DNA from: Aurantiochytrium sp. KH105
Lineage: Eukaryota > Sar > Bigyra > Thraustochytrida > Thraustochytriidae
DNA: 64,000 bases
Assembly (NCBI GenBank): GCA_003116975.1
Contig: BGKB01000026.1
Coordinates: 62,001 to 126,000 of the forward strand
Direction: 5' to 3'
Below, in pieces: positions 1 through 64,000 of the stretch. The number at the start of each line of letters is the position of its first letter. The first letter of the stretch is position 1. The notes below the pieces were generated by a model. The model ran no database searches, was not told where the DNA came from, and saw nothing but the letters and a program-made list of their open reading frames with translations. Position numbers and translations under genes: made by a program.

Positions 1-2143
1 TGTTGTGCTGCATCTCACTCGGTTGCGCCTGGGTCTGGGCCGGAGCCTGGGGTTGTTGTTGTTGTTGTTGCTGCTGCTGCTGCTGGGGAGGCACAGGCGT
101 GGACTGCTGAGCTTGCTGCATGGGGCTCGGAGAGGCCTCGGCGACCTGGGGCTTGGGGGCCACGGCGCGGTCCTCGGACTTCTTCTCCTGGGTCAGAATA
201 TCCTTGGAGGCAGCAGGGGCGGCCGTAGTCGCCTCGTCCTTTTCAACGTTCTTGGCGGCAGCAGCGGCGTCAGCCTGAGCAAGAGCCTTGGTCTCGTAGT
301 CGGTGGCGTTGACGGCCTTGGACGCGAGGGTGTCGCTGACACGGGGGCTGGACGTTACGGCCGTAGGCGATCCCGGGGCCTTGGAGTTCTCCATGATGCC
401 AGACATAAAGTTCTGCGTCTCCTGAACTTGCTTCTGCTGCTCGGACGCAGCCGGAACAGCAGCAGGAGCCTTGGCAGCGGGCTTGGAGCCCGAGGCGTTG
501 AAGTTGCCAAATTGGAACGATTCATTCGACGTAATATTCAGGTCAGCGGGAAGCTTGACCTTTTCGCCCGAAGACCCAGAGGCCGGGGCGGAGGAACCAG
601 CAGCGGGGGCAGTGGAGGCCGGGGCGGCTTGCTCTTCTTGCTGTTGCTTGTTAGCGGCAGGGGGCCGCTGGATGGGCGCTTGGGCATTGCCGCTCTTGCC
701 CTTGTTGTTGGCAGCAGCAGGCGCCTTGGCCTCACCGCTCGCACCGCCGCGACGTCCCTTGCCGGACTGCCGCTGGCCACCACGTTTGTTGTTGTTGTTG
801 TTCTGCGTTTCGTTGGTGCCGGCGTTCGCGCCACGTGGGCCGCGGCCCTTGGACTTGTTGTTGTTACCGCTGGCCTGCGGGGCGTCAGTCGCAGCAGCAG
901 GCTTGGCCTCGGTCTCCGCCGAAGCGTCTTCGACAGCAGCCTGGGCCTTGGGGGCCTCCGCGGCAGGCTCAGCGGCAGCAGCAGCAGGAGTGGGCTCGGG
1001 AGTCTCCTGAGCGGTCTCCGCGGGAGCATCTGCCGTGGTCGTCGTCGATGCAGCGGCATCAGGGCTCGCCTCCGCGGCAGCACCATCCTGGGCCGGGGCA
1101 GCAGCGTCGCCTGCAGCAGGTGGCGCAGGCGCGACAGGAGCCGGAGGAGGGGCCGGCTTCCCTTGCTTCACCTTGGAAGCCCAAGAGTTAGCGGGCGCCT
1201 TGGGCGGGGCCTGCGGCTGCGGCTCAGCAGGCTTGGGCGCTTGGTTCTGTGAAGTGGCCTGGTTGCCTTGTGATTTGGCGGCTGGCGCGGCCTCTCCGGC
1301 CTGAACATTAGCGCCGCTCTGACGGTTCTCCGTCGCGGGCATGGAAGATTGCGTCTGTGCTGGCTGCTGCTGCTGCTTTTGAGATGGGGCTGGCGCAGAT
1401 GCAGCAGGCTTGGGCGCGGGGGGCTGCTGCTGCGGCTCTGTGAACTTTGGCGGTCCCTTGGTCCAAGCAGAGGATCCGCTCGCGGCCGGGCGTACAGGCG
1501 CCGGGTCCCGTGACTGCGCAGCAAGTGCCGGGTTGCTGGCGGTCGAGGAAGAGTTCGCGTCTGGTGCAGGAGTAGGAGCGGCAGCAGCAGGTGCACCTTG
1601 CTGCTGCGGCTGTGCCTGAGACTGAGACGACTGTTGCCGGGGGGCACGACGGTCGGCGCCCGGTTTGTTTTGAGCTTCGGTCCTGTTGCCGCGGCCGCCA
1701 CGCGCGTCATCGCGCTCACGGCCGCCACGGGTCCCACGACCCTGGCCCTGGCCTTGGCCTGGAGCACCGCCACGCTGCTCGCGGTCACGACCGCCCGTGG
1801 GCCGGCCGGTTCGGCCGCCGCGACCGCCGGCAGGCGCGCCGCCGTTGATATTTGTTCCAGCAACGCCGTTGGCAGCGGAAGAGCGTCCGCCCCGGGACGA
1901 CCTGCCGCCGCTTGTCCTTGGGGCGCGAGATTTGTTCTTTTGCACCGTAGACCAATCGTCAGACTCGTTGCCACTCTGCCTGGTAGGCCGCCACTTATCC
2001 AGCCTACTAATGACGCGTGTGAGGTCAAGGTCGCACTCGTGCATGATTTTGGTCAATTCATCTTTTGGGATGTTCGGTGGAATGTAGCCCGCGTTGGCGA
2101 GCTGCTTGGCCAGCTCCTTGGCCTCGGAGGTTTCGGACGTCAT
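1..2143 (-). CDS. Q/A/RGG-rich protein with N-terminal UBA/CUE- or GIP1_N-like helical domain (3' end off the window)
   Basis: An uninterrupted minus-strand frame runs from the ATG at 2143 past the left edge (over 710 codons), so the C-terminus is missing. Residues about 1-60 look like a small helical UBA/CUE or plant GIP1_N-type domain (KIMHECDLDLTRVISRL), followed by DWSTVQKNKSR, which resembles the linker after GIP1_N domains. Next come RGG/GGR clusters typical of RNA-binding low-complexity regions, then long Ala/Pro/Gln-rich sequence, and a poly-Gln run near the edge (CAG/CAA codons, about 54-92). A role in RNA granules or ubiquitin-linked regulation (Def1-like in style) is inference. Overlapping plus-strand frames are compositional shadows. 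The ATG is the first in frame and gives a sensible folded N-terminus. Confidence 0.7.
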   Translation of the reverse strand, partial: MTSETSEAKELAKQLANAGYIPPNIPKDELTKIMHECDLDLTRVISRLDKWRPTRQSGNESDDWSTVQKNKSRAPRTSGGRSSRGGRSSAANGVAGTNINGGAPAGGRGGRTGRPTGGRDREQRGGAPGQGQGQGRGTRGGRERDDARGGRGNRTEAQNKPGADRRAPRQQSSQSQAQPQQQGAPAAAAPTPAPDANSSSTASNPALAAQSRDPAPVRPAASGSSAWTKGPPKFTEPQQQPPAPKPAASAPAPSQKQQQQPAQTQSSMPATENRQSGANVQAGEAAPAAKSQGNQATSQNQAPKPAEPQPQAPPKAPANSWASKVKQGKPAPPPAPVAPAPPAAGDAAAPAQDGAAAEASPDAAASTTTTADAPAETAQETPEPTPAAAAAEPAAEAPKAQAAVEDASAETEAKPAAATDAPQASGNNNKSKGRGPRGANAGTNETQNNNNNKRGGQRQSGKGRRGGASGEAKAPAAANNKGKSGNAQAPIQRPPAANKQQQEEQAAPASTAPAAGSSAPASGSSGEKVKLPADLNITSNESFQFGNFNASGSKPAAKAPAAVPAASEQQKQVQETQNFMSGIMENSKAPGSPTAVTSSPRVSDTLASKAVNATDYETKALAQADAAAAAKNVEKDEATTAAPAASKDILTQEKKSEDRAVAPKPQVAEASPSPMQQAQQSTPVPPQQQQQQQQQQQPQAPAQTQAQPSEMQHN

Positions 2144-2960
2144 CGTCCCCACGTCGACGCTGCTTCGCGCGCGCCGCCCGCCCGCCTTTCTGAACCTTGG
2201 CCTGTGCCGGCAGGAGCAGCACGTGCGTGCGCCCGCCCTCCAGCCCGCCGGCCGCTGCTGATGAGATAGCTTTCTGAGAAGTGAGTGTTATCCGCTCAAA
2301 GCTGGCGGCTTCGTCTGTGCGCGCAACAGAACAGGGGATCAAGAATACGTTTTCGGCGTTGGGTTGCGTTGCGTCAGTCAATCAGTTGTGTCCATTACAA
2401 ATCGTTTGCTCATCTCTCTCTCTCTCTCTCTCCTCCCGATCAGCTCGGCTTGGCGCAAGTTGTTGGCTCGCCGTCGAGAGCGCAACGTTCTCCACACCCA
2501 CAATCTCGCTCGGCTTGCGTGCTCTCCCTCCCTCCATGAAGCCAAGGCAAAACGGGAGCGCGGGGTGTCTTGACGGTCTGCAACGCTACAACGAGGCGAG
2601 AGCACGACACGCGGCCGCGTCGCCCACCTTGTCGTCGTCGTTGTCGCCGCCGCCGCAAGTCGCCACAAGCCGCCTCCTACGCTGGTCGGCGCCAGCAGGG
2701 CAGCGCGATAAGTGACGGATAGAGAGAGAGGGAGATAGATACACAGGAGAGAGAGAGAGCCGTGCTCCGCCGTTGAACTCCTCTCCCCGGCCTCGTCCTC
2801 GCCCCCGCGCTCTCTCTGACCTCGCGGTCGCCGCGCTGGCCGCGCCTCGCCGGGGCGGTCGCAGCCGCTCCCTCGGTCCTCGCCCCCCCTCTCCCGCCGC
2901 CGCGCGCCGCGTCGGAGTCGCTGGACGCGCCCGGCCAGGCCGCAAAAGGCAGGCACGCAT

Positions 2961-2990
2961 CCAGGCAGGCAGGCAGGCAGGCAGGCAGGC
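2961..2990. repeat. (CAGG)n tetranucleotide run
   Basis: About seven CAGG units in the divergent region between the genes at 2143 and 5106. The same tetramer recurs near several other gene starts (see findings). Confidence 0.9.
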
Positions 2991-3282
2991 CGGCCAGCCG
3001 CGACATGCAGCAGCCCTCGCCGCCAGCCCGCCCGCGCGCCCGCGCGCCCGCCGCGCCGTCGCGCGCCGCCGCCCCTCGCCCGCGCGCCGCGCCCTCGCCC
3101 GCGCCGCCCTCGCCGCCCCGGCCCTCGCCGCGCGCACGTACCTGCGCCGCTCTTGCTTGCTGCTCTGCGCTCTCTCTGCTTCTCTCGCCTGCGTCTCCGC
3201 CTGCTCAGCCTGGTTGGTGTAAAAGCAGACCAGCCCGGCCGGCCTGCCTGGCCTCCCGCCCTCTGGCTGCGCCTCGGCGGCG

Positions 3283-3321
3283 CATTCTGCACTTGCGGAG
3301 GCCGCGCGCAAGTGCAGAATG
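3283..3321. promoter_or_regulatory. Perfect inverted repeat of the CGCAAGTGCAGAATG element
   Basis: Left arm CATTCTGCACTTGCG (3283-3297) and right arm CGCAAGTGCAGAATG (3307-3321) are exact reverse complements separated by 9 bp. A half-related CGCAAGTGCG copy follows at about 3327. The same arrangement, with different but still complementary outer bases, occurs at 29272-29312. It is probably a protein-binding site or a transcribed hairpin. The function is inferred. Confidence 0.6.
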
Positions 3322-3456
3322 GCCCCGCGCAAGTGCGCCGCCGCCGCGCCCGCGGGCGTCCCAGCGCGCCCAAGTCGGCTATCGCGCCGCGCGCAAGTCG
3401 CGCAAACGGGACCGGAAAAGGGGCCCCGCCCGCCCCGAAAGGGCTCTTTCCCGCGC

Positions 3457-3471
3457 CGCAAGTGCAGAATG
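3457..3471 (+). promoter_or_regulatory. Single copy of CGCAAGTGCAGAATG element
   Basis: An exact 15-bp match to the arm of the inverted repeat 140 bp upstream. CAAGTC-containing partial copies lie between them (about 3369-3402). Confidence 0.55.
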
Positions 3472-3815
3472 CCGGCCGCTCTCCACCGCTCGTCCCGCGA
3501 CGCGCTCTCTGTCACCTAACGGTCGCAGTGGCGCCGCCTCTGCAGGTAGCCACCGCCGCCCCAGTGACGGCACATCCTCCCGCTGGAGAATTGTCTCCAC
3601 CCGGTGCAACTCGGACGCACAAATTTTGAAAAGTTTTCGATTTATAGGCTGTGATAATACTACAGTGAAGGGTGCATCGGGAAATATAAATTTCTCCGCT
3701 ATCCGTGCAACGCAGAAGTCAAAGCTTTCTGGGTTTCGCAAATTCTGCACCGTTCTGTATCAGGAAAGTGGGCTTCGAACAGAGGATCGCAGCGCAACGT
3801 TCGAAAAAAGCACAT

Positions 3816-3852
3816 GCAAAAGTATAAAAAGCAAAAGTATAAAAAGCAAAAG
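3816..3852 (+). promoter_or_regulatory. Tandem TATAAAAA motifs (possible core promoter)
   Basis: TATAAAAA occurs at 3823-3830 and again at 3838-3845 inside a 15-bp direct repeat (GCAAAAGTATAAAAA). It sits in the AT-rich island about 1.25 kb upstream of the carrier gene. It could be a TATA box for a long or spliced 5' leader. No transcript evidence is available. Confidence 0.25.
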
Positions 3853-4204
3853 CGTCGAGCAAAAGCGAAGCAGAACAGAGCAAAGCACAAGCCACTGTTG
3901 CCTAGCTGCTGCAGCTGCAGCTTCACGCCGCCGCCGCCGAGGGTTCTCGCGCGACAGACAGCCAGCCCGTCAGCCAGACAGCCAGCACCAGCCAGCTGCA
4001 CCAGCCAGCTGCCGCCCGCCCGGGAGCCCGCGCCCCGCGAACCCTGGTTGCCAAGCCGGCAGCGGTTCTCGCCCTGCCTGGAAGGAAGCTAATCTGCCAG
4101 CCCGGCTTGTGCACGCTCTGCGGCGCCCGCACGCCACGAGCAGCTGGGGCTGCTGCTGCAGAGACGCCGGCCGCCCGCGCGCCTCCTCCGCGCCTCCTCC
4201 GCGC

Positions 4205-4262
4205 GGCCTCGCCTGGCCTCGCCTGGCCTCGCCTGGCCTGGCCTCGCCTGGCCTGGCTTCGC
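4205..4262. repeat. GGCCTCGCCT-type decamer array
   Basis: Imperfect tandem copies of CCTGGCCTCG with five-base slips, continuing into GCCCCGCCTC variants to about 4300. Non-coding as far as can be seen. Confidence 0.8.
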
Positions 4263-4424
4263 GCGTTCTCGCCCCGCCCCGCCTCGCCCCGCCCCGCCGC
4301 GCTCGCGGTCCGGCCCTGGCTCTCTCTTTCTCCAATATCTCTCTCTCCTCGCTCCCTCTCCCCTGCCAGTGCAGAGCAACTACCTCGGAGAGGCCGCGTC
4401 AGCGCCTTGCGTGCGCGGCGGCCG

Positions 4425-4480
4425 CGCGCATTGTGGACTTGCGGGCCCGCTATACGCACTTGCGCGCGCGCGTTCTGCAC
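4425..4480 (-). promoter_or_regulatory. Cluster of three CGCAAGT-type elements
   Basis: Read on the minus strand, this short stretch contains CGCAAGTCCACAATG (a full match to the element consensus), GCGCAAGTGCG and CCAAGTGCAGAAC. It lies about 630 bp upstream of the carrier gene and 2.3 kb upstream of the gene starting at 2143. Confidence 0.5.
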
Positions 4481-4930
4481 TTGGTCGCGCGGCGCCGCCC
4501 TCTATGCCTCTTTCTTACTTTCTCTCTCTCTCTGTCTCTCCCTCTCTCTCCGGGAAGCACCTCGGCGTCGCACCTTGCTTAATTTTTTACTCCAAGGTAA
4601 AAAGGCAAGGCAGACTCTGATCGATCGTCGCCTCGTCTGGCGGCCCAGGCCGGAGCGCCCGGGACCCTGGTGCGGCCGGCGGCGCGGCGCGAGCCGCCCG
4701 CCCACGCGCTCCGTGAAAGCGCAGCGCAGCGCTCGTTCGCTCTTTCTCTCTCTCGTCCGCGCGAACGTCAGTGCAGCGTTTCTTTCGTCCAGCCAGCTCT
4801 CGAGCCACGCCTGCTTGGCCACGGCGTCACCTGGCGGAACGCGCGCCCACTTCACTCACTTGTACGTGCCCGATCCGAAGCGAGCTCGTGAGCGAGCGAG
4901 CTCGTGAGCGTGGCCAGCTCGCGCGGCAGA

Positions 4931-4931
<1 letters not shown>

Positions 4932-4971
<40 letters not shown>

Positions 4972-4972
4972 C
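4932..4972. repeat. (CCTG)n tetranucleotide run
   Basis: About ten CCTG units, 130 bp upstream of the carrier start codon, probably in its 5' leader. It is the reverse complement of the CAGG run at 2961. Confidence 0.9.
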
Positions 4973-5105
4973 GCTCTCGTGCGCTTGCTTGCTCGTACGA
5001 GCGGCGAGCCACCGTTGGCAGGTGAAGTAAGCAAGTAGCCCAGGCAGACAGACAGACAGTAGCAGAGCCGCGCGCTTCGACACTCAAACTACGCAACAAC
5101 CAAAG

Positions 5106-5981
5106 ATGGCAGACATGTCCGCCTTCACCTCGGGCCTGGTGGCCGGCATGACCAGCTCGGTCGTCTTTTGCCCCGTCGACCGCGCGCTCTTCCTCGCACA
5201 TGTACATAAACGACCCTTCCTCTGCGAGTCCAACTTTGAAAAACCTTTTCAAAGCGTTAACACCGTCATCCTGCAGCGCGTCATCTCGTCGGGGCTCTGC
5301 TTCCCGCTCGAAGATGCCGTGCGCCGTAACTGCCCCGTCGGCGACAGGGGCTCCTTTGCACACAACTTCGTCTCAGGCACCATCTCAGGATCGCTTATCG
5401 CCATGGTCACCAATCCTCTCGCGAGCATCACTTTTCAAAAATGGAGCGCACAGCACCCAGGTAGCATGCTGCGCGTGGCGTCCATCATGTTCAAGACTGG
5501 CGGCCTCGCCTGCTTCAATCGAGCCATCGTTACAACGCTCGGTCGGGACTTCATTTGGGGTGGGGCCTTTTCCTGTCTGCGCCACGAGCTTCCCAAGCAT
5601 CTGGCCACTGCAAAGCAGCCCATCGTTGACCCACGAACCGGCGTGCAACTTGCTGGCGCCGTCTCCTTCTTCTCCAATGTCATTGCTGCCGCTGTGGCCA
5701 CGCTCATTTCCTCGCCGCTCAACTATGCACGCAACCTGCAATATGCCCACGATCTCTCGCAGGGCCACCTGCGCACTTCAACCGTCTTTGTCAATCTCTG
5801 GCGTGAGGCCAATGAGCACAAAGCTGCAACGCAAGAGAGTCGCGCGCTCTTTCTCGCGCGACGTCTCACCATTGGTTGGGGCACGCTCCGCGTTTCCGTG
5901 GGCATCGCCTTCTCCAGTCAAGTCTACAACCTTCTCATGGCTCGCTTTTGCGCGGAGCGCTCCGAGACTGCTCAGTCTTGA
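5106..5981 (+). CDS. Divergent mitochondrial carrier family (SLC25-type) protein
   Basis: This 291-aa protein has the length of a typical six-helix mitochondrial carrier. Three diverged signature segments at the expected spacing begin odd-numbered helices: CPVDRALF near residue 21, NPLASITFQKW near 104 and SPLNYARNLQY near 205. Only the first keeps the P-x-D-x-x-x core, so the substrate-gating salt-bridge networks are degenerate. Small-residue-rich helices (SGLVAGMTSSVVF, SGTISGSLIAMV, VSFFSNVIAAAVATLI) alternate with amphipathic loops. The family exchanges metabolites across the mitochondrial inner membrane, but the substrate cannot be read here. The ATG at 5106 is the first in frame and the stop at 5979-5981 is clear. 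It could act in peroxisomes or the outer membrane like other degenerate SLC25 members. Confidence 0.7.
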   Translation: MADMSAFTSGLVAGMTSSVVFCPVDRALFLAHVHKRPFLCESNFEKPFQSVNTVILQRVISSGLCFPLEDAVRRNCPVGDRGSFAHNFVSGTISGSLIAMVTNPLASITFQKWSAQHPGSMLRVASIMFKTGGLACFNRAIVTTLGRDFIWGGAFSCLRHELPKHLATAKQPIVDPRTGVQLAGAVSFFSNVIAAAVATLISSPLNYARNLQYAHDLSQGHLRTSTVFVNLWREANEHKAATQESRALFLARRLTIGWGTLRVSVGIAFSSQVYNLLMARFCAERSETAQS

Positions 5982-6465
5982 GCTCGTCTCACGCTGTTCT
6001 CTACCTCTTGCAAATATCATGATCACTCCTTTCCCAAGAAAAGAAAAAACTCACACACTCACACACATCCTAGCGGTCTTTCGCCGGCTTGCTCGATGAA
6101 GAAAATCTTCATCCTTACAAGCGCTGCTTACGCTTTGACGCCACGTATACCTAGCAACTTACTCAGTCAGGGGCATCGACGACCCCATGGCCATCGTAAC
6201 GTGCACCACCTTCCCCTGGTCTAAATCTCCTTTCTGCACGCCGCCTTTCTTGTCTCTGACCGCACGCTCAGCTCGACATGCACGTCGTCGCTCCTTACCC
6301 ACTCATCACATGCAACAGTAGAGGTCTACCTGTTGCTTTACTTCAAGTGAAAAAGGGTAAAAGGTGCGAGGAAGACTCGCAAATAGTCTTCATTCGAGAC
6401 ATGAGAAATTGAACAATTGATCCTTTCCTCTTTTTCAATTCTACTACAGTTCCAAACATACATGT
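5982..6465. other. Tail-to-tail intergenic region, nothing recognised
   Basis: The 484 bp between the convergent carrier and ankyrin genes. It is less GC-rich than the coding sequence. No ORF with protein-like composition, tRNA or repeat was seen. It presumably holds both 3' UTRs. Confidence 0.6.
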
Positions 6466-7295
6466 TTATTCCTCCTCCTTCGTCTCCGACGGGAACAATG
6501 CGCTGGCCAGCGCCGGCCCGCACAAGGCCGACGGGAGCTTGGACGACTTGTTCTTAAGCTTGACGTTTGCGCCGTTCGCAATCAGCCATTCTGCCATGAG
6601 CTGAAAACGATTCATACACGCAATGTGAAGGACGCTATTGCCTTTGCCATCCTGATGATTAATGTCTGCGCCCTTGTTAATGAGCTTTTGCACGATCGAA
6701 AGATGCCCATCGTTCGCGGCCTTGTGTAGCGGCGTGCACTTGGCCGTATTTTCCGCGCTCACGTTTGCGCCAGCGCCAATCAGCGTTTCCACAGGCTCCA
6801 TCACACCGCTGTTCGCAAGATATGCATTTTACAAAGATCAGCGAGTCATGTTCATTGTCAAAACGAGTCGATGCGATCCCGCCCCCCCCCCCCCCCGGTT
6901 CCGCGCGTCACTTACCGCTCAGCTGCAAAGTGCAGCGCTGTATTGCCACTGTCATCGGCCGCATTCACATTCGCGTTAAGATCCAAGAGCTTGAGCATGA
7001 CCTCGTCGCGAAGCTGGTTGCAAGCATGATGAAGAGGTCGCATCCCGCCGAAGCCGCTGGACTCAATGTCCCCGCCCTGCTCCACAAGGTACGTGACTGC
7101 ATCCACGTAGCCGCTTCGCGCCGCCCAAATAATTGGTTGACACCCATAGTCGTCCTCCGCGTTCACATCAACGGGGTCCTTTTCCCTCTCCACCAAACCT
7201 TTGAGAGCAGCGACGTCGCCAATGCCAGCCAACTTCCACGGATTGCTCTCGATTTCCGGCACCTGGTCCTTATCGCCGCCCTTCTTCTTGCTCAT
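6466..7295 (-). CDS. Ankyrin-repeat protein (two exons)
   Basis: Exon 1 is 7295-6916 and exon 2 is 6808-6466. The intron has GTAAG and AACAG borders. Splicing joins codon CG|C and rebuilds an unbroken ankyrin unit (TALHFAAERGVMEPVETLI), which strongly supports the model. The product is about 240 aa, almost entirely ankyrin repeats (about six, with TPLHKAA, SVLHIAC, PLHHACN and PIIWAAR cores), with a short basic N-terminus (MSKKKGGDK) and an acidic C-terminal tail. There is no second domain, so it is probably a small soluble scaffold and its partner cannot be inferred. It sits head to head with the dynein light chain gene, 572 bp apart. Confidence 0.85.
6809..6915 (-). other. Intron of the ankyrin gene
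   Basis: A 107-bp GT-AG intron (donor GTAAG, acceptor AACAG). It carries a run of about 18 C on the plus strand (poly-G in the transcript) near its donor end, which may be length-variable. Confidence 0.85.
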
Positions 7296-7405
7296 TGTCC
7301 TTTACGACACGCGTGCACGCAATCAGACTTTGTTCTCCTCGGCGTCAGGGACTGGCGGCCTCGCTGCGTCTTTGCGGGATCTCCCGGCCCCTCCACCCTT
7401 TACCC

Positions 7406-7449
7406 TTCGTTCGTTCGTTCGTTCGTTCGTTCGATCGATCGATCGTTCG
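7406..7449. repeat. (TTCG)n/(ATCG)n tetranucleotide run
   Basis: About six TTCG units followed by GATC-type units, in the shared 5' region of the ankyrin (-) and dynein (+) genes. A similar CGAG/CGAT run precedes the EHD gene at about 40842-40900. Confidence 0.85.
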
Positions 7450-7867
7450 TATCGTATCGCCTCAACTCGCCCCACTTCGCCTCGCCTCGCCTTGCCTCAC
7501 CTCACCTCGCCTCGCACACACGCCGATGCGAGGCGTGCCAATGCAAAGAGTGCCCAAAGTCGGGTTATGATGATGGCCTTTTCAGAATAAGCCCATCGCT
7601 ACGCTAAGACGGTCGTATCGTTTCCACTAGATGCTATCACCATCTGTCAACGGCTCTGCGACATGCCAGCGACCTTTTGAGCGCGCACATGGGCGCAGAG
7701 CACACGAAGAACCAGCCCGAGTCGTGATACGCACAGCGCAAGGTCGCGCGTTGCAGCGCGAGCGAGACAGGTGTTTGCTTTGCTCTGCAGTGGCTACTCT
7801 CGTCACTCGCAGGCGGCAGCCACCAGACCGGGGCAGACAGGCGAACGACCAACGTACGCGAATCACC

Positions 7868-8614
7868 ATGGCGTCTGAAGTACCCGAGTCGTTGCTTCGG
7901 CTCGAAGAGCCGCTGCTCATGAGCGCACCCGCGCGTAGCAACAACGAGGCCGAAGCGGAGCAAGAGTCCAAAGACTACGGCGCCGGCGCACAGGTCACCT
8001 CCACAAAAACATCATCCGGCAACGTCCAGACTGACGAGATCGTCAACTCCGTACTGCCACCGCGTACCTTTACCAAAAAGGATCAGTCCAAGTGGATGCA
8101 GTACACCTCCAAGGAACCTGCAACCCGTTTGGAGGTCATTCAGGTTCAGGAGGAGCTTGACCGCAAACTTGCCGAGCGTCAGGCCCGCGACAGCGGCATT
8201 TGCCCCGTGCGCGAGGACCTGTACCGCCAGGCGTTCGACGAGATCATCCGCCAGGTTACTCTTAACCAGCCAGAACGCGGCCTCTTGCTTCTCCGTACTC
8301 GCGACGAGGCACGCATGACCGTCGATGCATACAAGACCCTCTATGACAGCAGTATTGTCTTTGGTATTCGCAAACAGCTCCAGGCGGAGCAGGGCATGTC
8401 CGACATGGAGGCTGAGATCAAGCAGCTTGAAGAGGATTGTAAGGCACGCGAGAACGAGGTTCTCGAATTCCGCAACCGTGTCGAGATCATGGAAAAGCGC
8501 GAGGCTGAGATCAAGGCCATCTCCGAGAAGAAGCGCAAGGAAGAAATCGCCTTTCTCAAGTACCAAGGCCAAAACCTCGACAAGTTCCTCAAGTCTGTTT
8601 CTGGATCTGCATAA
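7868..8614 (+). CDS. DNALI1: Axonemal dynein light intermediate/light chain p28 (DNALI1)
   Basis: This 248-aa protein matches p28/DNALI1 in length and layout. A disordered N-terminus leads to VLPPRTFTKKDQSKWMQYTS, then the family core with CPVREDLYRQAFDEIIRQV and ERGLLLLRTRDEARMT, and a C-terminal coiled coil rich in E/K (about residues 170-235). p28 binds inner-arm dynein heavy chains in motile cilia, so the cell must build motile flagella at some stage. The frame is open upstream, but the ATG at 7868 in CACCATGGCG context gives the family-like N-terminus, and the upstream part is Arg-rich leader. No intron was seen. Confidence 0.93.
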   Translation: MASEVPESLLRLEEPLLMSAPARSNNEAEAEQESKDYGAGAQVTSTKTSSGNVQTDEIVNSVLPPRTFTKKDQSKWMQYTSKEPATRLEVIQVQEELDRKLAERQARDSGICPVREDLYRQAFDEIIRQVTLNQPERGLLLLRTRDEARMTVDAYKTLYDSSIVFGIRKQLQAEQGMSDMEAEIKQLEEDCKARENEVLEFRNRVEIMEKREAEIKAISEKKRKEEIAFLKYQGQNLDKFLKSVSGSA

Positions 8615-9036
8615 AGTAATCAATAGTTACATACACGGCAATTCACGGGAAACTTGGCCTTGCAACTTGCCATGAAAGGATTAAGAGACACTCATCATTT
8701 TGTTTTGGCACACCCAAGGTCTCGAAAACACGTACATCATCAAACACCTTTTTACTTTTTTTTTTTAACTTTACGGGCCCAAGCAAGCCATCTGAAAGAA
8801 ATTAGACACGATTCTCCTGCGACTCGCGATCCTCTCTCTTCGCTTTGAAAAAAAGGTCTTGTGACCGGCTCTCCTTCCCACTTTCTTGACTCACAACGTA
8901 CTGACCCTGCCAACGTGCGTACATTCGGTCGGCTCGTGTCAATCCACCTTTTCCTTCCTTGCTCGCTGCTTTAAGCACGCAACATCGATAGAAATCTAAT
9001 TTGCTTCACTGTCCGCTTTCAAATGGTTCGAAATCA
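8615..9036. other. Tail-to-tail intergenic region, nothing recognised
   Basis: The 422 bp between DNALI1 and the WDR93-like gene, with an A/T tract at about 8754-8770. No RNA gene or ORF worth calling. Confidence 0.55.
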
Positions 9037-11927
9037 TCACCTCGCCACATGAGAAATGGAGCCCCATCGCTCCATGGTGCTTGAAAGGTGCTTTTCGCGC
9101 TCAGCTCGCGTTTCCACGCGTCGATCCTCAAACTCATTCATCTTGTCTCGTGGCAACGTTCGAATCAACGACTCGCTCAGACGCGTTGGATTCATCACAT
9201 TCTTGGACGCTTGCATTTTACGCGCACGGAGTTTGGACGCCAATAGTCCCATGTTTGAAAATGTAAATGCGCCCGCGGCTTTACCTCCACCGGGAGGCGT
9301 TGGCGCCGCCGGCACCATAGGGCCAGCACTTGCGCCTTGCGACTTGCTCTCCGTGGATGGCTCAGTGATGGTATGCTGACTTGGAGACAAAGAAGCGCTA
9401 TTTAACGAAACCAAGCCCATTGTCGAGGCAAACTGCGGAGCTCCACGACTCGCAAGATCCTTTTCCGGATCGCAACGCTGCTCTGCAGTCGTTGCGTTCA
9501 ACAACTTGACAGCCTCAAATGCAAGTCGACGCTTTGTTGAAGCAGTACGAGGCTGCAAAGGGTCGGTGAACTTTATGGCGCGAGCTATGCTCGGGTAGCA
9601 AGCAGCCACGTACAGAAATGCGGGAAAGACCGTAATGGTGTCGTCGGAAAGGACCACAACGTCCTGTTGCGCAAAACCAGCAGTCATCTCGTTCGAGCCT
9701 TCGGCCCATTCCCAACTGCCCGAGGCTGGCTCGAGAACACCGATCTGAGCCCCAGCCTCCATGTCGTAAAGTCGCAAGTCGCAGCGTGTTTTGACAAGCA
9801 ACAGCGGCGTCGTGGGCACCCGTCGCAAACCGCAGATTGCCGAAACGCCCATTCCGCTTGCTTCGTCGTCAGCGGCAGCATCTTCAAACTCAGCGAGGAA
9901 ACTTCCACCTGTAAGAGCCTCTGCAAAGGCTGCATCCGCAAAGAGCGCCCCGCGTTCTCCGCCTCGCGGCCGAATTGCTGCTGATGATGGTGCGTCCGAA
10001 GAAATCTGAAACAGGCGAAGCCTGCCATCTCCACACCCTGCAAGAATCTGAGGGCTGTTGACGCTGCTTTCTTCAGGATTCTCGTTCGGCATCATGAACA
10101 TGATCGAAGTTGTTGGCGACTGGTGGTGCCGGAGGATCGCACGCACAACACTCGCCCACACATTCCAGACAGTTATGCAGCCGTCGCGCAAGCCAAAGGC
10201 GCAGAGTTCCACACCGTTGGCACTCATGTGCTGAGCATCGCAGAGAATTCCAGAGGACATCCATGTTACAATGCTTTTGCTTGATGACCACCTGTGCTCG
10301 TGCACCTCGTTACATCCCTGCACATACAACGTGAAAAAGTGACGACTCTTGCAAAAGTAGCCTCGTGCGGGACCATCGGCAAGTGGAAGGGACATTGCAG
10401 ACCGAGCGAGAGACCACGTCACATCCGTGGTTAAAGCCGTTCCGTCTGTTTCGGAGGCGGCGTCCTCTGCGAGGGCACTCTCTAAAACAGGAACGTCGGC
10501 ATCAATGGATGGGCGGTCATAAGATACGTCGAAGAAGAGGAGCTTTCGCGGCGTTGGTGCCGACATTTCCTCGTTGTCGCTCGAAGTGTGCTCATCCTCG
10601 TGAGCGCTCTTGTCGCTCACAACGCACGCACACCGAAGAACCGATGTTTCAGACCACGCAGAGGCATCTACCCAGGCAGTCTCAATCTCCTCGTCAAGTT
10701 CACTTGCTGCTCCGACGCAAGAGAGCGAGCCAAGCGTTGGATCCAATACGAGAAGTTGCGCCGTCGTTGGGCCAGAAGCCCATCCAAGCTCTCTTGCTGC
10801 AATACCCGCTTCATCCACTTCATGTTCTGCTCCGTCCTCTGCGGCGCCTGGATCACTACCGGGTTCCCGGGAGCCGCGAGGTCGATGAAAGGCTACAATT
10901 ACCAGACCGGAAACGCCCCAAGGAGCGCAAGCAATCGCTGCGACAGGTCCTGAAAATGCCTCAGCTGCGTACGATGAAACTTGTCCACCTTCTCCAATGA
11001 CAACAATGTGTCCATCCTCGGTTCCGTAACAAGAAAAGGAGTGACCTGAGGAAAAGGTGCGCGCAGAAAGGTTCGGGACAGCCACGGTTGTGCCAGGCTT
11101 GCATTGGCGCATTGCTCGGGGTCTCGACTTCATGAGCCGGAGTGTCTCGAGCTGCTGCTTGACTGCTGCGTCGGTTTGATTCATGGCTCGACGCGCTTGT
11201 TCGTTGGCTGCTGCTGCGTCTGCCTCCGAGGCGTTCTCTAGATTTGCCTGAGACCCGCTCTTGGTCGATGTTGCCAGCGAGGCACGAGAAGCTGAATTGC
11301 CACTAAGCGATTGTGATTGTGTCACACGCGCGGACTTGGGCATATTGCGCAGCGTGATCTGCTCCCATGCAGCCTCAATCACATGGTCTTCAAGAATCTT
11401 CACAAGCATACGATATGGCTGGGGCAGTCGATCTCGCGTCAGGGAAGGATCGACGTGGTCCTCGGGCGGAAGCACGTCAAGCATCCTGTAGAACTTGCCA
11501 AAGTCGACAAAGCCGCGAAAGTCGGCAAATTTGCTCACACTGCGCTCGTGCGTGACCAGTCGATGAGTTTTTCGAGATGAACATGTAATGTAATGTTAGC
11601 GTTTTCCAGGTTCATTTTCGATGTCAAAATTCCGCGACGGCTTATTGATCAAATCAGTGGAATAACTTACACAAGGTTTGCGTCCTGTTCTTGCAGGCGT
11701 AAGCCATGCTGAGCGAGAACATGCAGAAAGTCTTCCGCAGGCAACTTGTGCGATTTCGAGCCTGCATGCGCCGCCGAGGACTTACGCGCTTGCGACTCGA
11801 GATATCTCCAGAGGTCGACCTTGTCCTGAAGGATGCGCGTCCTGCATCTGTCGCGCACAGATCGCATACGTTTTCTCTCGCCAAACTTTGACGCTGCCGT
11901 CGGCGACGACATCGTCACCGCGTCCAT
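9037..11927 (-). CDS. WDR93/CFAP297-like axonemal WD-repeat protein (two exons)
   Basis: Exon 1 is 11927-11671 and exon 2 is 11539-9037, joined through GT|T (Val). The joined sequence AEDFLHVLAQHGLRLQEQ then DANLVVSKFADFRG and VDFGKFYRML reads as an EF-hand-like pair, which supports the splice. It is followed by LPQPYRMLVKILEDHVIEAAWE, which resembles the N-terminal signature of WDR93. The rest (about 920 aa in total) carries degenerate WD/beta-propeller blades (GTEDGHIVVIGEGGQ, FGLRDGCITVWNVW, AGCGDGRLRLFQI) with long disordered inserts, and a basic C-terminus. WDR93 has been placed in the ciliary central apparatus. The assignment here is from remembered family sequence, so it is tentative. 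The ATG at 11927 is chosen because the frame upstream reaches only a GTG. Confidence 0.6.
11540..11670 (-). other. Intron of the WDR93-like gene
   Basis: A 131-bp GT-AG intron with donor GTAAGT and acceptor GCGCAG. Removal keeps the frame and completes an EF-hand-like segment. Confidence 0.8.
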
Positions 11928-12541
11928 CCTGGTGCGCGTCGCGCTCGGGGCAACGAAACTTGCGTTGGTCGCCTTTGCGATCACGCGCTTTTCTCCCCTC
12001 TCTTCTGTTGCCGCTGCGAGCCTCCTCTTGCCCGCGCCCTCTCTCTCTCGCGCGCACGCGCGCGCGTGCTTGCGTGCTTACGTGCGTCCTCAAGTTGCCG
12101 TCTGTCTGCGTTTGTGCGTTACAAAGCTAGCCGCGGCGTGCAATACTATGTACGTATACATACCACTATGTGTGTTCTCTGAGAGCGCCCGTTTGGCTTT
12201 GGATTATGTTGAGGTGCATCGGTGCATCGGGCTCGCTGACGTCCCTTCGAGCACGCTCGCAACGCAGCGAAGTGATTACAGCTCCAAAGTCTCGACTCGC
12301 CGCGAATTCCGGCATAGATTAAGGCGAGGTTCCTTATTTCTCTTGGACAGGGGCAGACTTCACAAAACGACCATGAACTTTATTGCATTTGTATAATCAG
12401 TATGGCTTCTTGCTCTGAGAAAAAGGATAACTGGCCAACCCTGCGGCATCGCATAGGACGTCTGTGTTGATACATGCTTTGTTTTCTTCAGTTGCTCAAG
12501 TCATACAGATACCTCCGCCTCTTGTTTTTCCCGAAAAGCCT
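11928..12541. other. Intergenic/5' region of the WDR93-like gene
   Basis: It contains an alternating purine-pyrimidine stretch at about 12048-12072 (CGCGCGCACGCGCGCG type) that could form Z-DNA. No other gene was recognised. Confidence 0.5.
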
Positions 12542-12907
12542 TTAAAATTCTTGGTCGAGCGCCTGATTTTGCGCAACGCGTTTCTCAAGTTCCTTCTCGA
12601 ATTCCTTCTCGCGCGTCTCGGATTTGCGCTTCATGCCGCGCATTTCTTCGCGCATTATAGCTTCAGAAGCTGCTTCTTCTTCGCGCAGTTTAGCTTCAGA
12701 AGCTTCCATTTTCCTGAGCATTTCTTCTCTTTCCTTTATGCGATCCGCCTCAACTTCCAAAACATCGGCTGCATAATCTGAGATCCATGATGTGTCCTCG
12801 TCGCCCCTCGCGAGAAGCGGCTCCAGTAGATCGTATGCTTCTGTGATGAGATGGATGATGATTCTAGTGATCCTTTCTCCATTTCTTGATTTGCGCAACC
12901 GTGACAT
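12542..12907 (-). CDS. Possible small coiled-coil protein, function unknown
   Basis: A 121-aa frame from the ATG at 12907. The C-terminal two thirds are strongly heptad-like and Glu/Lys-rich (DRIKEREEMLRKMEASEAKL), consistent with a coiled coil. The N-terminal part is basic and then hydrophobic (RIIIHLI). An alternative model starts at the ATG at 12948 in another frame and removes 12899-12841 as a 59-bp intron. It would give MLELEDAQDAFRGKCHEAYD before the same coiled coil. That N-terminus looks better, but the donor (GTTGCG) is poor and the intron shorter than the others here. No family was recognised, and it could be spurious. Confidence 0.35.
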   Translation of the reverse strand: MSRLRKSRNGERITRIIIHLITEAYDLLEPLLARGDEDTSWISDYAADVLEVEADRIKEREEMLRKMEASEAKLREEEAASEAIMREEMRGMKRKSETREKEFEKELEKRVAQNQALDQEF

Positions 12908-13151
12908 TTTCCACGAAAGGCATCTTGCGCATCCTCCAATTCGAGCATAGTACAACGTCGTGGTAGTGCGGTTGCACGCGCGCCCGTCCCCGCACTACGC
13001 TTGGTTGGCTGTAGCACCACTCCTCCCGCCCAAGACGTTGTCACTTGCGCACCGACACGCTCTTTCTCGCTCGATCGGGTTCTGATGTCCTGCCCGGTCT
13101 CGCTCGATGCTGGGCTTGGCTGTGAGTGACTGCGAATGCTGTCTGTGCGAG

Positions 13152-13759
13152 GTTAGGTTAGGTTCTTCCTACAAGTTAGGTTTAGGTCGCACGGTGTGTG
13201 CTTGGTTGGCACCGCCGGTGACACGATTTTTTGCGGCATCACGATATCATACTATGGTAACTAATGTGTTTGTAATAACGGACTAGGCAGGAACGGCAGC
13301 GGCTGCTTCTCCCACTCGTGGGCCAAGGCAGGGCAAGGCAGGCAGGCAGGCAAGTCGCTTGTCCCGGCACCCTACCCTGCACGCATGCCCGAGCGCGCAC
13401 CCGCACTGCGTCGCGTCGCACACGAGCCAGCCAGACAGGAAGAATCCAATCCGGGCCGCCTCTCCTCGTCGCATACACACATACTCCTAACAGCAGCAGG
13501 GAGAGAGGGAGCGAGAGCCCGGCGGCGGGTAGAAAGACGGAAGACCCATTCGTCCATTTCGCGCCGGCGCGCGCAAGTGGCGCTCTGGCGGCCGCAAGTG
13601 CAGCAAAGGCGTCCGCGCACTTGCCAATTGGTCTGTCTGTTTTCCGCGCCGGAGTCGAGCCCGGCAGAGCGCGCGGCGAGCAAGCTCAGAAGCGAGCGCG
13701 CAAGCCGCGGCGCACGGGCAGGTGCCTTGAGCGCGGCCCGGTGCCGGGCGCGGACGGAG
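13152..13759. promoter_or_regulatory. 5' region of the WW/zinc-finger gene with CGCAAGT elements
   Basis: It holds a CAGG run (13336-13351) and a cluster of elements: GCGCAAGTGG (13571-13580), CCGCAAGTGCAGCAA (13592-13606, close to the consensus) and an inverted GCGCACTTGCC (13615-13625). The cluster lies 130-190 bp upstream of the chosen ATG. TTAGG-like units at about 13152-13190 are too few and irregular to be telomeric. Confidence 0.5.
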
Positions 13760-14360
13760 ATGAGCGCGGAGACCTGGCGCACGGCCGTGGACGCGCGGAC
13801 CGGGCAGACGTACTACTACAACCGCGCGACGCGCGAGACGAGATGGACGCCTCCCGAGGGCGATAACTACCGCCGCGACGACCGCGACCTCGACCTCGAC
13901 CACGGCCGCGACGCCGGCGCCGCGCGTGAAGGCGCCGCGCGAGAGCCGGAGGACGCACAGCTGGAGCGCGCGCGCTTGGCGCAGCGGGCCCAGGAAGCGG
14001 GGTGGGATATTCGCGAAGCGGTCGACCCCAGGTCCGGAAGGGTCTACTTTTACGACCGCAAGACCCGCCAAGTCTTTTGGTCAGACCCGCGACAAGAAGA
14101 GCTCAACGAGGTGGTGCTCTCGGCGCGTGACGAGGGCCGGCCAAGCACGGCGAGCCGAGCCGCCTCGTCTCGGGCTGGGTCCCGCGCCGATGACGAGCGA
14201 CTCTACGCGGACCAGCTCAGCGACGGAGAAGATCAAGGCTACGAGGATGACCTTGACTTTGAAGATGAGCAACCGGACGGTTATCCGATCGATGGCCATG
14301 CAGGCCGAAGAGGCCCTGCATCGAGCGAACAGTCGAATGGTAGTGGACAAGAAGAAGAAG

Positions 14361-14391
<31 letters not shown>

Positions 14392-15904
14392 CGAGGAAAG
14401 TGCTGATCTCATCGAAGAAAGACTCGCGCGGCTCATGCACGCGGCGCGTCTTGAAGAGAGCGGCGACACGAGCTTTGACGACATTGATGCTCTAAGGGAG
14501 CGAGCGCCCAAGGAAAGAGGAGGCCGCGCAACCATGCACACAGATCGCGCAGCCTCTCTCTCTCCATCACAATCCTCGCACGCAGGAGCTGACGCGCCAA
14601 TCGAGCAAGTGCGCTCGTCGCTGGCGCTGCTCAAGCGACGAATGCAAAAAAGCAAAACCAAACAGCCCTCGCGCGCGCGAAATGCCTGGCAATCTGCAGA
14701 ATCTCCTCCTGCAAGACGAGCGCAGTTGACAAGTCAGGAAAACGAAGTGTTTGAGTCTCCACCACAAGCCTCATCGGCACGGCGCACCTTGGCGAGCGAC
14801 GCATGCACGCGCAAGACCGGATGTACATGCTCTGATTGCGCAAGAGGCATGAGCGGCCCAGTGGCAAGCGAGCTCATTCCTTGCGGGTCTTGCGGGCGGT
14901 CTTTCGGCGCGAATGCACTCCGCGTTCACGAGCCGGTCTGTGGCAAGGTATTCACTGCATCTGCCACAAAATCCAGCAGCGGACGCGGCAGCAGCAGTGC
15001 GCAACGTAATCAAGCCAAATCCTCGCCCGACGCGGGCGCCCGCAAGCAAACGAGCTGGCGGAGCAAATCACAACAACTTCGCATGGCCTTACAGAATAAA
15101 CCGCCGACGGGCTCGCTCACCTCGACGCTTTCCACAACGGCTTCGTCGGCTGCCGCACCGCTTCAGGATGACGAAGGCCTTGTGGCCTGTCCGCACTGCG
15201 AACGGACCTTTAATCCGAAATCTGCAGAGCGTCACATTCCCGTATGCACGAGTATTCGTGCCAAGCCGAAAAAGCTTCTGCGAGGCACCGGCCGTGGCGC
15301 CTACGCCTCATCCAAGGCTGCGCACTTGCGTGGCAACTCACAAAGTCCCGCAAATGAACGCGGTATGGAAAGCTTTGGCGGGGATCGTAGTTCGACTTTC
15401 GGAAGTGGCCCTGGGAATGGACCGACAATGCCTTCCTCGGCTCGTCGCAAGTCTATGCCCACGGGGCGTCGGTCCGTTGCAGAGAGCGGCGTTGAATTGC
15501 GCGAGTGCCCACACTGCTACCGCCAGTTTGGCAAAAAAGCCTACGATCGGCACTTTGAGTATTGCTCCTCCCTGCGAGAGCGCAACGAAAAGCTTGGAAT
15601 ACCGCACGTCACGAGTAAGGCTCGGCCTCCTCGTAACACGGCCGCCTCGCGACAGCGATTTCTGCAAAATCGCGCCAACGAGGACAATCATCATTATGTC
15701 GACTACGGAGAAGAAGCGATGGGCGATGCCGATTACATGGGTGCATATTATGGCGATTTCGTTGGCGATGCGTACGGCTCCGACGATCTTATACACGCGG
15801 CAGAGTTTGAGGGTAACGAGAATCTCAATCCGTACTACTATGCTAGTCCTTACGAATTTGTCGAAGAGCGCGATTCGCTGCGCGCTCAACTGCAAAACAC
15901 CTGA
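13760..15904 (+). CDS. WW-domain and C2HC zinc-finger protein
   Basis: A 714-aa protein. A canonical WW domain fills residues 4-33 (TWRTAVD...TRETRWTPP, two Trp). A second WW-like unit follows at about 75-108 (GWDIREAVDPRSGRVYFY then WSDP). Next comes an acidic low-complexity stretch with 13-14 Glu encoded by an AAG/GAA microsatellite. Three ZC2HC1-type fingers follow (IPCGSCGRSF...HEPVC, ACPHCERTFN...HIPVC, CPHCYRQFG...HFEYC), then a Tyr/Asp/Glu-rich tail. WW domains bind proline motifs, and ZC2HC1 fingers are structural with little-known roles, often in ciliated organisms. The ATG at 13760 begins two residues before the WW domain. The longer frame upstream (from 13385) is Arg-rich leader containing promoter elements. 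I do not recognise a named orthologue. Confidence 0.8.
14349..14390. repeat. (AAG)n microsatellite within the WW/C2HC gene
   Basis: Fourteen AAG/GAA units that read as poly-Glu in the coding frame. Length may vary between strains without breaking the frame. Confidence 0.95.
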
Positions 15905-16113
15905 TCGGGGGGCATATTTCTGATACACACTTGGTTTTAAAAACAGCTCATCTTACTTTCCATCTTCCTCACTCGTTCTCTTTGAACCACCGCACTTGCT
16001 TGCTTGCTTGAATGATGCAATCGTATACATACACAAAAGTAAGGAAATTTACTACTACTTCTCATTTCTCATTTTTCAGGGGCGCAAGTAGAGCTCAAAG
16101 GCTAGGCGGTTGG

Positions 16114-19100
16114 TTAGATGAAAACCTCGTCACCAAGAATGGCACCTGTGCCATCCTCAATGATACCCGGTCGTAGCTCGTACTGGCTAAGAAAGTGGAG
16201 CGGGAACTCGACAATGTGACCTTTGACTCTTGTCGAGAGGAAATGCTCGATCGCGTTGGACGAATCGACCACGACGTAGCGCGAATCAGAATAGCGCCGC
16301 AGATCTGCTGCGTCACGCACGTCATTTCGTGGAAGACAAGGAAAAATGTCCTCAAAAGCCTTTGTGTTGGTCTGCGCGATCTCAACGAGCCGCGCAAAAT
16401 GAGCGTCGCGCCAGGGCGATCGTAGCATCTCCCAAAGTGGGTCAAGCGGACTGTCCTGCACGCCCCAGTGCTCCGACATGAGTGCAAGTCGAAAGGCTCG
16501 CACAAAGTTACTACCCTTGGCCGACGCCTCGATGACTACAGCAAACTCCGTGTCGCGATTGCCTGCAAGGCTGCGATCGTTGATGTTGCCACTTCCTATA
16601 ATGCACTTGGCATCATCAACGATGAGGACCTTGGAGTGCACGTAAATGAGCTCTGTGGCAAGTTGCCGAAGTCCGAGAATCTCATCCGCCTTTGAACTTG
16701 AGCTCGGTGCGCCACCACCGAGGGTCTCCCAGGTGCGCAAGCCGCAAAAGAAAATGTGCTCGTCAGGGTTGATGCCCTTGTGAAGCAAATTCTGGAACAG
16801 CGAGTTCGGTCCTCGATTGATGCAGCGGTACTCGTAATAAAGCACGCGACGGATGGATGCGGACTCTTGCACATAGCCATCGAATCCAGGCAAAAGCGGA
16901 ATCACGACAATCACCTTAAAGGGTGTCTTGGCCTGATGGGCGCGAACAATGCGTTTGAACAGCGTGTCCAACACGCGATTCGCAACAATATTGTCTGCGT
17001 CGAGACCTGATATAAAAAACTGGTTCTCAATGTAAATGAACCGTTCGGCATCCTCGATCAGGTTGCGCATCGCCTTTTCGATCGAGCGCTCCTTGTCGCC
17101 AGGAGTTGAACCAGACCATAGACCGAGGCTGCGAATCGCCTGCGCACCGACATCGAAAACATGGTTCAAAGAGTCCGCGCGCGGCTTTTCGGGGAGTTCG
17201 TTTTCTCTATTCCAGTCGTCGCCTCCATGTACGTCTCCGTTGCCAACGTCTTCTGAGGAGGCGTCGTCATGGCTCATCACAACGGTATTCGTCAGCAACG
17301 GTGGTGGCGGAAGTGGCTCTTCTTTTTCTTCGTCCTCGTCAAGCTGCGAGGTCTCGCTGGCGTCTTCGTTCCTGTCCAGAATGGCATCTTCTTCCTCCTC
17401 GAGATCGCTCTCCATGAGCGTGGCATTGGACATGCGGTCTTCCGGAACATCGTCCAATGTTCGATTCAGCCCCTTGGCAAAACCAGGTTCCAAGTCTTCA
17501 ACATTGCTGCCATTAGCGATGCCACCATTGCGGTGACTGGCGCCGACATTACGGCTACTGCTACTATCGCTGCCAGAATGACGTGCTCGGAGTTCGGGCG
17601 ATGCGGAGTGTCCCCCATCGCCGTCGAAATTGCCATTCCCGGGAAGCATGCTGTGTGCAGGCAGTTCAGGAGGCACGGCAAACTCGCCGTAAAGGACTCG
17701 ATACTCATTGGGTAAAACATCCATGGGGACAAGCGCCGAGACGCTGGCTTCCTCAGCATTGGCAAAACGAGCATGGTTCCATTGATGTACAAAGTGGCGG
17801 GCGATATCACGAGCGATAGCGCCCCAATACTCGCAGTGGACGTCGTGCCATGGCATGCGCGGACAGTCGGCAGGATGTTGGTCGCGAGAAAAGTTTGCGA
17901 CGTCCTCAAAGTCGTGCGCCCGGACATTGGAAAAGTCAATACCCGGCCAGTCGCGCTCCGCATCAGTGGCAATCCGAGTGCGCGAATCATAAAGGCGATG
18001 CGCGTGCGTGTCGAATCGACCCCAAGCAAGGTCGATGCCTCCACAGAAAGCATGCTTTTGGTCGACGACTACAAGTTTCTCGTGATGGCTCCAAAACCAC
18101 GTCGAGTTGGCCTTGATTTTGTGCTGCGGGTGCCGAAGGACGGCAATATTTGCCTGCCCCTCGAGTCTACGAAACTCCTTTTCCTGAAAGGCGCTGTCGA
18201 GCGGCAGGGCCAAAGAAACTGCATTGTACATGAGAATCGAAATCTTGACGCCTTCTTTGGCCTTACGCTCGACGAGACCGGCGAGCGTTTTCGTCGTATC
18301 ATTGGGTCGCGAGGGGCGCAAAAGAGGCAAGTTGGCCGAGACCCACCAGCCTTGGATAAAAACCTGGCTCTCTGCTGCTTCGATCGCTTCAAAGACAGCT
18401 CGAAAATATGATTCGCCATCAATGTGGAACTTTGCCTTGCACATTTCGGATCCAGGCTCCTCGTGCGGATACCTTCGCGGAGCAAATGACTGGTTCTGAT
18501 GCGTGTCACTCCAGCCGGCGTGAAGCGCATTTTCCGGGTTGCTCGCCAGGTCGCCAGAAAAGGCGTCGGTTCCGATCGAAGTCATTTCAAAGGCCGCGCG
18601 CATGGCTTTCCCCCACACTTTTTTCTGCCAGCGAACAGGAAATTTAATTCGCACCGTGAGAGAGTCACCCACGAGCATGATGCGACGATGCGAGCCTGTC
18701 GTGGAGTAGCTCTTGTTGATCTCGTAGCCGCGCGAGTATAGCAAGACAAAGTCTGCCGCGCGCGCGTCGATTTCGTTGGGGCTTTTGTCAAAGAAGGCAA
18801 CAAAGGACGGTTTGACGACGGCCCACAGCCAGCGGTTGCGTCGATAGCGCGGCTGCAGACAGGACTTGGCGCGCTGCGGATCAGGCGCACAGGCGCAGAT
18901 GCAACAGCAGCACGATATTTTGCCCTTCCACTGAAGCTTTTCGTTGGCGCGTTCCCGGCCGTGCACGTCTACGCGGACCCAGCCCTCCTTGAGCGAGACG
19001 CCAAATCGCGAGTCAAAGGTGAGCGTGCTGATGCAGAGAAACTCCTTGACGAAGGCAACGTTGCGCACCACCTCGTTCGACAAGATGGACTGAAAGATGG

Positions 19101-19878
19101 ATTGCACGATGCGTCGACGCTCGGCCTTGACCTTGCGGACACGTGATGCGGTTCCCACGGCCGGGACGAAAAGTAGCTTGGTCAGCTTGAGCAGCATGTG
19201 TTTTTCGCCCGGAACAGATGCGTCTGAGCCCCTGTGGGCCGGCGGATGCCCAGCATCGCTCATATCAGAGTTGCCCACCGGTGTTGGCTGCGGCGGGCCC
19301 GGAGACGCCGCTGCCGCAGGAGAAGGTGTGGGCGTCGACGAGGATCTTGTCATTGGCAGAGGCCGTGCGCTTGCGGTGCGGAGGCCGCGCTCGGAGAACT
19401 GTGGAATCAGAATGCGTCGTTCGCTCTGCCGCCGCTGCTGCTGGAGCATATTGTTTGACCCGGGCCGGTCAACGCTGCGGTGTCTGCCGAGGCGGTGGCC
19501 AAGGTTGGGGCGAAAGGCCAGCATGCTGTTGAGCTTGAGCTTGGAGATGAGCGAGGAGAGGTCGGCCCGCGTGACGAAGATGTCCCACTCGCCCATGTCC
19601 CCGAACTTGAGCCAGACCTTGTACACGATCTCGCCGCCGGAGCCCAGGCCGTAGGCGCTCTGCTCCTTGCTGAGCGTCTCGGTCACGGTGAACTCCGGCT
19701 CCGGGATCACAAAGTTCTCCGCCGTCATGGAGTCCCTGCGCAGGAAGTCCGGCACCTCCGGCAGCGGCACCGCGCCCAGCGTGCTCGACTGCCGCGACTG
19801 CTCCCCGTCCAGCTCCTCCTCCGGCCGCGCCGCGCGCAGCCCGGGCCTCGCCGCCGCCGCCGCGCCCGCCATCGCCAT
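16114..19878 (-). CDS. Phospholipase D, PX-PH-PLDc-PLDc (PLD1/2 type)
   Basis: The protein is 1,254 aa from the ATG at 19878. An N-terminal PX-like domain (about residues 50-150, PEFTVTETLSKEQ...VYKVWLKFGD) leads to a PH-like domain (about 290-400, LWAVVKPSFVAFFDKSPNEI) and two catalytic HKD motifs: HEKLVVVD with His599, and HSKVLIVD with His1081. GGIDLAWGR and GSGNINDRSLAGNRDTE follow the motifs as in PLD1/2. It should hydrolyse phosphatidylcholine to phosphatidic acid at membranes, with PX/PH binding phosphoinositides. An unusually long acidic, disordered insert (about residues 780-910) separates the two HKD halves. The same frame is open to 21168, but that part lies over WDR76 and is an antisense shadow. 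It is head to head with WDR76. Confidence 0.93.
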   Translation of the reverse strand: MAMAGAAAAARPGLRAARPEEELDGEQSRQSSTLGAVPLPEVPDFLRRDSMTAENFVIPEPEFTVTETLSKEQSAYGLGSGGEIVYKVWLKFGDMGEWDIFVTRADLSSLISKLKLNSMLAFRPNLGHRLGRHRSVDRPGSNNMLQQQRRQSERRILIPQFSERGLRTASARPLPMTRSSSTPTPSPAAAASPGPPQPTPVGNSDMSDAGHPPAHRGSDASVPGEKHMLLKLTKLLFVPAVGTASRVRKVKAERRRIVQSIFQSILSNEVVRNVAFVKEFLCISTLTFDSRFGVSLKEGWVRVDVHGRERANEKLQWKGKISCCCCICACAPDPQRAKSCLQPRYRRNRWLWAVVKPSFVAFFDKSPNEIDARAADFVLLYSRGYEINKSYSTTGSHRRIMLVGDSLTVRIKFPVRWQKKVWGKAMRAAFEMTSIGTDAFSGDLASNPENALHAGWSDTHQNQSFAPRRYPHEEPGSEMCKAKFHIDGESYFRAVFEAIEAAESQVFIQGWWVSANLPLLRPSRPNDTTKTLAGLVERKAKEGVKISILMYNAVSLALPLDSAFQEKEFRRLEGQANIAVLRHPQHKIKANSTWFWSHHEKLVVVDQKHAFCGGIDLAWGRFDTHAHRLYDSRTRIATDAERDWPGIDFSNVRAHDFEDVANFSRDQHPADCPRMPWHDVHCEYWGAIARDIARHFVHQWNHARFANAEEASVSALVPMDVLPNEYRVLYGEFAVPPELPAHSMLPGNGNFDGDGGHSASPELRARHSGSDSSSSRNVGASHRNGGIANGSNVEDLEPGFAKGLNRTLDDVPEDRMSNATLMESDLEEEEDAILDRNEDASETSQLDEDEEKEEPLPPPPLLTNTVVMSHDDASSEDVGNGDVHGGDDWNRENELPEKPRADSLNHVFDVGAQAIRSLGLWSGSTPGDKERSIEKAMRNLIEDAERFIYIENQFFISGLDADNIVANRVLDTLFKRIVRAHQAKTPFKVIVVIPLLPGFDGYVQESASIRRVLYYEYRCINRGPNSLFQNLLHKGINPDEHIFFCGLRTWETLGGGAPSSSSKADEILGLRQLATELIYVHSKVLIVDDAKCIIGSGNINDRSLAGNRDTEFAVVIEASAKGSNFVRAFRLALMSEHWGVQDSPLDPLWEMLRSPWRDAHFARLVEIAQTNTKAFEDIFPCLPRNDVRDAADLRRYSDSRYVVVDSSNAIEHFLSTRVKGHIVEFPLHFLSQYELRPGIIEDGTGAILGDEVFI

Positions 19879-20083
19879 CCCGCCGCGCCCTCCCCTCCTC
19901 CGCGCCGCGGGCCGCGCTCCGCCGCGCCCGCCGCGCCGCGGGCTCCGCGCTCCGGGACTGCCGCGCCGGCCGCGCCGCGGAGCCGAGCCGGCGTCGCGCC
20001 GGGATACTACCGCGCCCGAGTCCGAGCGGGACGTCGGAGCGGGATCTATCTGCCTAACGACATCGCGGATCGAGGATGAGGAT

Positions 20084-20150
<67 letters not shown>

Positions 20151-20223
20151 GGGGCGAGGGCCAGGGCGAGGGCCAGGGCCAGGCCAGGGCCAGGACAGAA
20201 CGGCGGAGCGCAGGCAGCCCGGC
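19879..20223. promoter_or_regulatory. Bidirectional 5' region of PLD and WDR76
   Basis: Only 345 bp lie between the two ATGs, so promoters and leaders must be shared. It contains a GAGGAC hexamer array (about 20073-20147, roughly 11-12 units, then GAGGGCCAGGGC variants to 20200). The array is purine-rich on one strand and could form unusual DNA structure or affect either leader. Confidence 0.6.
20073..20147. repeat. (GAGGAC)n hexamer array
   Basis: Near-perfect tandem GAGGAC units in the shared PLD/WDR76 leader, outside both chosen reading frames. Confidence 0.9.
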
Positions 20224-20641
20224 ATGGCGAGCGAGTACGAGCGCGCGCGGCTGGCGCGCATCCAGGACAACGAGGCCTTCCTGGCGGCGCTCGACGTGGA
20301 CGGCGAGCGGCGCGCCGCGGCGGCGCCCGCCGAGGCCAGGCGCCGCGCCGCCGCCGCGAGGCGCAAGGAGGCGCAGAAGCGCAAGGCGCAGGAGCGCGAG
20401 ACGCAGACGCGCAGGAAGTCCTCGCGGCTCGCCGGCGAGGCCGCGCCCGACGTCTACGTGGACAGGGTCCTCCGCGGCAAGGTGACCGTGGCCGGCGGCG
20501 CAGGGAACCCTGGCGCCGGGACCACCGGCGCCGGCCAGGTGAAACGCGAGGAGAGCGACGCAGACACCCGCTTCGAGGAGAAGGTGCTTGACCTCGGCGA
20601 TGACGAAGAGTACGGCAAAGCATTCTTCGCCTCGCTGCTCA

Positions 20642-20682
<41 letters not shown>

Positions 20683-21798
20683 GGGCAAAAGGAGGCTGCA
20701 AATCCCGACGCAAGTCCCGACAAGGAAGGCGGCGGCGAGGCCGAAGAAAAACCATCGCTCGACCAAGAGGAGCTCGACTATGCCTCGCAGCTGAGCACGC
20801 TCTCGTGCCAGGAAGCTATCAAGATCGTGCCATCCAGAGGCTACGCGCTCAACTTTCACCCCTCGCAGCCAATCCTCTGCGCCGGTGATCGCGATGGCAA
20901 CCTCGGCATGTACAGGATTCCAGCCGAGGCCGATGCTGAAGGCAGCGACGACCTCGAAGCGGAAGAGGACGTGGTCCAGTTTCGCCCGCATGTCTCCACC
21001 ATTAACGTTGTCGACTACGCCCCGGCAGATGGCGCTCTCATCACAGCTAGCTATGACGGCACTGTCCGGCGCATGCAGTTTGATGCGCCAGGTCGCTTCG
21101 AACTCGTGTTCAAGTCCGAAGAAGATCATGGCTGGCTTCAACATGCAACGCTGACAGAACGAGGACAAAGCATTGTTATGGGATTCTCAGATGGTCTGGC
21201 CGCGAGTACCGATGTCCGCACCGCGGACAGCAAGATGTCCTGGCAGTTCCAGGCGCACGACAAGAAGACCCAGACGGTGAGCGTATCGCCTGACGGAAAC
21301 TACCTGTGCACGTGCAGCCTGGACCGCAGCGTGAAAATCTGGGATCTGCGCGCAATTCGGTCTTCCAAAGGAAAAGTCAAGCATCTCGCGATGTACGCTG
21401 ACACAAACAGCATCAACTCGTGCACCTTTAATGGGCGGGGTGACCAGCTCGTTGCAGTGGGTCAAAGTAACTTCTTACGGCTCTTTTCAAATCCGCAAAA
21501 TAGCACTGCGGAGGATCTTGTGCCGACGCACTCGGTGCGCCACAACAACCGAACCGGTCGCTATCTGGCAACCTTCCACGCCTCGTGGAGCCAACTGCAC
21601 CCATCTGCCTTTATTTGTGGATCCATGGAAAAGCCTCGACGCGTGCAAGTATTTTCCACAGAAAGTGGCAAGATAAAGCGCATCATGAATCTTGCTGGCG
21701 AAAGTCTCGGCTCTGTACAAAGTCGAAACGTCTTTCACCCGCGCGAAAACATGGTCGCCTGCCTAAACGCCAGCGGCCGCGTCACGCTTTTTCGCTAA
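20224..21798 (+). CDS. WDR76: WDR76/CMR1-type WD40 DNA-damage response protein
   Basis: A 524-aa protein. The N-terminus SEYERARLARIQDNEAFLAA is the family signature (YExxRxxNIxxNxxFL in WDR76/Cmr1), followed by a basic Ala-rich helix and RRKSSRLAGE. A poly-Gln tract is encoded by a CAG/CAA run (20647-20682). Residues about 195-524 form the WD40 propeller with the family hallmarks: SYDGTVRRMQFD, QAHDKKTQTVSVSPDGNY, DRSVKIWDLR and a C-terminal HPRENMVACLNASGRVTLFR. WDR76/CMR1 proteins bind chromatin and damaged or hydroxymethylated DNA, and act in nuclear protein quality control and ubiquitination. The ATG at 20224 fits the family N-terminus exactly. Confidence 0.9.
20647..20682. repeat. (CAG)n/(CAA)n microsatellite in WDR76
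   Basis: About ten CAG then CAA units encoding poly-Gln between the N-terminal helix and the propeller. Confidence 0.95.
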
Positions 21799-21972
21799 TT
21801 CTTTGCTAGGCCTAGATCTTTACATCAATGGATAATGAAATGCAGCTAATGACAGGAACAAAGCATATCTCAATTTATTCTGGTTTACGTAGGCGTCGAT
21901 TTCTTCGGTTCTCCTTGCTTCACCACATGAACCAAAAATGCCCTCGCTCAACCTGAAAACCACATCATCAAT

Positions 21973-24900
21973 CTACCTAATATGCTTTTGCGTACGCTGT
22001 TGTTGCAACATCGCAGAAGCGTTCAGCGCAGCCATCATCACGTACGAATACACTTGCTCCAAAAGAGGAATGATGCGGTTGATTGCGACGTGGACGCCCA
22101 GCGAATTGGATACGGCAGTCGAAAGGACGCCAATGACCTCGCCGTTTTCGTTGACGAGCGGACCCCCCGAACTTCCCTCGAGGTTAAAGAGCGCAGCATT
22201 GATAAACATACGGTTCTGCGAAAAACCTTGCACGCTGCCCTTATCCATGCAAATCGTCTCCGCAGCCCCTCGTGATAGGGGAAAGCCTATGAGTGCAACG
22301 CTGTCGCCAATGTTCACGAGGCTCGAGTTTGCAATGGGAAGATCCGCGGGAAGAGGGAGCGCCTCAGATAATGGCGGCCCTGCTTCAAAGTGGATCTGCT
22401 TTCCCCAAACAGAGTTCTCCAACCCTGTCTCGTTGAAAGTCTCATGAATTTGGCCCTCCAGTCGAAGCACCAACAGGTCCAGGAAACTAGACCGCGACCC
22501 GAAACCCGTTGCCGCGCCCGTCGCAAAGCTTGGTGGCTGATTCCGCATGCCTTGGTCTCCAGAAGCAACAATGCTCGCTTCAAAACGCCATACTGGAAGG
22601 CTGTCTTGGCTGCTAAAGAGCGCTACAATGATGCGCTTCGAGGACTTGGGGCCAAATCCAAACTTGCGCATGCCCGACCTCGGTTCTGTCACAAGGTGGC
22701 AAGCCGTCACAACAAATCCTCGATCACGATCCATCACGAACCCACTTCCAGACTCGAGAAAGCGACGACGCTGGTCGCAATAGACCCCAATGCGTACAAT
22801 CGCGCGCGCATCGAGCATTTTGCCCGACTGCAGCTGCAAGAGATGCTGATCTGGGCGAATCACCACCGAAAGTCCAAAGTCCTCTACGGATCGACCGTGC
22901 ACGCCTTCCGTGTGGCTTGTCAGCGCCCACGAGGATCCATCGCTCGGGCCAAGCGCGCGCAGACCCGGGGGCACCGAAGGGCGCACCGAGGCAGGTGTTG
23001 GCGCAGACAGGAGGGTCTGCATTTGGTTAGATTGCCCATATTCATGCGCCAATTCGCGCGCGTCGCGCATAGTTCGCGCAACCAGCGTCTGCATATCGCC
23101 TTCGCTAGCAGAATTCCGTGCGTCGGCACCTTGTGTGTTTGCGCCCGTGCCAGGGAGCAAGCTCGGGAGTTCGGTGTCGTTGCCAGGATCAATCGCAGAC
23201 TCGTCCACTTCTGACGCGTCCAAGTCGTCCTCGTCAGCCATGAACTCGTACTCAATCTCTGGAGGCGGTGGTGCGAGCCACATGAGCGGACACTCGTGCG
23301 AAGGGATGTGCTTCGACTCCGTGTCGCACATGGTGCGGCAGAGAGGGGCGATGCGCCGAGGTCTCGTTCTTGCGTCTCCTGACCCAGCGTCGGTCTTCGT
23401 CGTCCCTGTCCCGGAGCGCACATGGGCGTTCAGGTTCTCAAAGTAGTCGCGCCAGTTTTGCTCAACTAGATCGGCCTGGCGGTCCTGCTTCTCCTCGACG
23501 TCCCGAATGTCAAACGTATGCGCAGCGCTAAAATCGTCCTCGTTCTTGAGGTGCGCCATGCAAACGGGACAACGGACCATATAAAACCACGTGATGCCCA
23601 TGTACTCGTAAATGAGAATGTCCTCGATGGCATCTTGCAAAAGGCTCAAGTTGTACCACATTTTATGCAATGCCGTCTGCGGCGGTCCCCACGCGCAAAT
23701 GTCCAACACGGAGCGTTCCATATCAAAGATCTCGTCCTGCTTCGTGCCTTCCTCGCTGCCCTCACCAACGTTGAGGGAAGCGTTGACGCGGGAGGTGCAC
23801 GAAAAGATTTGCTCTTGCTTTTGACGCACAAGCAATTTGATCTGCGACCCCTCGGCGTCGAGGATGCGAATAAGACTTGCGTCCTTCCAGCTGCGAATTT
23901 CCGCTTTCGATTGCGGAAACTGCTTCGAAACGGTGGTAAGAATCTTGTCCATCAGGCCCGGAGGCTTGAAGCGTGGAAAGACGAAACTGCGGCCAATTTG
24001 AATTGCCTGCTCGCATCTGGGGTCCGGCTTCGACCAGCGCCGCTCGATATCAATTGACTTGGTGATGAGGCATGGAATGATCCATTGACGCTCGTTGGTG
24101 GGCGAGAGAGCTAACTCGCTGCAGACATCGAACTGCTCCAGAATGTGCACAAGACCTTCATATATGGCCTCGTCCCGCTTCTGCTGGGCCCTGCTCCGTC
24201 CCTTGCTAAAAAGTTCTGGCCATAAGCACTTTAAAAGGCTCTCCGAGAGAATCCCTTTATCCTTGAGTCTGTTCACGTCGCCAAATATTTTACTGTCGTC
24301 CACCACCTTGCGGCGGCGCGCGCGAGCTGGGCGCTTTGAGGTGCCGCCGGTGCTCGTTGAACGCGTGCTGCCTGTGCTCGACTGCCTGCTAAGAATCTCG
24401 CTGCCGCCGCCCAGCCCACTTGAGCCGGGCGATGCACTCAAACGCATACGTGCAACACGGCGAGCTGCCACAGACGGCTGGTTTGTATTGTGCAATGCAA
24501 GCTTTTCCATGAGCCGCTTTTCGATGGATTGCTGATCGACAATGCGTTTAATGCAATTGACAATCCAATTTGGATTGAGAACCACCATGTCCACGCTGCG
24601 ATTGTGGACAATATGCCCAATGTCATTCAGAAACTGCACGCATTGTACAACGTCATCGGACTCGACAAGATCCAATCCAAGCTCCTCCGAACGCGCTGCC
24701 ACGGCCGTCTCGAGTTCCGCCCAAGAGCACACTGGACGAGACTGACGCTCTGCTTGGAGTTTGCCAATTGCGTCTTCCACCACGGTCCACGCGCGAGGGA
24801 GACAGGCCAGGGATCCAACGTGCGGGAAAAGCTTGGGGTCGCGCACGACTTCCATGAGCTTGACGCGAAGGGCATCAAAGCCGCTTCCTGAAATGCTCGA

Positions 24901-27900
24901 CACGTCAATGATCTCCTCGAGGACACGGGGGCGTTGCCGCAAGAGAATGCGAGGTCGCATCTCATGGTAGTCATCCAGACCCGGGTCAGCTTCATTTTCT
25001 TCATCAAGACCGACACCAACAACGGCCGCGGTGCCTGAACCTGCACCTGCGCCTGCGCCTGCGCCCGCACCCGCACTCGCGCCTCCGACGACGGACTGCG
25101 CGTCTGCACTTACGGGAACGTGCATGTGTCGTCGAAGTCGCGTGGAGGACGTTTTGGCCGACACCACACTCAAGGTTGATGACATATCGCCAATATCTGT
25201 GTTGCACTCCTCGAGTTCCTCCTCGCGTGCCATATCGGCAAGATCGCGCTTGCGCCAGGTCTCGTGCTGATTGAGACGTTCACGCAGTTCTCGTTTGCGC
25301 TGAGCGAGAACCTCAGGAGTGACGAGGTCAGTCTTGGCGGCAATAATAAGAATCACAGCACCGGGAATGCGGGCCTGCACAGAGTAGACCCAAAAGCACA
25401 CTTCCATGTCGATTTGCGCCTGCTGGTGCTTGGACACGTCCCACACGAGCAAGTACAGCGTGCGTCGCGACAAAAAGATTTGATGTGTGCGATAATAGAC
25501 GGACTGCCCCGCAAAGTCCCACATGTCCAAGGTTTCGACCTGGTCGTTTTGAGTTCCTCCGCGTAGCTTAAACGAGTGAATATCCACACCAAAGGCACGA
25601 TCTTCCGACTTGGTGGTGCCACTGCTGCAACCTGACACGAGCGTCTTGATGAGAGAGGTCTTGCCTGCCTCCGAGTTTCCAAGGACAACGACCTTGAAAC
25701 TGCGTCGCTGTTGGGCCACGGGCGAGGCAGGTTCTTCCAGCGTCGTGGCTCTCGCGTCGCTTCCCTTTCCTGATAACGCTGCTGCGAGCAAACTTGAACC
25801 ACCACTACCGTTGGTGTCGTCGGTATTGTCGTCTGTGTGCACGTGCTCGTCAGCCGTTGTCAGAGCCCCTAGACGACTCGAAGGAGCATCGTCAGCGTGA
25901 CTATAGTCTGGTGCTGCCGCAAGTTCACCGTTGCTCGGGCGCTCTTTGCCACCGCCGAGACCTTTCAGAGCATCGGCCGCGAGGCCGGCGCTGCTCGCAG
26001 AAACGTTCGAATTGGAGCGCTCCAAAAGGGCAGCGGAGGCATCAGTGACGCTCGCGCTATCGCCCACGTCTGTCTCTTCGTTGCTAGCAGAAGCGACAGC
26101 GCCAGCTGAACTGGCCAAGTTCCGCGAGTATGCCAGAGAGCCACCGGAGCTCGCGCGGCTGCGTTCGCCGGGGCTCTCGCCAATTGCATTGCGCGTGTTG
26201 TCCTTGCTGAGGCTGTGAAAAAATTTGCGTACTGCGGCTGGCCCACTCGCAACGATGCTAAGAGGGGGCACTTGCAGCAAGAGATTGCCATTTGCGCGAA
26301 GCACACGGAGGTTATCCATAAACTTGAAGCATTCGGGAAATGCCGTGAGCTGATTGGTGTGGAGACTGAGCTGCTCGATCTTGAGAATGGCCTCGCAAAA
26401 ACGCACATCCAAGGTGCCGTGTAAATTGTTCATGCCGAGGTCAAGCGACTTTAGCGTTCGACCCAGAGAGCTGAAAAGGGCGGTGATAAATTGGTCGGCG
26501 TCCCGTTCTGGAACCAAACGCTCGAGGTCATTATCTCGTAGGTCCAGATACTCGAGCGCAGGCAAGGTCACAAAGGCCCGTGGAAACTCGCGAATATGAT
26601 TGTGACTTGCCGAGAGAAGCGTGAGAGAGTGCAAGGATGACATGTTTGCGGGAAAGCTGGCTTCGGTGAGCTTGTTGTAGTCTACGTGCAACTCGGTGAG
26701 ATTCGAAAGCGAGAGGAGGTGTTGTGGGAGCTTTTTCAGTGCATTGTGGTCAAGATCAAGAATGCCGAGCCTCTTGTTTGCAATTTCATCGCGTGCCAAG
26801 TCCCGTAAACCTGGCACGCTTGAGAGTCCGCGATTTCGTAGGCTCAGTTCAACTGAGACGAGTGTTCGGCTCTCTCGCCATTCGCGAATAATACTTTGTG
26901 CCTCGCGCCTGGCCAGTCTCGAGCGTCGCGAGGTGGGACCTGCATCGCTTGGGCTCTTGCTTCCAGCAGCAGCAGCAGCAGCAGCTTTAACACGCCTCCT
27001 CCGGTTCACTTTCTTTTGGTCTGCGAGGAGTCCACTTGCATCGCCCGAGGCATCGACTTGCCCAAGACGCGTGCTTTCTGGGCCGGAACCGAGGCTACCA
27101 AAGGGAGACTGCATGCCGCGATTAATGAGGAGGACGTCCTCGTAGATATCTGAAGGTAGTCCGTTTCGAGACGCGCGGACGCGAGATCCATTCGACGGAC
27201 CGATTGGGACCGGGGGACTTGTCGCCAAACCCAAGTCGCTCCTCCCGGTCTTATTCTCACGCATTCTATTCGCGTCTCTTTCTTCTTCTTCTTCTTCTCC
27301 TCCTTCTAGTTCATCCTCCTCTTTCTCATTTTCAGCATCGTCGTCATCGTCATCATCGTCCTCGTCGTCAAGGTCCTCGTCGAAGTCCTCGTCCTCGTCA
27401 TCGTCGTCACTCAGATCATCCGACTCATCATCAGAGTCAGTTGTATCCGTGCCTTGAAAGTCATCCGCGTTTCCATCAATGTACCCATTGCTTAATCTCT
27501 GATCCGAGGTCTTGGCGTTGGTAGCATCCCCAAGGTCTCGTTGCGATTCCTGAATCGTAGCAGGTCGTGCTTGTGCTTTGATGGCTTCAATTGATAGAGA
27601 ACCGTCAGAGGCGGAGAGCGCGTTGGGGAGCACAAGACCTGGGCGCCAGGCGGTCTGCTGCCCAAGGGCTTCGAGCACCTCCTCAGGATCACGCACGGTT
27701 GGATTTCGCGCAGCAGCAGCCGATGACGGCGACCCTGACGTGGGCGATGACCGTGAAGTCGTGTTGCTCAACTCCTTGGGCGCAAGTGCACCCTCGGAAG
27801 CGGGCCAATATCCTGACGCTCCCGCCGAGGATCTTCTCGAGGACGGGGTCGTGCCTGGTTCGTCGATGTCGAGACCACCATCAGAGGGCCAGTGGGCAGC

Positions 27901-28230
27901 TATTGAGGGAGGCTCAGCAGTTTCGCCTGCAACCAAGCCGTCTGCAGAAGGCCCCGACAGGGCGGCAACGCCTGGTGCGCGACGTTGTGCGCGAGGTTTC
28001 CTCCTGCTACCGGTCCAGCGGCGCCGGCTTCGTCGTGAGCCACCCGAGACGTATCCCTCGGCGCGATCTGATGAAAATGGCGCGGATGAAGAAGACATGA
28101 CAGTTCGAGTTTCCTCGCGGATCTTCCGAGAAGATTTCCGTTTGCCTGATTTGGAGCGCGGCAGCATGAGGGTTTCCTCGAGGTCGCCGCCATGGTCATA
28201 CGCGTAGAGATCTCTAGATTTCCCGCTCAT
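21973..28230 (-). CDS. ROCO protein: LRR-ROC-COR fused to a C-terminal trypsin/HtrA-like serine protease
   Basis: One uninterrupted 2,085-aa frame. Residues 1-450 are disordered with long Asp/Glu runs. About 450-672 are leucine-rich repeats (LDLDHNALKKLPQHLLSLSN, LDLRDNDLERL). About 840-1010 are a ROC GTPase with P-loop GNSEAGKTS (Lys857), switch II DFAGQ and a G4-like AAKTD, interrupted by an Ala-Gly repeat insert. About 1170-1400 match COR (FLNDIGHIV, VLNPNWIVNCI, WIIPCLI). About 1800-2050 form a chymotrypsin-fold protease: TACHLV (His1845), LDLLVLRL (Asp1918) and GSSGGP (Ser2021), so the triad looks complete. ROCO GTPases are regulated by nucleotide-dependent dimerisation; here the effector would be proteolysis (inference). 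The start at 28230 is the first ATG; upstream the frame has only GTG. It is head to head with the helicase gene. Confidence 0.92.
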   Translation of the reverse strand: MSGKSRDLYAYDHGGDLEETLMLPRSKSGKRKSSRKIREETRTVMSSSSAPFSSDRAEGYVSGGSRRSRRRWTGSRRKPRAQRRAPGVAALSGPSADGLVAGETAEPPSIAAHWPSDGGLDIDEPGTTPSSRRSSAGASGYWPASEGALAPKELSNTTSRSSPTSGSPSSAAAARNPTVRDPEEVLEALGQQTAWRPGLVLPNALSASDGSLSIEAIKAQARPATIQESQRDLGDATNAKTSDQRLSNGYIDGNADDFQGTDTTDSDDESDDLSDDDDEDEDFDEDLDDEDDDDDDDDAENEKEEDELEGGEEEEEERDANRMRENKTGRSDLGLATSPPVPIGPSNGSRVRASRNGLPSDIYEDVLLINRGMQSPFGSLGSGPESTRLGQVDASGDASGLLADQKKVNRRRRVKAAAAAAAGSKSPSDAGPTSRRSRLARREAQSIIREWRESRTLVSVELSLRNRGLSSVPGLRDLARDEIANKRLGILDLDHNALKKLPQHLLSLSNLTELHVDYNKLTEASFPANMSSLHSLTLLSASHNHIREFPRAFVTLPALEYLDLRDNDLERLVPERDADQFITALFSSLGRTLKSLDLGMNNLHGTLDVRFCEAILKIEQLSLHTNQLTAFPECFKFMDNLRVLRANGNLLLQVPPLSIVASGPAAVRKFFHSLSKDNTRNAIGESPGERSRASSGGSLAYSRNLASSAGAVASASNEETDVGDSASVTDASAALLERSNSNVSASSAGLAADALKGLGGGKERPSNGELAAAPDYSHADDAPSSRLGALTTADEHVHTDDNTDDTNGSGGSSLLAAALSGKGSDARATTLEEPASPVAQQRRSFKVVVLGNSEAGKTSLIKTLVSGCSSGTTKSEDRAFGVDIHSFKLRGGTQNDQVETLDMWDFAGQSVYYRTHQIFLSRRTLYLLVWDVSKHQQAQIDMEVCFWVYSVQARIPGAVILIIAAKTDLVTPEVLAQRKRELRERLNQHETWRKRDLADMAREEELEECNTDIGDMSSTLSVVSAKTSSTRLRRHMHVPVSADAQSVVGGASAGAGAGAGAGAGSGTAAVVGVGLDEENEADPGLDDYHEMRPRILLRQRPRVLEEIIDVSSISGSGFDALRVKLMEVVRDPKLFPHVGSLACLPRAWTVVEDAIGKLQAERQSRPVCSWAELETAVAARSEELGLDLVESDDVVQCVQFLNDIGHIVHNRSVDMVVLNPNWIVNCIKRIVDQQSIEKRLMEKLALHNTNQPSVAARRVARMRLSASPGSSGLGGGSEILSRQSSTGSTRSTSTGGTSKRPARARRRKVVDDSKIFGDVNRLKDKGILSESLLKCLWPELFSKGRSRAQQKRDEAIYEGLVHILEQFDVCSELALSPTNERQWIIPCLITKSIDIERRWSKPDPRCEQAIQIGRSFVFPRFKPPGLMDKILTTVSKQFPQSKAEIRSWKDASLIRILDAEGSQIKLLVRQKQEQIFSCTSRVNASLNVGEGSEEGTKQDEIFDMERSVLDICAWGPPQTALHKMWYNLSLLQDAIEDILIYEYMGITWFYMVRCPVCMAHLKNEDDFSAAHTFDIRDVEEKQDRQADLVEQNWRDYFENLNAHVRSGTGTTKTDAGSGDARTRPRRIAPLCRTMCDTESKHIPSHECPLMWLAPPPPEIEYEFMADEDDLDASEVDESAIDPGNDTELPSLLPGTGANTQGADARNSASEGDMQTLVARTMRDARELAHEYGQSNQMQTLLSAPTPASVRPSVPPGLRALGPSDGSSWALTSHTEGVHGRSVEDFGLSVVIRPDQHLLQLQSGKMLDARAIVRIGVYCDQRRRFLESGSGFVMDRDRGFVVTACHLVTEPRSGMRKFGFGPKSSKRIIVALFSSQDSLPVWRFEASIVASGDQGMRNQPPSFATGAATGFGSRSSFLDLLVLRLEGQIHETFNETGLENSVWGKQIHFEAGPPLSEALPLPADLPIANSSLVNIGDSVALIGFPLSRGAAETICMDKGSVQGFSQNRMFINAALFNLEGSSGGPLVNENGEVIGVLSTAVSNSLGVHVAINRIIPLLEQVYSYVMMAALNASAMLQQQRTQKHIR

Positions 28231-29271
28231 TTGGACCCCATGTGTCGCGGTGTCTTCTTTGCCCACCGGCAGTTTTCGCTCGGGGTGGCGCGCCTACGAC
28301 TCCTCGTCTCTTCCAGTTCCCTCGAGGGAGGCCAGAGCTCTCCACGCGCCGCGCAGTTCCTCCCCCCGCGCGCGCCCGCCCGCCTGCCGTGCAGCGCGAG
28401 GAAACTTCGCTCGGGGTCTGCGTCCACCCTGCGTGAGGGCTCTCGATGCGGAATTTCAAATCGAATCTCCCCCTTCCCCCTGCTCCTGCACGCTGTCTCC
28501 GCCGCCGCAACGCTGTCTCCGCCGCCGCAACGCTGCGAGCGCGCCTGCGCCGCCGCGTGGCCGTCTGCTCGCGGCGCCGGCGGGCGTGCGTGCCTGCCTC
28601 CGCGCGGTAGTTGGTATGCCTGCCTGCCTGCCTGCCCGCCTTCATGGCTCGCCCTCGCGCCCTCTGGGCTCCTGCTAATCGCTGCTAGCTCTCTACAACA
28701 ACCAGCGGGCCCGGCACGCAGGAGCGAGCAAGAGCGAGAGCGGGAGCAGGAGAAGCGAACGCCGCGCGAGGCTCGCCTCCGCGCCCTCCCGCGGCCCCAT
28801 CTCCTCCGGCGCGGGCCCGAGCTCGGCGCGCGGCCGCGCGGCGCGCAGCGCAGACCGCAGGGGAGGACCGGGAGCCGAGGCGCGGCGACTCGTCGACTCG
28901 GGCTCGCACGAGCTCGTTTCGAGGTACCCGGTTCAGGGGCCTCGCGCCGCGTCCCGCTTTGTGGGACCGGTACCGCAAAGATACTGGCTAGGGCGCGGCG
29001 GTTGGTGGGGAGGCCGCCGCCGCACGGCCAGCGCTCGCGCCGGGCGGGCAGCCGGCGGCGGCGAGAGCGCGGCGCAGCGTCGCGGACGCGGCCGGCTGCG
29101 TGCAGCACAGCGCAGCGCAGCGCAGCGCAGAGCGGAGTAGAGCGGAGCAGAGCAGCGTAGGGCAGCGTAGAGCAGAGCGTCGCCGCCTCGCCACGCTCGT
29201 CCTCCCTCCCGCCACAGCCACGCGCGTCGCACGCCCACTTCGGGGAAGCCCGAGGGCCACTTGCGCGGGGC

Positions 29272-29312
29272 GCATTGTCGACTTGCGCGCGCGGGCCGCA
29301 AGTCGACAATGC
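29272..29312. promoter_or_regulatory. Perfect inverted repeat of the CGCAAGTCGACAATGC element
   Basis: Left arm GCATTGTCGACTTGCG (29272-29287) and right arm CGCAAGTCGACAATGC (29297-29312) are exact reverse complements with a 9-bp spacer. The CGCAAGT cores, spacer length and AATG ends match the repeat at 3283-3321, while the outer bases differ in a self-complementary way. Further copies lie beside it (GGCCACTTGCGCG at 29256-29268, CCGACTTGCCGCG at 29369-29381, GCCGCAAGTGGAG at 29387-29399). Confidence 0.6.
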
Positions 29313-29570
29313 AGCGAGTGGCCATGCGCTCTCTCCACTCGCCGTTCGTCGCCCTTGCGCCGCGATAGCCGACTTGCCGCGCGCGCGCCGCAAGTGGAGC
29401 TCCGCGGCCGCCAAGTCGCGCCAGTCGGTCGGTAAGTAAGTATCCGCGCCTGGCCAGACACGAGACACGGCAAGGAGGCGGAGGGAGCGGAGCAGGGCGC
29501 GGCTGCGGCAGACGAGCTTCGGAGAGGCCGCGCGTGCGAAGGCAGCGGCGCGCGGGCGGATCGGGAGGCA

Positions 29571-29605
29571 GGCAGGCAGGCAGGCGGCAGGCAGGCAGGC
29601 AGGCG
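29571..29605. repeat. (AGGC)n tetranucleotide runs
   Basis: Two AGGC runs split by CGG, 65-100 bp upstream of the helicase ATG, so probably in its 5' leader. Confidence 0.9.
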
Positions 29606-29669
29606 GGCAGACAGCAGAGACAGGCGGCGGGAAGGCGAGCCCCGCCTTCGCGGCGGCGAGAAAGGCACC

Positions 29670-32600
29670 ATGATGGCCCGACCGGTCCGCACGGGCCCGC
29701 GGCTCACGAAGAAGGCTCGCGAGCGCAAGCATGAGGCGGAAAAGGCCGACAAGGCGCTCGGCGGCGCGACCATGAAGGAGGTCGAGGGCGAGGAGGCGAC
29801 CAAGAAAACCCCCCATTGGTACGTCGAGCTGCAGTGGTTTCGGCTGCTCCGCGGCCAGGCCCGCCTCAACCAGATCGCGCGTCTGCTCGTGGAGCTGGCG
29901 CCCAACAAGGTCTTCGACCCCCGCGGAATCTATGCTGCCCACCTCAAGGAAGAGGCAAACAACGCCGTTGTCGACGAGGAAGACGATGCGGAAGGCGCCT
30001 CTGGCAAGGGCGCCAAGAAGAACAAAAAGGCCAAGAAGCCCAGCAAGGCCGATCTCATCCGGCAGCAAAACACGCTCAAGCGCCAAAAGGATGCGGCCGC
30101 CAAGGACGCCGAAAAGCTGCGCACGCTGGGCGCCCAGGCTGGCGCAAACATTAAGCTCAAGACCGAGTCCGGCAAGCTGCTCCTCTTGCTGGGCATGCTC
30201 AAGCAGGCGGTCCGCGACAATCTCGTCGTCGATGTCCTGGACACCATGTGGGAAATCGAGGAGGTGTCCAAGGAGGTCGACGAGAAGGAGCGCAAGGCTG
30301 CCTTCAAGCCGTACGGAGACGTCATCAAGCAGGCCGCAGAGATCCGCAACTCGCGCGAGGCTCTCGGCGGCATGAACATCTTTGACTTCCAGCTTACAGC
30401 CATGAGCGATCGTCTGCCGCCGCTGAACCTTCACTCGCTCTCGGGCAAGTTCAAGCTCGATCAGTGGCAGCTGCACGTGATTGACCTCATCAACAAGCGC
30501 AAGTCCGTGCTCATTACGGCGCCCACGTCGAGCGGTAAGACCGTGCTTTCCACCTTTGTCTGCACGACCGGGCTCAAGGTGCTTTTCACGGTGCCTTCCG
30601 AGCCGCTCGCATGGCAGGTGGCTGCCATGCTGCGCGCACTCAAGGTCGACGTTGCCATCCTCGTCCCCACGCTCTCGTACGTTCCTCTCAAGTGGACTGT
30701 GGTTGTGGGTACGCCGCACTCGCTCGAGAGTGGCCTCACCAAGCAGGTCGGCTTCGACTTTGACTACATGGTTGGTGATGAGATCCATTCGCTCAACAAC
30801 CAGGACGGCCCAGCGCTGCAGCGCCTCATTCGCGCCATCCCCAAGACCTGCAAGGTCCTCGCGCTCTCGGCTACCATCGGTAACGCAACCGAGCTGCAAA
30901 ACTGGTGGGAGACGATTGTGGGCGAGGGTGAGATCGAGCTGGTGGTGCACAAGTCCCGCTTCATTAACTTGCAGCGCTACGTGTGGGCTATTCAGAACGA
31001 AATTGGCGAGTCTGGAGCCGCCGTGGAGGATAACGACGAAGCGTCGACGAGCAAGGTGGGCGGAGAGAACGTCACTGACGGCAAGCTCCAGCCCCTGCAC
31101 CCTTGCTCGGTCCTTTCCGTGGACTACTTGGCGAGCGAAGAGTACGCCTCGAGCGATCTCGCCTTTACCCCGGTCGACGCCTATGCCCTCTTCAAGGCCA
31201 TGGATGCTCTCGCGCAGGGAGCTTTCGACGTGAGCGACCTCAAGCCGAAAACCTTTTTTGCGCCCAAGGGATCGCAGCGCGTAACGCTCATGCAGGCCAA
31301 AGAGTACGAAGACGCACTCAAGGAGCGCCTCGTCAAGATCGCCAAGGAAGAGCCCGACCTGTGCGCGCTGCTCCTTGCTTCTTTGGCGCCCGGCAATAAC
31401 ATCAAGACCATCAAGAAGGCACGCAAGCCCATGCTTTCCAAGTCCAAGGAGGAACTCGCCAAGTTCGACCGCGAGACGGCAGAGAAGCTCATGGGCAAGG
31501 TCGAAAAGGCCCTCGAGTCCTCGGCCGTGAACACGAGCAACTCTGCTCTGGCAGATCTTACCTTTGACCTGCACAGGTCCGAGCGCACGCCCGCAATCTG
31601 CTTCCAGCTCGATAGCGTGCGTTGCCAGAGCATGTTCGACGGCATGCTTCGCGAGCTCGAGGAACGCGAGCTCCGCACGCACCCCAACTTTCGTCGCGAT
31701 CTTGAGCGCAAGTCCAAGGGCTTGGAGAAGCTTCGCGAAAAGGCGGCCAAGCGCGCCGGCAAGCGCGGCGACGATGACGATGCCATCGCCGAGGCCCAGG
31801 AGTTTGGCGAGTCGGGTATGAACGAGGCGGTTGATGTGAACACACCGCACCCGGACTTTGTGCTTACCCCTCCGGGTCGCGGCATGAGCGCTGTGGAGAC
31901 CCGCGACGTGGAGGACAAACTGCGCGACGACCTCCCGCCCAGCGGCGACCTTCCGCACCCACTTATTCGCGGCCTGCGTCGCGGCATTGGCATGTACATT
32001 GAGGGTCTGAGCTCCGGCTACCAGCGCCTCGTGCAGGCCATGGCGCAGCAGGGCCGTCTGGGCATCGTTTTTAGTGACGAGCTTCTGGCCTATGGTGTGA
32101 ACATGCCCTTTCGCTCGGCGGTCTTCTTTGGCGACCCCGGCCCGGAGTGGCTCACCCCGCTTCTGCACCAGCAGATGGCAGGCCGTGCGGGTCGCCGTGG
32201 CCTCGATCGTCAGGGTAACCTTATTTACTGTGGTTTTGCACCAAGCCGCCTCAAGAACTTGCTGCGCGGTCGTCTGCCGCGTGTCACGGGCCGCTGGCCG
32301 TTGTACCCGACCATCCCGCTTCAGTTGGAGATGAACAAGCGTTACGAGGTCGCTGGTGCCCCGCTCACCACGGAGAAAATGCAGGACATTTGCGCCACTC
32401 CTCTCGAAGAGTGGCTCGACAACAAAAAGGTCGAGGACTACTATGGTGTGGCCGAGAACTGGATCAAGCAGCTCGGTATTCTCGATCACCCTCCGTCCTC
32501 GTACAACTACCTCATTCCGGAACTGGTCTGGGAGCTGCGCAAGTTCCTCCCGGAGTCGCTTGCGCTCGAGTACCTCTTGGAGCCCATGGTCAAGAAGTAC

Positions 32601-33197
32601 CGCGATCTAGTGTATAACCAGTTCGACAAGGACGCCGACGTTGCGCACCAAACGAGCATGTTCTTGCTCTTTTGCCGCATTTGCTCTCGCGAGCCTCACC
32701 ACGAGTTTTCCGAGGCGGAGCTCGAGAGCGCCGCCGGGTCGGCCGATGCGCTCAAGTGGGCGCGGCCTCTTCCCTTTCCCCATTCCCCGGACGACGAGTG
32801 GGATCGCTGGACCGAGATCCTGAACGAAAGCCAGCAGCGCATTCTCGACAGTGATCTTCCCTACAAGGAGCAGATGCTGCTGCCGGTGCCCATGGATGCC
32901 CCCCTCGATAATATGGTTTACGCCTCTTTTGTGCGCAACCAGATCGATCCTGCTCTACCCACGCCGGTGCAGCATCATCTTCGTGAGCGCATCTGGAACG
33001 TTGGTGAGATTTTGCGCATCACCTCGAATGTGCTCGGCCGCTCCCCGGAGCTGCAGCCCGTGCAAAACCTCATTCGCAAGGCATTTGTGCGTATTCGCTA
33101 CATCCTTGACGAGTGCGCAACTCGCAACTGGAAGAAGTTCGACGATGCCAGCGTCAGTCACGCCGAGGCCCAGGCCCCTGCGCCGCCTGCCAACTAG
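29670..33197 (+). CDS. Ski2/DDX60-like DExH superfamily 2 helicase
   Basis: A 1,175-aa helicase in one frame. Residues 1-250 are a charged accessory region. Motif I is APTSSGKT (Lys290), motif II is DEIH (370-373), motif III is ALSATIGN, motif V is FSDELLAYGVNMP and motif VI is QMAGRAGRRGLDRQGN. The C-terminal 300 residues are helical, as in Ski2-family proteins. The DEIH box and the GVNMP/QMAGRAGRRG pair place it in the Ski2-like group. The long linker between RecA lobes and the spacing of motifs recall DDX60-like members rather than Brr2, Mtr4 or Hel308. These enzymes unwind RNA, and animal DDX60 is linked to antiviral sensing. Codon use is strongly C/G-ending compared with several neighbours, suggesting high expression. 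A long antisense frame (28227-32489) is a shadow. Confidence 0.88.
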   Translation: MMARPVRTGPRLTKKARERKHEAEKADKALGGATMKEVEGEEATKKTPHWYVELQWFRLLRGQARLNQIARLLVELAPNKVFDPRGIYAAHLKEEANNAVVDEEDDAEGASGKGAKKNKKAKKPSKADLIRQQNTLKRQKDAAAKDAEKLRTLGAQAGANIKLKTESGKLLLLLGMLKQAVRDNLVVDVLDTMWEIEEVSKEVDEKERKAAFKPYGDVIKQAAEIRNSREALGGMNIFDFQLTAMSDRLPPLNLHSLSGKFKLDQWQLHVIDLINKRKSVLITAPTSSGKTVLSTFVCTTGLKVLFTVPSEPLAWQVAAMLRALKVDVAILVPTLSYVPLKWTVVVGTPHSLESGLTKQVGFDFDYMVGDEIHSLNNQDGPALQRLIRAIPKTCKVLALSATIGNATELQNWWETIVGEGEIELVVHKSRFINLQRYVWAIQNEIGESGAAVEDNDEASTSKVGGENVTDGKLQPLHPCSVLSVDYLASEEYASSDLAFTPVDAYALFKAMDALAQGAFDVSDLKPKTFFAPKGSQRVTLMQAKEYEDALKERLVKIAKEEPDLCALLLASLAPGNNIKTIKKARKPMLSKSKEELAKFDRETAEKLMGKVEKALESSAVNTSNSALADLTFDLHRSERTPAICFQLDSVRCQSMFDGMLRELEERELRTHPNFRRDLERKSKGLEKLREKAAKRAGKRGDDDDAIAEAQEFGESGMNEAVDVNTPHPDFVLTPPGRGMSAVETRDVEDKLRDDLPPSGDLPHPLIRGLRRGIGMYIEGLSSGYQRLVQAMAQQGRLGIVFSDELLAYGVNMPFRSAVFFGDPGPEWLTPLLHQQMAGRAGRRGLDRQGNLIYCGFAPSRLKNLLRGRLPRVTGRWPLYPTIPLQLEMNKRYEVAGAPLTTEKMQDICATPLEEWLDNKKVEDYYGVAENWIKQLGILDHPPSSYNYLIPELVWELRKFLPESLALEYLLEPMVKKYRDLVYNQFDKDADVAHQTSMFLLFCRICSREPHHEFSEAELESAAGSADALKWARPLPFPHSPDDEWDRWTEILNESQQRILDSDLPYKEQMLLPVPMDAPLDNMVYASFVRNQIDPALPTPVQHHLRERIWNVGEILRITSNVLGRSPELQPVQNLIRKAFVRIRYILDECATRNWKKFDDASVSHAEAQAPAPPAN

Positions 33198-33554
33198 GAG
33201 TTGTTGCAGACGTGCAGGTATTTGGCGCGCAAGCCAACAAGCATTTATCCAGGTTGCACTGTGATCCGTTATCGTACGGGCAACGCACTCCCAGAGCGAG
33301 TCACCTAAACCTTAGTAGATAGAGGAGAGGACTTTGTCCCACTTCAACAAAAACAAGGATACTTTTTGTTTTTCGCATCGTGGCTTCCTTGATTGTACCT
33401 GAGCTTTGGGAAAGGACAAGCCTCTTTATCATCAATCTGACCCGGCCATGAAAACTGTACCAAAATCGGAAATATTCTGGCTGTTCCAGAGAAACAAGGA
33501 TGGCAGCTGGGGAATGACAGCACAGATCGTCAGCGTCTATCGGCATTCAAGCAA
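33198..33554. other. Downstream region of the helicase, nothing recognised
   Basis: The 357 bp after the helicase stop. No ORF or RNA gene was seen beyond what is probably its 3' UTR. Confidence 0.5.
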
Positions 33555-33695
33555 TCAACGAGAATCTGCGTCTTTTGCTTGGCCAGCATTGGTTTCGGCT
33601 TTGGCGTTGAAAAGCTCAAGCCCAAGCTCAGCTTTCTTTTGCTTCATCGACTTGAAAAGTCGCCTTTTCTCAACGAATTCTTTGGTCTTCCCGCG
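33555..33695 (-). CDS. Possible terminal exon of an unresolved minus-strand gene
   Basis: On the minus strand a pyrimidine-rich tract (CTCCTCCTCCTTTCTTTCCGAG) ends at 33696, followed by an open 46-codon segment rich in Lys/Glu/Ala (TKEFVEKRRLFKSMKQKKAE) to a stop at 33555. This looks like the last coding exon of a spliced gene whose earlier exons would lie in 33700-34240. A candidate start is at about 34235 (MAEVIASSTTLFEDEEDEEN). I could not connect the pieces into one frame, so no product is proposed. A plus-strand frame over 33406-34476 has unconvincing composition. Confidence 0.25.
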   Translation of the reverse strand, partial: RGKTKEFVEKRRLFKSMKQKKAELGLELFNAKAETNAGQAKDADSR

Positions 33696-33841
33696 CTCGG
33701 AAAGAAGGAGGAGGAGGAGAGTGATGAAAAGTTGTTCATGCCTCGCTCTGCTCGCTTGTACTCGCTCACTGCCGGACTCCAATGCGAGGGAACACTCTTC
33801 GTTGAGCTCATCCCAAAATGGTGAGATAAGTCTTGCTCAGA

Positions 33842-34146
33842 CTCTTGCGTTACAAGGTTTCTCCCGTCCTCATCGAAGTGGTCAGCTCAATATTGCTATC
33901 GTCCTCCGGTTGGGACAAGCGGCAAGTAGTCACGAAGAAAACCTTATTCTCGTTGGAGCGAACCACTCTTACATTATGCTGCCGATGTTTGCTCTTGCTC
34001 TCACTCAGGCTCTTGCGTTACAAGGTTTCTCCCGTCCTCATCGAAGTGGTCAGCTCAGTATTGCTATCGTCCTCCGGTTGGGACAAGCGGCGAGTAGTCA
34101 CGAAGAAAACCTTATCCTCGTTGGAGCGAACCACTCTTACATTATG
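33842..34146. repeat. Tandem duplication, 137-bp copies with 168-bp period
   Basis: Copy 1 is 33842-33978 and copy 2 is 34010-34146. By eye they differ at only three positions, so the duplication is recent or conserved by conversion. The period is 56 codons, so it keeps frame on either strand. It is not obviously a mobile element and no target-site duplication was seen. Confidence 0.9.
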
Positions 34147-34916
34147 TCGCGAACTCGTCATGCATTTTCTTCGTCTTCTTCATCTTCGAATAACGTCGTG
34201 CTACTCGCGATTACCTCGGCCATTTTCTTGATGAGTCTTCGCCGGTACTTTCCTTATTTATTTCGGAAGCCGGGTATGAAACTCTACGCGAGGAGATCGT
34301 CCCATGCGATTCTTAACAAACCCAGAAGGGACGCATCCTTTCAAAGGCAACGCAGCTCGTCTCGCGGCGCCGCGCTTGTCTTTCACCGGCGACGGACGAT
34401 GATGCCCTCCCTCCCTTCCCGGGTCGCATTCACTACCGATTTCGGTGCCGCGTCAGTGCACTTTCGCAGGCCATGATGAGCAGGTGACTGTGTCATCACA
34501 CCCAGCCAGCGACTGTGGCGCGCCACGCCGAGATGATTGCGCCATGCGACAAGTGAAGTATGTACGCGCGCAAGGGTGTTATCCTCCGAACGTCCAGTGG
34601 CTCGCGGCTATAGCCTACTTGGGTCGGAGAAAGAAGAAAGGGGCGAAGGAGAAAAAGAAGAAGAAAGGAGAAGGAGGAGGAGGAGGTGACGCTGCGACGG
34701 CAGCAGACGCCAACTCATCGCACCGCACCAGACACCGCTCGCGCGCACGATCTGAGAGAGAGCGGCTGCGAGACGCGAGACGTCAGGCAGACAGGCAGGC
34801 GGACGCGCGGAAGCAAGGGCGCCGCTCGTGCGTAGCTGCTGCTGCTGCTGCTGCTGCTACACAGGAGGAAAAAAGGGAGCGAGACAGACGCACGTGCGAA
34901 CGGCGACGACGCCACC
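34147..34916. other. 5' region of cytochrome b5
   Basis: 770 bp with purine-rich AAG/GGA stretches (about 34630-34690), an AGGC/CAGA run (34785-34801) and a CTG run (34835-34858) just before the ATG. No separate gene was recognised. Confidence 0.5.
34835..34858. repeat. (GCT)n microsatellite in the cytochrome b5 leader
   Basis: Eight GCT units about 60 bp upstream of the cytochrome b5 ATG. Confidence 0.9.
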
Positions 34917-35482
34917 ATGAGCAACACCGAGGACAGCAAGGCCGCTGCGACCAGCGCCGACCCTGCGGCGGAGCCCGCCAAGAGCGCCCCCGCGGATGAT
35001 GGCGTCAAGGTGTTCACGCGCGGCGAAGTGGCCGGACACACGAATGAGGAAAATGATCTCATGATTATCATCATGGGCAAGGTGTACAAGGTCGACAAGT
35101 ACCTCGAAGAGCACCCCGGCGGACCGGAAATTATTGCCGACTGCGCAGGCCAGGATGCCACCGAGGAGTTTCTCGACACGGGCCGTAAGTTGACTCGCTC
35201 GTTCTGAATTTCGTTCTTGTGAATGGACTTGAGGAGAGAGAGAGAGAGAGAGCATTTTGAATAACTAACCCATGAGCTCCAACTTGATGTTACATGCACA
35301 CAGACAGCGCCGAGGCGCAGGAGACGCTTAAAAAGTACTTTGTCGGTAACGTCGAGGGTGGCGACACTTCTTCGTCTTCGGCGACTACCAAATCGGGCAG
35401 TGAGGGCCCGAGCATGACCATGATGATCGCTGTGCTTGCCATCCTGTTTGCCATCTTTGCCGCGGTCAAGCTTCAGGCCTAA
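34917..35482 (+). CDS. Tail-anchored cytochrome b5 (two exons)
   Basis: Exon 1 is 34917-35184 and exon 2 is 35304-35482. Splicing rebuilds the second haem-ligand codon C|AC, giving FLDTGHSAEAQETL. The 148-aa product has a 28-residue Ala/Pro-rich N-terminus, a b5 domain (about 30-105) with the first haem ligand in HPGG (His66) and the second at His90, a Ser/Thr linker, and a C-terminal hydrophobic anchor (MTMMIAVLAILFAIFAAV). It should sit on the ER face and pass electrons to desaturases, elongase-cycle enzymes or P450s. The final charge is low (KLQA), which also allows outer mitochondrial membrane targeting. The intron-restored histidine makes the model secure. Confidence 0.95.
35185..35303 (+). 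other. Intron of the cytochrome b5 gene
   Basis: A 119-bp GT-AG intron (GTAAGT donor, CACACAG acceptor) containing a GA dinucleotide run. It splits the codon of the second haem-binding histidine. Confidence 0.93.
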
Positions 35483-36203
35483 ACAAAATTGCAGTACCAC
35501 TACCACCACCAAAACTACCATACAACTGCTTCTACCGGTTGTCTTTGGTCAATCCCATGAAGCACCAGGCAGACAGTTCGTTGGGCATTCGCTCAGTGTT
35601 GTCGTGGTTGAGACGCCCTTGGCGAGCTACCGGGCGCTATAGCGCGTCTGCAAGGCTTTTGGCTATCGACTACTGTCCTGTGCATCTCTCTCTCCCTTTC
35701 TCTCTTTCTTTGTCTCTGCGTCTTGCGGGAAAGATTTTCTTCTTGCAGCGGAAAGGCAACCTCTAGACTTCAAACTCCTGGCCAGCATTTTCTAGAACTA
35801 CATTGACAACAGGCTCTTCGCTCTCGGCAAACCCAGAACACACACACGCGCGATTTGGTGCACCGTAGCGAGATACTTTCATACCACCTAAGATCACCTA
35901 AACATCATAAGGCTGGAGTTTGTCTCCTCGTCATGCATTCATTCATTGATTCATTCCTTGATCTGTTTTTATGACGTTTGATCGAGTTTGATCCTGTCAG
36001 AGCTTGCTGACTTTTAAATTTGTCCGAACGAGCGCGTATTTTGGCGACGTTTAGACGACGACTCGTCGTCTTCCGCAACCTTGTAAAAGTAAAATTATGC
36101 CACGTCGTGGTGTCGCTCCACTCGCGAACTCAGGTGTTGCGCTCCAAGATTTACAGGGAGCCTGAGCATACAAGTACACAGCAGAGTGGCAATCGACGAC
36201 GAC
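35483..36203. other. Intergenic region, nothing recognised
   Basis: The 721 bp between cytochrome b5 and Sec20, moderately AT-rich in the middle (ATTCATTCATTGATTCATT at about 35936-35954). No ORF or RNA gene worth calling. Confidence 0.5.
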
Positions 36204-37013
36204 ATGAGCGGCGCTGCTGGCGCGTATGCGCAGGCGGAGACGGCGCTAGCAGAGGCAGCGCGTCGGCTCGACGCGGCGCTCAATGCAGGGAAACACACAA
36301 GCAGCGAACCGGCACCGTTGACATCAGCGTCGACCGCGATCAACGGGACCGACCTTTCGACTCTCGTCGCGCGTGCCGGGGCAGCCGTAGCAAGGCTCGA
36401 GGCCGCAGTGCAGGCTGCCAAGGTCGCCGCAGAGGAGGAGGATCTCCCACCAACCGTACGTGAGTATCAGGCCAAGCTACGTACCTTGGGCGCCAAGGTG
36501 CAGCAGGAGCGGCGAAGGCTCGCGGAGGCCAAGCGCGCCGCGCGTGTCGCCAGCGAGCGCCAACATGCAGCCGAGCGCACAGCTCTTCTTTCCAAATCAG
36601 GCAGTAATGGCGAGGAGAGTAGTACACGACGCCAGATGCTCGATCAAGCAAGCATGCTGGACAAATCCCGCGATGTCACATCGTCACTTCGTCGAACGCG
36701 CGAAACCTTGGCTCGAGAAATTCGTCGCCTTGCCGAAACGGATAACGTGCTCAAAGACGACGGCAAGAAGATCCAGTCAACCTATGAGGAATACAACTCG
36801 TACTCGTCTGCTGCGGGACGCTCCGACGCCGTTCTCAAGGAATTGCAGCACCAGGAATGGCTTGACAAAATGACTATTGTGGGCGGATTCTCCTTTTTCC
36901 TCCTTGTCGTCATCTACATTGTTTGGAAAAGAACACTAGGCTGGATCGTGCCTACATCCCTCTTGGCAAAGCTGTGGGCTGGAGCGAACGAGGAAGACGA
37001 GGATGCAATGTGA
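36204..37013 (+). CDS. SEC20: Sec20/BNIP1-family Qb-SNARE
   Basis: A 269-aa protein with an N-terminal helical Ala-rich region (coiled coils at about 10-140), then the Sec20 SNARE motif (TRRQMLDQASMLDKSRDVTS and SLRRTRETLAREIRRLAETD), a short juxtamembrane HQEWLDKM, a single C-terminal transmembrane helix (GGFSFFLLVVIYIVW) and a short acidic tail. Sec20 is the ER Qb-SNARE for Golgi-to-ER retrograde vesicles, pairing with Ufe1/syntaxin-18 and Use1. It lacks an HDEL-type tail; the C-terminus is EDEDAM. The ATG at 36204 is the first real ATG of the frame (a GTG lies 18 bp upstream). It ends 106 bp from the convergent TPR gene. Confidence 0.88.
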   Translation: MSGAAGAYAQAETALAEAARRLDAALNAGKHTSSEPAPLTSASTAINGTDLSTLVARAGAAVARLEAAVQAAKVAAEEEDLPPTVREYQAKLRTLGAKVQQERRRLAEAKRAARVASERQHAAERTALLSKSGSNGEESSTRRQMLDQASMLDKSRDVTSSLRRTRETLAREIRRLAETDNVLKDDGKKIQSTYEEYNSYSSAAGRSDAVLKELQHQEWLDKMTIVGGFSFFLLVVIYIVWKRTLGWIVPTSLLAKLWAGANEEDEDAM

Positions 37014-37119
37014 AATTTATAAAGTAAAGTTGCTAGTGCGTGTACATGCGTAATTTTCAGTGCGTGACGCCAACGCTTACATGCCAAGTCGTATAATAAT
37101 TGCCAGTGTAAAGGCTTCT

Positions 37120-38400
37120 TTACTCGGCAGCCGCGCGTTCGGACTTTTCCACGTCTTCTCGCAAGCCAGGCATGGAGGGATGCATGTCGAACGCCTCTGC
37201 AAGCGATGCTTTTGCTCTTTCCCATTGTCGCAAGGCCATGTGTGCCTGCCCAATTCGCTGCAGCGTCCTGGCGACGATGGCGTCGCGCGGGCCTCGAATT
37301 TTTTTCCAGATACAAAGCGCCTCCTCGAGGCATTCGATCTCTTCTATTCGGCGCCCGAGAGCCGCGTATGCTTTGGCCATCGGATCGAGTGTGAATGCCA
37401 CTGACAAACTTTGCAGCCCTTTTTCATCTTCTTTGCGAATGTCCAAGGCTTGTGCATAAAATTCTAAGGCTTGGTCATGATATTCCGCTTGTAAACACCG
37501 CCAGGCTACCTCAGAGAGCAACGTGGCGACTTGCGCATGTCTCGCGCCAAGTACTGTCTTGGCTCGCTCGACAAGCTCAGTATATGTGACAATAGCCTCA
37601 TCGGCTCGATTCTGGGCCTCGTAGACACCTCCGATTGCATGAAGCACCGGTGATAGGGAGGCAAAGGCCTGCTGAGCGTCGAGGGTGTGGCCACGGTACA
37701 TATTAGCTACCTCCTTGTAGCACACGAGCGCTTCATCGTATTGCTCCTGGGATCTTTTCAGATCTGCAATGGCCAAAAGTATTTTTGCGTCTTTTGCACC
37801 TGTTCTGAAATGCTCCATTTCAAGCGCTTTCTCATAGAACTTCTGCGCCTCATCAAAATTGCACTCTTCGTCGAAGACTTTCGCGAGCGCCCAAGTCGCG
37901 CGCACTGCCATTTCTGCATCGAGATCATCCGTGCGAAGAACCTTGTGGAAAAATGCAGCCGCCTCCGACAAATGTCGTGATTCCGCGCACGCGTGACCTG
38001 CCGCAAAGATGGTTCTGATGACCGCTGGATCATGCTCGCCCAGCGCGTCAGTCGTCGCATTGATCAAAGTCTCAAATCTACTCTTGGCCTCTTTGGGTCG
38101 CCCTTCTGTCCAGTGTACATTGGCTATCAATGCTACAATCGCTGACGCTTCCTCCGTTTCCGACGTAGAGAGTGCAGCGAGTGCCATCTCCAAAACCTCG
38201 AGTCCCTCTGCATGACGACCTTGGCCCACGAGCTCTTCCGCCTTTTCGCGCAAGGTTTTGGCCTTGGTTTGCACTTGCGTCTGCGTCCGCGTCTGCGTCT
38301 GCACGTCGTGCGTCGCGTTTTGCAAGGCGTCCATTGTTCGCAGTTCCAGGCGTCGTCGCCCCGCCCGCCCTCTTCGACTGACTCCCAAAAGATCTGCCAT
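37120..38400 (-). CDS. TPR-repeat protein (kinesin light chain-like repeats)
   Basis: A 426-aa protein. An N-terminal Gln/Thr repeat (VQTQTRTQTQVQTKAK, from a hexamer microsatellite) is followed by about eight tetratricopeptide units of the 42-residue KLC type (HAEGLEVLEMALAALS, FDEAQKFYEKALEME, YDEALVCYKEVANMY, YHDQALEFYAQALDI), ending near residue 415. There is no catalytic domain, signal or membrane segment. Such proteins are protein-binding adaptors, and the partner is unknown. The ATG at 38400 lies 229 bp from the divergent gene at 38630, so they share a promoter region. Confidence 0.85.
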   Translation of the reverse strand: MADLLGVSRRGRAGRRRLELRTMDALQNATHDVQTQTRTQTQVQTKAKTLREKAEELVGQGRHAEGLEVLEMALAALSTSETEEASAIVALIANVHWTEGRPKEAKSRFETLINATTDALGEHDPAVIRTIFAAGHACAESRHLSEAAAFFHKVLRTDDLDAEMAVRATWALAKVFDEECNFDEAQKFYEKALEMEHFRTGAKDAKILLAIADLKRSQEQYDEALVCYKEVANMYRGHTLDAQQAFASLSPVLHAIGGVYEAQNRADEAIVTYTELVERAKTVLGARHAQVATLLSEVAWRCLQAEYHDQALEFYAQALDIRKEDEKGLQSLSVAFTLDPMAKAYAALGRRIEEIECLEEALCIWKKIRGPRDAIVARTLQRIGQAHMALRQWERAKASLAEAFDMHPSMPGLREDVEKSERAAAE

Positions 38401-38629
38401 TTTGCCGAAAGGTGATGTCCGTTACAGAGGGTATAGCGGCCCCAGGCCCAGGCGCTGGCACGGAGTCCCAATCAATCACATTTGGGCTCCCGGGCCCTTG
38501 CAGAGCCCAAGGTTGGCACGAAAACGAGATCGCGGACTTTCGTTGAACGTGGAAGGGCTTGGCAGAGTGTACGGAATCTTGACTGCTGCTGCTGCTGCTG
38601 CAAGAGCATAGCACCCTGAGACAAGACAA
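38401..38629. promoter_or_regulatory. Compact bidirectional 5' region
   Basis: Only 229 bp between the TPR (-) and unknown (+) start codons, with a CTG run at 38583-38601. Confidence 0.5.
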
Positions 38630-39703
38630 ATGGACGGCGCGGCGCTCGTAGCGAGCGTCGACGCAGCGTTCGCCAAACGCAATGGCGCTTTTCCTTTCGC
38701 ATTAAGCGCCAGCGACTGCGCCGAAATCGGTGCGAAAGACTTTACGCAGGACCTTCGCATTTGGGGCGAGCGAACAAGACCGGTCACAAACGATATCGCA
38801 AGCGCAGAGAGACTCGTCATCCTGGAAAAGCTCTTGAAAAAACATGCAAAGGTTCTAGCTGCCGAAGGAACAGAAAAGCTGAACGCGCAGCTCCTCAGCG
38901 CGAGCTGGCTCGCCCAAGTTCACGGGGAGTGGTTGATGCGTCGCGCGCTGTGTCTCAACGCTCGCGACGACCATAGCAGATCAGTTCAAGGGGGCGCAAG
39001 CGAACTGTCGCGCAGGTATGTACGAAAAGTCCTTGATCCTGCGGGTGCCGGGCCACTGGCCCAGGCTGCAGTCGAGCATCCTACGTTGACACCCGAATCG
39101 CGCATCTCGCTAAAATTCTTTGCAGCTCAAATGGCCGGACTCAGCCCAGAGGTTTCTGTGGCGGCTATTGAAGACACCAAGGCCTCTGCATCGCTTGCAG
39201 AAGCAATTTTTGCACATATACAAGACCAAGAAGACGCAGAGACAAAGCGCGAGAAAGCACAACAGCGAAAAGAGCGGGAAATGGAAGAAGAATACGACAT
39301 TAATGGCAAGCCGACGCGGGGACGCGCGCAAAGAATGGAGCAACAGCTCAAAGCAAAAAAAATGTACGCTTCGAAGAGGCGACGCGGGCTTCTTGGGCTT
39401 GCCGTGGCGCTCGCTCTTGGCGGCGATCTCGACGCAGAAAATCCCGCTACCCTACCCGCAGATGTAGCAGACGTGCTAGTAGATGTTGTGGCAACGCTCG
39501 CGTCCCTAGAGGTACGCAGAGGGCGAGGTCTTAGCGGTCATGCATTGTTACATGGTAGTAGTTCCCAGGAGGAAGATACCATGCGCAAAGTCGACCTTAC
39601 GCGCGCGGCCAACAAACTCGAAGTTGAGCTTTTGGAAAGCAGGCGTGAGCTCTTGGAAGCCGTTGCTTGGCTTGCCCACCAGGCTGACCCTTTTTCGCAA
39701 TGA
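38630..39703 (+). CDS. Conserved-looking protein of unknown function
   Basis: A 357-aa single-exon protein with balanced composition and no stop, so very likely real, but I recognise no family. It is mostly helical: a globular N-terminal half (FALSASDCAEIGAKDFTQDL, LNAQLLSASWLAQVHGEWLM), a highly charged helix at about 200-245 (KREKAQQRKEREMEEEYDI then GKPTRGRAQRMEQQ), and a C-terminal half with two leucine-rich helices. KKMYASKRRRG at about 243-253 could be a nuclear localisation signal. No signal peptide or convincing transmembrane helix. It is head to head with the TPR gene. Confidence 0.75.
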   Translation: MDGAALVASVDAAFAKRNGAFPFALSASDCAEIGAKDFTQDLRIWGERTRPVTNDIASAERLVILEKLLKKHAKVLAAEGTEKLNAQLLSASWLAQVHGEWLMRRALCLNARDDHSRSVQGGASELSRRYVRKVLDPAGAGPLAQAAVEHPTLTPESRISLKFFAAQMAGLSPEVSVAAIEDTKASASLAEAIFAHIQDQEDAETKREKAQQRKEREMEEEYDINGKPTRGRAQRMEQQLKAKKMYASKRRRGLLGLAVALALGGDLDAENPATLPADVADVLVDVVATLASLEVRRGRGLSGHALLHGSSSQEEDTMRKVDLTRAANKLEVELLESRRELLEAVAWLAHQADPFSQ

Positions 39704-39941
39704 AACAGAACTTTGATCAATTTTTCTTTTTCTTTTTCCCGCTTTGCCTAACATGAGGGCGGGAAGGGGGCACAAGTCGTCTCTTGCCGCACAAGCCATC
39801 TCTTGCGATTCGTGATTGCAAAAGTATAAATAAAAGTCCGACGCGCAGTGTGTTCGGACGCCCACCGATTCAGATTCGTAATGTACCGTCGTTTGCTCCT
39901 TTGGCCCTGCACCGTGAGCCTAATTTTTCCAAACACGCTTA

Positions 39942-40382
39942 TCAATCCCTTTCGCCAAGCGAGGGCAAAGCTTCCCTATGCACACTTTGACTTGATTGTG
40001 CAGCCAAGCCACTCTTGCCGTCGTGGTGGTGCTTTTTTCGATCAACAATGTAGTTGCGTCGGAAAGCAGCCTTGGTTCGGCGCGCGTGCCATGCCCGCAT
40101 TTCCGCATCGGCATCAAGATTGTCGGGTAGATGAACATATCGAATACGACTTCCAAGAATCATGACAATCTCGAGGGCCTCGCCACGTTGGCCTCGCCGC
40201 GGACCTTCGAGCCAAGTTTGCGAAGCTTTGCCAAGCACCACCGTCATATCTTTGACGTCGACCGAGTCAAGGTATCCTGTAATCTGCGTGTCATTCTTGA
40301 GCTCCACCGTGACAAGCTCGCCTTCCAGGCACGTCAGAAAGCTGCTTAGGCTTTTCCAGCGCGCCGTGCGCTCGCCCTTGCG

Positions 40383-40414
<32 letters not shown>

Positions 40415-40448
40415 CAGTAGTCTCCTTGGTCGTGCTTGGCCCGTCCAT
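39942..40448 (-). CDS. LSm10-like Sm-fold protein
   Basis: A 168-aa protein from the ATG at 40448. Poly-Gln residues (CTG run on the plus strand, 40387-40415) precede an Sm domain. Sm1 is LEGELVTVELKNDTQITGYL with DSVDVKDMTVVL, and Sm2 is ILGSRIRYVHLPDNLD, separated by an Arg/Gly-rich loop. The Sm2 ending RYVHLPDN is closer to LSm10 (RYVHIPDD) and SmD1 than to LSm1-8. A basic C-terminal tail follows. LSm10 replaces SmD1 in U7 snRNP, the histone 3'-end processor, so the call matters. SmD1 (usually with a GR-rich tail, absent here) or an orphan LSm are alternatives. The longer upstream frame has no ATG and low-complexity sequence. Confidence 0.75.
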
Positions 40449-40996
40449 GCCGGCACGAGCGTATCTGTTCCCGCTCGGGGCCTGTGCCGAAACGCCGGTG
40501 GGCCTTGCCGCCGTGTCACGAGAACGTACGCTCGCCCCCGCGGTCGACGCCGACCCTCCGTCGCGGCCTGCCGCGTGCTGGCTGCACGGGGCCGCGCGCC
40601 CTTCCGAGCTTGGACTTGTGGCAAAATGGCTCCGGGCGCGTGCAACAAAGTGCAGCCACAACGCATCATCGTGATACTGGTAGGCCCTACTAGGCCTAGG
40701 TCAAGAAAAGAATACCAGTAGTAGTCCTATAGTATACTACTACAGGTGGCCCATTGTGTGCGCAACGCGATTTCGGGGGGCGCTGTTTTCTTGATTCTGA
40801 GTCACTTTGCACTGCTTTGCATTGGGTCCAAATCCCGAACGAGCAAACGATCGAACGAGCGATCGATCGAGCGAGCGAGCGATCGATCGAGCGAGCGCGG
40901 TGGATTGATCAAGCGATTTGCAGCGACTGAACAATCGATTGACGACAGCCGTGCCGGACACGTGGTCGAGAGCGCGCGCGGAGAAGACGCGCGAGG
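40449..40996. promoter_or_regulatory. Bidirectional 5' region between LSm10-like and EHD genes
   Basis: 548 bp containing the palindrome CTAGGCCTAG (40690-40699), an 8-bp-arm hairpin GTAGTAGT/ACTACTAC (40718-40743), and a CGAG/CGAT tetranucleotide array (about 40842-40900) in the EHD leader. Confidence 0.5.
40842..40900. repeat. CGAG/CGAT tetranucleotide array
   Basis: Imperfect tandem GAGC/GATC units about 100 bp upstream of the EHD start codon. Confidence 0.85.
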
Positions 40997-42841
40997 ATGC
41001 GGCGGCCCGGGTCGGGCCAGAGTAGGGCTAGGGCCGTGCAGGCCAAGGCGGCCTCGAGCGCGCAGGACGAGTTCACTGCCTCGAATGGACACAGCGACGC
41101 GGAACTGCAGCGGCTCGAGCACTTTGAGCGCTTTCGCACGCGACTGATTGAGCTGTACAAGGAACATGAGCCGGCAAAGCTGGCAAGCGTCGACGTGACA
41201 CTCCGCGAATGGAGCGGACGCGAGGAGGAACTTGTCAGCCGCGTCGAGGCACAATTTGCGGCACGCCAAGCCGCCAAGGAAGATTACACCAGGGTAGTCA
41301 ACAGCTTGAAGGAGTGCTACGAGAAAATCCGTCCTCTAGAGGAAACGTACAAGTTTGACCACTTCTTCTCACCATGTCTCACAGACGCTGAGTTCGAAGC
41401 CAAACCCATGGTCCTCTTGCTTGGCCAGTACTCGGTCGGCAAGACGACCTTTATCAAGCACCTTATTGGCCGTGACTTTCCCGGCATTCGCATTGGGCCA
41501 GAGCCCACCACGGATCGTTTTGTGGCGGTCATGCACGGCGACCAGGACCAGACCATTCCTGGCAATGCGCTCTGCGTCTCGGCAGACAAGCCTTTTACGG
41601 CCCTGAGCAAGTTCGGAACCTCGTTCATGAGTCGTATGGAGGCAAGCGTCTGTAATTCGAGGGCGCTCGAGTTCATGACCTTGGTCGACACCCCAGGCGT
41701 GCTCTCCGGCGAGAAACAGCGCATCGGGCGCCAGTACGACTTTCCAGCCGTCATTGATTGGTTTGCAGGTCGCTCAGACCGCATTCTTCTCTTGTTCGAT
41801 GCACACAAGCTCGACATTTCTGACGAATTCAAAACTTGCATCGAGGCTCTTCGCGGGCATGAAGACAAGGTGCGCGTCGTGCTCAACAAGGCCGACTCTG
41901 TTACGCCAAAGCAACTCATGCGCGTCTACGGCGCGCTCATGTGGAGTCTCGGCAAAGTCACGGGCTCTCCCGAAGTCATGCGCGTCTATGTAGGCTCCTT
42001 TTGGGATGTGCCTCTTCGTCAGGATCACGAAAACCGCGCGCTGTTCGAGAGCGAGGCCGAAGACCTTCTCAGCGACCTGCGAAGCCTCCCGCGCAACAGC
42101 TCGTTGCGGAAAATCAATGAGCTGGTCAAGCGCGCACGGCACGCCAAGGTTCACGCCTACATTATTGCGCACCTCAAGGCACAGATGCCCACTTTTTTTG
42201 GCAAGTCGTCAAAGCAACAAAACATTCTCAAAAACCTGCCTCAGGAGTTCAGCAAGGTGGCGCAGAAGCACCAGCTTGCGCTCGGTGATTTTCCGAACCC
42301 AGAAGGCTTTCGCAGGATCATTCAAGATTACGACCTATCCAAGTTTCCGAAACTCAGTGAAAAGGCCATACGCAAACTCGACACCGTGCTCACCGAGACG
42401 ATTCCGGCTTTGCTTCGCGAGCTGCGTTTGCACGATCCAGACGACGGTACCGGGGCGGGTTTGCCCATGGCAGGTAGCAGCTCGAATCCGTTCGAGGCCT
42501 TTGAGAACCTCGGCTCTTCACGGTCCGTGGGATCTCTCGGTGGTTCCGGTTGGGCTGTCTCGCAGTCGCTCAAGACGGAGGCAGACAACATTTTCTTCTC
42601 GAGTCCGCTCCAAGGCGGCAAACTTGCTGGGACAGCCGCTCAGCAGGCCTTCGCGTCGACGGGACTGTCCAATAATGTCTTGGCCAAGGTCTGGACGCTC
42701 GCTGACATGGACCATATCAACCAACTCGACGCAGACCAGTTCGCGGTAGCTTTGTACCTCGCTCGCCAGGTGCAGTCTGGCAAATCTCTCCCAGACACTC
42801 TGCCGTCGTCCCTCGTCCCGCCTTCGCGGCGCGGTTTTTAA
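40997..42841 (+). CDS. EHD-family dynamin-like ATPase with C-terminal EH domain
   Basis: A 614-aa protein with EHD domain order. An N-terminal helical region (about 30-110) leads to a dynamin-type nucleotide-binding domain (about 130-330) with P-loop GQYSVGKTT at about 142, DTPG, and NKAD. A helical lipid-binding middle region follows, then an EH domain (about 530-595, ADNIFFSSPLQGGKLAGTAA, VLAKVWTLADMDHINQLDAD). EHDs oligomerise on endosomal tubules and drive membrane fission and recycling. An NPF motif (SSSNPFEAF) lies in the linker just before the EH domain, which could bind that domain in cis or trans. The ATG at 40997 is followed by a basic, disordered leader, and a slightly later start cannot be excluded. 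Confidence 0.93.
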   Translation: MRRPGSGQSRARAVQAKAASSAQDEFTASNGHSDAELQRLEHFERFRTRLIELYKEHEPAKLASVDVTLREWSGREEELVSRVEAQFAARQAAKEDYTRVVNSLKECYEKIRPLEETYKFDHFFSPCLTDAEFEAKPMVLLLGQYSVGKTTFIKHLIGRDFPGIRIGPEPTTDRFVAVMHGDQDQTIPGNALCVSADKPFTALSKFGTSFMSRMEASVCNSRALEFMTLVDTPGVLSGEKQRIGRQYDFPAVIDWFAGRSDRILLLFDAHKLDISDEFKTCIEALRGHEDKVRVVLNKADSVTPKQLMRVYGALMWSLGKVTGSPEVMRVYVGSFWDVPLRQDHENRALFESEAEDLLSDLRSLPRNSSLRKINELVKRARHAKVHAYIIAHLKAQMPTFFGKSSKQQNILKNLPQEFSKVAQKHQLALGDFPNPEGFRRIIQDYDLSKFPKLSEKAIRKLDTVLTETIPALLRELRLHDPDDGTGAGLPMAGSSSNPFEAFENLGSSRSVGSLGGSGWAVSQSLKTEADNIFFSSPLQGGKLAGTAAQQAFASTGLSNNVLAKVWTLADMDHINQLDADQFAVALYLARQVQSGKSLPDTLPSSLVPPSRRGF

Positions 42842-43113
42842 TGATCATGATTTCTCGTGTGTAAAGCGTTGGTGGAATTATAAGGTGGTGTATACCATGG
42901 CACCAGTCTATGCTCAGCACTTGGCTTTCCCTCAAGAAACAGTCAACTTGAAAGCCAGCCTGATGATCAGTTGTTCCCTTGTTCCTTTCCCCCAAATTTA
43001 TGACCAAAAAAAACACATGGCCTCGTGCTTGCTTTCTTTTCTCTGCCTGCCTCTGCCTGCCTGCTTGTGCAGAAATAACAATCGGCCGCTCACAGAAAAC
43101 CAAGGTCTGCCCG

Positions 43114-44142
43114 ATGGCTTCCGCGTCGGGCGCGGGCGACGCCATCACAGAGGCCGTTGCTGCGCTCCCCGCCCACGGACTTGCTGCAGCCTTTGCGTAT
43201 GGGTCGGGCGTCTTTGAGCAAATTGATGCAGGGACGAAGCCCAAGGGAGTGGCCCCCGAAGACCGGCCGCTCATCGACCTCGTGCTTGTCGTGGAGGACG
43301 CCAAAGAGTGGCACAAGCTCAACATCGAAACTCATCCAGCACATTACTCATGCCTTGCCTCACTAGGCCCCGAAGCGGTTGCCAAAGTGCAGCGAACAGG
43401 GGGCGGCTTCATGTATTTTAACACGGACGTCACCGTTCCCAGCGTGCCAGAGGTCAGACTCAAGTACGGCGTCATTTCGCAAGAGGATGCCATACGGGAT
43501 CTCTCCCAATGGGACGCGCTGTATCTGAGCGGCCGTCTGCATAAGCCCGTGCGATTCATCGCAGATGCGCCCCAAAACACCGCTCTGCGCGAGGCACTTG
43601 GTGTCAATCTCGCTCACGCCATGCATACAGCTCTGCTCTTGCTCCCTGATCGATTCGACGATGAAGAGCTCTTTCGCTGCATTTCAGAGCTCTCGTACGC
43701 AGGCGACGTGCGAATGGGTCTTGCGGAGAACCCAAACAAGGTTGCCAATATCGTGCGCGGAAGCATGTCACATTTTCAATCACTCTATTCTCGCTTTCTA
43801 CCACTGGGACAAGATGCATCATCCATGTCGCCATCTACTGGTTTCCTGGGCGAGCTTGCGCTTGCTTCAGCAAGCGAGACAACGGGTTTGCGAAATTGGG
43901 AGCAAAATATGGACCCGCAAAAGCGCGCCCAAATGGCTTCCACTCTGCCCTTTCTTTCAGGCGCCGTTGCCTCGACTGCAGCAATGACGGAAAGCAAACG
44001 TCAAACCGCGATCCGAGAAGCCCTCTCTGCAACAGTGCGGCGGAGCAGTCGTTTTCAGAGCGCAAAGGGAATTCTTACCGTTGGAACCTTGACTGCCTTT
44101 CGCTATGGGATGCGCAAGGTGCGAAAGCGCTTTGCTTCCTGA
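43114..44142 (+). CDS. TAM41: Mitochondrial CDP-diacylglycerol synthase TAM41
   Basis: A 342-aa protein with the TAM41 nucleotidyltransferase pattern. FAYGSGVFEQ (about residue 28) is the glycine-serine nucleotide-binding motif, PLIDLVLVVED supplies the acidic metal ligand, HKLNIETHPAHYS is a family block, and LKYGVI follows mid-protein. TAM41 makes CDP-diacylglycerol from phosphatidic acid and CTP on the inner mitochondrial membrane for cardiolipin. The ATG at 43114 starts MASASGAGDAITEAV. An upstream in-frame ATG at 43000 would add a Cys/Leu-rich stretch, but that segment ends in a pyrimidine tract plus CAG (about 43035-43072) and looks like a 5' UTR intron acceptor. A cleavable presequence is therefore not obvious. 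Confidence 0.88.
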   Translation: MASASGAGDAITEAVAALPAHGLAAAFAYGSGVFEQIDAGTKPKGVAPEDRPLIDLVLVVEDAKEWHKLNIETHPAHYSCLASLGPEAVAKVQRTGGGFMYFNTDVTVPSVPEVRLKYGVISQEDAIRDLSQWDALYLSGRLHKPVRFIADAPQNTALREALGVNLAHAMHTALLLLPDRFDDEELFRCISELSYAGDVRMGLAENPNKVANIVRGSMSHFQSLYSRFLPLGQDASSMSPSTGFLGELALASASETTGLRNWEQNMDPQKRAQMASTLPFLSGAVASTAAMTESKRQTAIREALSATVRRSSRFQSAKGILTVGTLTAFRYGMRKVRKRFAS

Positions 44143-44953
44143 TTGTTCTTTTCAGGAAAGAAGAAGACACACAGCTCAATTTTTGCAAGATTGAATTGTT
44201 GTTTAGAAACGCGTTGACGCCAAGGAGTAGCTGAGTCTTTGACTTAACTGTAAGTACGTGAACTCTAGAGTCATTATGTGATTCCGGAGTCGAGTGACCT
44301 GTCGAGAAAGTCGATCTGCAGACAAGGCGGACTCGTTTCCATGTACGAACGCACTCTAGGTCTGTGTTGCCTAAAATCTAGGCCTAGGTCGATGCAAGAT
44401 AATTCTTACACCGTGACTTTGGTACAAGCTCGGGCCAGAAATACAAGGCGTAGCCTTTAGATTCCCAAAAGCTCGCCTCGCAAAAGATAAATCATGCCTT
44501 GATATCGTGCTCCCGGTATGCCATCAAACCTTGAGCTCACGATCGAACGAGTTGCCCATGACCGATCGAGCTGCCACTAACCCGACACAATCAATCCACC
44601 CAAGTTCGCTGTTCCTGCTCTTCACTTGCGCGGCTTTTTACTTGTCTCTACTTGTTCCGGAGGTTCCACCCGTGCCAATCTGAATCTGGACTGAGGTCGG
44701 CACCTTGAGCAAGAACCGCCGCTCGCCGTAGACCCGAACACCCGAGCTTTCCTTCGCACGCCCTCTTGCGTGCGTGCTGCTTCTTTCGCCTTGAGGCGGA
44801 GCGGAGAGGCGTGCGTGCGGCGGGGACGCAGACAGCAAATACACTCGCAGAGCAGAGCAGCCCAGGAGAGCGCGATTCCGTGGCAATCACCTCTGCGTCG
44901 GCGCGTTGAAGTTGGGTCGCGAGGACGGGATCGCGCCTCGAAGAGCCACCACG
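44143..44953. other. Intergenic region with a CTAGGCCTAG palindrome
   Basis: 811 bp between TAM41 and cathepsin Z. CTAGGCCTAGGTC at 44378-44390 repeats the 13 bp at 40690-40702 exactly. An inverted CACTTGCGCGG (about 44625) resembles the CGCAAGT element. No tRNA-like structure or credible ORF. Confidence 0.5.
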
Positions 44954-46021
44954 ATGGTCGTCACGACGCGGGCCAAAGGGGTCGTGCTGGCGCTGGCAGC
45001 GCTTGCAGCGCTTGCGCAGACGCCCCAGAGAGCTGATGCGAACCCTAGCGTGCAACATGGAATCTTGAACGAGCTCGTGTATCTCGAGGATCACGACAAA
45101 TTCGAGCACGTGATCAATCCGCGCCCCGGCGATCTTTTGACAGCGGCGGAGCTTCCGGAACACTGGAACTGGGGCAACGTTAACGGCACGAGCTACTTGA
45201 CCAAGATGCTCAATCAGCACATTCCGCAATACTGTGGATCCTGCTGGGCGCATGCGGCGCTCTCTGCGCTGGCAGATCGCATCAAAATTGCTCGACATGG
45301 TAAAGGCATCGATATTAATCTTGCAGTGCAATACCTTTTAAATTGCGGATCCAAGATCGCCGGAAGCTGCTTTGGGGGTAGTCACAGCGGCGCATATCAG
45401 TTCATTCATGAGAGTGGCCATGTCCCCTTTGACACGTGCATGCAGTACGAGGCGTGCAGCAGCAAGTCGAACTTTACAGAAAACTGCCGAGTTGGGAATT
45501 GGGAGTGTTCCGCTGTGAACGTGTGCCGCACGTGCTGGGTCGAGCTTGTGAAAAGTCCACCTTTTTTCAAGCCCGCTTGCGGCCCAGTGGAGGAGTTTCC
45601 GAATGCTACCGTAGCCGAGTACGGCAACGTAACGGGTATGCTCAACATGAAGGCAGAAATTTACAAGCGCGGGCCGATCGCCTGTTCGATCAACTCAATT
45701 CCTCTTGGAAAGTACGATGGTGGAATCATCGACGACCCGGTTTCTTCAAAGTCAACGAACCACGTCGTCTCACTTGTTGGATGGGACAAGACCAAGGACG
45801 GCACGGAGTTTTGGATTGCGCGCAACTCTTGGGGCGAATACTTTGGCCACTCTGGCTTTTTCTTCATCAAGACGGGCGAGAACCAGCTCGGTATCGAGTC
45901 GCACTGCTCTTGGGGCGTCCCCGGTCCGTTTACGCGAGTAAACCAGCCTTGTTATGAGGATGGCCAAAACTGCAATCACCCGTCATCGCCAGTGCCCCCG
46001 ATGGAGGCTCTCCAGTATTAG
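44954..46021 (+). CDS. CTSZ: Cathepsin Z/X-type papain-family cysteine protease
   Basis: A 355-aa secretory protein. The N-terminal hydrophobic segment (VVLALAALAALAQT) is a signal peptide, followed by a short propeptide as in cathepsin Z. The mature domain starts near PEHWNWGNVNG. Catalytic residues are Cys97 (CGSCWAH), His270 (TNHVVSLVGW) and Asn291 (ARNSWGE). The tripeptide HIP just before QYCGSCW is the cathepsin Z-specific mini-loop, which makes it a carboxypeptidase in animals. Multiple cysteines and N-glycosylation sites (NGTS, NFTE, NATV, NVTG) fit a lysosomal or secreted enzyme. The ATG at 44954 places the signal peptide at the start. The gene ends 99 bp from the convergent membrane-protein gene. 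Confidence 0.95.
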   Translation: MVVTTRAKGVVLALAALAALAQTPQRADANPSVQHGILNELVYLEDHDKFEHVINPRPGDLLTAAELPEHWNWGNVNGTSYLTKMLNQHIPQYCGSCWAHAALSALADRIKIARHGKGIDINLAVQYLLNCGSKIAGSCFGGSHSGAYQFIHESGHVPFDTCMQYEACSSKSNFTENCRVGNWECSAVNVCRTCWVELVKSPPFFKPACGPVEEFPNATVAEYGNVTGMLNMKAEIYKRGPIACSINSIPLGKYDGGIIDDPVSSKSTNHVVSLVGWDKTKDGTEFWIARNSWGEYFGHSGFFFIKTGENQLGIESHCSWGVPGPFTRVNQPCYEDGQNCNHPSSPVPPMEALQY

Positions 46022-46120
46022 TGAATTGCGATACGGTAAGCTTTGCATGTAGAGGCCTGCACTAGACAAGATTCTTACAAGTAAATGATCAAGTTATTTA
46101 GTCTACTCTACCATAAGTGT

Positions 46121-47812
46121 TTAGCGACGGAGCTTTTGCGCACTTGAAATGAGCAGGGATAACCCAATCGCACCGACAGCACAAATACCGGACTCTAGTG
46201 CCATCTCTCCCACGCCCATGTTCAAGATCCCCCCCTCCAAGTTGTTTTCCTTTGCAGCTTCTTGGGTCGCGCGACGGTGCGGAGGCGCAGATCCAGGGGC
46301 CGTTCTAAGCAAGAGTGGTTTCGGCGACCGTGTCACACGATGCGGACGAAGAGTTTGAGGTACGCCACACGCGCGATCTTTTGGTGAACGCTTCACGGGA
46401 GTCACAAAGGCATCTGGGGGTGGTACTGGAGTCAAATCGGAGCGAGCGGACGGATTCTCTCTTGATGTTTCGTCGAGAAGCTTGGATTTGGCCTTTTCGG
46501 TTTCGAAAAGTGGCGTGTTGGCGCTCAGATGAGCTGAGGGTGGCGGAGATGTCGTTGTCGTCGTCGTCGTCGTCGTGGAGACTGGTACTGTAACTTTTGC
46601 TGAGCTTCTATGCTTCTTTTTGTCAGCCTTTTCTTCGCTCACAAGATTGTTGCTCACTTCTGCTTCTTGCAACGCCGAGGGTTTTTTCGGGGAAGATAGG
46701 TTGATTGCATTCTTCACCTCTTTGTTCGCAACGCTGGATTCTGTATGTCGGGGAGAAGGACTTGTGTTTGTCTTTGTGGTCTCGTAGTTTTTTTCTTCGT
46801 CTTCAGGAAATGCTGTTGTTGCAATGTTTTGCTCGCTCGCGTCACTAGTTTGGCCGCTCGCACTGCTGTCATCATCACTTTCTTCCAGGGCAGCGCAGAT
46901 TGTATTGAGGCGCTCCCGAAGATCACTGAGCTGCACGCTGAAATCGCCCGCGTCACTCGTGTCGTCGTCGCCCCCCTCGCCTTTGCCTTCGACCTCGTCG
47001 TCATTGTCGTTTTCATGGTCGTCGTCGATGTCGTCATCGTCAATTTCGCCTGACAGTCTTTCCGTTTCTAGTCCGGCGGCTGAGATTTCCGACGCGACGT
47101 TTGCGTTCTTTGACGCTGTGGCTTGAAAGGGGTGCGTTTTAAAGGACGCTCCGGATGTCTCTTCCAGTTGAAAATAAGTAAAGGGTCTGCATAACGGAAG
47201 AGCAACGAGAAGACCGGCGCAGAGCGCACCAAAGGTGAGTTCGTGCATCACCATCTCCGAGCGCATGCCCATGCGAATAAGCGCATCGGTTCCGTCTTGG
47301 AGATATGTGTCTTCATCCTCATCAAGCCGGAGGCTGACATGGTCTGCAACCACCACGAGCTTTAGGACCCCATCCATCTGGACCAGGCGGTTGAAGAGCT
47401 GCCAGAGAGCGCTCTCGACGATCACCTCGACAACAACGACAACGAATCGTCGACATGAGGAGAATGGGCCTGGACACCCCATGAAGACGTACAGCACGTG
47501 CGCGAGCAAAGCCAGGGCGCTGAAAAACATGCCAAGCCATACATTTAGGCTGAGTTGGTGCACCTTTTGCGGCCGCCCGGCGGACAGCATTTGATGCGCT
47601 TGCGAGAGCGACTCGACCAAGCCCGCGACAATCGCGAGCGCTGAGAGGCACGAGACGGCCGTCGTGGCCCGCTGCATCGCCTCATGCGCTTGTTTTCCGC
47701 GCGACTGATTTGCCGCAAGTCCGTACCGCAGGACAAGGACCGCCATGAGCGCCCAAGTCGCTGCGCCGCAGCCGCTGGCAGCCCATCTCAGGGCCTGCGG
47801 CGAGAGCCCCAT
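46121..47812 (-). CDS. Multi-pass membrane protein with long disordered region, unknown family
   Basis: A 563-aa protein. The N-terminal 210 residues contain five or six hydrophobic segments (ATWALMAVLVLRYGL, AVSCLSALAIVAGLV, MFFSALALLAHVLYVFM, RRFVVVVVEVIVE, LTFGALCAGLLVALPL). Residues about 230-510 are acidic and then Ser/Thr/Pro/Lys-rich and disordered, including a Thr run. A last hydrophobic helix lies near the C-terminus (CAVGAIGLSLLISSA) before a basic KLRR end. No domain was recognised. The layout suggests an integral membrane protein with a large cytoplasmic loop. The ATG at 47812 is the first in frame, and the gene lies 207 bp upstream of the end of nothing else on the plus strand. 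Confidence 0.75.
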   Translation of the reverse strand: MGLSPQALRWAASGCGAATWALMAVLVLRYGLAANQSRGKQAHEAMQRATTAVSCLSALAIVAGLVESLSQAHQMLSAGRPQKVHQLSLNVWLGMFFSALALLAHVLYVFMGCPGPFSSCRRFVVVVVEVIVESALWQLFNRLVQMDGVLKLVVVADHVSLRLDEDEDTYLQDGTDALIRMGMRSEMVMHELTFGALCAGLLVALPLCRPFTYFQLEETSGASFKTHPFQATASKNANVASEISAAGLETERLSGEIDDDDIDDDHENDNDDEVEGKGEGGDDDTSDAGDFSVQLSDLRERLNTICAALEESDDDSSASGQTSDASEQNIATTAFPEDEEKNYETTKTNTSPSPRHTESSVANKEVKNAINLSSPKKPSALQEAEVSNNLVSEEKADKKKHRSSAKVTVPVSTTTTTTTTTSPPPSAHLSANTPLFETEKAKSKLLDETSRENPSARSDLTPVPPPDAFVTPVKRSPKDRACGVPQTLRPHRVTRSPKPLLLRTAPGSAPPHRRATQEAAKENNLEGGILNMGVGEMALESGICAVGAIGLSLLISSAQKLRR

Positions 47813-48019
47813 TTTTTAAGTCGTCGTCGCGGGCACGAGGACGCGCGTTTGCGCACGCGCAAGAAAACACACGTTGCCTCGCTCTCGCACTCCTCGTCTT
47901 GGTCCTCCTCAGCACGTGCGAGCACGTCGCACAATACAACGAATCAGTTATACCTACGCAAGGCGCGACTTGGAGAGAAATTTCATTTGGAAGCTGGGGG
48001 ATCAATCAATCAATCAAAG

Positions 48020-49912
48020 TCAATCTAGCGTCAATCGAACTATCAAGGCGCGAAGGAGGGTCGCGAGACTGCGTGCAACTTCGCTAGGCCCTTCGTTAGA
48101 GACCTCCTCCTCCTTTGACGATGACGACGGTGCAAGATCGTCTGCAAAGGCCTCAATTTCTTTCCGTAAAACGGCGAGCGAGAAGCGGTTCTCGTGAAGA
48201 CGAGCCTTGACGTGGGCGCGGAGCGACGGGCGGTCGCTGGTACAGAGAAAGCCGAGCAAGACAGCAGCATGGCGGGCAGACTCGAGACCAGCCTCCATTC
48301 GGGCAAGAAAGCGACTATCGGAAGTTTCATCGTCTGCACCGGTGTAGAGTGCGTCGATTTTGGCGAGGCGCTGCATGTACTCGACAAAGAGTTCCACGAG
48401 GCGATCCGTCTTGACCCTTTCATCCTCGGTGAATTTGCGAAGAATGCGTCGATAAGAGGTGCTTGCGTGAGGGAAACTAACCATTAGCTGGAAAAGAATG
48501 GCTAATACATGCTCTGTGACCTCGACCTCGACTTCTGCTCGCTTGCGTGCGGGTTTGGACTTGCGCGTTTTCGCCTTTTGCGCACGCGGATCGTCATGGT
48601 CGTCTGCCACCATGGCGGACGTCTTGATGCCGATACCTCGACCCATAAATAGAGGAAAGACAGACTTGAGGCCGTCCGCCTGCACAAGCTGCTCGCAGCT
48701 TTCTGGATTGTCTTCAATGGCATCGCGAACAACATGCAGCGCAAAGGTGTACGCGAAGCGTCGCTGCTTGACAATTTGCATCATGCGTGAGAATCCCTCA
48801 TGCTCCGCGAATACCTTGCGCGACTTGAGTGGCAAAAGAACACCTCGAAGGGTTCCAAAAAGGTTGGCAATGAGCTCCTGCTCACGGCTGGATGATGGGT
48901 CATGCTTGCGAAACTTGCTTACAGCGACGAGAAGCCGCTCAAGATGATCTTCCTTGGTAGCGGCATTTGAAGCTCGCTTCGGAAGTGTTAAAAACTCTTG
49001 CTGGGCTTGCGTAGATGTGGTGAGCAAGAGATTGAGCATCTCCGCACAGGTCACGGCAAGGTCCTCATCACGAATGGTCTGCACTGCGTCGAGGAGGTAG
49101 TCCACCAACGGCGTCTCGCACGCCAAGCTATCGGCAATATTATTTCGCATGTCAATGAGATTCTCCATGATGTCCATCGCATATCCAATAGTTTCTGCCC
49201 CTGTCTCCGTGTTTGGCGCAGAGGTGGCGAGGCGAACAACGATTGCGCCAAGCAGTTCTTCCGCGAGAAGGGCATCGAGAAGAACGCGGGATTGCCGAGG
49301 GGCCTCAAGCATTGTTTGTGCCTCGAGAAGCTCACCGAGAAGTTGCAAAACGTCCTTGGCGAGATCCTCGTTGTCGTGGCCGACAAGAGCCACCAGAGTC
49401 TTGGCTGCGCCAGCCTTGGCCATATCTTCGTATAAAGTCGGCGCGCTTGCAACAGCTTTGAGAGCGCCCACGGTCTCGTCCAGACTCATTTCGGACTCCA
49501 TGAAGCGGGCTGGCTGAGCAGAGAACTTGGTACGCAGTTCGAGATTGGTGCGCGATTGCTTTTCAAGCAGCGCGCACATCTTGGTGACCTCGGCGCCAGT
49601 AAGACCCCCTTCATGGTCGCCGTTTTCTTGCAGTACAGCCGTCGTTGACGCCACAGAAGACGACGACGACGACGACGACGACGACGAAGAAGAAGAAGAA
49701 GAAGAAGAAGAAGAAGAAGCCGTAATCCCTGCTGCCGCCGCTCGCTTCACGGGCCGTGGCGGCGGGAAGGCTTCGAGCCCGCGAGGTCGCTTGCGGCCGC
49801 CCTGAGTGTCCTCATAGTACCCGAGCCCCTGCACGCCGCGCTTGAACACGAAGCCTTCCCTTGCGCCCGCAAACCTCCCGGCTGCCACGAAGACCGCCTC
49901 GGCCTCCGCCAT
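48020..49912 (-). CDS. CTNNBL1: Beta-catenin-like protein 1 (CTNNBL1), spliceosome-associated ARM protein
   Basis: A 630-aa protein. The basic N-terminus with a possible NLS (GGRKRPR, RPVKRAAA) and a long poly-Ser tract (TCG/TCT codons, about 49660-49720) precede a HEAT/ARM-type superhelix (about 100-610). Family landmarks are NLELRTKFSAQPARFMESE, LVDYLLDAVQ, LFGTLRGVLLPLKSR, ADGLKSVFPLFMGRG and YRRILRKFTEDERVKTDRLV. CTNNBL1 binds the CDC5L/PRP19 complex in the nucleus. The ATG at 49912 gives MAEAEAVFVAAGRFAG; the frame runs further upstream, but only through Arg/Ala-rich leader. It is head to head with TM9SF (470 bp). Confidence 0.92.
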   Translation of the reverse strand: MAEAEAVFVAAGRFAGAREGFVFKRGVQGLGYYEDTQGGRKRPRGLEAFPPPRPVKRAAAAGITASSSSSSSSSSSSSSSSSSSSSVASTTAVLQENGDHEGGLTGAEVTKMCALLEKQSRTNLELRTKFSAQPARFMESEMSLDETVGALKAVASAPTLYEDMAKAGAAKTLVALVGHDNEDLAKDVLQLLGELLEAQTMLEAPRQSRVLLDALLAEELLGAIVVRLATSAPNTETGAETIGYAMDIMENLIDMRNNIADSLACETPLVDYLLDAVQTIRDEDLAVTCAEMLNLLLTTSTQAQQEFLTLPKRASNAATKEDHLERLLVAVSKFRKHDPSSSREQELIANLFGTLRGVLLPLKSRKVFAEHEGFSRMMQIVKQRRFAYTFALHVVRDAIEDNPESCEQLVQADGLKSVFPLFMGRGIGIKTSAMVADDHDDPRAQKAKTRKSKPARKRAEVEVEVTEHVLAILFQLMVSFPHASTSYRRILRKFTEDERVKTDRLVELFVEYMQRLAKIDALYTGADDETSDSRFLARMEAGLESARHAAVLLGFLCTSDRPSLRAHVKARLHENRFSLAVLRKEIEAFADDLAPSSSSKEEEVSNEGPSEVARSLATLLRALIVRLTLD

Positions 49913-50382
49913 CGCGCCCCGCGCCCGGCCGTGAAACGCGATTGGCGACACGAGAGAGACTCGCTCGCGGCTCGCTTGAAAGACAAGGAAAGAGAGACGC
50001 GCTGCCGAGCAGCAGCAGGGCGAGCGCAGAGCCGCTTCCCCGACCCGCGCCGCCCGCGAGCCTGCGCGGCCGCCCCCTCTCCCTGGCTGGCCGGCTGGCC
50101 CCCTCCGCGCGCCCCTGCGTCCCTCCGCTCCGCGCCGCTCCGCGCGCGTCCCTGGCGCCTGGCCGAGATCGGCCGAGCCCGCTCGTCGGCGAGCTGCGCA
50201 GCTGGCGTCGCAGTCTGGCAACGGCGCCGTCTCCAACTACCTTCGTTCTCTCGCCCGCTCGCTCGGGAGACAGACGCCTGCGCGAGCGAGCGAGCGAGCG
50301 AGCGCGGGCGCGGGGAGCCGCGCGCGAGCGAGCGAGCGAGCGCCCCGGCGGGGCGTTTCCGCTTGCGACGCGCAGGCGCGCG
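49913..50382. promoter_or_regulatory. Bidirectional 5' region of CTNNBL1 and TM9SF
   Basis: 470 bp, very GC-rich, with (GAGC)n runs (50287-50306 and 50325-50341) in the TM9SF leader. No CGCAAGT element was seen here, unlike other head-to-head regions. Confidence 0.5.
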
Positions 50383-52221
50383 ATGATGGAGATGTCTCGA
50401 GGCGTCATGACCCGTTGGGCCGCGGTGGCGCTGGTCCTGCTGGCGGCGTGCCTGGCACCGGCTCTGGGCGGCGGCGAGACGTACAAGGACGGGGACCCTG
50501 TGCGCGTCGTCGCGAACAAGATCGGGCCCTACTTCAACCCGACAGAGACGTACGAGTACTACTCGCTGCCGTTCTGCGCGCCAGACAAAATGGAAAAGGA
50601 GTCGCACAATCTTGGAGAAATCCTCGCAGGGGACCGCAAGGTCTTGACCCACTATGATATCAAGTTCAAGGTGCCGAACCACGGTATGCGACTCTGCACC
50701 AAGACGCTCAGTCTCGCCGACCTGCAAAAGTTCCAGAGGGCGGTTGACGAGGACTACTACTTTGAAATGCTCGTCGACAACCTGCCCGTCTGGGCTTATG
50801 TGGGCCTCATTCACACGCCCAGTTTGCTCTCCTCGCCGCCCTCATTTCCGATCCTTGGGGACTTTGACGAAAAGAGTCTCGAGAACATTTCGGCCAAGCG
50901 TTTCCTCTACACGCACTTGATTTTCAACATTGATTACAACGGGGACCGCATCGTGTCGGCACAGGTGGCAACTTCGCCCTCTTCGCGCCTCGATATCACT
51001 GACGTGGACTCGGAGATCACCGTCGATTTCACCTACGCCGTCATCTGGAAGGAGTCCTCAGTGCGTTACGAGGACCGTGTCGAGCGATACCAAAAGGCCG
51101 ACTTTCTACCCGCAACCGTGGAGATCCATTGGCTGAGCATCATCAACAGCTTTGTGCTTGTCATCCTACTCACTGCTTTCCTCGCCATGATTATGGTCCG
51201 CGTCCTGCACAATGACATGCGCTATCTGATTGCCGATGAGGAGGAAGAATTTGGCAGCGAGGACGAGTCAGGCTGGAAACTCTTGCACGCAGATGTATTT
51301 CGCTTTCCCGTCAACAAAACCCTTTTTGCCGCCGTCTTGGGTGCTGGAACTCACTTGCTCTGCGCCACTGTGCTCCTTCTCCTGCTGGCTCTCTTTGCGT
51401 TCTCTCCTGGAAAAAAGGGAAACCTTCCCAAGGTCATTGCTATTTTGTATCCCCTCACCGCCGGCACATCGGGGTACGTGTCAGCCTCCGTGTACAAGCA
51501 AATGGGTGGCTTCAATTGGGTTTGGAACACGATTCTGACGTCGGTTCTTTTTCCTGGACCGCTCTTTATCATGTTTTGCATCTGTAACTCGGTGGCCATC
51601 TCGTACGAGTCAACCGCTGCCTTGCCCTTTTGGACGATTGTCTCTGTCTTTGCTACGCATTTGCTCATGACCTTTCCCCTTACTGTGCTTGGCGCCATCA
51701 TCGGCAAGCGAAATGCCAAGCCCTTCGAGGCGCCTTGCCGGACGAGCAAGGTGCCGCGCCAGACTCCTCATGTACCCTGGCACAAGTCCCTGGCACAAGT
51801 CCTCGTGGCAGGCTTTTTGCCTTTTAGCGCCATTTACATTGAGGTCCACTACATTTTCACCAGCATTTGGGGCCACAAGGTGTACTCGCTCTACGGCATC
51901 CTCTTTCTTGCCTTTGTACTCCTTCTCACGGTGACTGCAGCGATCACTGTGACACTCGTTTACTTCCAGCTCGCGGCCGAAGACCATCGCTGGTGGTGGC
52001 GTTCCATGTTGTACGGTGGTTCCACTGGCTTCTTCATCTATCTCTACTCGTTCTACTACTATTCGGCGCGAAGCAGGATGAATGGTACGCTGCAGACAAC
52101 CTTTTTCTTTGGCTACATGCTCATTCTTTCATATGGAGTGACCCTCATGCTTGGAACGGTTGGCTTCTTCTCCTCGCTTTCCTTCACCAAGTACATTTAT
52201 AAGCAGCTCAAGCTCGACTAG
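50383..52221 (+). CDS. Transmembrane 9 superfamily member (nonaspanin)
   Basis: A 612-aa protein with a signal peptide (VALVLLAACLAPALGG), a luminal domain beginning YKDGDPVRVVANKIGPYFNP (the TM9 signature), and nine transmembrane helices from about residue 253 (IINSFVLVILLTAFLAMIMV) to the end. Typical family blocks are HNDMRYL, GTSGYVSASVYKQMGG and TKYIYKQLKLD. The C-terminal KLD fits the KxD/E COPI-binding signal that keeps TM9 proteins in the Golgi. Members sort glycine-rich-helix membrane proteins and affect adhesion and phagocytosis. It is closest by eye to the TM9SF1/3-type short branch. The ATG at 50383 (two tandem Met codons) puts the signal peptide in place. Confidence 0.93.
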   Translation: MMEMSRGVMTRWAAVALVLLAACLAPALGGGETYKDGDPVRVVANKIGPYFNPTETYEYYSLPFCAPDKMEKESHNLGEILAGDRKVLTHYDIKFKVPNHGMRLCTKTLSLADLQKFQRAVDEDYYFEMLVDNLPVWAYVGLIHTPSLLSSPPSFPILGDFDEKSLENISAKRFLYTHLIFNIDYNGDRIVSAQVATSPSSRLDITDVDSEITVDFTYAVIWKESSVRYEDRVERYQKADFLPATVEIHWLSIINSFVLVILLTAFLAMIMVRVLHNDMRYLIADEEEEFGSEDESGWKLLHADVFRFPVNKTLFAAVLGAGTHLLCATVLLLLLALFAFSPGKKGNLPKVIAILYPLTAGTSGYVSASVYKQMGGFNWVWNTILTSVLFPGPLFIMFCICNSVAISYESTAALPFWTIVSVFATHLLMTFPLTVLGAIIGKRNAKPFEAPCRTSKVPRQTPHVPWHKSLAQVLVAGFLPFSAIYIEVHYIFTSIWGHKVYSLYGILFLAFVLLLTVTAAITVTLVYFQLAAEDHRWWWRSMLYGGSTGFFIYLYSFYYYSARSRMNGTLQTTFFFGYMLILSYGVTLMLGTVGFFSSLSFTKYIYKQLKLD

Positions 52222-52529
52222 AGTTTTACGTTTAAGAAAAATGTGAACACAGAAATGTGTGCGAGCGGGCGAGCGAGCGAGCGCGAGCGAGCAAACGATA
52301 TGACCGTGCGCGCTGCGTCAGCAAGCAGCAACGGCAAATAAATAGAAAGACCTTGCAATGCTTTGCTCGAAACAACGAGAGATACACCGATCTTTGACTC
52401 TTTTGCTATAAATTTGTGCGTGCTCATGTCAATTTCGCTCTTTTCCGAGGCACACGTATGTCGGCCTCTTGGCGGAAGCAAGGGATTTGCCATCATCGAC
52501 ATCGCCATTGGAAAGCATAATCTGAACTT

Positions 52530-53265
52530 GGCTTTTCAGAAGACTGCTGGCACTGCACGCGCTGGCCGCCGTGACCGTCCTCATCCTCGGGGTCGTAGGC
52601 GCTGCCGTGCGAAGCAGACGCGGCAACCTGGCCGACCGGTTCGCCAAGGCTTCCATTAGAGAGACCTCGACGACCTCCTCTCCCTCGGGGAGGGTGCCGG
52701 TCTCGACGTCAGGACCCGGGAGAGACTTCAGGGCGGTCATTTGAGGAGCGTTAAGCTTTTCGGGAAATTCGATGCGGAAGACAACAAAGAGACGACCTTT
52801 GGTGAAGATGCGCTTGTGCACAGACACAAACGCAGATCCCTTTTGACAAGAGACTACTCGTTTGATCCGGAACGTACTGTAAAAATAAAACACACCAATG
52901 CATCTCTCTTCGACAATGAAGTCGAGGACTGACTTTCCTCGCATATTCAAGTAGAGGAATGCATTGTGCGCCTTACACCCGTATGCTGACCCAGTGAAAA
53001 CACCGGTTCAAATTACCAAAATCAGCTGTGACCGTTCCATTCAAAACGGTGCAGAGTGCTTGATTCAGTTGTGTCGCCTTTAAAGCGTAGCTTTGACTTG
53101 TCGTACATGTCGTCACAGAGTGAGTACGTGTGTACACAAGTGAAATATCGCCGTCGTTGGTTGAACCATCAGGGTGGTCGTGCTGGAGCAAAGACTTTCC
53201 AATCATGATCTCTTCGGAGAAGACTTCGCCTCCTTTCTCTTCGAAATATCGGTATACTTCATGCC
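52530..53265 (-). pseudogene. Truncated, frameshifted DNAJA-type (Hsp40) fragment
   Basis: Three minus-strand pieces in different frames match the C-terminal half of type I DnaJ (DNAJA/Ydj1) proteins. At about 53210-53000, HDHPDGSTNDGDISLVYTRTH and LNQALC resemble CTD-I. At about 52840-52660, RIFTKGRLFVVFRIEFPEKL then EEVVEVSL resemble CTD-II. At about 52610-52540, HGSAYDPEDEDGHGGQRVQC corresponds to the acidic tail and prenylated Cys end, but the stop after CQQS is out of frame. Stops and frame changes separate the pieces. There is no J domain or CxxCxGxG zinc region, because upstream sequence belongs to the WD40 gene's leader. It is best read as a dead partial copy. An unusual spliced gene is less likely. 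Confidence 0.7.
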
Positions 53266-53425
53266 TGCTCGAGTTCTTCACTCCCCCAGCGGGAGAAAAA
53301 CTCCTGTGATGGATGTGACTGAAGATACATACTGTGGCCATGGTGGGTTCGCACACAAGGCCTTGCTTGGGCGTGCCAAACAGCTAACACACCCTCTTGG
53401 CCCTCGCGCCGCGGCGCGACCGCGC

Positions 53426-53444
53426 GGCAGGCAGGCAGGCAGGC
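53426..53444. repeat. (CAGG)n tetranucleotide run
   Basis: About four CAGG units in the leader region of the WD40-CAAX gene. Confidence 0.85.
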
Positions 53445-53736
53445 GGGCGCGCAACGCGCAAGCCAGCAGCCCCCTCCCTCTTGGGCCCCTTCCTCGCGCG
53501 CGGGCGCCGCCGCGGCACGCTCCGTCCGTCGCGCGCCCCGCGGAGAACGAACGCGCCGAGGCCGCAGCCAGGCTCTTTCTCCCAGCGCGCCCTTCGTTCC
53601 CTCCCCTCGCCCGAGAGTCTCCGTCTCTCTCTCTGCTTTCTCGCCCCCTCTCCGCCGCAGCCGCTCGCTCGCGGCGCGTCTCCGCGGCGCTTGCCCGCCG
53701 GCGCGCCCGCCCGCCCTCGCTCCCCTCGCCGCCGCC

Positions 53737-54762
53737 ATGGGCCGCATCGAGGGCGACGTGTACGGCGTCGCGCAGTCCGCCGACCTCGTGCTGGCCGCCA
53801 GCTGGAACGACTGCTCGTTGCGCGCGTGGAACAAGGAGGACGGCGCCCTCGTCTTGGAGATGAAGACGCCCAACAACAGAGAGGCCTTATCAGTGGCCGT
53901 GCAGGGCAAGCTAGCCGCCTTGGGGACTGCTGGAGGCGGCCTCTTCCTGATTGACCTGGCCACCGCCTCCGTCCTGCACGCCCTCCAGGGCCACACTATC
54001 GCTGTCCAGAGCGTCATCTTCGACGGCAACGAGATCATCTCCGGGGCCGAGGACGAGACCGTCCGCGTCTGGGACAAGATCAGCGGCCGAGAGACCTTGA
54101 GGATCGACGCCGGGGCGGAGGTCTTCGGCGTTGCCGCCCACGAGAACTTGCTCGTGGTCGGGTTGTACGACTACACCGTGCGCGTCTTCGACCGGGCCAG
54201 CGGCGGCCCACGCCACGTCCTCACGGAGGCGACAGGCCAGGTCTACGCGGTCGCGATCGACGCGCAGCGCATGGTGAGCGGGTCCTTTGACAAGAAGGTG
54301 AGGGTCTACGCCGTGCCTTCCTTCGAACTCCTCCACGTTCTCGAAGGACACACTGTCTGGGTGCGCTCTGTCGCGCTCCAGGGAGACCGCGTCGTGAGCG
54401 GGTCCTTGGACAACACGGTCAGACTCTGGGACGCGCGCAGCGGTGACTCGCTGCACGTCTTGCAAGGACACTCGAAATGGGTGTTCTCGGTCTCTCTCTT
54501 GGGGTCGGAGATCGCGAGTGGTTCTAAGGACAAGAGCGTGCGCATCTGGGACGCAGAGACGGGCGCCTCAATGCGCGTGCTGGACGGCACGGAGGCCGTG
54601 CGGCCCATCGAGGAAGTCCTTGCATCGCCTGTGGAAGTGAATTCAGAGAAGCCTGTCAAAGAAGTACTTGTATCGCCGGCGGAAGTAGAAGCAGAGCTGA
54701 AACCGGCACGGTCAGATGAGGACCTTCCTGCAAAGCTGTGCCCTACTTGTTCGATTTTGTAA
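53737..54762 (+). CDS. WD40-repeat protein ending in a CAAX box
   Basis: A 341-aa protein. Residues 1-285 form seven short WD blades of about 40 residues, several very regular (ISGAEDETVRVWD, VSGSFDKKVRVYA, VSGSLDNTVRLWD, ASGSKDKSVRIWD). A Val/Glu/Pro linker (PVEVNSEKPVKEVLVSPAEV) leads to the C-terminus CPTCSIL. CSIL fits a CAAX prenylation motif with Leu at X, favouring geranylgeranylation, so the propeller may be tethered to membrane. CCPTC-like spacing gives a second Cys for palmitoylation. I recognise no named family. The F-box/TRAF7-like blade style suggests a binding platform. The ATG at 53737 begins the first blade. Its stop is 122 bp from the convergent TIR-methyltransferase gene. 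Confidence 0.82.
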   Translation: MGRIEGDVYGVAQSADLVLAASWNDCSLRAWNKEDGALVLEMKTPNNREALSVAVQGKLAALGTAGGGLFLIDLATASVLHALQGHTIAVQSVIFDGNEIISGAEDETVRVWDKISGRETLRIDAGAEVFGVAAHENLLVVGLYDYTVRVFDRASGGPRHVLTEATGQVYAVAIDAQRMVSGSFDKKVRVYAVPSFELLHVLEGHTVWVRSVALQGDRVVSGSLDNTVRLWDARSGDSLHVLQGHSKWVFSVSLLGSEIASGSKDKSVRIWDAETGASMRVLDGTEAVRPIEEVLASPVEVNSEKPVKEVLVSPAEVEAELKPARSDEDLPAKLCPTCSIL

Positions 54763-54884
54763 TCTTTTGGACAGAGAAAAGAGAGCGATCACAGGAGTTT
54801 CAAAGCTTTTCTCTCAAGCTTGGCATGCTTGTTGACTTTTTAAAAATTATTTTTTTGAAATTGAATGAACGTGTAAGAAACTTG

Positions 54885-57800
54885 TTAGGCGCTCGCCTTT
54901 TCCTTGGCAACATCAAGTATGCGCTGTTCGACGACCTCAACCCACTTGCTGTCCAAATCGCATCCGGCCGATTGTACACCCTCGAGCATGGCCGCTACGA
55001 CAGCACTTCCGGTTCCAAGAAAAGGCTCAAGTACGAGAACATCATCCTGCAACATCTTTTCGAACGAGTCGTCCTTCTTGTCGTTGTTGTCGTCGCTGTT
55101 ACCACCACCGCCACCGCCGCCGCCGCCGCCGCTGCTGTCATCCTCGTTTTCAAAAGACTTTTGCAGGGCCGACCGCTTACGCCTCTTGGCAATGTCCACA
55201 GCACTCCGGACAAGAGCGCGCATCAGCGCAAGAGGTTTCTGTGCAGGATGCCAGGCGTCCCCGCCGAGACGCTCAGGAGCCTTACATTTTTCAAGCTGCC
55301 ATACATTGGCCGCATCCGGGGCGAGCAGCTCGGCTACAACATCCTTGAAGCCGACTGCAGAGGCCTTCGAGCGACGAAAGATGAGGACAACCTCGATGCA
55401 GTCGCGAACGACTTGAGGAGCATCAAAAGTCGGAGCGTGCTTCATTTGCGGATTGGAGTCAATAAATGCCCGCCGCCAGGCGGCATCCGGCTTATACCAT
55501 ATCGCCGATTCAACCAAAACCTCTGGCGCGGGATCTGGCGACGACTCGTGCAGGGGGGCCGCGCCTCTCGCAGTGCGCAGCTCATGCATCCAATACGAGG
55601 CATAGGTGACGTCAGTGAATGCGAAGCCGATACCTTCCGGAGCTAATGCGCGCACCATGAGACGCGCCCATCGCTTGATTTTAGCAATGAACTCTTGATG
55701 GCCCATTTCATCCCAGGCCGTGTCGATTGCGCGATTGTACGGTGCATCTGATACAATCACATCAGCCAGACCCGAGGGGGCGCACGAGAACATGTCTTCC
55801 ATGCTCATTGTTAAAGCGGCTGGGACACAGTTTGCACAAGCTACATTTTCTGCAGCAACCTTGTCCTTCAACTGCTGGTATACATTGCCGAACGCGGACG
55901 GCTGACGGGAGAGATTCGAGCGTATTTGCTCGAGCAAAAGATTGATCTTTGACCCGCTCTTGTGAATGGCGTATTCGCGGATCTTTCGCGTCAGTGCCAG
56001 AACCTCATTGGTGTCCGAGAGATGAGGACGGCTCAAGACAATCCAGTCCACAAACTGCAAACCTTCGTCAATGTGTCTCTTCCACTCCGCGCTACTGTGT
56101 TTCGTTGCGGCGTAGCGATCATGCTTGCGCATGAGTTCCAGCATCTCGACCTTGCACTCGAGCAGGCTAACCGGGTTGCCGCCGTAATCCTTGACCTGGT
56201 CCATGAGGCCATTGTGCGCTTTTGTATAGCAGGCCCAAGCCGTGGTTGGGTCCCAAGAGAGATCCCTCGCGCAATGCCTGGCCTGATCGAGGAGAGTCAT
56301 AAAGACGCGGGGGTCGAGAGAGCCGAAGCCGACCTTTTGCTTCTCTTCTCCCATGATGAGAAACTTGAAAGCCTCGTCCGAATCTCTGCTTACCTCGCGC
56401 TGCTGCGGCGGCTGGGCGGGGTCGCTGCCGTTCTTGCTTTCATGTTCACAGTCCTCAAGAAGATCGCGCACCTTGCCGAGAAAAACATAACAAGCACCGA
56501 GAGAAGGCAGGTGCCTGTCTTCATCCTTTTCAATCGCCTCCTGAAGCTTTCTTGATTCTTCGAGAAAGTCTTGTGCCTCACGAAGCTTTTTCACTCGATC
56601 GTTGAATGGAGCTGATGACGTTTTGTGCTTCTCGAGGAAGAGAACATAAGTACGCCCAATATTGTAAAGAGACTCGTGAATCAGGGCGTGATTGTTTTTT
56701 CTGCGGAGTTGGAGGGACTCATCAAGATACCCAAGCGCCTCTTCGATCCGAGCAGGATCACGCCGATCTCCGAGAACGCGCCCCAAAGAGTTCAAATTGA
56801 CGGCGAGCTCGATTTCAAGCTCTTGCAGAATGGATGGCTTTTGAACCTGGGCCTCCCTGATGAGCTCGCGTTGGATGTCGATGGCTTCCCCGCAGACCTG
56901 GGCAGAACGTGTCTTTCGGCCCATAATATGGTAAATTCGAACAAGGTTGTTGAGCGAGTTAGCCTTCTCCCTGTTGTCAATGGTAAAGTTCAAAAGCATG
57001 TTGTTGTACAGCTTGTCCGTGCCCTGGGCTTGCCATTTGCTAATCAAAGTGTCTGCGGTACCGATCAGCAAACTCGTGACGGCACCAATGACGCGCTTGG
57101 TGGCCAAATCCTTGCCGAGGCCGCTCTCAATTCTTTCCATGATAAACTTTCGGTCTTTTGAGAGAAGACAATCGCTCCTCTCCACGTCAATGTTTTTCAA
57201 CATTTTCACACAGAGATTAATCTGATGTTCCTCATTGCGGCTGAGGTCTTCGCGACTTCGCGTGTACGAGTATGCGACGCTACGGAGTTCATTGGTCATT
57301 TTGGGCGTGAGTGCCAGGAGGACCTTTTTATTCTCTTCAAGCGCTGTCGTGATCTCGAGCCAACACCAGGAACGCTGCATGACGAGAGCATCCCAGGGCG
57401 CGAGGACAAGAACTGCGCCCTCTCGAGAGTTCTTGATGACGCGTGAAAAATTGTTAAGATCCGCCTCGCGCTCCTGATTGAGACGCAGGTTGACCTCCTC
57501 GTCGGCGTGGTAATGCTGGTTGACAGCGAAAATATCGAGCCAGAAGCGTTTTTTGCAGTGTTCACTGAAAGTGTCCGACCCGGACGTGCTCGGGTTTTTG
57601 AGGGCTTCGACCAAAAGCTCAAATTTGTCGCCCCAGGCATGACTCACGAAAAAATCGGCAGGCCCAAACCATCCAATCTCGCGGAATTTCTCGAGAGAGC
57701 CCGATAGATCTTCACCATCTGTCATGCTCGGGCCGAAATCAGCTTCGCTTCGGGGTGGTTCGGAATCAAGGCTGTTCACGCTCGATTCTCGTTTGACTCG

Positions 57801-58043
57801 GGTCGTCGTCCGCGCCTTGGAGAGCTCTCGAAATTCGGGAGGTTCAAACTTATCGAGCTCGTCCCTGAGCGTCTGCACGTCCTCCGAATCTCTGTGCATC
57901 TCGAAAAAGTCGACCATGTTGCTCGCAGCTTTCATTGTGAGTCCGCGAATCGAGTACTCGGCTGGATCCGCGTCGTACACGACCTTGTCGCCTTCAATTC
58001 TAGGCAGCTTGCCAAAGCCATGGACGAGCTCAGATGTCTTCAT
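54885..58043 (-). CDS. TIR-like domain + TPR repeats + beta-class DNA amino-methyltransferase fusion
   Basis: One intact frame, 1,052 aa from the ATG at 58043. About 125-290 is a TIR-like domain: ADFFVSHAWGDKFELL (strand A), RFWLDIFAVNQ, and SWCWLEI, with Glu230 at the position of the catalytic Glu in TIR NADases. About 320-720 contains tetratricopeptide-like helices (EALGYLDESLQLRRKN, SLNNLVRIYHIMGR). About 740-1050 is a methyltransferase with motif IV SDAPYN (Asp766-Tyr769), motif X HPAQKP (His932) and motif I FLGTGS (1008-1013) in that order. This is the beta-class order of N6-adenine/N4-cytosine enzymes. A poly-Gly insert separates X and I. DAPY departs from the usual DPPY. A stop precedes the GTG at 58106, but AACAG there could be a splice acceptor, so an upstream exon is possible. 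Confidence 0.9.
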   Translation of the reverse strand: MKTSELVHGFGKLPRIEGDKVVYDADPAEYSIRGLTMKAASNMVDFFEMHRDSEDVQTLRDELDKFEPPEFRELSKARTTTRVKRESSVNSLDSEPPRSEADFGPSMTDGEDLSGSLEKFREIGWFGPADFFVSHAWGDKFELLVEALKNPSTSGSDTFSEHCKKRFWLDIFAVNQHYHADEEVNLRLNQEREADLNNFSRVIKNSREGAVLVLAPWDALVMQRSWCWLEITTALEENKKVLLALTPKMTNELRSVAYSYTRSREDLSRNEEHQINLCVKMLKNIDVERSDCLLSKDRKFIMERIESGLGKDLATKRVIGAVTSLLIGTADTLISKWQAQGTDKLYNNMLLNFTIDNREKANSLNNLVRIYHIMGRKTRSAQVCGEAIDIQRELIREAQVQKPSILQELEIELAVNLNSLGRVLGDRRDPARIEEALGYLDESLQLRRKNNHALIHESLYNIGRTYVLFLEKHKTSSAPFNDRVKKLREAQDFLEESRKLQEAIEKDEDRHLPSLGACYVFLGKVRDLLEDCEHESKNGSDPAQPPQQREVSRDSDEAFKFLIMGEEKQKVGFGSLDPRVFMTLLDQARHCARDLSWDPTTAWACYTKAHNGLMDQVKDYGGNPVSLLECKVEMLELMRKHDRYAATKHSSAEWKRHIDEGLQFVDWIVLSRPHLSDTNEVLALTRKIREYAIHKSGSKINLLLEQIRSNLSRQPSAFGNVYQQLKDKVAAENVACANCVPAALTMSMEDMFSCAPSGLADVIVSDAPYNRAIDTAWDEMGHQEFIAKIKRWARLMVRALAPEGIGFAFTDVTYASYWMHELRTARGAAPLHESSPDPAPEVLVESAIWYKPDAAWRRAFIDSNPQMKHAPTFDAPQVVRDCIEVVLIFRRSKASAVGFKDVVAELLAPDAANVWQLEKCKAPERLGGDAWHPAQKPLALMRALVRSAVDIAKRRKRSALQKSFENEDDSSGGGGGGGGGGNSDDNNDKKDDSFEKMLQDDVLVLEPFLGTGSAVVAAMLEGVQSAGCDLDSKWVEVVEQRILDVAKEKASA

Positions 58044-58726
58044 CCGGCTAAAATTCTTGGGTTCGCGCTCCTTTACAAAGGCCGCAAACCGTAGAAGAAA
58101 ACCCACTGTTTAACGTGTTGCGGAAATTCCGTAGCGTTAGTCAACGTGTTTTTATATTGCTTGCCGGCTCGAGGCCAAGAGCAACATCTTCTTTGAGAAG
58201 GATTAAACGTACAGGAGACACCTCGGCTGGCCTGCTTGCAGTCATCGTTCGTTTTCGCATCGATGGCGGCACGCTGCTTGCCGTCCGTCGCGTCTCTCCA
58301 TCTGTTGAGCTTGTCTACGTCTGTTTTGTCGCCTGTATCGACGCACTGGGGCGGCGTTGCCGTGTACATCTTGCTCTAGGCCCGCCTTGCGCAAGTGCGT
58401 GTAATCGGCGCGCGTGCTTAGACAGCCGAGCGAGCGATCTCACGCACACGAGCGGGCGCACGTCAACTATTTCTGGTCGGCTGTTTGCGGCCTTAAGATC
58501 AGCCGGCCGAATCAAGTTCAATAAAGTCCAGTCTAGTCCAGGTCTGGCCGGCCGACCGAGCCGAGCCGAGTCAGGCGGCCGCGGCACCGCGCCCGGCCGA
58601 GCTCCGTGCAGCTCCCGCCGCGCTCCACTTCTGCCGCGCGCGCGCGCGTGCGGTAAGCTGGCTCGCGTCGCGTATTTGCTTGCTCCGTGAACTTACTTGC
58701 TTGTGAGAGCCATCAGCAGCAGTCAG

Positions 58727-58727
<1 letters not shown>

Positions 58728-58764
<37 letters not shown>
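58728..58764. repeat. (CAG)n microsatellite
   Basis: About twelve CAG units in a non-coding stretch. Confidence 0.9.
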
Positions 58765-58766
<2 letters not shown>

Positions 58767-59156
58767 CACATTAGTAGTACTACAGGCAACGCACATCGGC
58801 ATTTGCGAGGTCGGCATCGCAGCGGAGGACAGGCCGCACGTCGGTCATAGCTTGGCGTGGTCGGGCTTTACGTTCGCTTGGGTTCAAGCTTGGCTTGGCT
58901 CCCTGCATCTATCTCCCATTCCACCCGAATCCGAGCCGCCGATCGAGTAATGACGCCTCCCAAAGCTCACGAACCCTCGGACAAGAACGCCATGCGACCA
59001 TCATCCTCTGCAGCTAGCTACTGCGCATCATCGCTACATACATTTCTTCCCATCATGAACTCCTCCGCTCCTCTTCGCAGATAAACAACACATCCCGCTC
59101 TTGCTCTTGTCTTCAAGTTCGCCTTGCCTCCTCGGCCCATTTTTGTGCTCTCCGCC

Positions 59157-59206
59157 CCTCCTCTCCTCTCCTCTCCTCTCCTCTCCTCTCCTCTCCTCTC
59201 CTCTCC
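59157..59206. repeat. (CTCCT)n pentamer array
   Basis: About ten tandem CTCCT units, pyrimidine-only on the plus strand and so prone to triplex or slippage. Confidence 0.92.
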
Positions 59207-59801
59207 CTCGAGTCCGCCTGCGCCTGCGACGCAGGTTTTCCGCGCCAGAAAAATTGCGGCCCGAGACGAGGTCCCTGCGCTGCGGCCTCAGATCGGCGGC
59301 TTCTCCTCGCGCTCAAATCTGTGCTCGCTCGCGCATGTCCTTCGCGCATATGCCGCCTCCATCCGCCCGCACGTATGACCGGGGTGGGACGGATGCACGC
59401 GCGTCTCCGCCGTCTGCTGCTGCTGCTGCCTGGTGCAGAGATGGGATGGACGGACTCGTCTGTCTCACGCCTCCATCGACCGTGCGATCCTCGCGGACCG
59501 GCGATCGATCGACCCGATCGATCGCACGGCATCGGCGACGGTGACCGAGACATGACGTAACGGAGACACGACATGACGGAGACATGTGATGATGGCGCGA
59601 CGGGCGAGCAAAACCTCGAGCAAAACGATCTCGGCATCATCTCTTTGTTGGCGCAAGCACGCCCGCGAGCGATCCGGGCGCGAGCTGCCGGAGAGGAGGG
59701 CGAGCGGGCGGCACGGGCTGAGCGCGCAGAGCAGAGCAGAGTAGCAGAGCAGCAGAGCAGCAGAGCAGAGCAGAGCAGAGCCGCGGCGTGCGGGCCCCGC
59801 G

Positions 59802-61355
59802 ATGAGCGAGGGCGTCAAGGCGGAGCGCGGCGGCGACGAGGATAGGGACGGCGGCGGCGGCGGCGGCGGCGACGGCGGCAGCGCGGAGGGCAGCGGCGGC
59901 GAACGACGCAAGCGCCAGCGCATGGCCGAGCAGAGCCGCGCCAGCCGCGAGAAGCGCAAGCGCGAGCTCGAGCAGCTGCGCACCGCGAACCGGCAGCTCA
60001 GGGATAAGAGCGAGGGCTTCCGAGCCAAGATCAAGCAGCTCGAGTCGCAGCTCGCCAACAACCTGTCCAGCGAGACCGTAGACATGATTCGCGAGAACTC
60101 CGCGCTCCGACTCCAGCTCCAAATGCACGAGCGCTTCATCCAGTCGTTCATGAAAATTGCATCGGGCCCATCCTCCTTTGCCGGCCAGCGCGTCCTCTGT
60201 CGCGAGGGCGCGGACGCGGCGCAGTCGTATGTGCGCGGCCTGGTGGCCGAGTCTCTCAAGTCCTGGAAGCCTCTCTTACTGCCTGCACCCTATACGTTTC
60301 CCATTGAGGACTTTCAGCTGCACTACAGCGTCACCGAGAACTTTTTCGGCGCGAGCAATCGTGGCATTGGCGATTCCAGGCGTTTGAATTTGCGTCTCGA
60401 CATGTCCTTTCCTGGCGTCCCGGCAAAGGACGTTGCAGAGTACTATTGGAAAACCTACCAGAGCGCCGAGGAAATGGATCGCTTGCTCAGTTTTAAAGCG
60501 CTTGAACTCGAGACCGTCGACGTTCCAGATGACGACACGGCCGTCATGTACAACCGAAAGACCTGGAATTCACCCTACCACAAGCCGACCGACGTCTCCT
60601 TCAAAACCAATGACGAGGATGCTGTCTTCATCATTAATCGTCAAAAGGAGTGGATGCCGCGCTCAACTTTGCGTCCACCAAGCACACCCTCCGCCGACGC
60701 GTCTTCTTCTTCCTCCTCCTCTTCCTGTCCTTCTTCCTCCTCGTCCGCAACAAATGCACACGTAATCGACCCCTTTGTCGGCAAAACCGAAGCCACTGTC
60801 GTGGCCATGACTTCCACCCGATCCACACATGAAGCGATGCGCTCGTACAAAACAGCACGAGAGCGAGCTAGTGCTCCAGCAGCTAGCGACGACGAGGTCG
60901 CTACCGACACCCACTCTGACCGCGAGCATCAAGGACTTGCATCCGAAAGTAAAGACGATCACGGGAACGGGGCGAGTGCGACGGCCTGCAAGGGGCAAAA
61001 GTCGACCACATCATCAGCGTCTGCTAATGTTCAGCACATTACTTCCGTGATTGCGCAAGGGGCGATCGTATGGTACGATGACCGATCGTCGCGAAGTCGT
61101 CTTGTCGTAGTACTGAGCTACCCGCAAAACTTTCGTTGGCTTAACCACACCTTTGCCGATGTGGTGAGCGACGGTTCCGTAACGGGCGAGGGTTTTGCGG
61201 CCCTTTTAATGCATATTGGTTCGAGACTCGAGACGATCTTTGGCGCCCGAATGGCCGCTGCCACAGCTGCCACGGCCGATTCAGATCCCACAGAACCGAA
61301 TGGCTCTGACGATGTCATCTCACATCAGCCCGTCTCAGTCGCGCCCCCGCCATGA
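59802..61355 (+). CDS. Atypical bZIP protein with a START-like C-terminal region
   Basis: A 517-aa protein. A Gly/acidic leader is followed by a bZIP at about 34-90: basic region RRKRQRMAEQSRASREKRKR and heptads Leu59, Leu66, Phe73, Leu80. The bZIP signature N-x7-R-x9-L fits exactly with Arg49 and Leu59, but the Asn position (41) is Met. Residues about 100-290 form a globular domain (FPIEDFQLHYSVTENFFGAS, LRLDMSFPGVPAKDVAEYYW) that resembles START/SRPBCC lipid-binding folds attached to bZIP-like regions in oomycetes and relatives. A Ser-rich linker and a second beta-rich part (LVVVLSYPQNFRWLNHTF) complete it. It is a probable nuclear regulator, and DNA-site preference may be altered. The ATG at 59802 precedes the basic region directly. 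Confidence 0.75.
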   Translation: MSEGVKAERGGDEDRDGGGGGGGDGGSAEGSGGERRKRQRMAEQSRASREKRKRELEQLRTANRQLRDKSEGFRAKIKQLESQLANNLSSETVDMIRENSALRLQLQMHERFIQSFMKIASGPSSFAGQRVLCREGADAAQSYVRGLVAESLKSWKPLLLPAPYTFPIEDFQLHYSVTENFFGASNRGIGDSRRLNLRLDMSFPGVPAKDVAEYYWKTYQSAEEMDRLLSFKALELETVDVPDDDTAVMYNRKTWNSPYHKPTDVSFKTNDEDAVFIINRQKEWMPRSTLRPPSTPSADASSSSSSSSCPSSSSSATNAHVIDPFVGKTEATVVAMTSTRSTHEAMRSYKTARERASAPAASDDEVATDTHSDREHQGLASESKDDHGNGASATACKGQKSTTSSASANVQHITSVIAQGAIVWYDDRSSRSRLVVVLSYPQNFRWLNHTFADVVSDGSVTGEGFAALLMHIGSRLETIFGARMAAATAATADSDPTEPNGSDDVISHQPVSVAPPP

Positions 61356-61864
61356 CACCTTGCGTACATTTTAGCTTTTCCCTACTTTAGATGAGTTAAC
61401 TTCTGGAAAAGACTGAGCGTCGTAGCACGGTCGAATGGTCGGTCAGGTCATCCATCGCGTGTCAGGTCAAGATCCAGTTCACTCATACCACCATCTATCT
61501 ATCTATCAATTTTATGCTTCGAATTTGCCATTTAGCTTGCAGCAAACGAAGGCATGTCGTTTGGAGTTCCAAGGTTCTTCATTACAAGCCAGTCCTTACG
61601 GGCTGAAATTGCATCGCAAACGTTCTTCTTCTTCGTGCTTTTTTTTTTTTTTTTTTTCAGATGTCTATTCAAGAAACATTTGTCTTGCTGCTTTTTCCTT
61701 CTTTCTACCAGCAGTCCACTTTTTCTCAAAGTCATTCAGTCAGGCAAATATACAGACAGAAAGACAGAAAGACAAAAAAACAAACAGCCAGACAGTCACA
61801 AAGCAAGCTTGAACATCGTGATACTACACAACAATGAAAATCCAGTAGGTACTTCAAAAACAGG
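61356..61864. other. Tail-to-tail region, poly-T tract
   Basis: 509 bp between the convergent bZIP and JmjC genes, with a 19-T run (61639-61657) and AGACAGAA-type repeats (61753-61790). No gene recognised. Confidence 0.55.
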
Positions 61865-63841
61865 TCAGTCGGAGGAGCGATTCTGCAAAACGATCGCGCC
61901 GCGATCCAACAGAGACTGAGCAAGCTTGAGTGCGGCCGCCTCGTCGTCGAGAAGTTCCTTGACCTCAACACCCATAGGGTAGACCGCAATGAGTTTGCCA
62001 AGAAGTTCCTCCACGCCCGAGTTCAATGGCACGTCCATGAACTGACTCTTGTCCATGGGTCCAGGAGGGCCCATGTGATTCTCGCGTTTGTTCGCATGCG
62101 AAAAGTATACTCGAAGTACTTCGTCACCGCCCTCATCGGGATCTTCTTCCTCCTCTGCTGCATTTTCAGCGCCATTCGCGTCTCTCATCTTTTCTCCCGC
62201 TCCAGCTTCTTCCTTCTGCGCATCACCGGTGCCTTTCTCAGGTGAAGAGCCATTCTGCTCATCGCCTCTCGAGGACCTTGCCGCTTTCGACCTTGTCGAG
62301 GACCTATTTCCATTCTGTGGCCCAGATGAAGCGTTCTCATCACGGGTGGCTTCCTTTTTTCCAGCATCGGCGCCCGACGTGTCAATCTCTTCGTCTTCCT
62401 CCTCCCCTGCTTCTTCTTTTCCTTCCTCATCCTCGTCGTCGTCCTCGTCGTTGTCGTCGTCCTCTTCTCCTTCTTCGCCGTCGTCGTCTTCCTCTTCTCC
62501 TTCCTCTTCTTCGTCAGCGAGATCCACGAGACGCAAGAGAAGGTATCTAGGATCGAGCACGCGGACCTTGTCCGTGGACTGCAAAGGTGCCACCTGCGTC
62601 TTGCACGAGGATCTTGCAAAAGGAGGAAGACGGCCGAGCATAAAGTCAGATGCAAAGTCGTCGACGGCCTCGTGATAGGCTTGCGTCACAGAGCCGTCCT
62701 CCATCGGATCCGAAGAGGAAAGCTCTTCAGTAATGGAGCGAAGCAGCGTCACCATCGTGGAAAGCATCTTGCTGCCAGGCCCGGCTGCGCTCGTTTTTCC
62801 CAGCGTGCCATTGTTCGCAAGATAGCCTACAGGAAGGCCGCGGCGAAAGCGAACGTCTGACGAGGCTGCTGCGTCGAGCAGCTTGGTAAAGGATGCCTCC
62901 AAAAAGTTATAAAAAGTCTGATTCTGATGCGTCGAAAGTGTAATGTGTACCGAGTGCTCCGAACCCTCTGCCTGGGCATAATGCGTCGTACCGCGCGGCA
63001 GGTACAAAAGGTCGCCAGGCCGAAGCACAACCTCCATGCGTTTCTTGCCGAGTCGCTGCAAATCCTCAGAGTACTCCATGGCCAACACCTGATGCGGCTC
63101 TGCGGCGTCGTGCACAAACCAGCGCTTTTCGCCCGCACACTGCAGCACAAAGACATCCACGTCGTCATAGTGCGGGGCTAAACCCTGGGTCCCAGGGGGC
63201 GTAATGTACACGTTGGCCCCCCAGAGCGCATCAAAGTCCGCCTCAAGACTTGCCATGTGTTTCCACAGTGCATTGACATAGCGCTGTGGCTGGAAAAATT
63301 GAACCGTAGATGACTTAAGGTGCGCTCGCATCGACTTTTCCGTGACTGGAGCACCTACCTTGTGCATCACCTCTTTCGTTTTGCCGTCGGCACAGGACAC
63401 GACATTGAGATCGCGCCCGTACACAAACTTGTGCGACTTGACCAGTTTAATGAGGTCTTCCACGCTAAAGAGCCGCGACGCGAGATCGTCCGGGAGCTTG
63501 TCTGCACCCTGGGCGTCGGATTGCGTCTCTTCGTCATTGGCGGAGTTGGCCGCGGCCCTTGCGCCCTTGCGTTTGCGCCCACCCCTCTTGCGCGCCGAGC
63601 TCGACTTGCTCTTGGACTGGGCGTCTTCTTTGGCCTGCTCCTCCTCGTCCTCCTTGCCGGCGAGGTCGACTCTGGACACGTGCAGGGCCTCTTTCTGCCA
63701 CACGCTCTCGATGAAGTGCTCCGCAGACACGAGCGGGCCCAGCAGCCAGCTCACGCTGTCGGTGCCCTCCGTGCGGCTCCGTCCGGGCTGCCGCGTCCCC
63801 TGCGAGACGTCGCCGGCATGGTCCGGGCGCGACTTCTTCAT
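61865..63841 (-). CDS. JmjC ribosomal oxygenase, RIOX1/NO66 (or MINA53) type
   Basis: A 658-aa protein from the ATG at 63841. SWLLGPLVSAEHFIESVWQK begins the family N-terminal block. The JmjC barrel follows (about 130-330) with Fe(II) ligands His224-x-Asp226 (APHYDDVDVF) and His287 (LPRGTTHYAQ), and the 2-oxoglutarate-binding GEKRWFV region. A C-terminal winged-helix part is split by a very acidic insert (about 440-560, Glu/Asp runs) before RVYFSHANKRENHMG and a final EELLGKLIAVYPMGVEVKEL. RIOX enzymes hydroxylate a histidine in ribosomal proteins uL2/uL15 in the nucleolus. A basic stretch (SSARKRGGRKRKG) is a likely nucleolar signal. The frame stays open to the right edge without ATG, so a start beyond the window cannot be excluded. 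Confidence 0.9.
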   Translation of the reverse strand: MKKSRPDHAGDVSQGTRQPGRSRTEGTDSVSWLLGPLVSAEHFIESVWQKEALHVSRVDLAGKEDEEEQAKEDAQSKSKSSSARKRGGRKRKGARAAANSANDEETQSDAQGADKLPDDLASRLFSVEDLIKLVKSHKFVYGRDLNVVSCADGKTKEVMHKVGAPVTEKSMRAHLKSSTVQFFQPQRYVNALWKHMASLEADFDALWGANVYITPPGTQGLAPHYDDVDVFVLQCAGEKRWFVHDAAEPHQVLAMEYSEDLQRLGKKRMEVVLRPGDLLYLPRGTTHYAQAEGSEHSVHITLSTHQNQTFYNFLEASFTKLLDAAASSDVRFRRGLPVGYLANNGTLGKTSAAGPGSKMLSTMVTLLRSITEELSSSDPMEDGSVTQAYHEAVDDFASDFMLGRLPPFARSSCKTQVAPLQSTDKVRVLDPRYLLLRLVDLADEEEEGEEEDDDGEEGEEDDDNDEDDDEDEEGKEEAGEEEDEEIDTSGADAGKKEATRDENASSGPQNGNRSSTRSKAARSSRGDEQNGSSPEKGTGDAQKEEAGAGEKMRDANGAENAAEEEEDPDEGGDEVLRVYFSHANKRENHMGPPGPMDKSQFMDVPLNSGVEELLGKLIAVYPMGVEVKELLDDEAAALKLAQSLLDRGAIVLQNRSSD

Positions 63842-64000
63842 CTCCTCTCGCTCGCCGAGAGCCCCGGGGTCGGAGGGCAGCTGCCACACCGCGGCGCGTG
63901 CTGTGCGGCGACTTGCGGCCGCGCCCGTCCCTCGCGTGCCTGCAGCCGATGCGCGCGCTTGGCTTCTGCTGCTGCTCCAAGGAAAATAAGCTTTGGCGGG

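Follow-up and report, generated by a model that had tools for sequence, protein, structure and literature searches.

The window, a stretch of 64,000 nucleotides from the thraustochytrid Aurantiochytrium sp. KH105 (contig BGKB01000026.1, positions 62,001 to 126,000), carries on its minus strand a reading frame in which a TIR-like domain is followed by helices weakly resembling TPRs and then by an amino-methyltransferase (MTase) of the permuted beta class. As the initial annotation had stated, 54885-58043 is a single stop-free frame, of 1052 residues. The complete open run measures 1074 codons (3222 nt); 300 order-1 Markov simulations of 3222 nt each had longest six-frame runs with a median of 179 and a maximum of 475. 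The features are given below, with residues numbered from the Met at 58043.

58213..58369 (−): first exon, 157 nt, beginning with ATG; its translation is the N-terminus of P0002, a Hondaea protein
58106..58212 (−): intron 1, 107 nt, GT-AG (GTACGT...AACAG); its excision yields the RGVSLGFLL of P0002
54885..58105 (−): main exon including the stop codon, frame uninterrupted
57294..57671 (−): TIR-like domain, residues 125-250
57354..57356 (−): Glu230, last residue of R-S-W-C-W-L-E; canonical TIRs have their conserved Glu at the aligned position
55899..57008 (−): TPR-like helical region, residues 346-715 (TPR_12 24.8 bits, TPR_10 23.2 bits, both under cut-off)
55820..55906 (−): junction stretch between the TPR-like region and the MTase, 87 nt, in-frame, GT-AG; an intron in the Hondaea gene model, open in the window
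54888..55811 (−): permuted beta-class amino-methyltransferase, residues 745-1052 (PF01555 E 1.8e-13; phrog_67 E 7.7e-23; hhalign 99.7%)
55734..55751 (−): motif IV, SDAPYN, residues 765-770 (DPPY in the relative P0003)
55233..55250 (−): motif X, HPAQKP, residues 932-937
55173..55187 (−): basic cluster KRRKR, residues 953-957, directly before the insertion ahead of motif I
55005..55031 (−): motif I, LEPFLGTGS (SAM binding); FLGTGS is residues 1008-1013

The gene itself is probably longer than this frame. The upstream residues of P0002 map exactly to 58369-58213 by way of the GT-AG intron at 58212-58106, and on this alignment a first exon, overlooked in the initial annotation, and an intron probably precede the main frame, giving a protein of 1125 residues in which the Met at 58043 is probably internal. 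Removal of intron 1 is supported by sequence similar to the resulting RGVxLxFxL stretch in two further relatives, P0003 and P0006, and P0003 also carries residues upstream of this Met. Whether the 87-nt junction stretch is spliced or retained the frame is kept, and alternative splicing there could give two isoforms. Scans of the window with Rfam at the gathering threshold and for tRNAs gave no matches.

Recurrence of the fusion and its N-terminal parts

When the MTase part of the full protein was searched against 5.8 billion proteins, two of 7598 candidates matched at E ≤ 0.001: P0002 (the database entry 'Methyltransferase [Hondaea fermentalgiana]') and P0003, which both share the three-part architecture of the window protein. 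When both modelled introns are removed, P0002 departs from the window protein by 3 substitutions and two length changes within one low-complexity stretch; since the two are nearly identical, independent support comes from P0003 only, which is 51% identical over the MTase query region and 44% identical over the full length. When the window protein (P0001) is compared with P0003 part by part, the TIR core is identical at 70/138 positions, the TPR part at 142/359, the junction at 6/29, and the MTase at 152/271, so that the MTase is the best-kept part while the linker drifts.

The triple fusion in one gene is therefore real, as had been proposed from the frame, for an accident of the frame would not recur in P0002 and P0003. 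The frame accident was ruled out by the architecture of P0003 together with the open-run simulations. That two adjoining genes were instead joined by chance or by an assembly error is very improbable: the possible 87-nt intron at the junction in the Hondaea model speaks for it, but the fusion recurs in both relatives and the frame is open throughout.

From 2844 candidates, a second search based on residues 118-420 retrieved 8 proteins, with P0002 and P0003 among them. Another of the 8, P0006, a transcript-derived protein of 703 residues with 32% identity, runs co-linearly over residues 1 to about 700, beginning at the RGVxLxFLL N-terminus and taking in the TPR region; it stops where the MTase would start, with no MTase part. 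The simplest reading of this co-linearity is that the MTase was appended to a pre-existing TIR-TPR gene, although P0006 may instead be a paralogue or a protein that has shed its MTase.

We name the first domain TIR-like because it misses the Pfam TIR cut-off: none of the Pfam TIR models was reached, TIR_2 scoring 13.4 bits (E 0.11) against a cut-off of 28. The TIR call of the initial annotation thus falls short at the level of the Pfam score, but the catalytic-type Glu that it reported is present. Glu230 closes the RSWCWLE motif at residues 224-230, aligns with the canonical TIR Glu at the alpha-C position, and belongs to an R-x-W-C-x-x-E pattern found in 17 of 17 aligned rows, the window row counted. 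Alignment by hhalign to six canonical TIRs from the same genome gave 92.6% (E 4.4e-7, 91 columns); a TIR-versus-MTase control with canonical TIRs gave 0.3%. A profile search of PDB sequences with the domain returned only a Toll-like receptor, at E 0.14. Foldseek of the predicted TIR model gave no match at E ≤ 0.001, its top rows being non-TIR; in VIA-align, TIR domains from SARM1, RUN1, and AbTir are among the top rows. The assignment as TIR is drawn from the hhalign result with the own-genome canonical TIRs and from the putative TIR fold of the predicted model. A TIR tree of 17 rows groups P0003 with the window/Hondaea pair (93/89) and has P0006 as the next closest by path; the window row lies on no starred branch.

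The TPR-like helices of the initial annotation are likewise visible as TPR_12 and TPR_10 matches, but at scores below the cut-offs; for TPR_12 the cut-off is 30.1, and P0003 comes closer to it (29.0) than the window does. Profile matching thus suggests homology of this part to TPRs only weakly. Among eight own-genome relatives scanned, TPR_12 rose above its cut-off in six, and the two nearest to the window protein were the two below it (C88 at 18.5, C59 without a match).

The methyltransferase domain and its origin

The C-terminal domain matches the Pfam model N6_N4_Mtase (PF01555) with 51.4 bits in the window and 55.9 in P0003, at a cut-off of 26.7. Its motifs follow the order IV - X - I (residues 765, 932, and 1008) with HPxQKP and FxGxG, which is the permuted beta class. 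Alignment by hhalign to nine prokaryote and phage MTases, which had themselves been chosen as tblastn matches of the window MTase domain, gave 99.7% (E 1e-26, 218 columns), compared with 1.4% for the TIR-like profile against the same nine. The AF2 model of the MTase has a mean pLDDT of 48 and lends the MTase no structural support.

The initial annotation had called this a complete beta-class MTase. SDAPYN, HPAQKP, and FLGTGS are present in the order it gave, but motif IV reads DAPY in both the window and Hondaea, one position away from [DNS]PP[YFW], and not DPPY as in P0003. Across 50 viral loci, drawn from 600 stretches listed and partly by means of a DPPY pattern, motif IV was DPPY in 34, SPPY in 5, DPPF in 1, of other forms in 3, and not recognisable in 7; DAPY occurred in 0 of these 50 partly DPPY-selected relatives, the 7 without a recognisable motif included. 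Judged by sequence, homology to beta-class amino-methyltransferases is not in doubt despite the DAPY. Activity in the window/Hondaea lineage is uncertain on account of it, and the domain might be catalytically weak or dead there, its task within a TIR-TPR signalling protein then being to bind SAM or DNA. The Gly/Asp-rich stretch before motif I, which spans 41 residues in the window and about 13 in P0003, would fit such a loss along with the altered motif; motif IV retains its Asp, second Pro, and Tyr, HPxQKP and FxGxG are intact, and no part of the protein is better conserved than the MTase, so we regard a weakened or dead enzyme as unlikely. The KRRKR cluster is missing from P0003 at the corresponding place and is a possible nuclear signal of the window lineage.

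As to substrate, the PHROG (phrog_67) and PADLOC (MTase_II) matches are DNA or Type II MTases. The PDB sequence profile matches comprise the DNA MTases MboIIA, CcrM, and RsrI, together with 8urk and 9c3u, which are named only 'Methyltransferase'. NCBIfam models, CcrM and TIGR01177 among them, are matched at scores far below their cut-offs. Amino-MTase folds serve on RNA and protein elsewhere, and the motif I region is matched at E 2e-4 by TIGR01177, whose name does not specify DNA; action on RNA or protein instead of DNA would nonetheless be quite unlikely given the named PDB matches, the PHROG and PADLOC assignments, and the permuted IV-X-I order with HPxQKP. The likeness to MboIIA, CcrM, and RsrI, all beta-class adenine DNA MTases, consists of a sequence profile match and shared motif types; those are free-standing bacterial enzymes, unlike the fusion in the window.

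By its profile the MTase is homologous to prokaryotic and phage enzymes, which bears out in part the earlier suggestion that it came from a bacterium or a virus; with a long stem in the tree, the two sources are not told apart. In that 52-row MTase tree, the three protist rows group as a single clade (100/100) whose stem, amid viral and plasmid MTases, measures 2.29 changes per column, and the clade joins no donor among these. The tree contains no bacterial chromosomes, its bootstrap had not settled, and the window row has an odd letter make-up; 9 of the 50 viral loci (those under 230 residues or without [DNS]xP[YFW]) and L055 were left out. A search of the 5.8 billion proteins with the stand-alone MTase gave nothing at E ≤ 0.001 among the 7999 scored candidates sharing most words. 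By tblastn at E ≤ 1 the MTase found 195 phage and 64 plasmid records, weak or short only, with best listed E values of 5e-3 (phage) and 2e-4 (plasmid), none spanning 80% of the query. Two peptide patterns per collection, in a search that hardly sampled bacterial chromosomes, led to 62 genome-contig and 52 viral-contig stretches, in which no close MTase relative was confirmed.

Genomic setting

In the 76-Mb assembly of 367 contigs, PF01555 has one match, the fusion gene. MT-A70 has two, and the C5 DNA_methylase model three. The MT-A70 matches, at G000:C167:74560-75126 and C37:153535-153927, one of them with three in-frame TGA (introns not accounted for), are a possible additional route of adenine methylation. 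Of the five flanking proteins scanned, four carry CTNNBL, EMP70, WD40, and JmjC_2, and one is without a Pfam match at 1e-5. Given its predicted intron and the flanking CTNNBL, EMP70, and JmjC_2 genes, the fusion is a resident eukaryotic gene. Contamination and viral insertion were considered and ruled out by the same intron and eukaryotic neighbours.

TIR domains abound in this genome, with at least 150 TIR_2 matches (150 of 150 scored, out of 258 candidates). Six of seven further TIR proteins scanned have WD40-Roc-COR-TIR, Roc-COR-TIR, ankyrin-TIR, or TIR-NPHP3_N-WD40 architectures, and such matches amount to a large NLR-like repertoire in a thraustochytrid. Further TIR-TPR proteins are present as well, which makes the MTase the odd part of the fusion: in C88, C59, C21, and others a TIR-like domain is likewise followed by TPR or TPR-like helices, but, unlike the window gene, these are without an MTase. 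Two closely similar paralogues, L021:1918-6618 and L022:1514-6637, share the TIR-like module, can be aligned with the TPR part over one region, and carry long N- and C-terminal parts lacking a Pfam name, the C-terminal one receiver-like by eye only. Adjoining the fusion gene, a WD40 ORF at 53737-54762 (+) of the window resembles a solo or truncated copy from a WD40-Roc-COR-TIR family; its region has 54 matched pieces elsewhere in the genome at 67-90% DNA identity, mostly on about 53376-54620, several of them a few kb from TIR_2 matches.

Proposed function and known systems

We propose that a captured DNA amino-MTase on a host TIR-TPR scaffold constitutes a recruited, signal-gated DNA methyl-writer, a reading to which we assign a probability of about 0.55. 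A thraustochytrid TIR-TPR signalling or scaffold protein would have gained a DNA amino-methyltransferase of prokaryotic or phage type at its C-terminus. The MTase would use SAM to methylate DNA at an exocyclic amino group, its place or time of action would be set by the TIR-like and TPR parts as these oligomerise or bind partners, and the Glu-bearing TIR may additionally cleave NAD; the target could be the cell's own chromatin or invading DNA. Counting against this proposal are the DAPY, the low pLDDT of the MTase model, the TIR and TPR scores below the Pfam cut-offs, the low NCBIfam scores, P0003 as sole independent support, and the chance that P0006 is a paralogue or has lost an MTase. For the methylated base, adenine-N6 is a better guess than cytosine-N4, since DPPY is associated with N6A enzymes and SPPY with N4C enzymes (PMC8885841).

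The same parts could serve defence, with the TIR-TPR portion sensing foreign or unmodified DNA or a viral product, the MTase marking self or foreign DNA, and the TIR depleting NAD or making a signal. The richness of the genome in TIR matches, WD40-Roc-COR-TIR and ankyrin-TIR proteins among them, the TIR-type Glu in all aligned rows, and the SARM1, RUN1, and AbTir domains near the top of the structural alignment are in keeping with it. A nuclease is absent from the five flanking proteins scanned and TIR-TPR proteins could equally serve ordinary signalling, and we consider a defence role improbable. The self/non-self and NAD-regulated roles suggested in the initial annotation are likewise hypothetical. 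Similarly doubtful is a switch for defence or epigenetic control within one eukaryotic protein, which would physically couple TIR signalling based on NAD to bacterial-type adenine DNA methylation, the activated TIR-TPR scaffold directing methyl marking of self or foreign DNA.

The initial annotation knew of no described protein joining all three parts. The architecture was not found among the papers listed on Hondaea, Aurantiochytrium, thraustochytrids, or labyrinthulomycete DNA methylation, on TIR domains with TPRs or adenine methyltransferases, or on eukaryotic N6_N4_Mtase, as judged by title and start of abstract in a survey with preprints and most subscription papers outside its scope. The words Hondaea, Aurantiochytrium, and thraustochytrids are absent from the main text of PMC12344493. 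The same protein, however, had already been deposited as the Hondaea fermentalgiana 'Methyltransferase' (P0002), an entry named for the MTase alone. PMC12695648 treats eukaryotic 6mA by way of MT-A70 enzymes, and 'thraustochytri' and 'N6_N4' are absent from its main text. Plant TIR-NBARC-TPR (TNP) proteins, which are described in PMC9153377 together with TIR NADase activity and uncharacterised oomycete ankyrin-TIR proteins, resemble the fusion in having TIR and TPR in one protein, but as described there they place an NBARC between the two and have no MTase, and the TIR of the window is of a divergent type.

Comparable in kind is a PF01555 enzyme captured by bdelloid rotifers, N4CMT, which writes 4mC and which was stated to have no eukaryotic homologs (PMC8885841). 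It too is an amino-MTase of permuted bacterial type that resides in a eukaryote and is joined there to a targeting domain of eukaryotic kind, but it combines SPPY with a chromodomain where the present family combines DAPY or DPPY with TIR-like and TPR parts; Pfam scans of the window protein and P0003 found no chromodomain. The fusion combines known kinds in a new way, as a beta-class MTase in a eukaryote joined to a divergent TIR-TPR module. A further case, from a thraustochytrid and with an immune-type domain as partner, would suggest repeated recruitment of such enzymes by eukaryotes through different targeting domains, and the fusion offers a directly testable link between TIR/NAD signalling and the marking of DNA.
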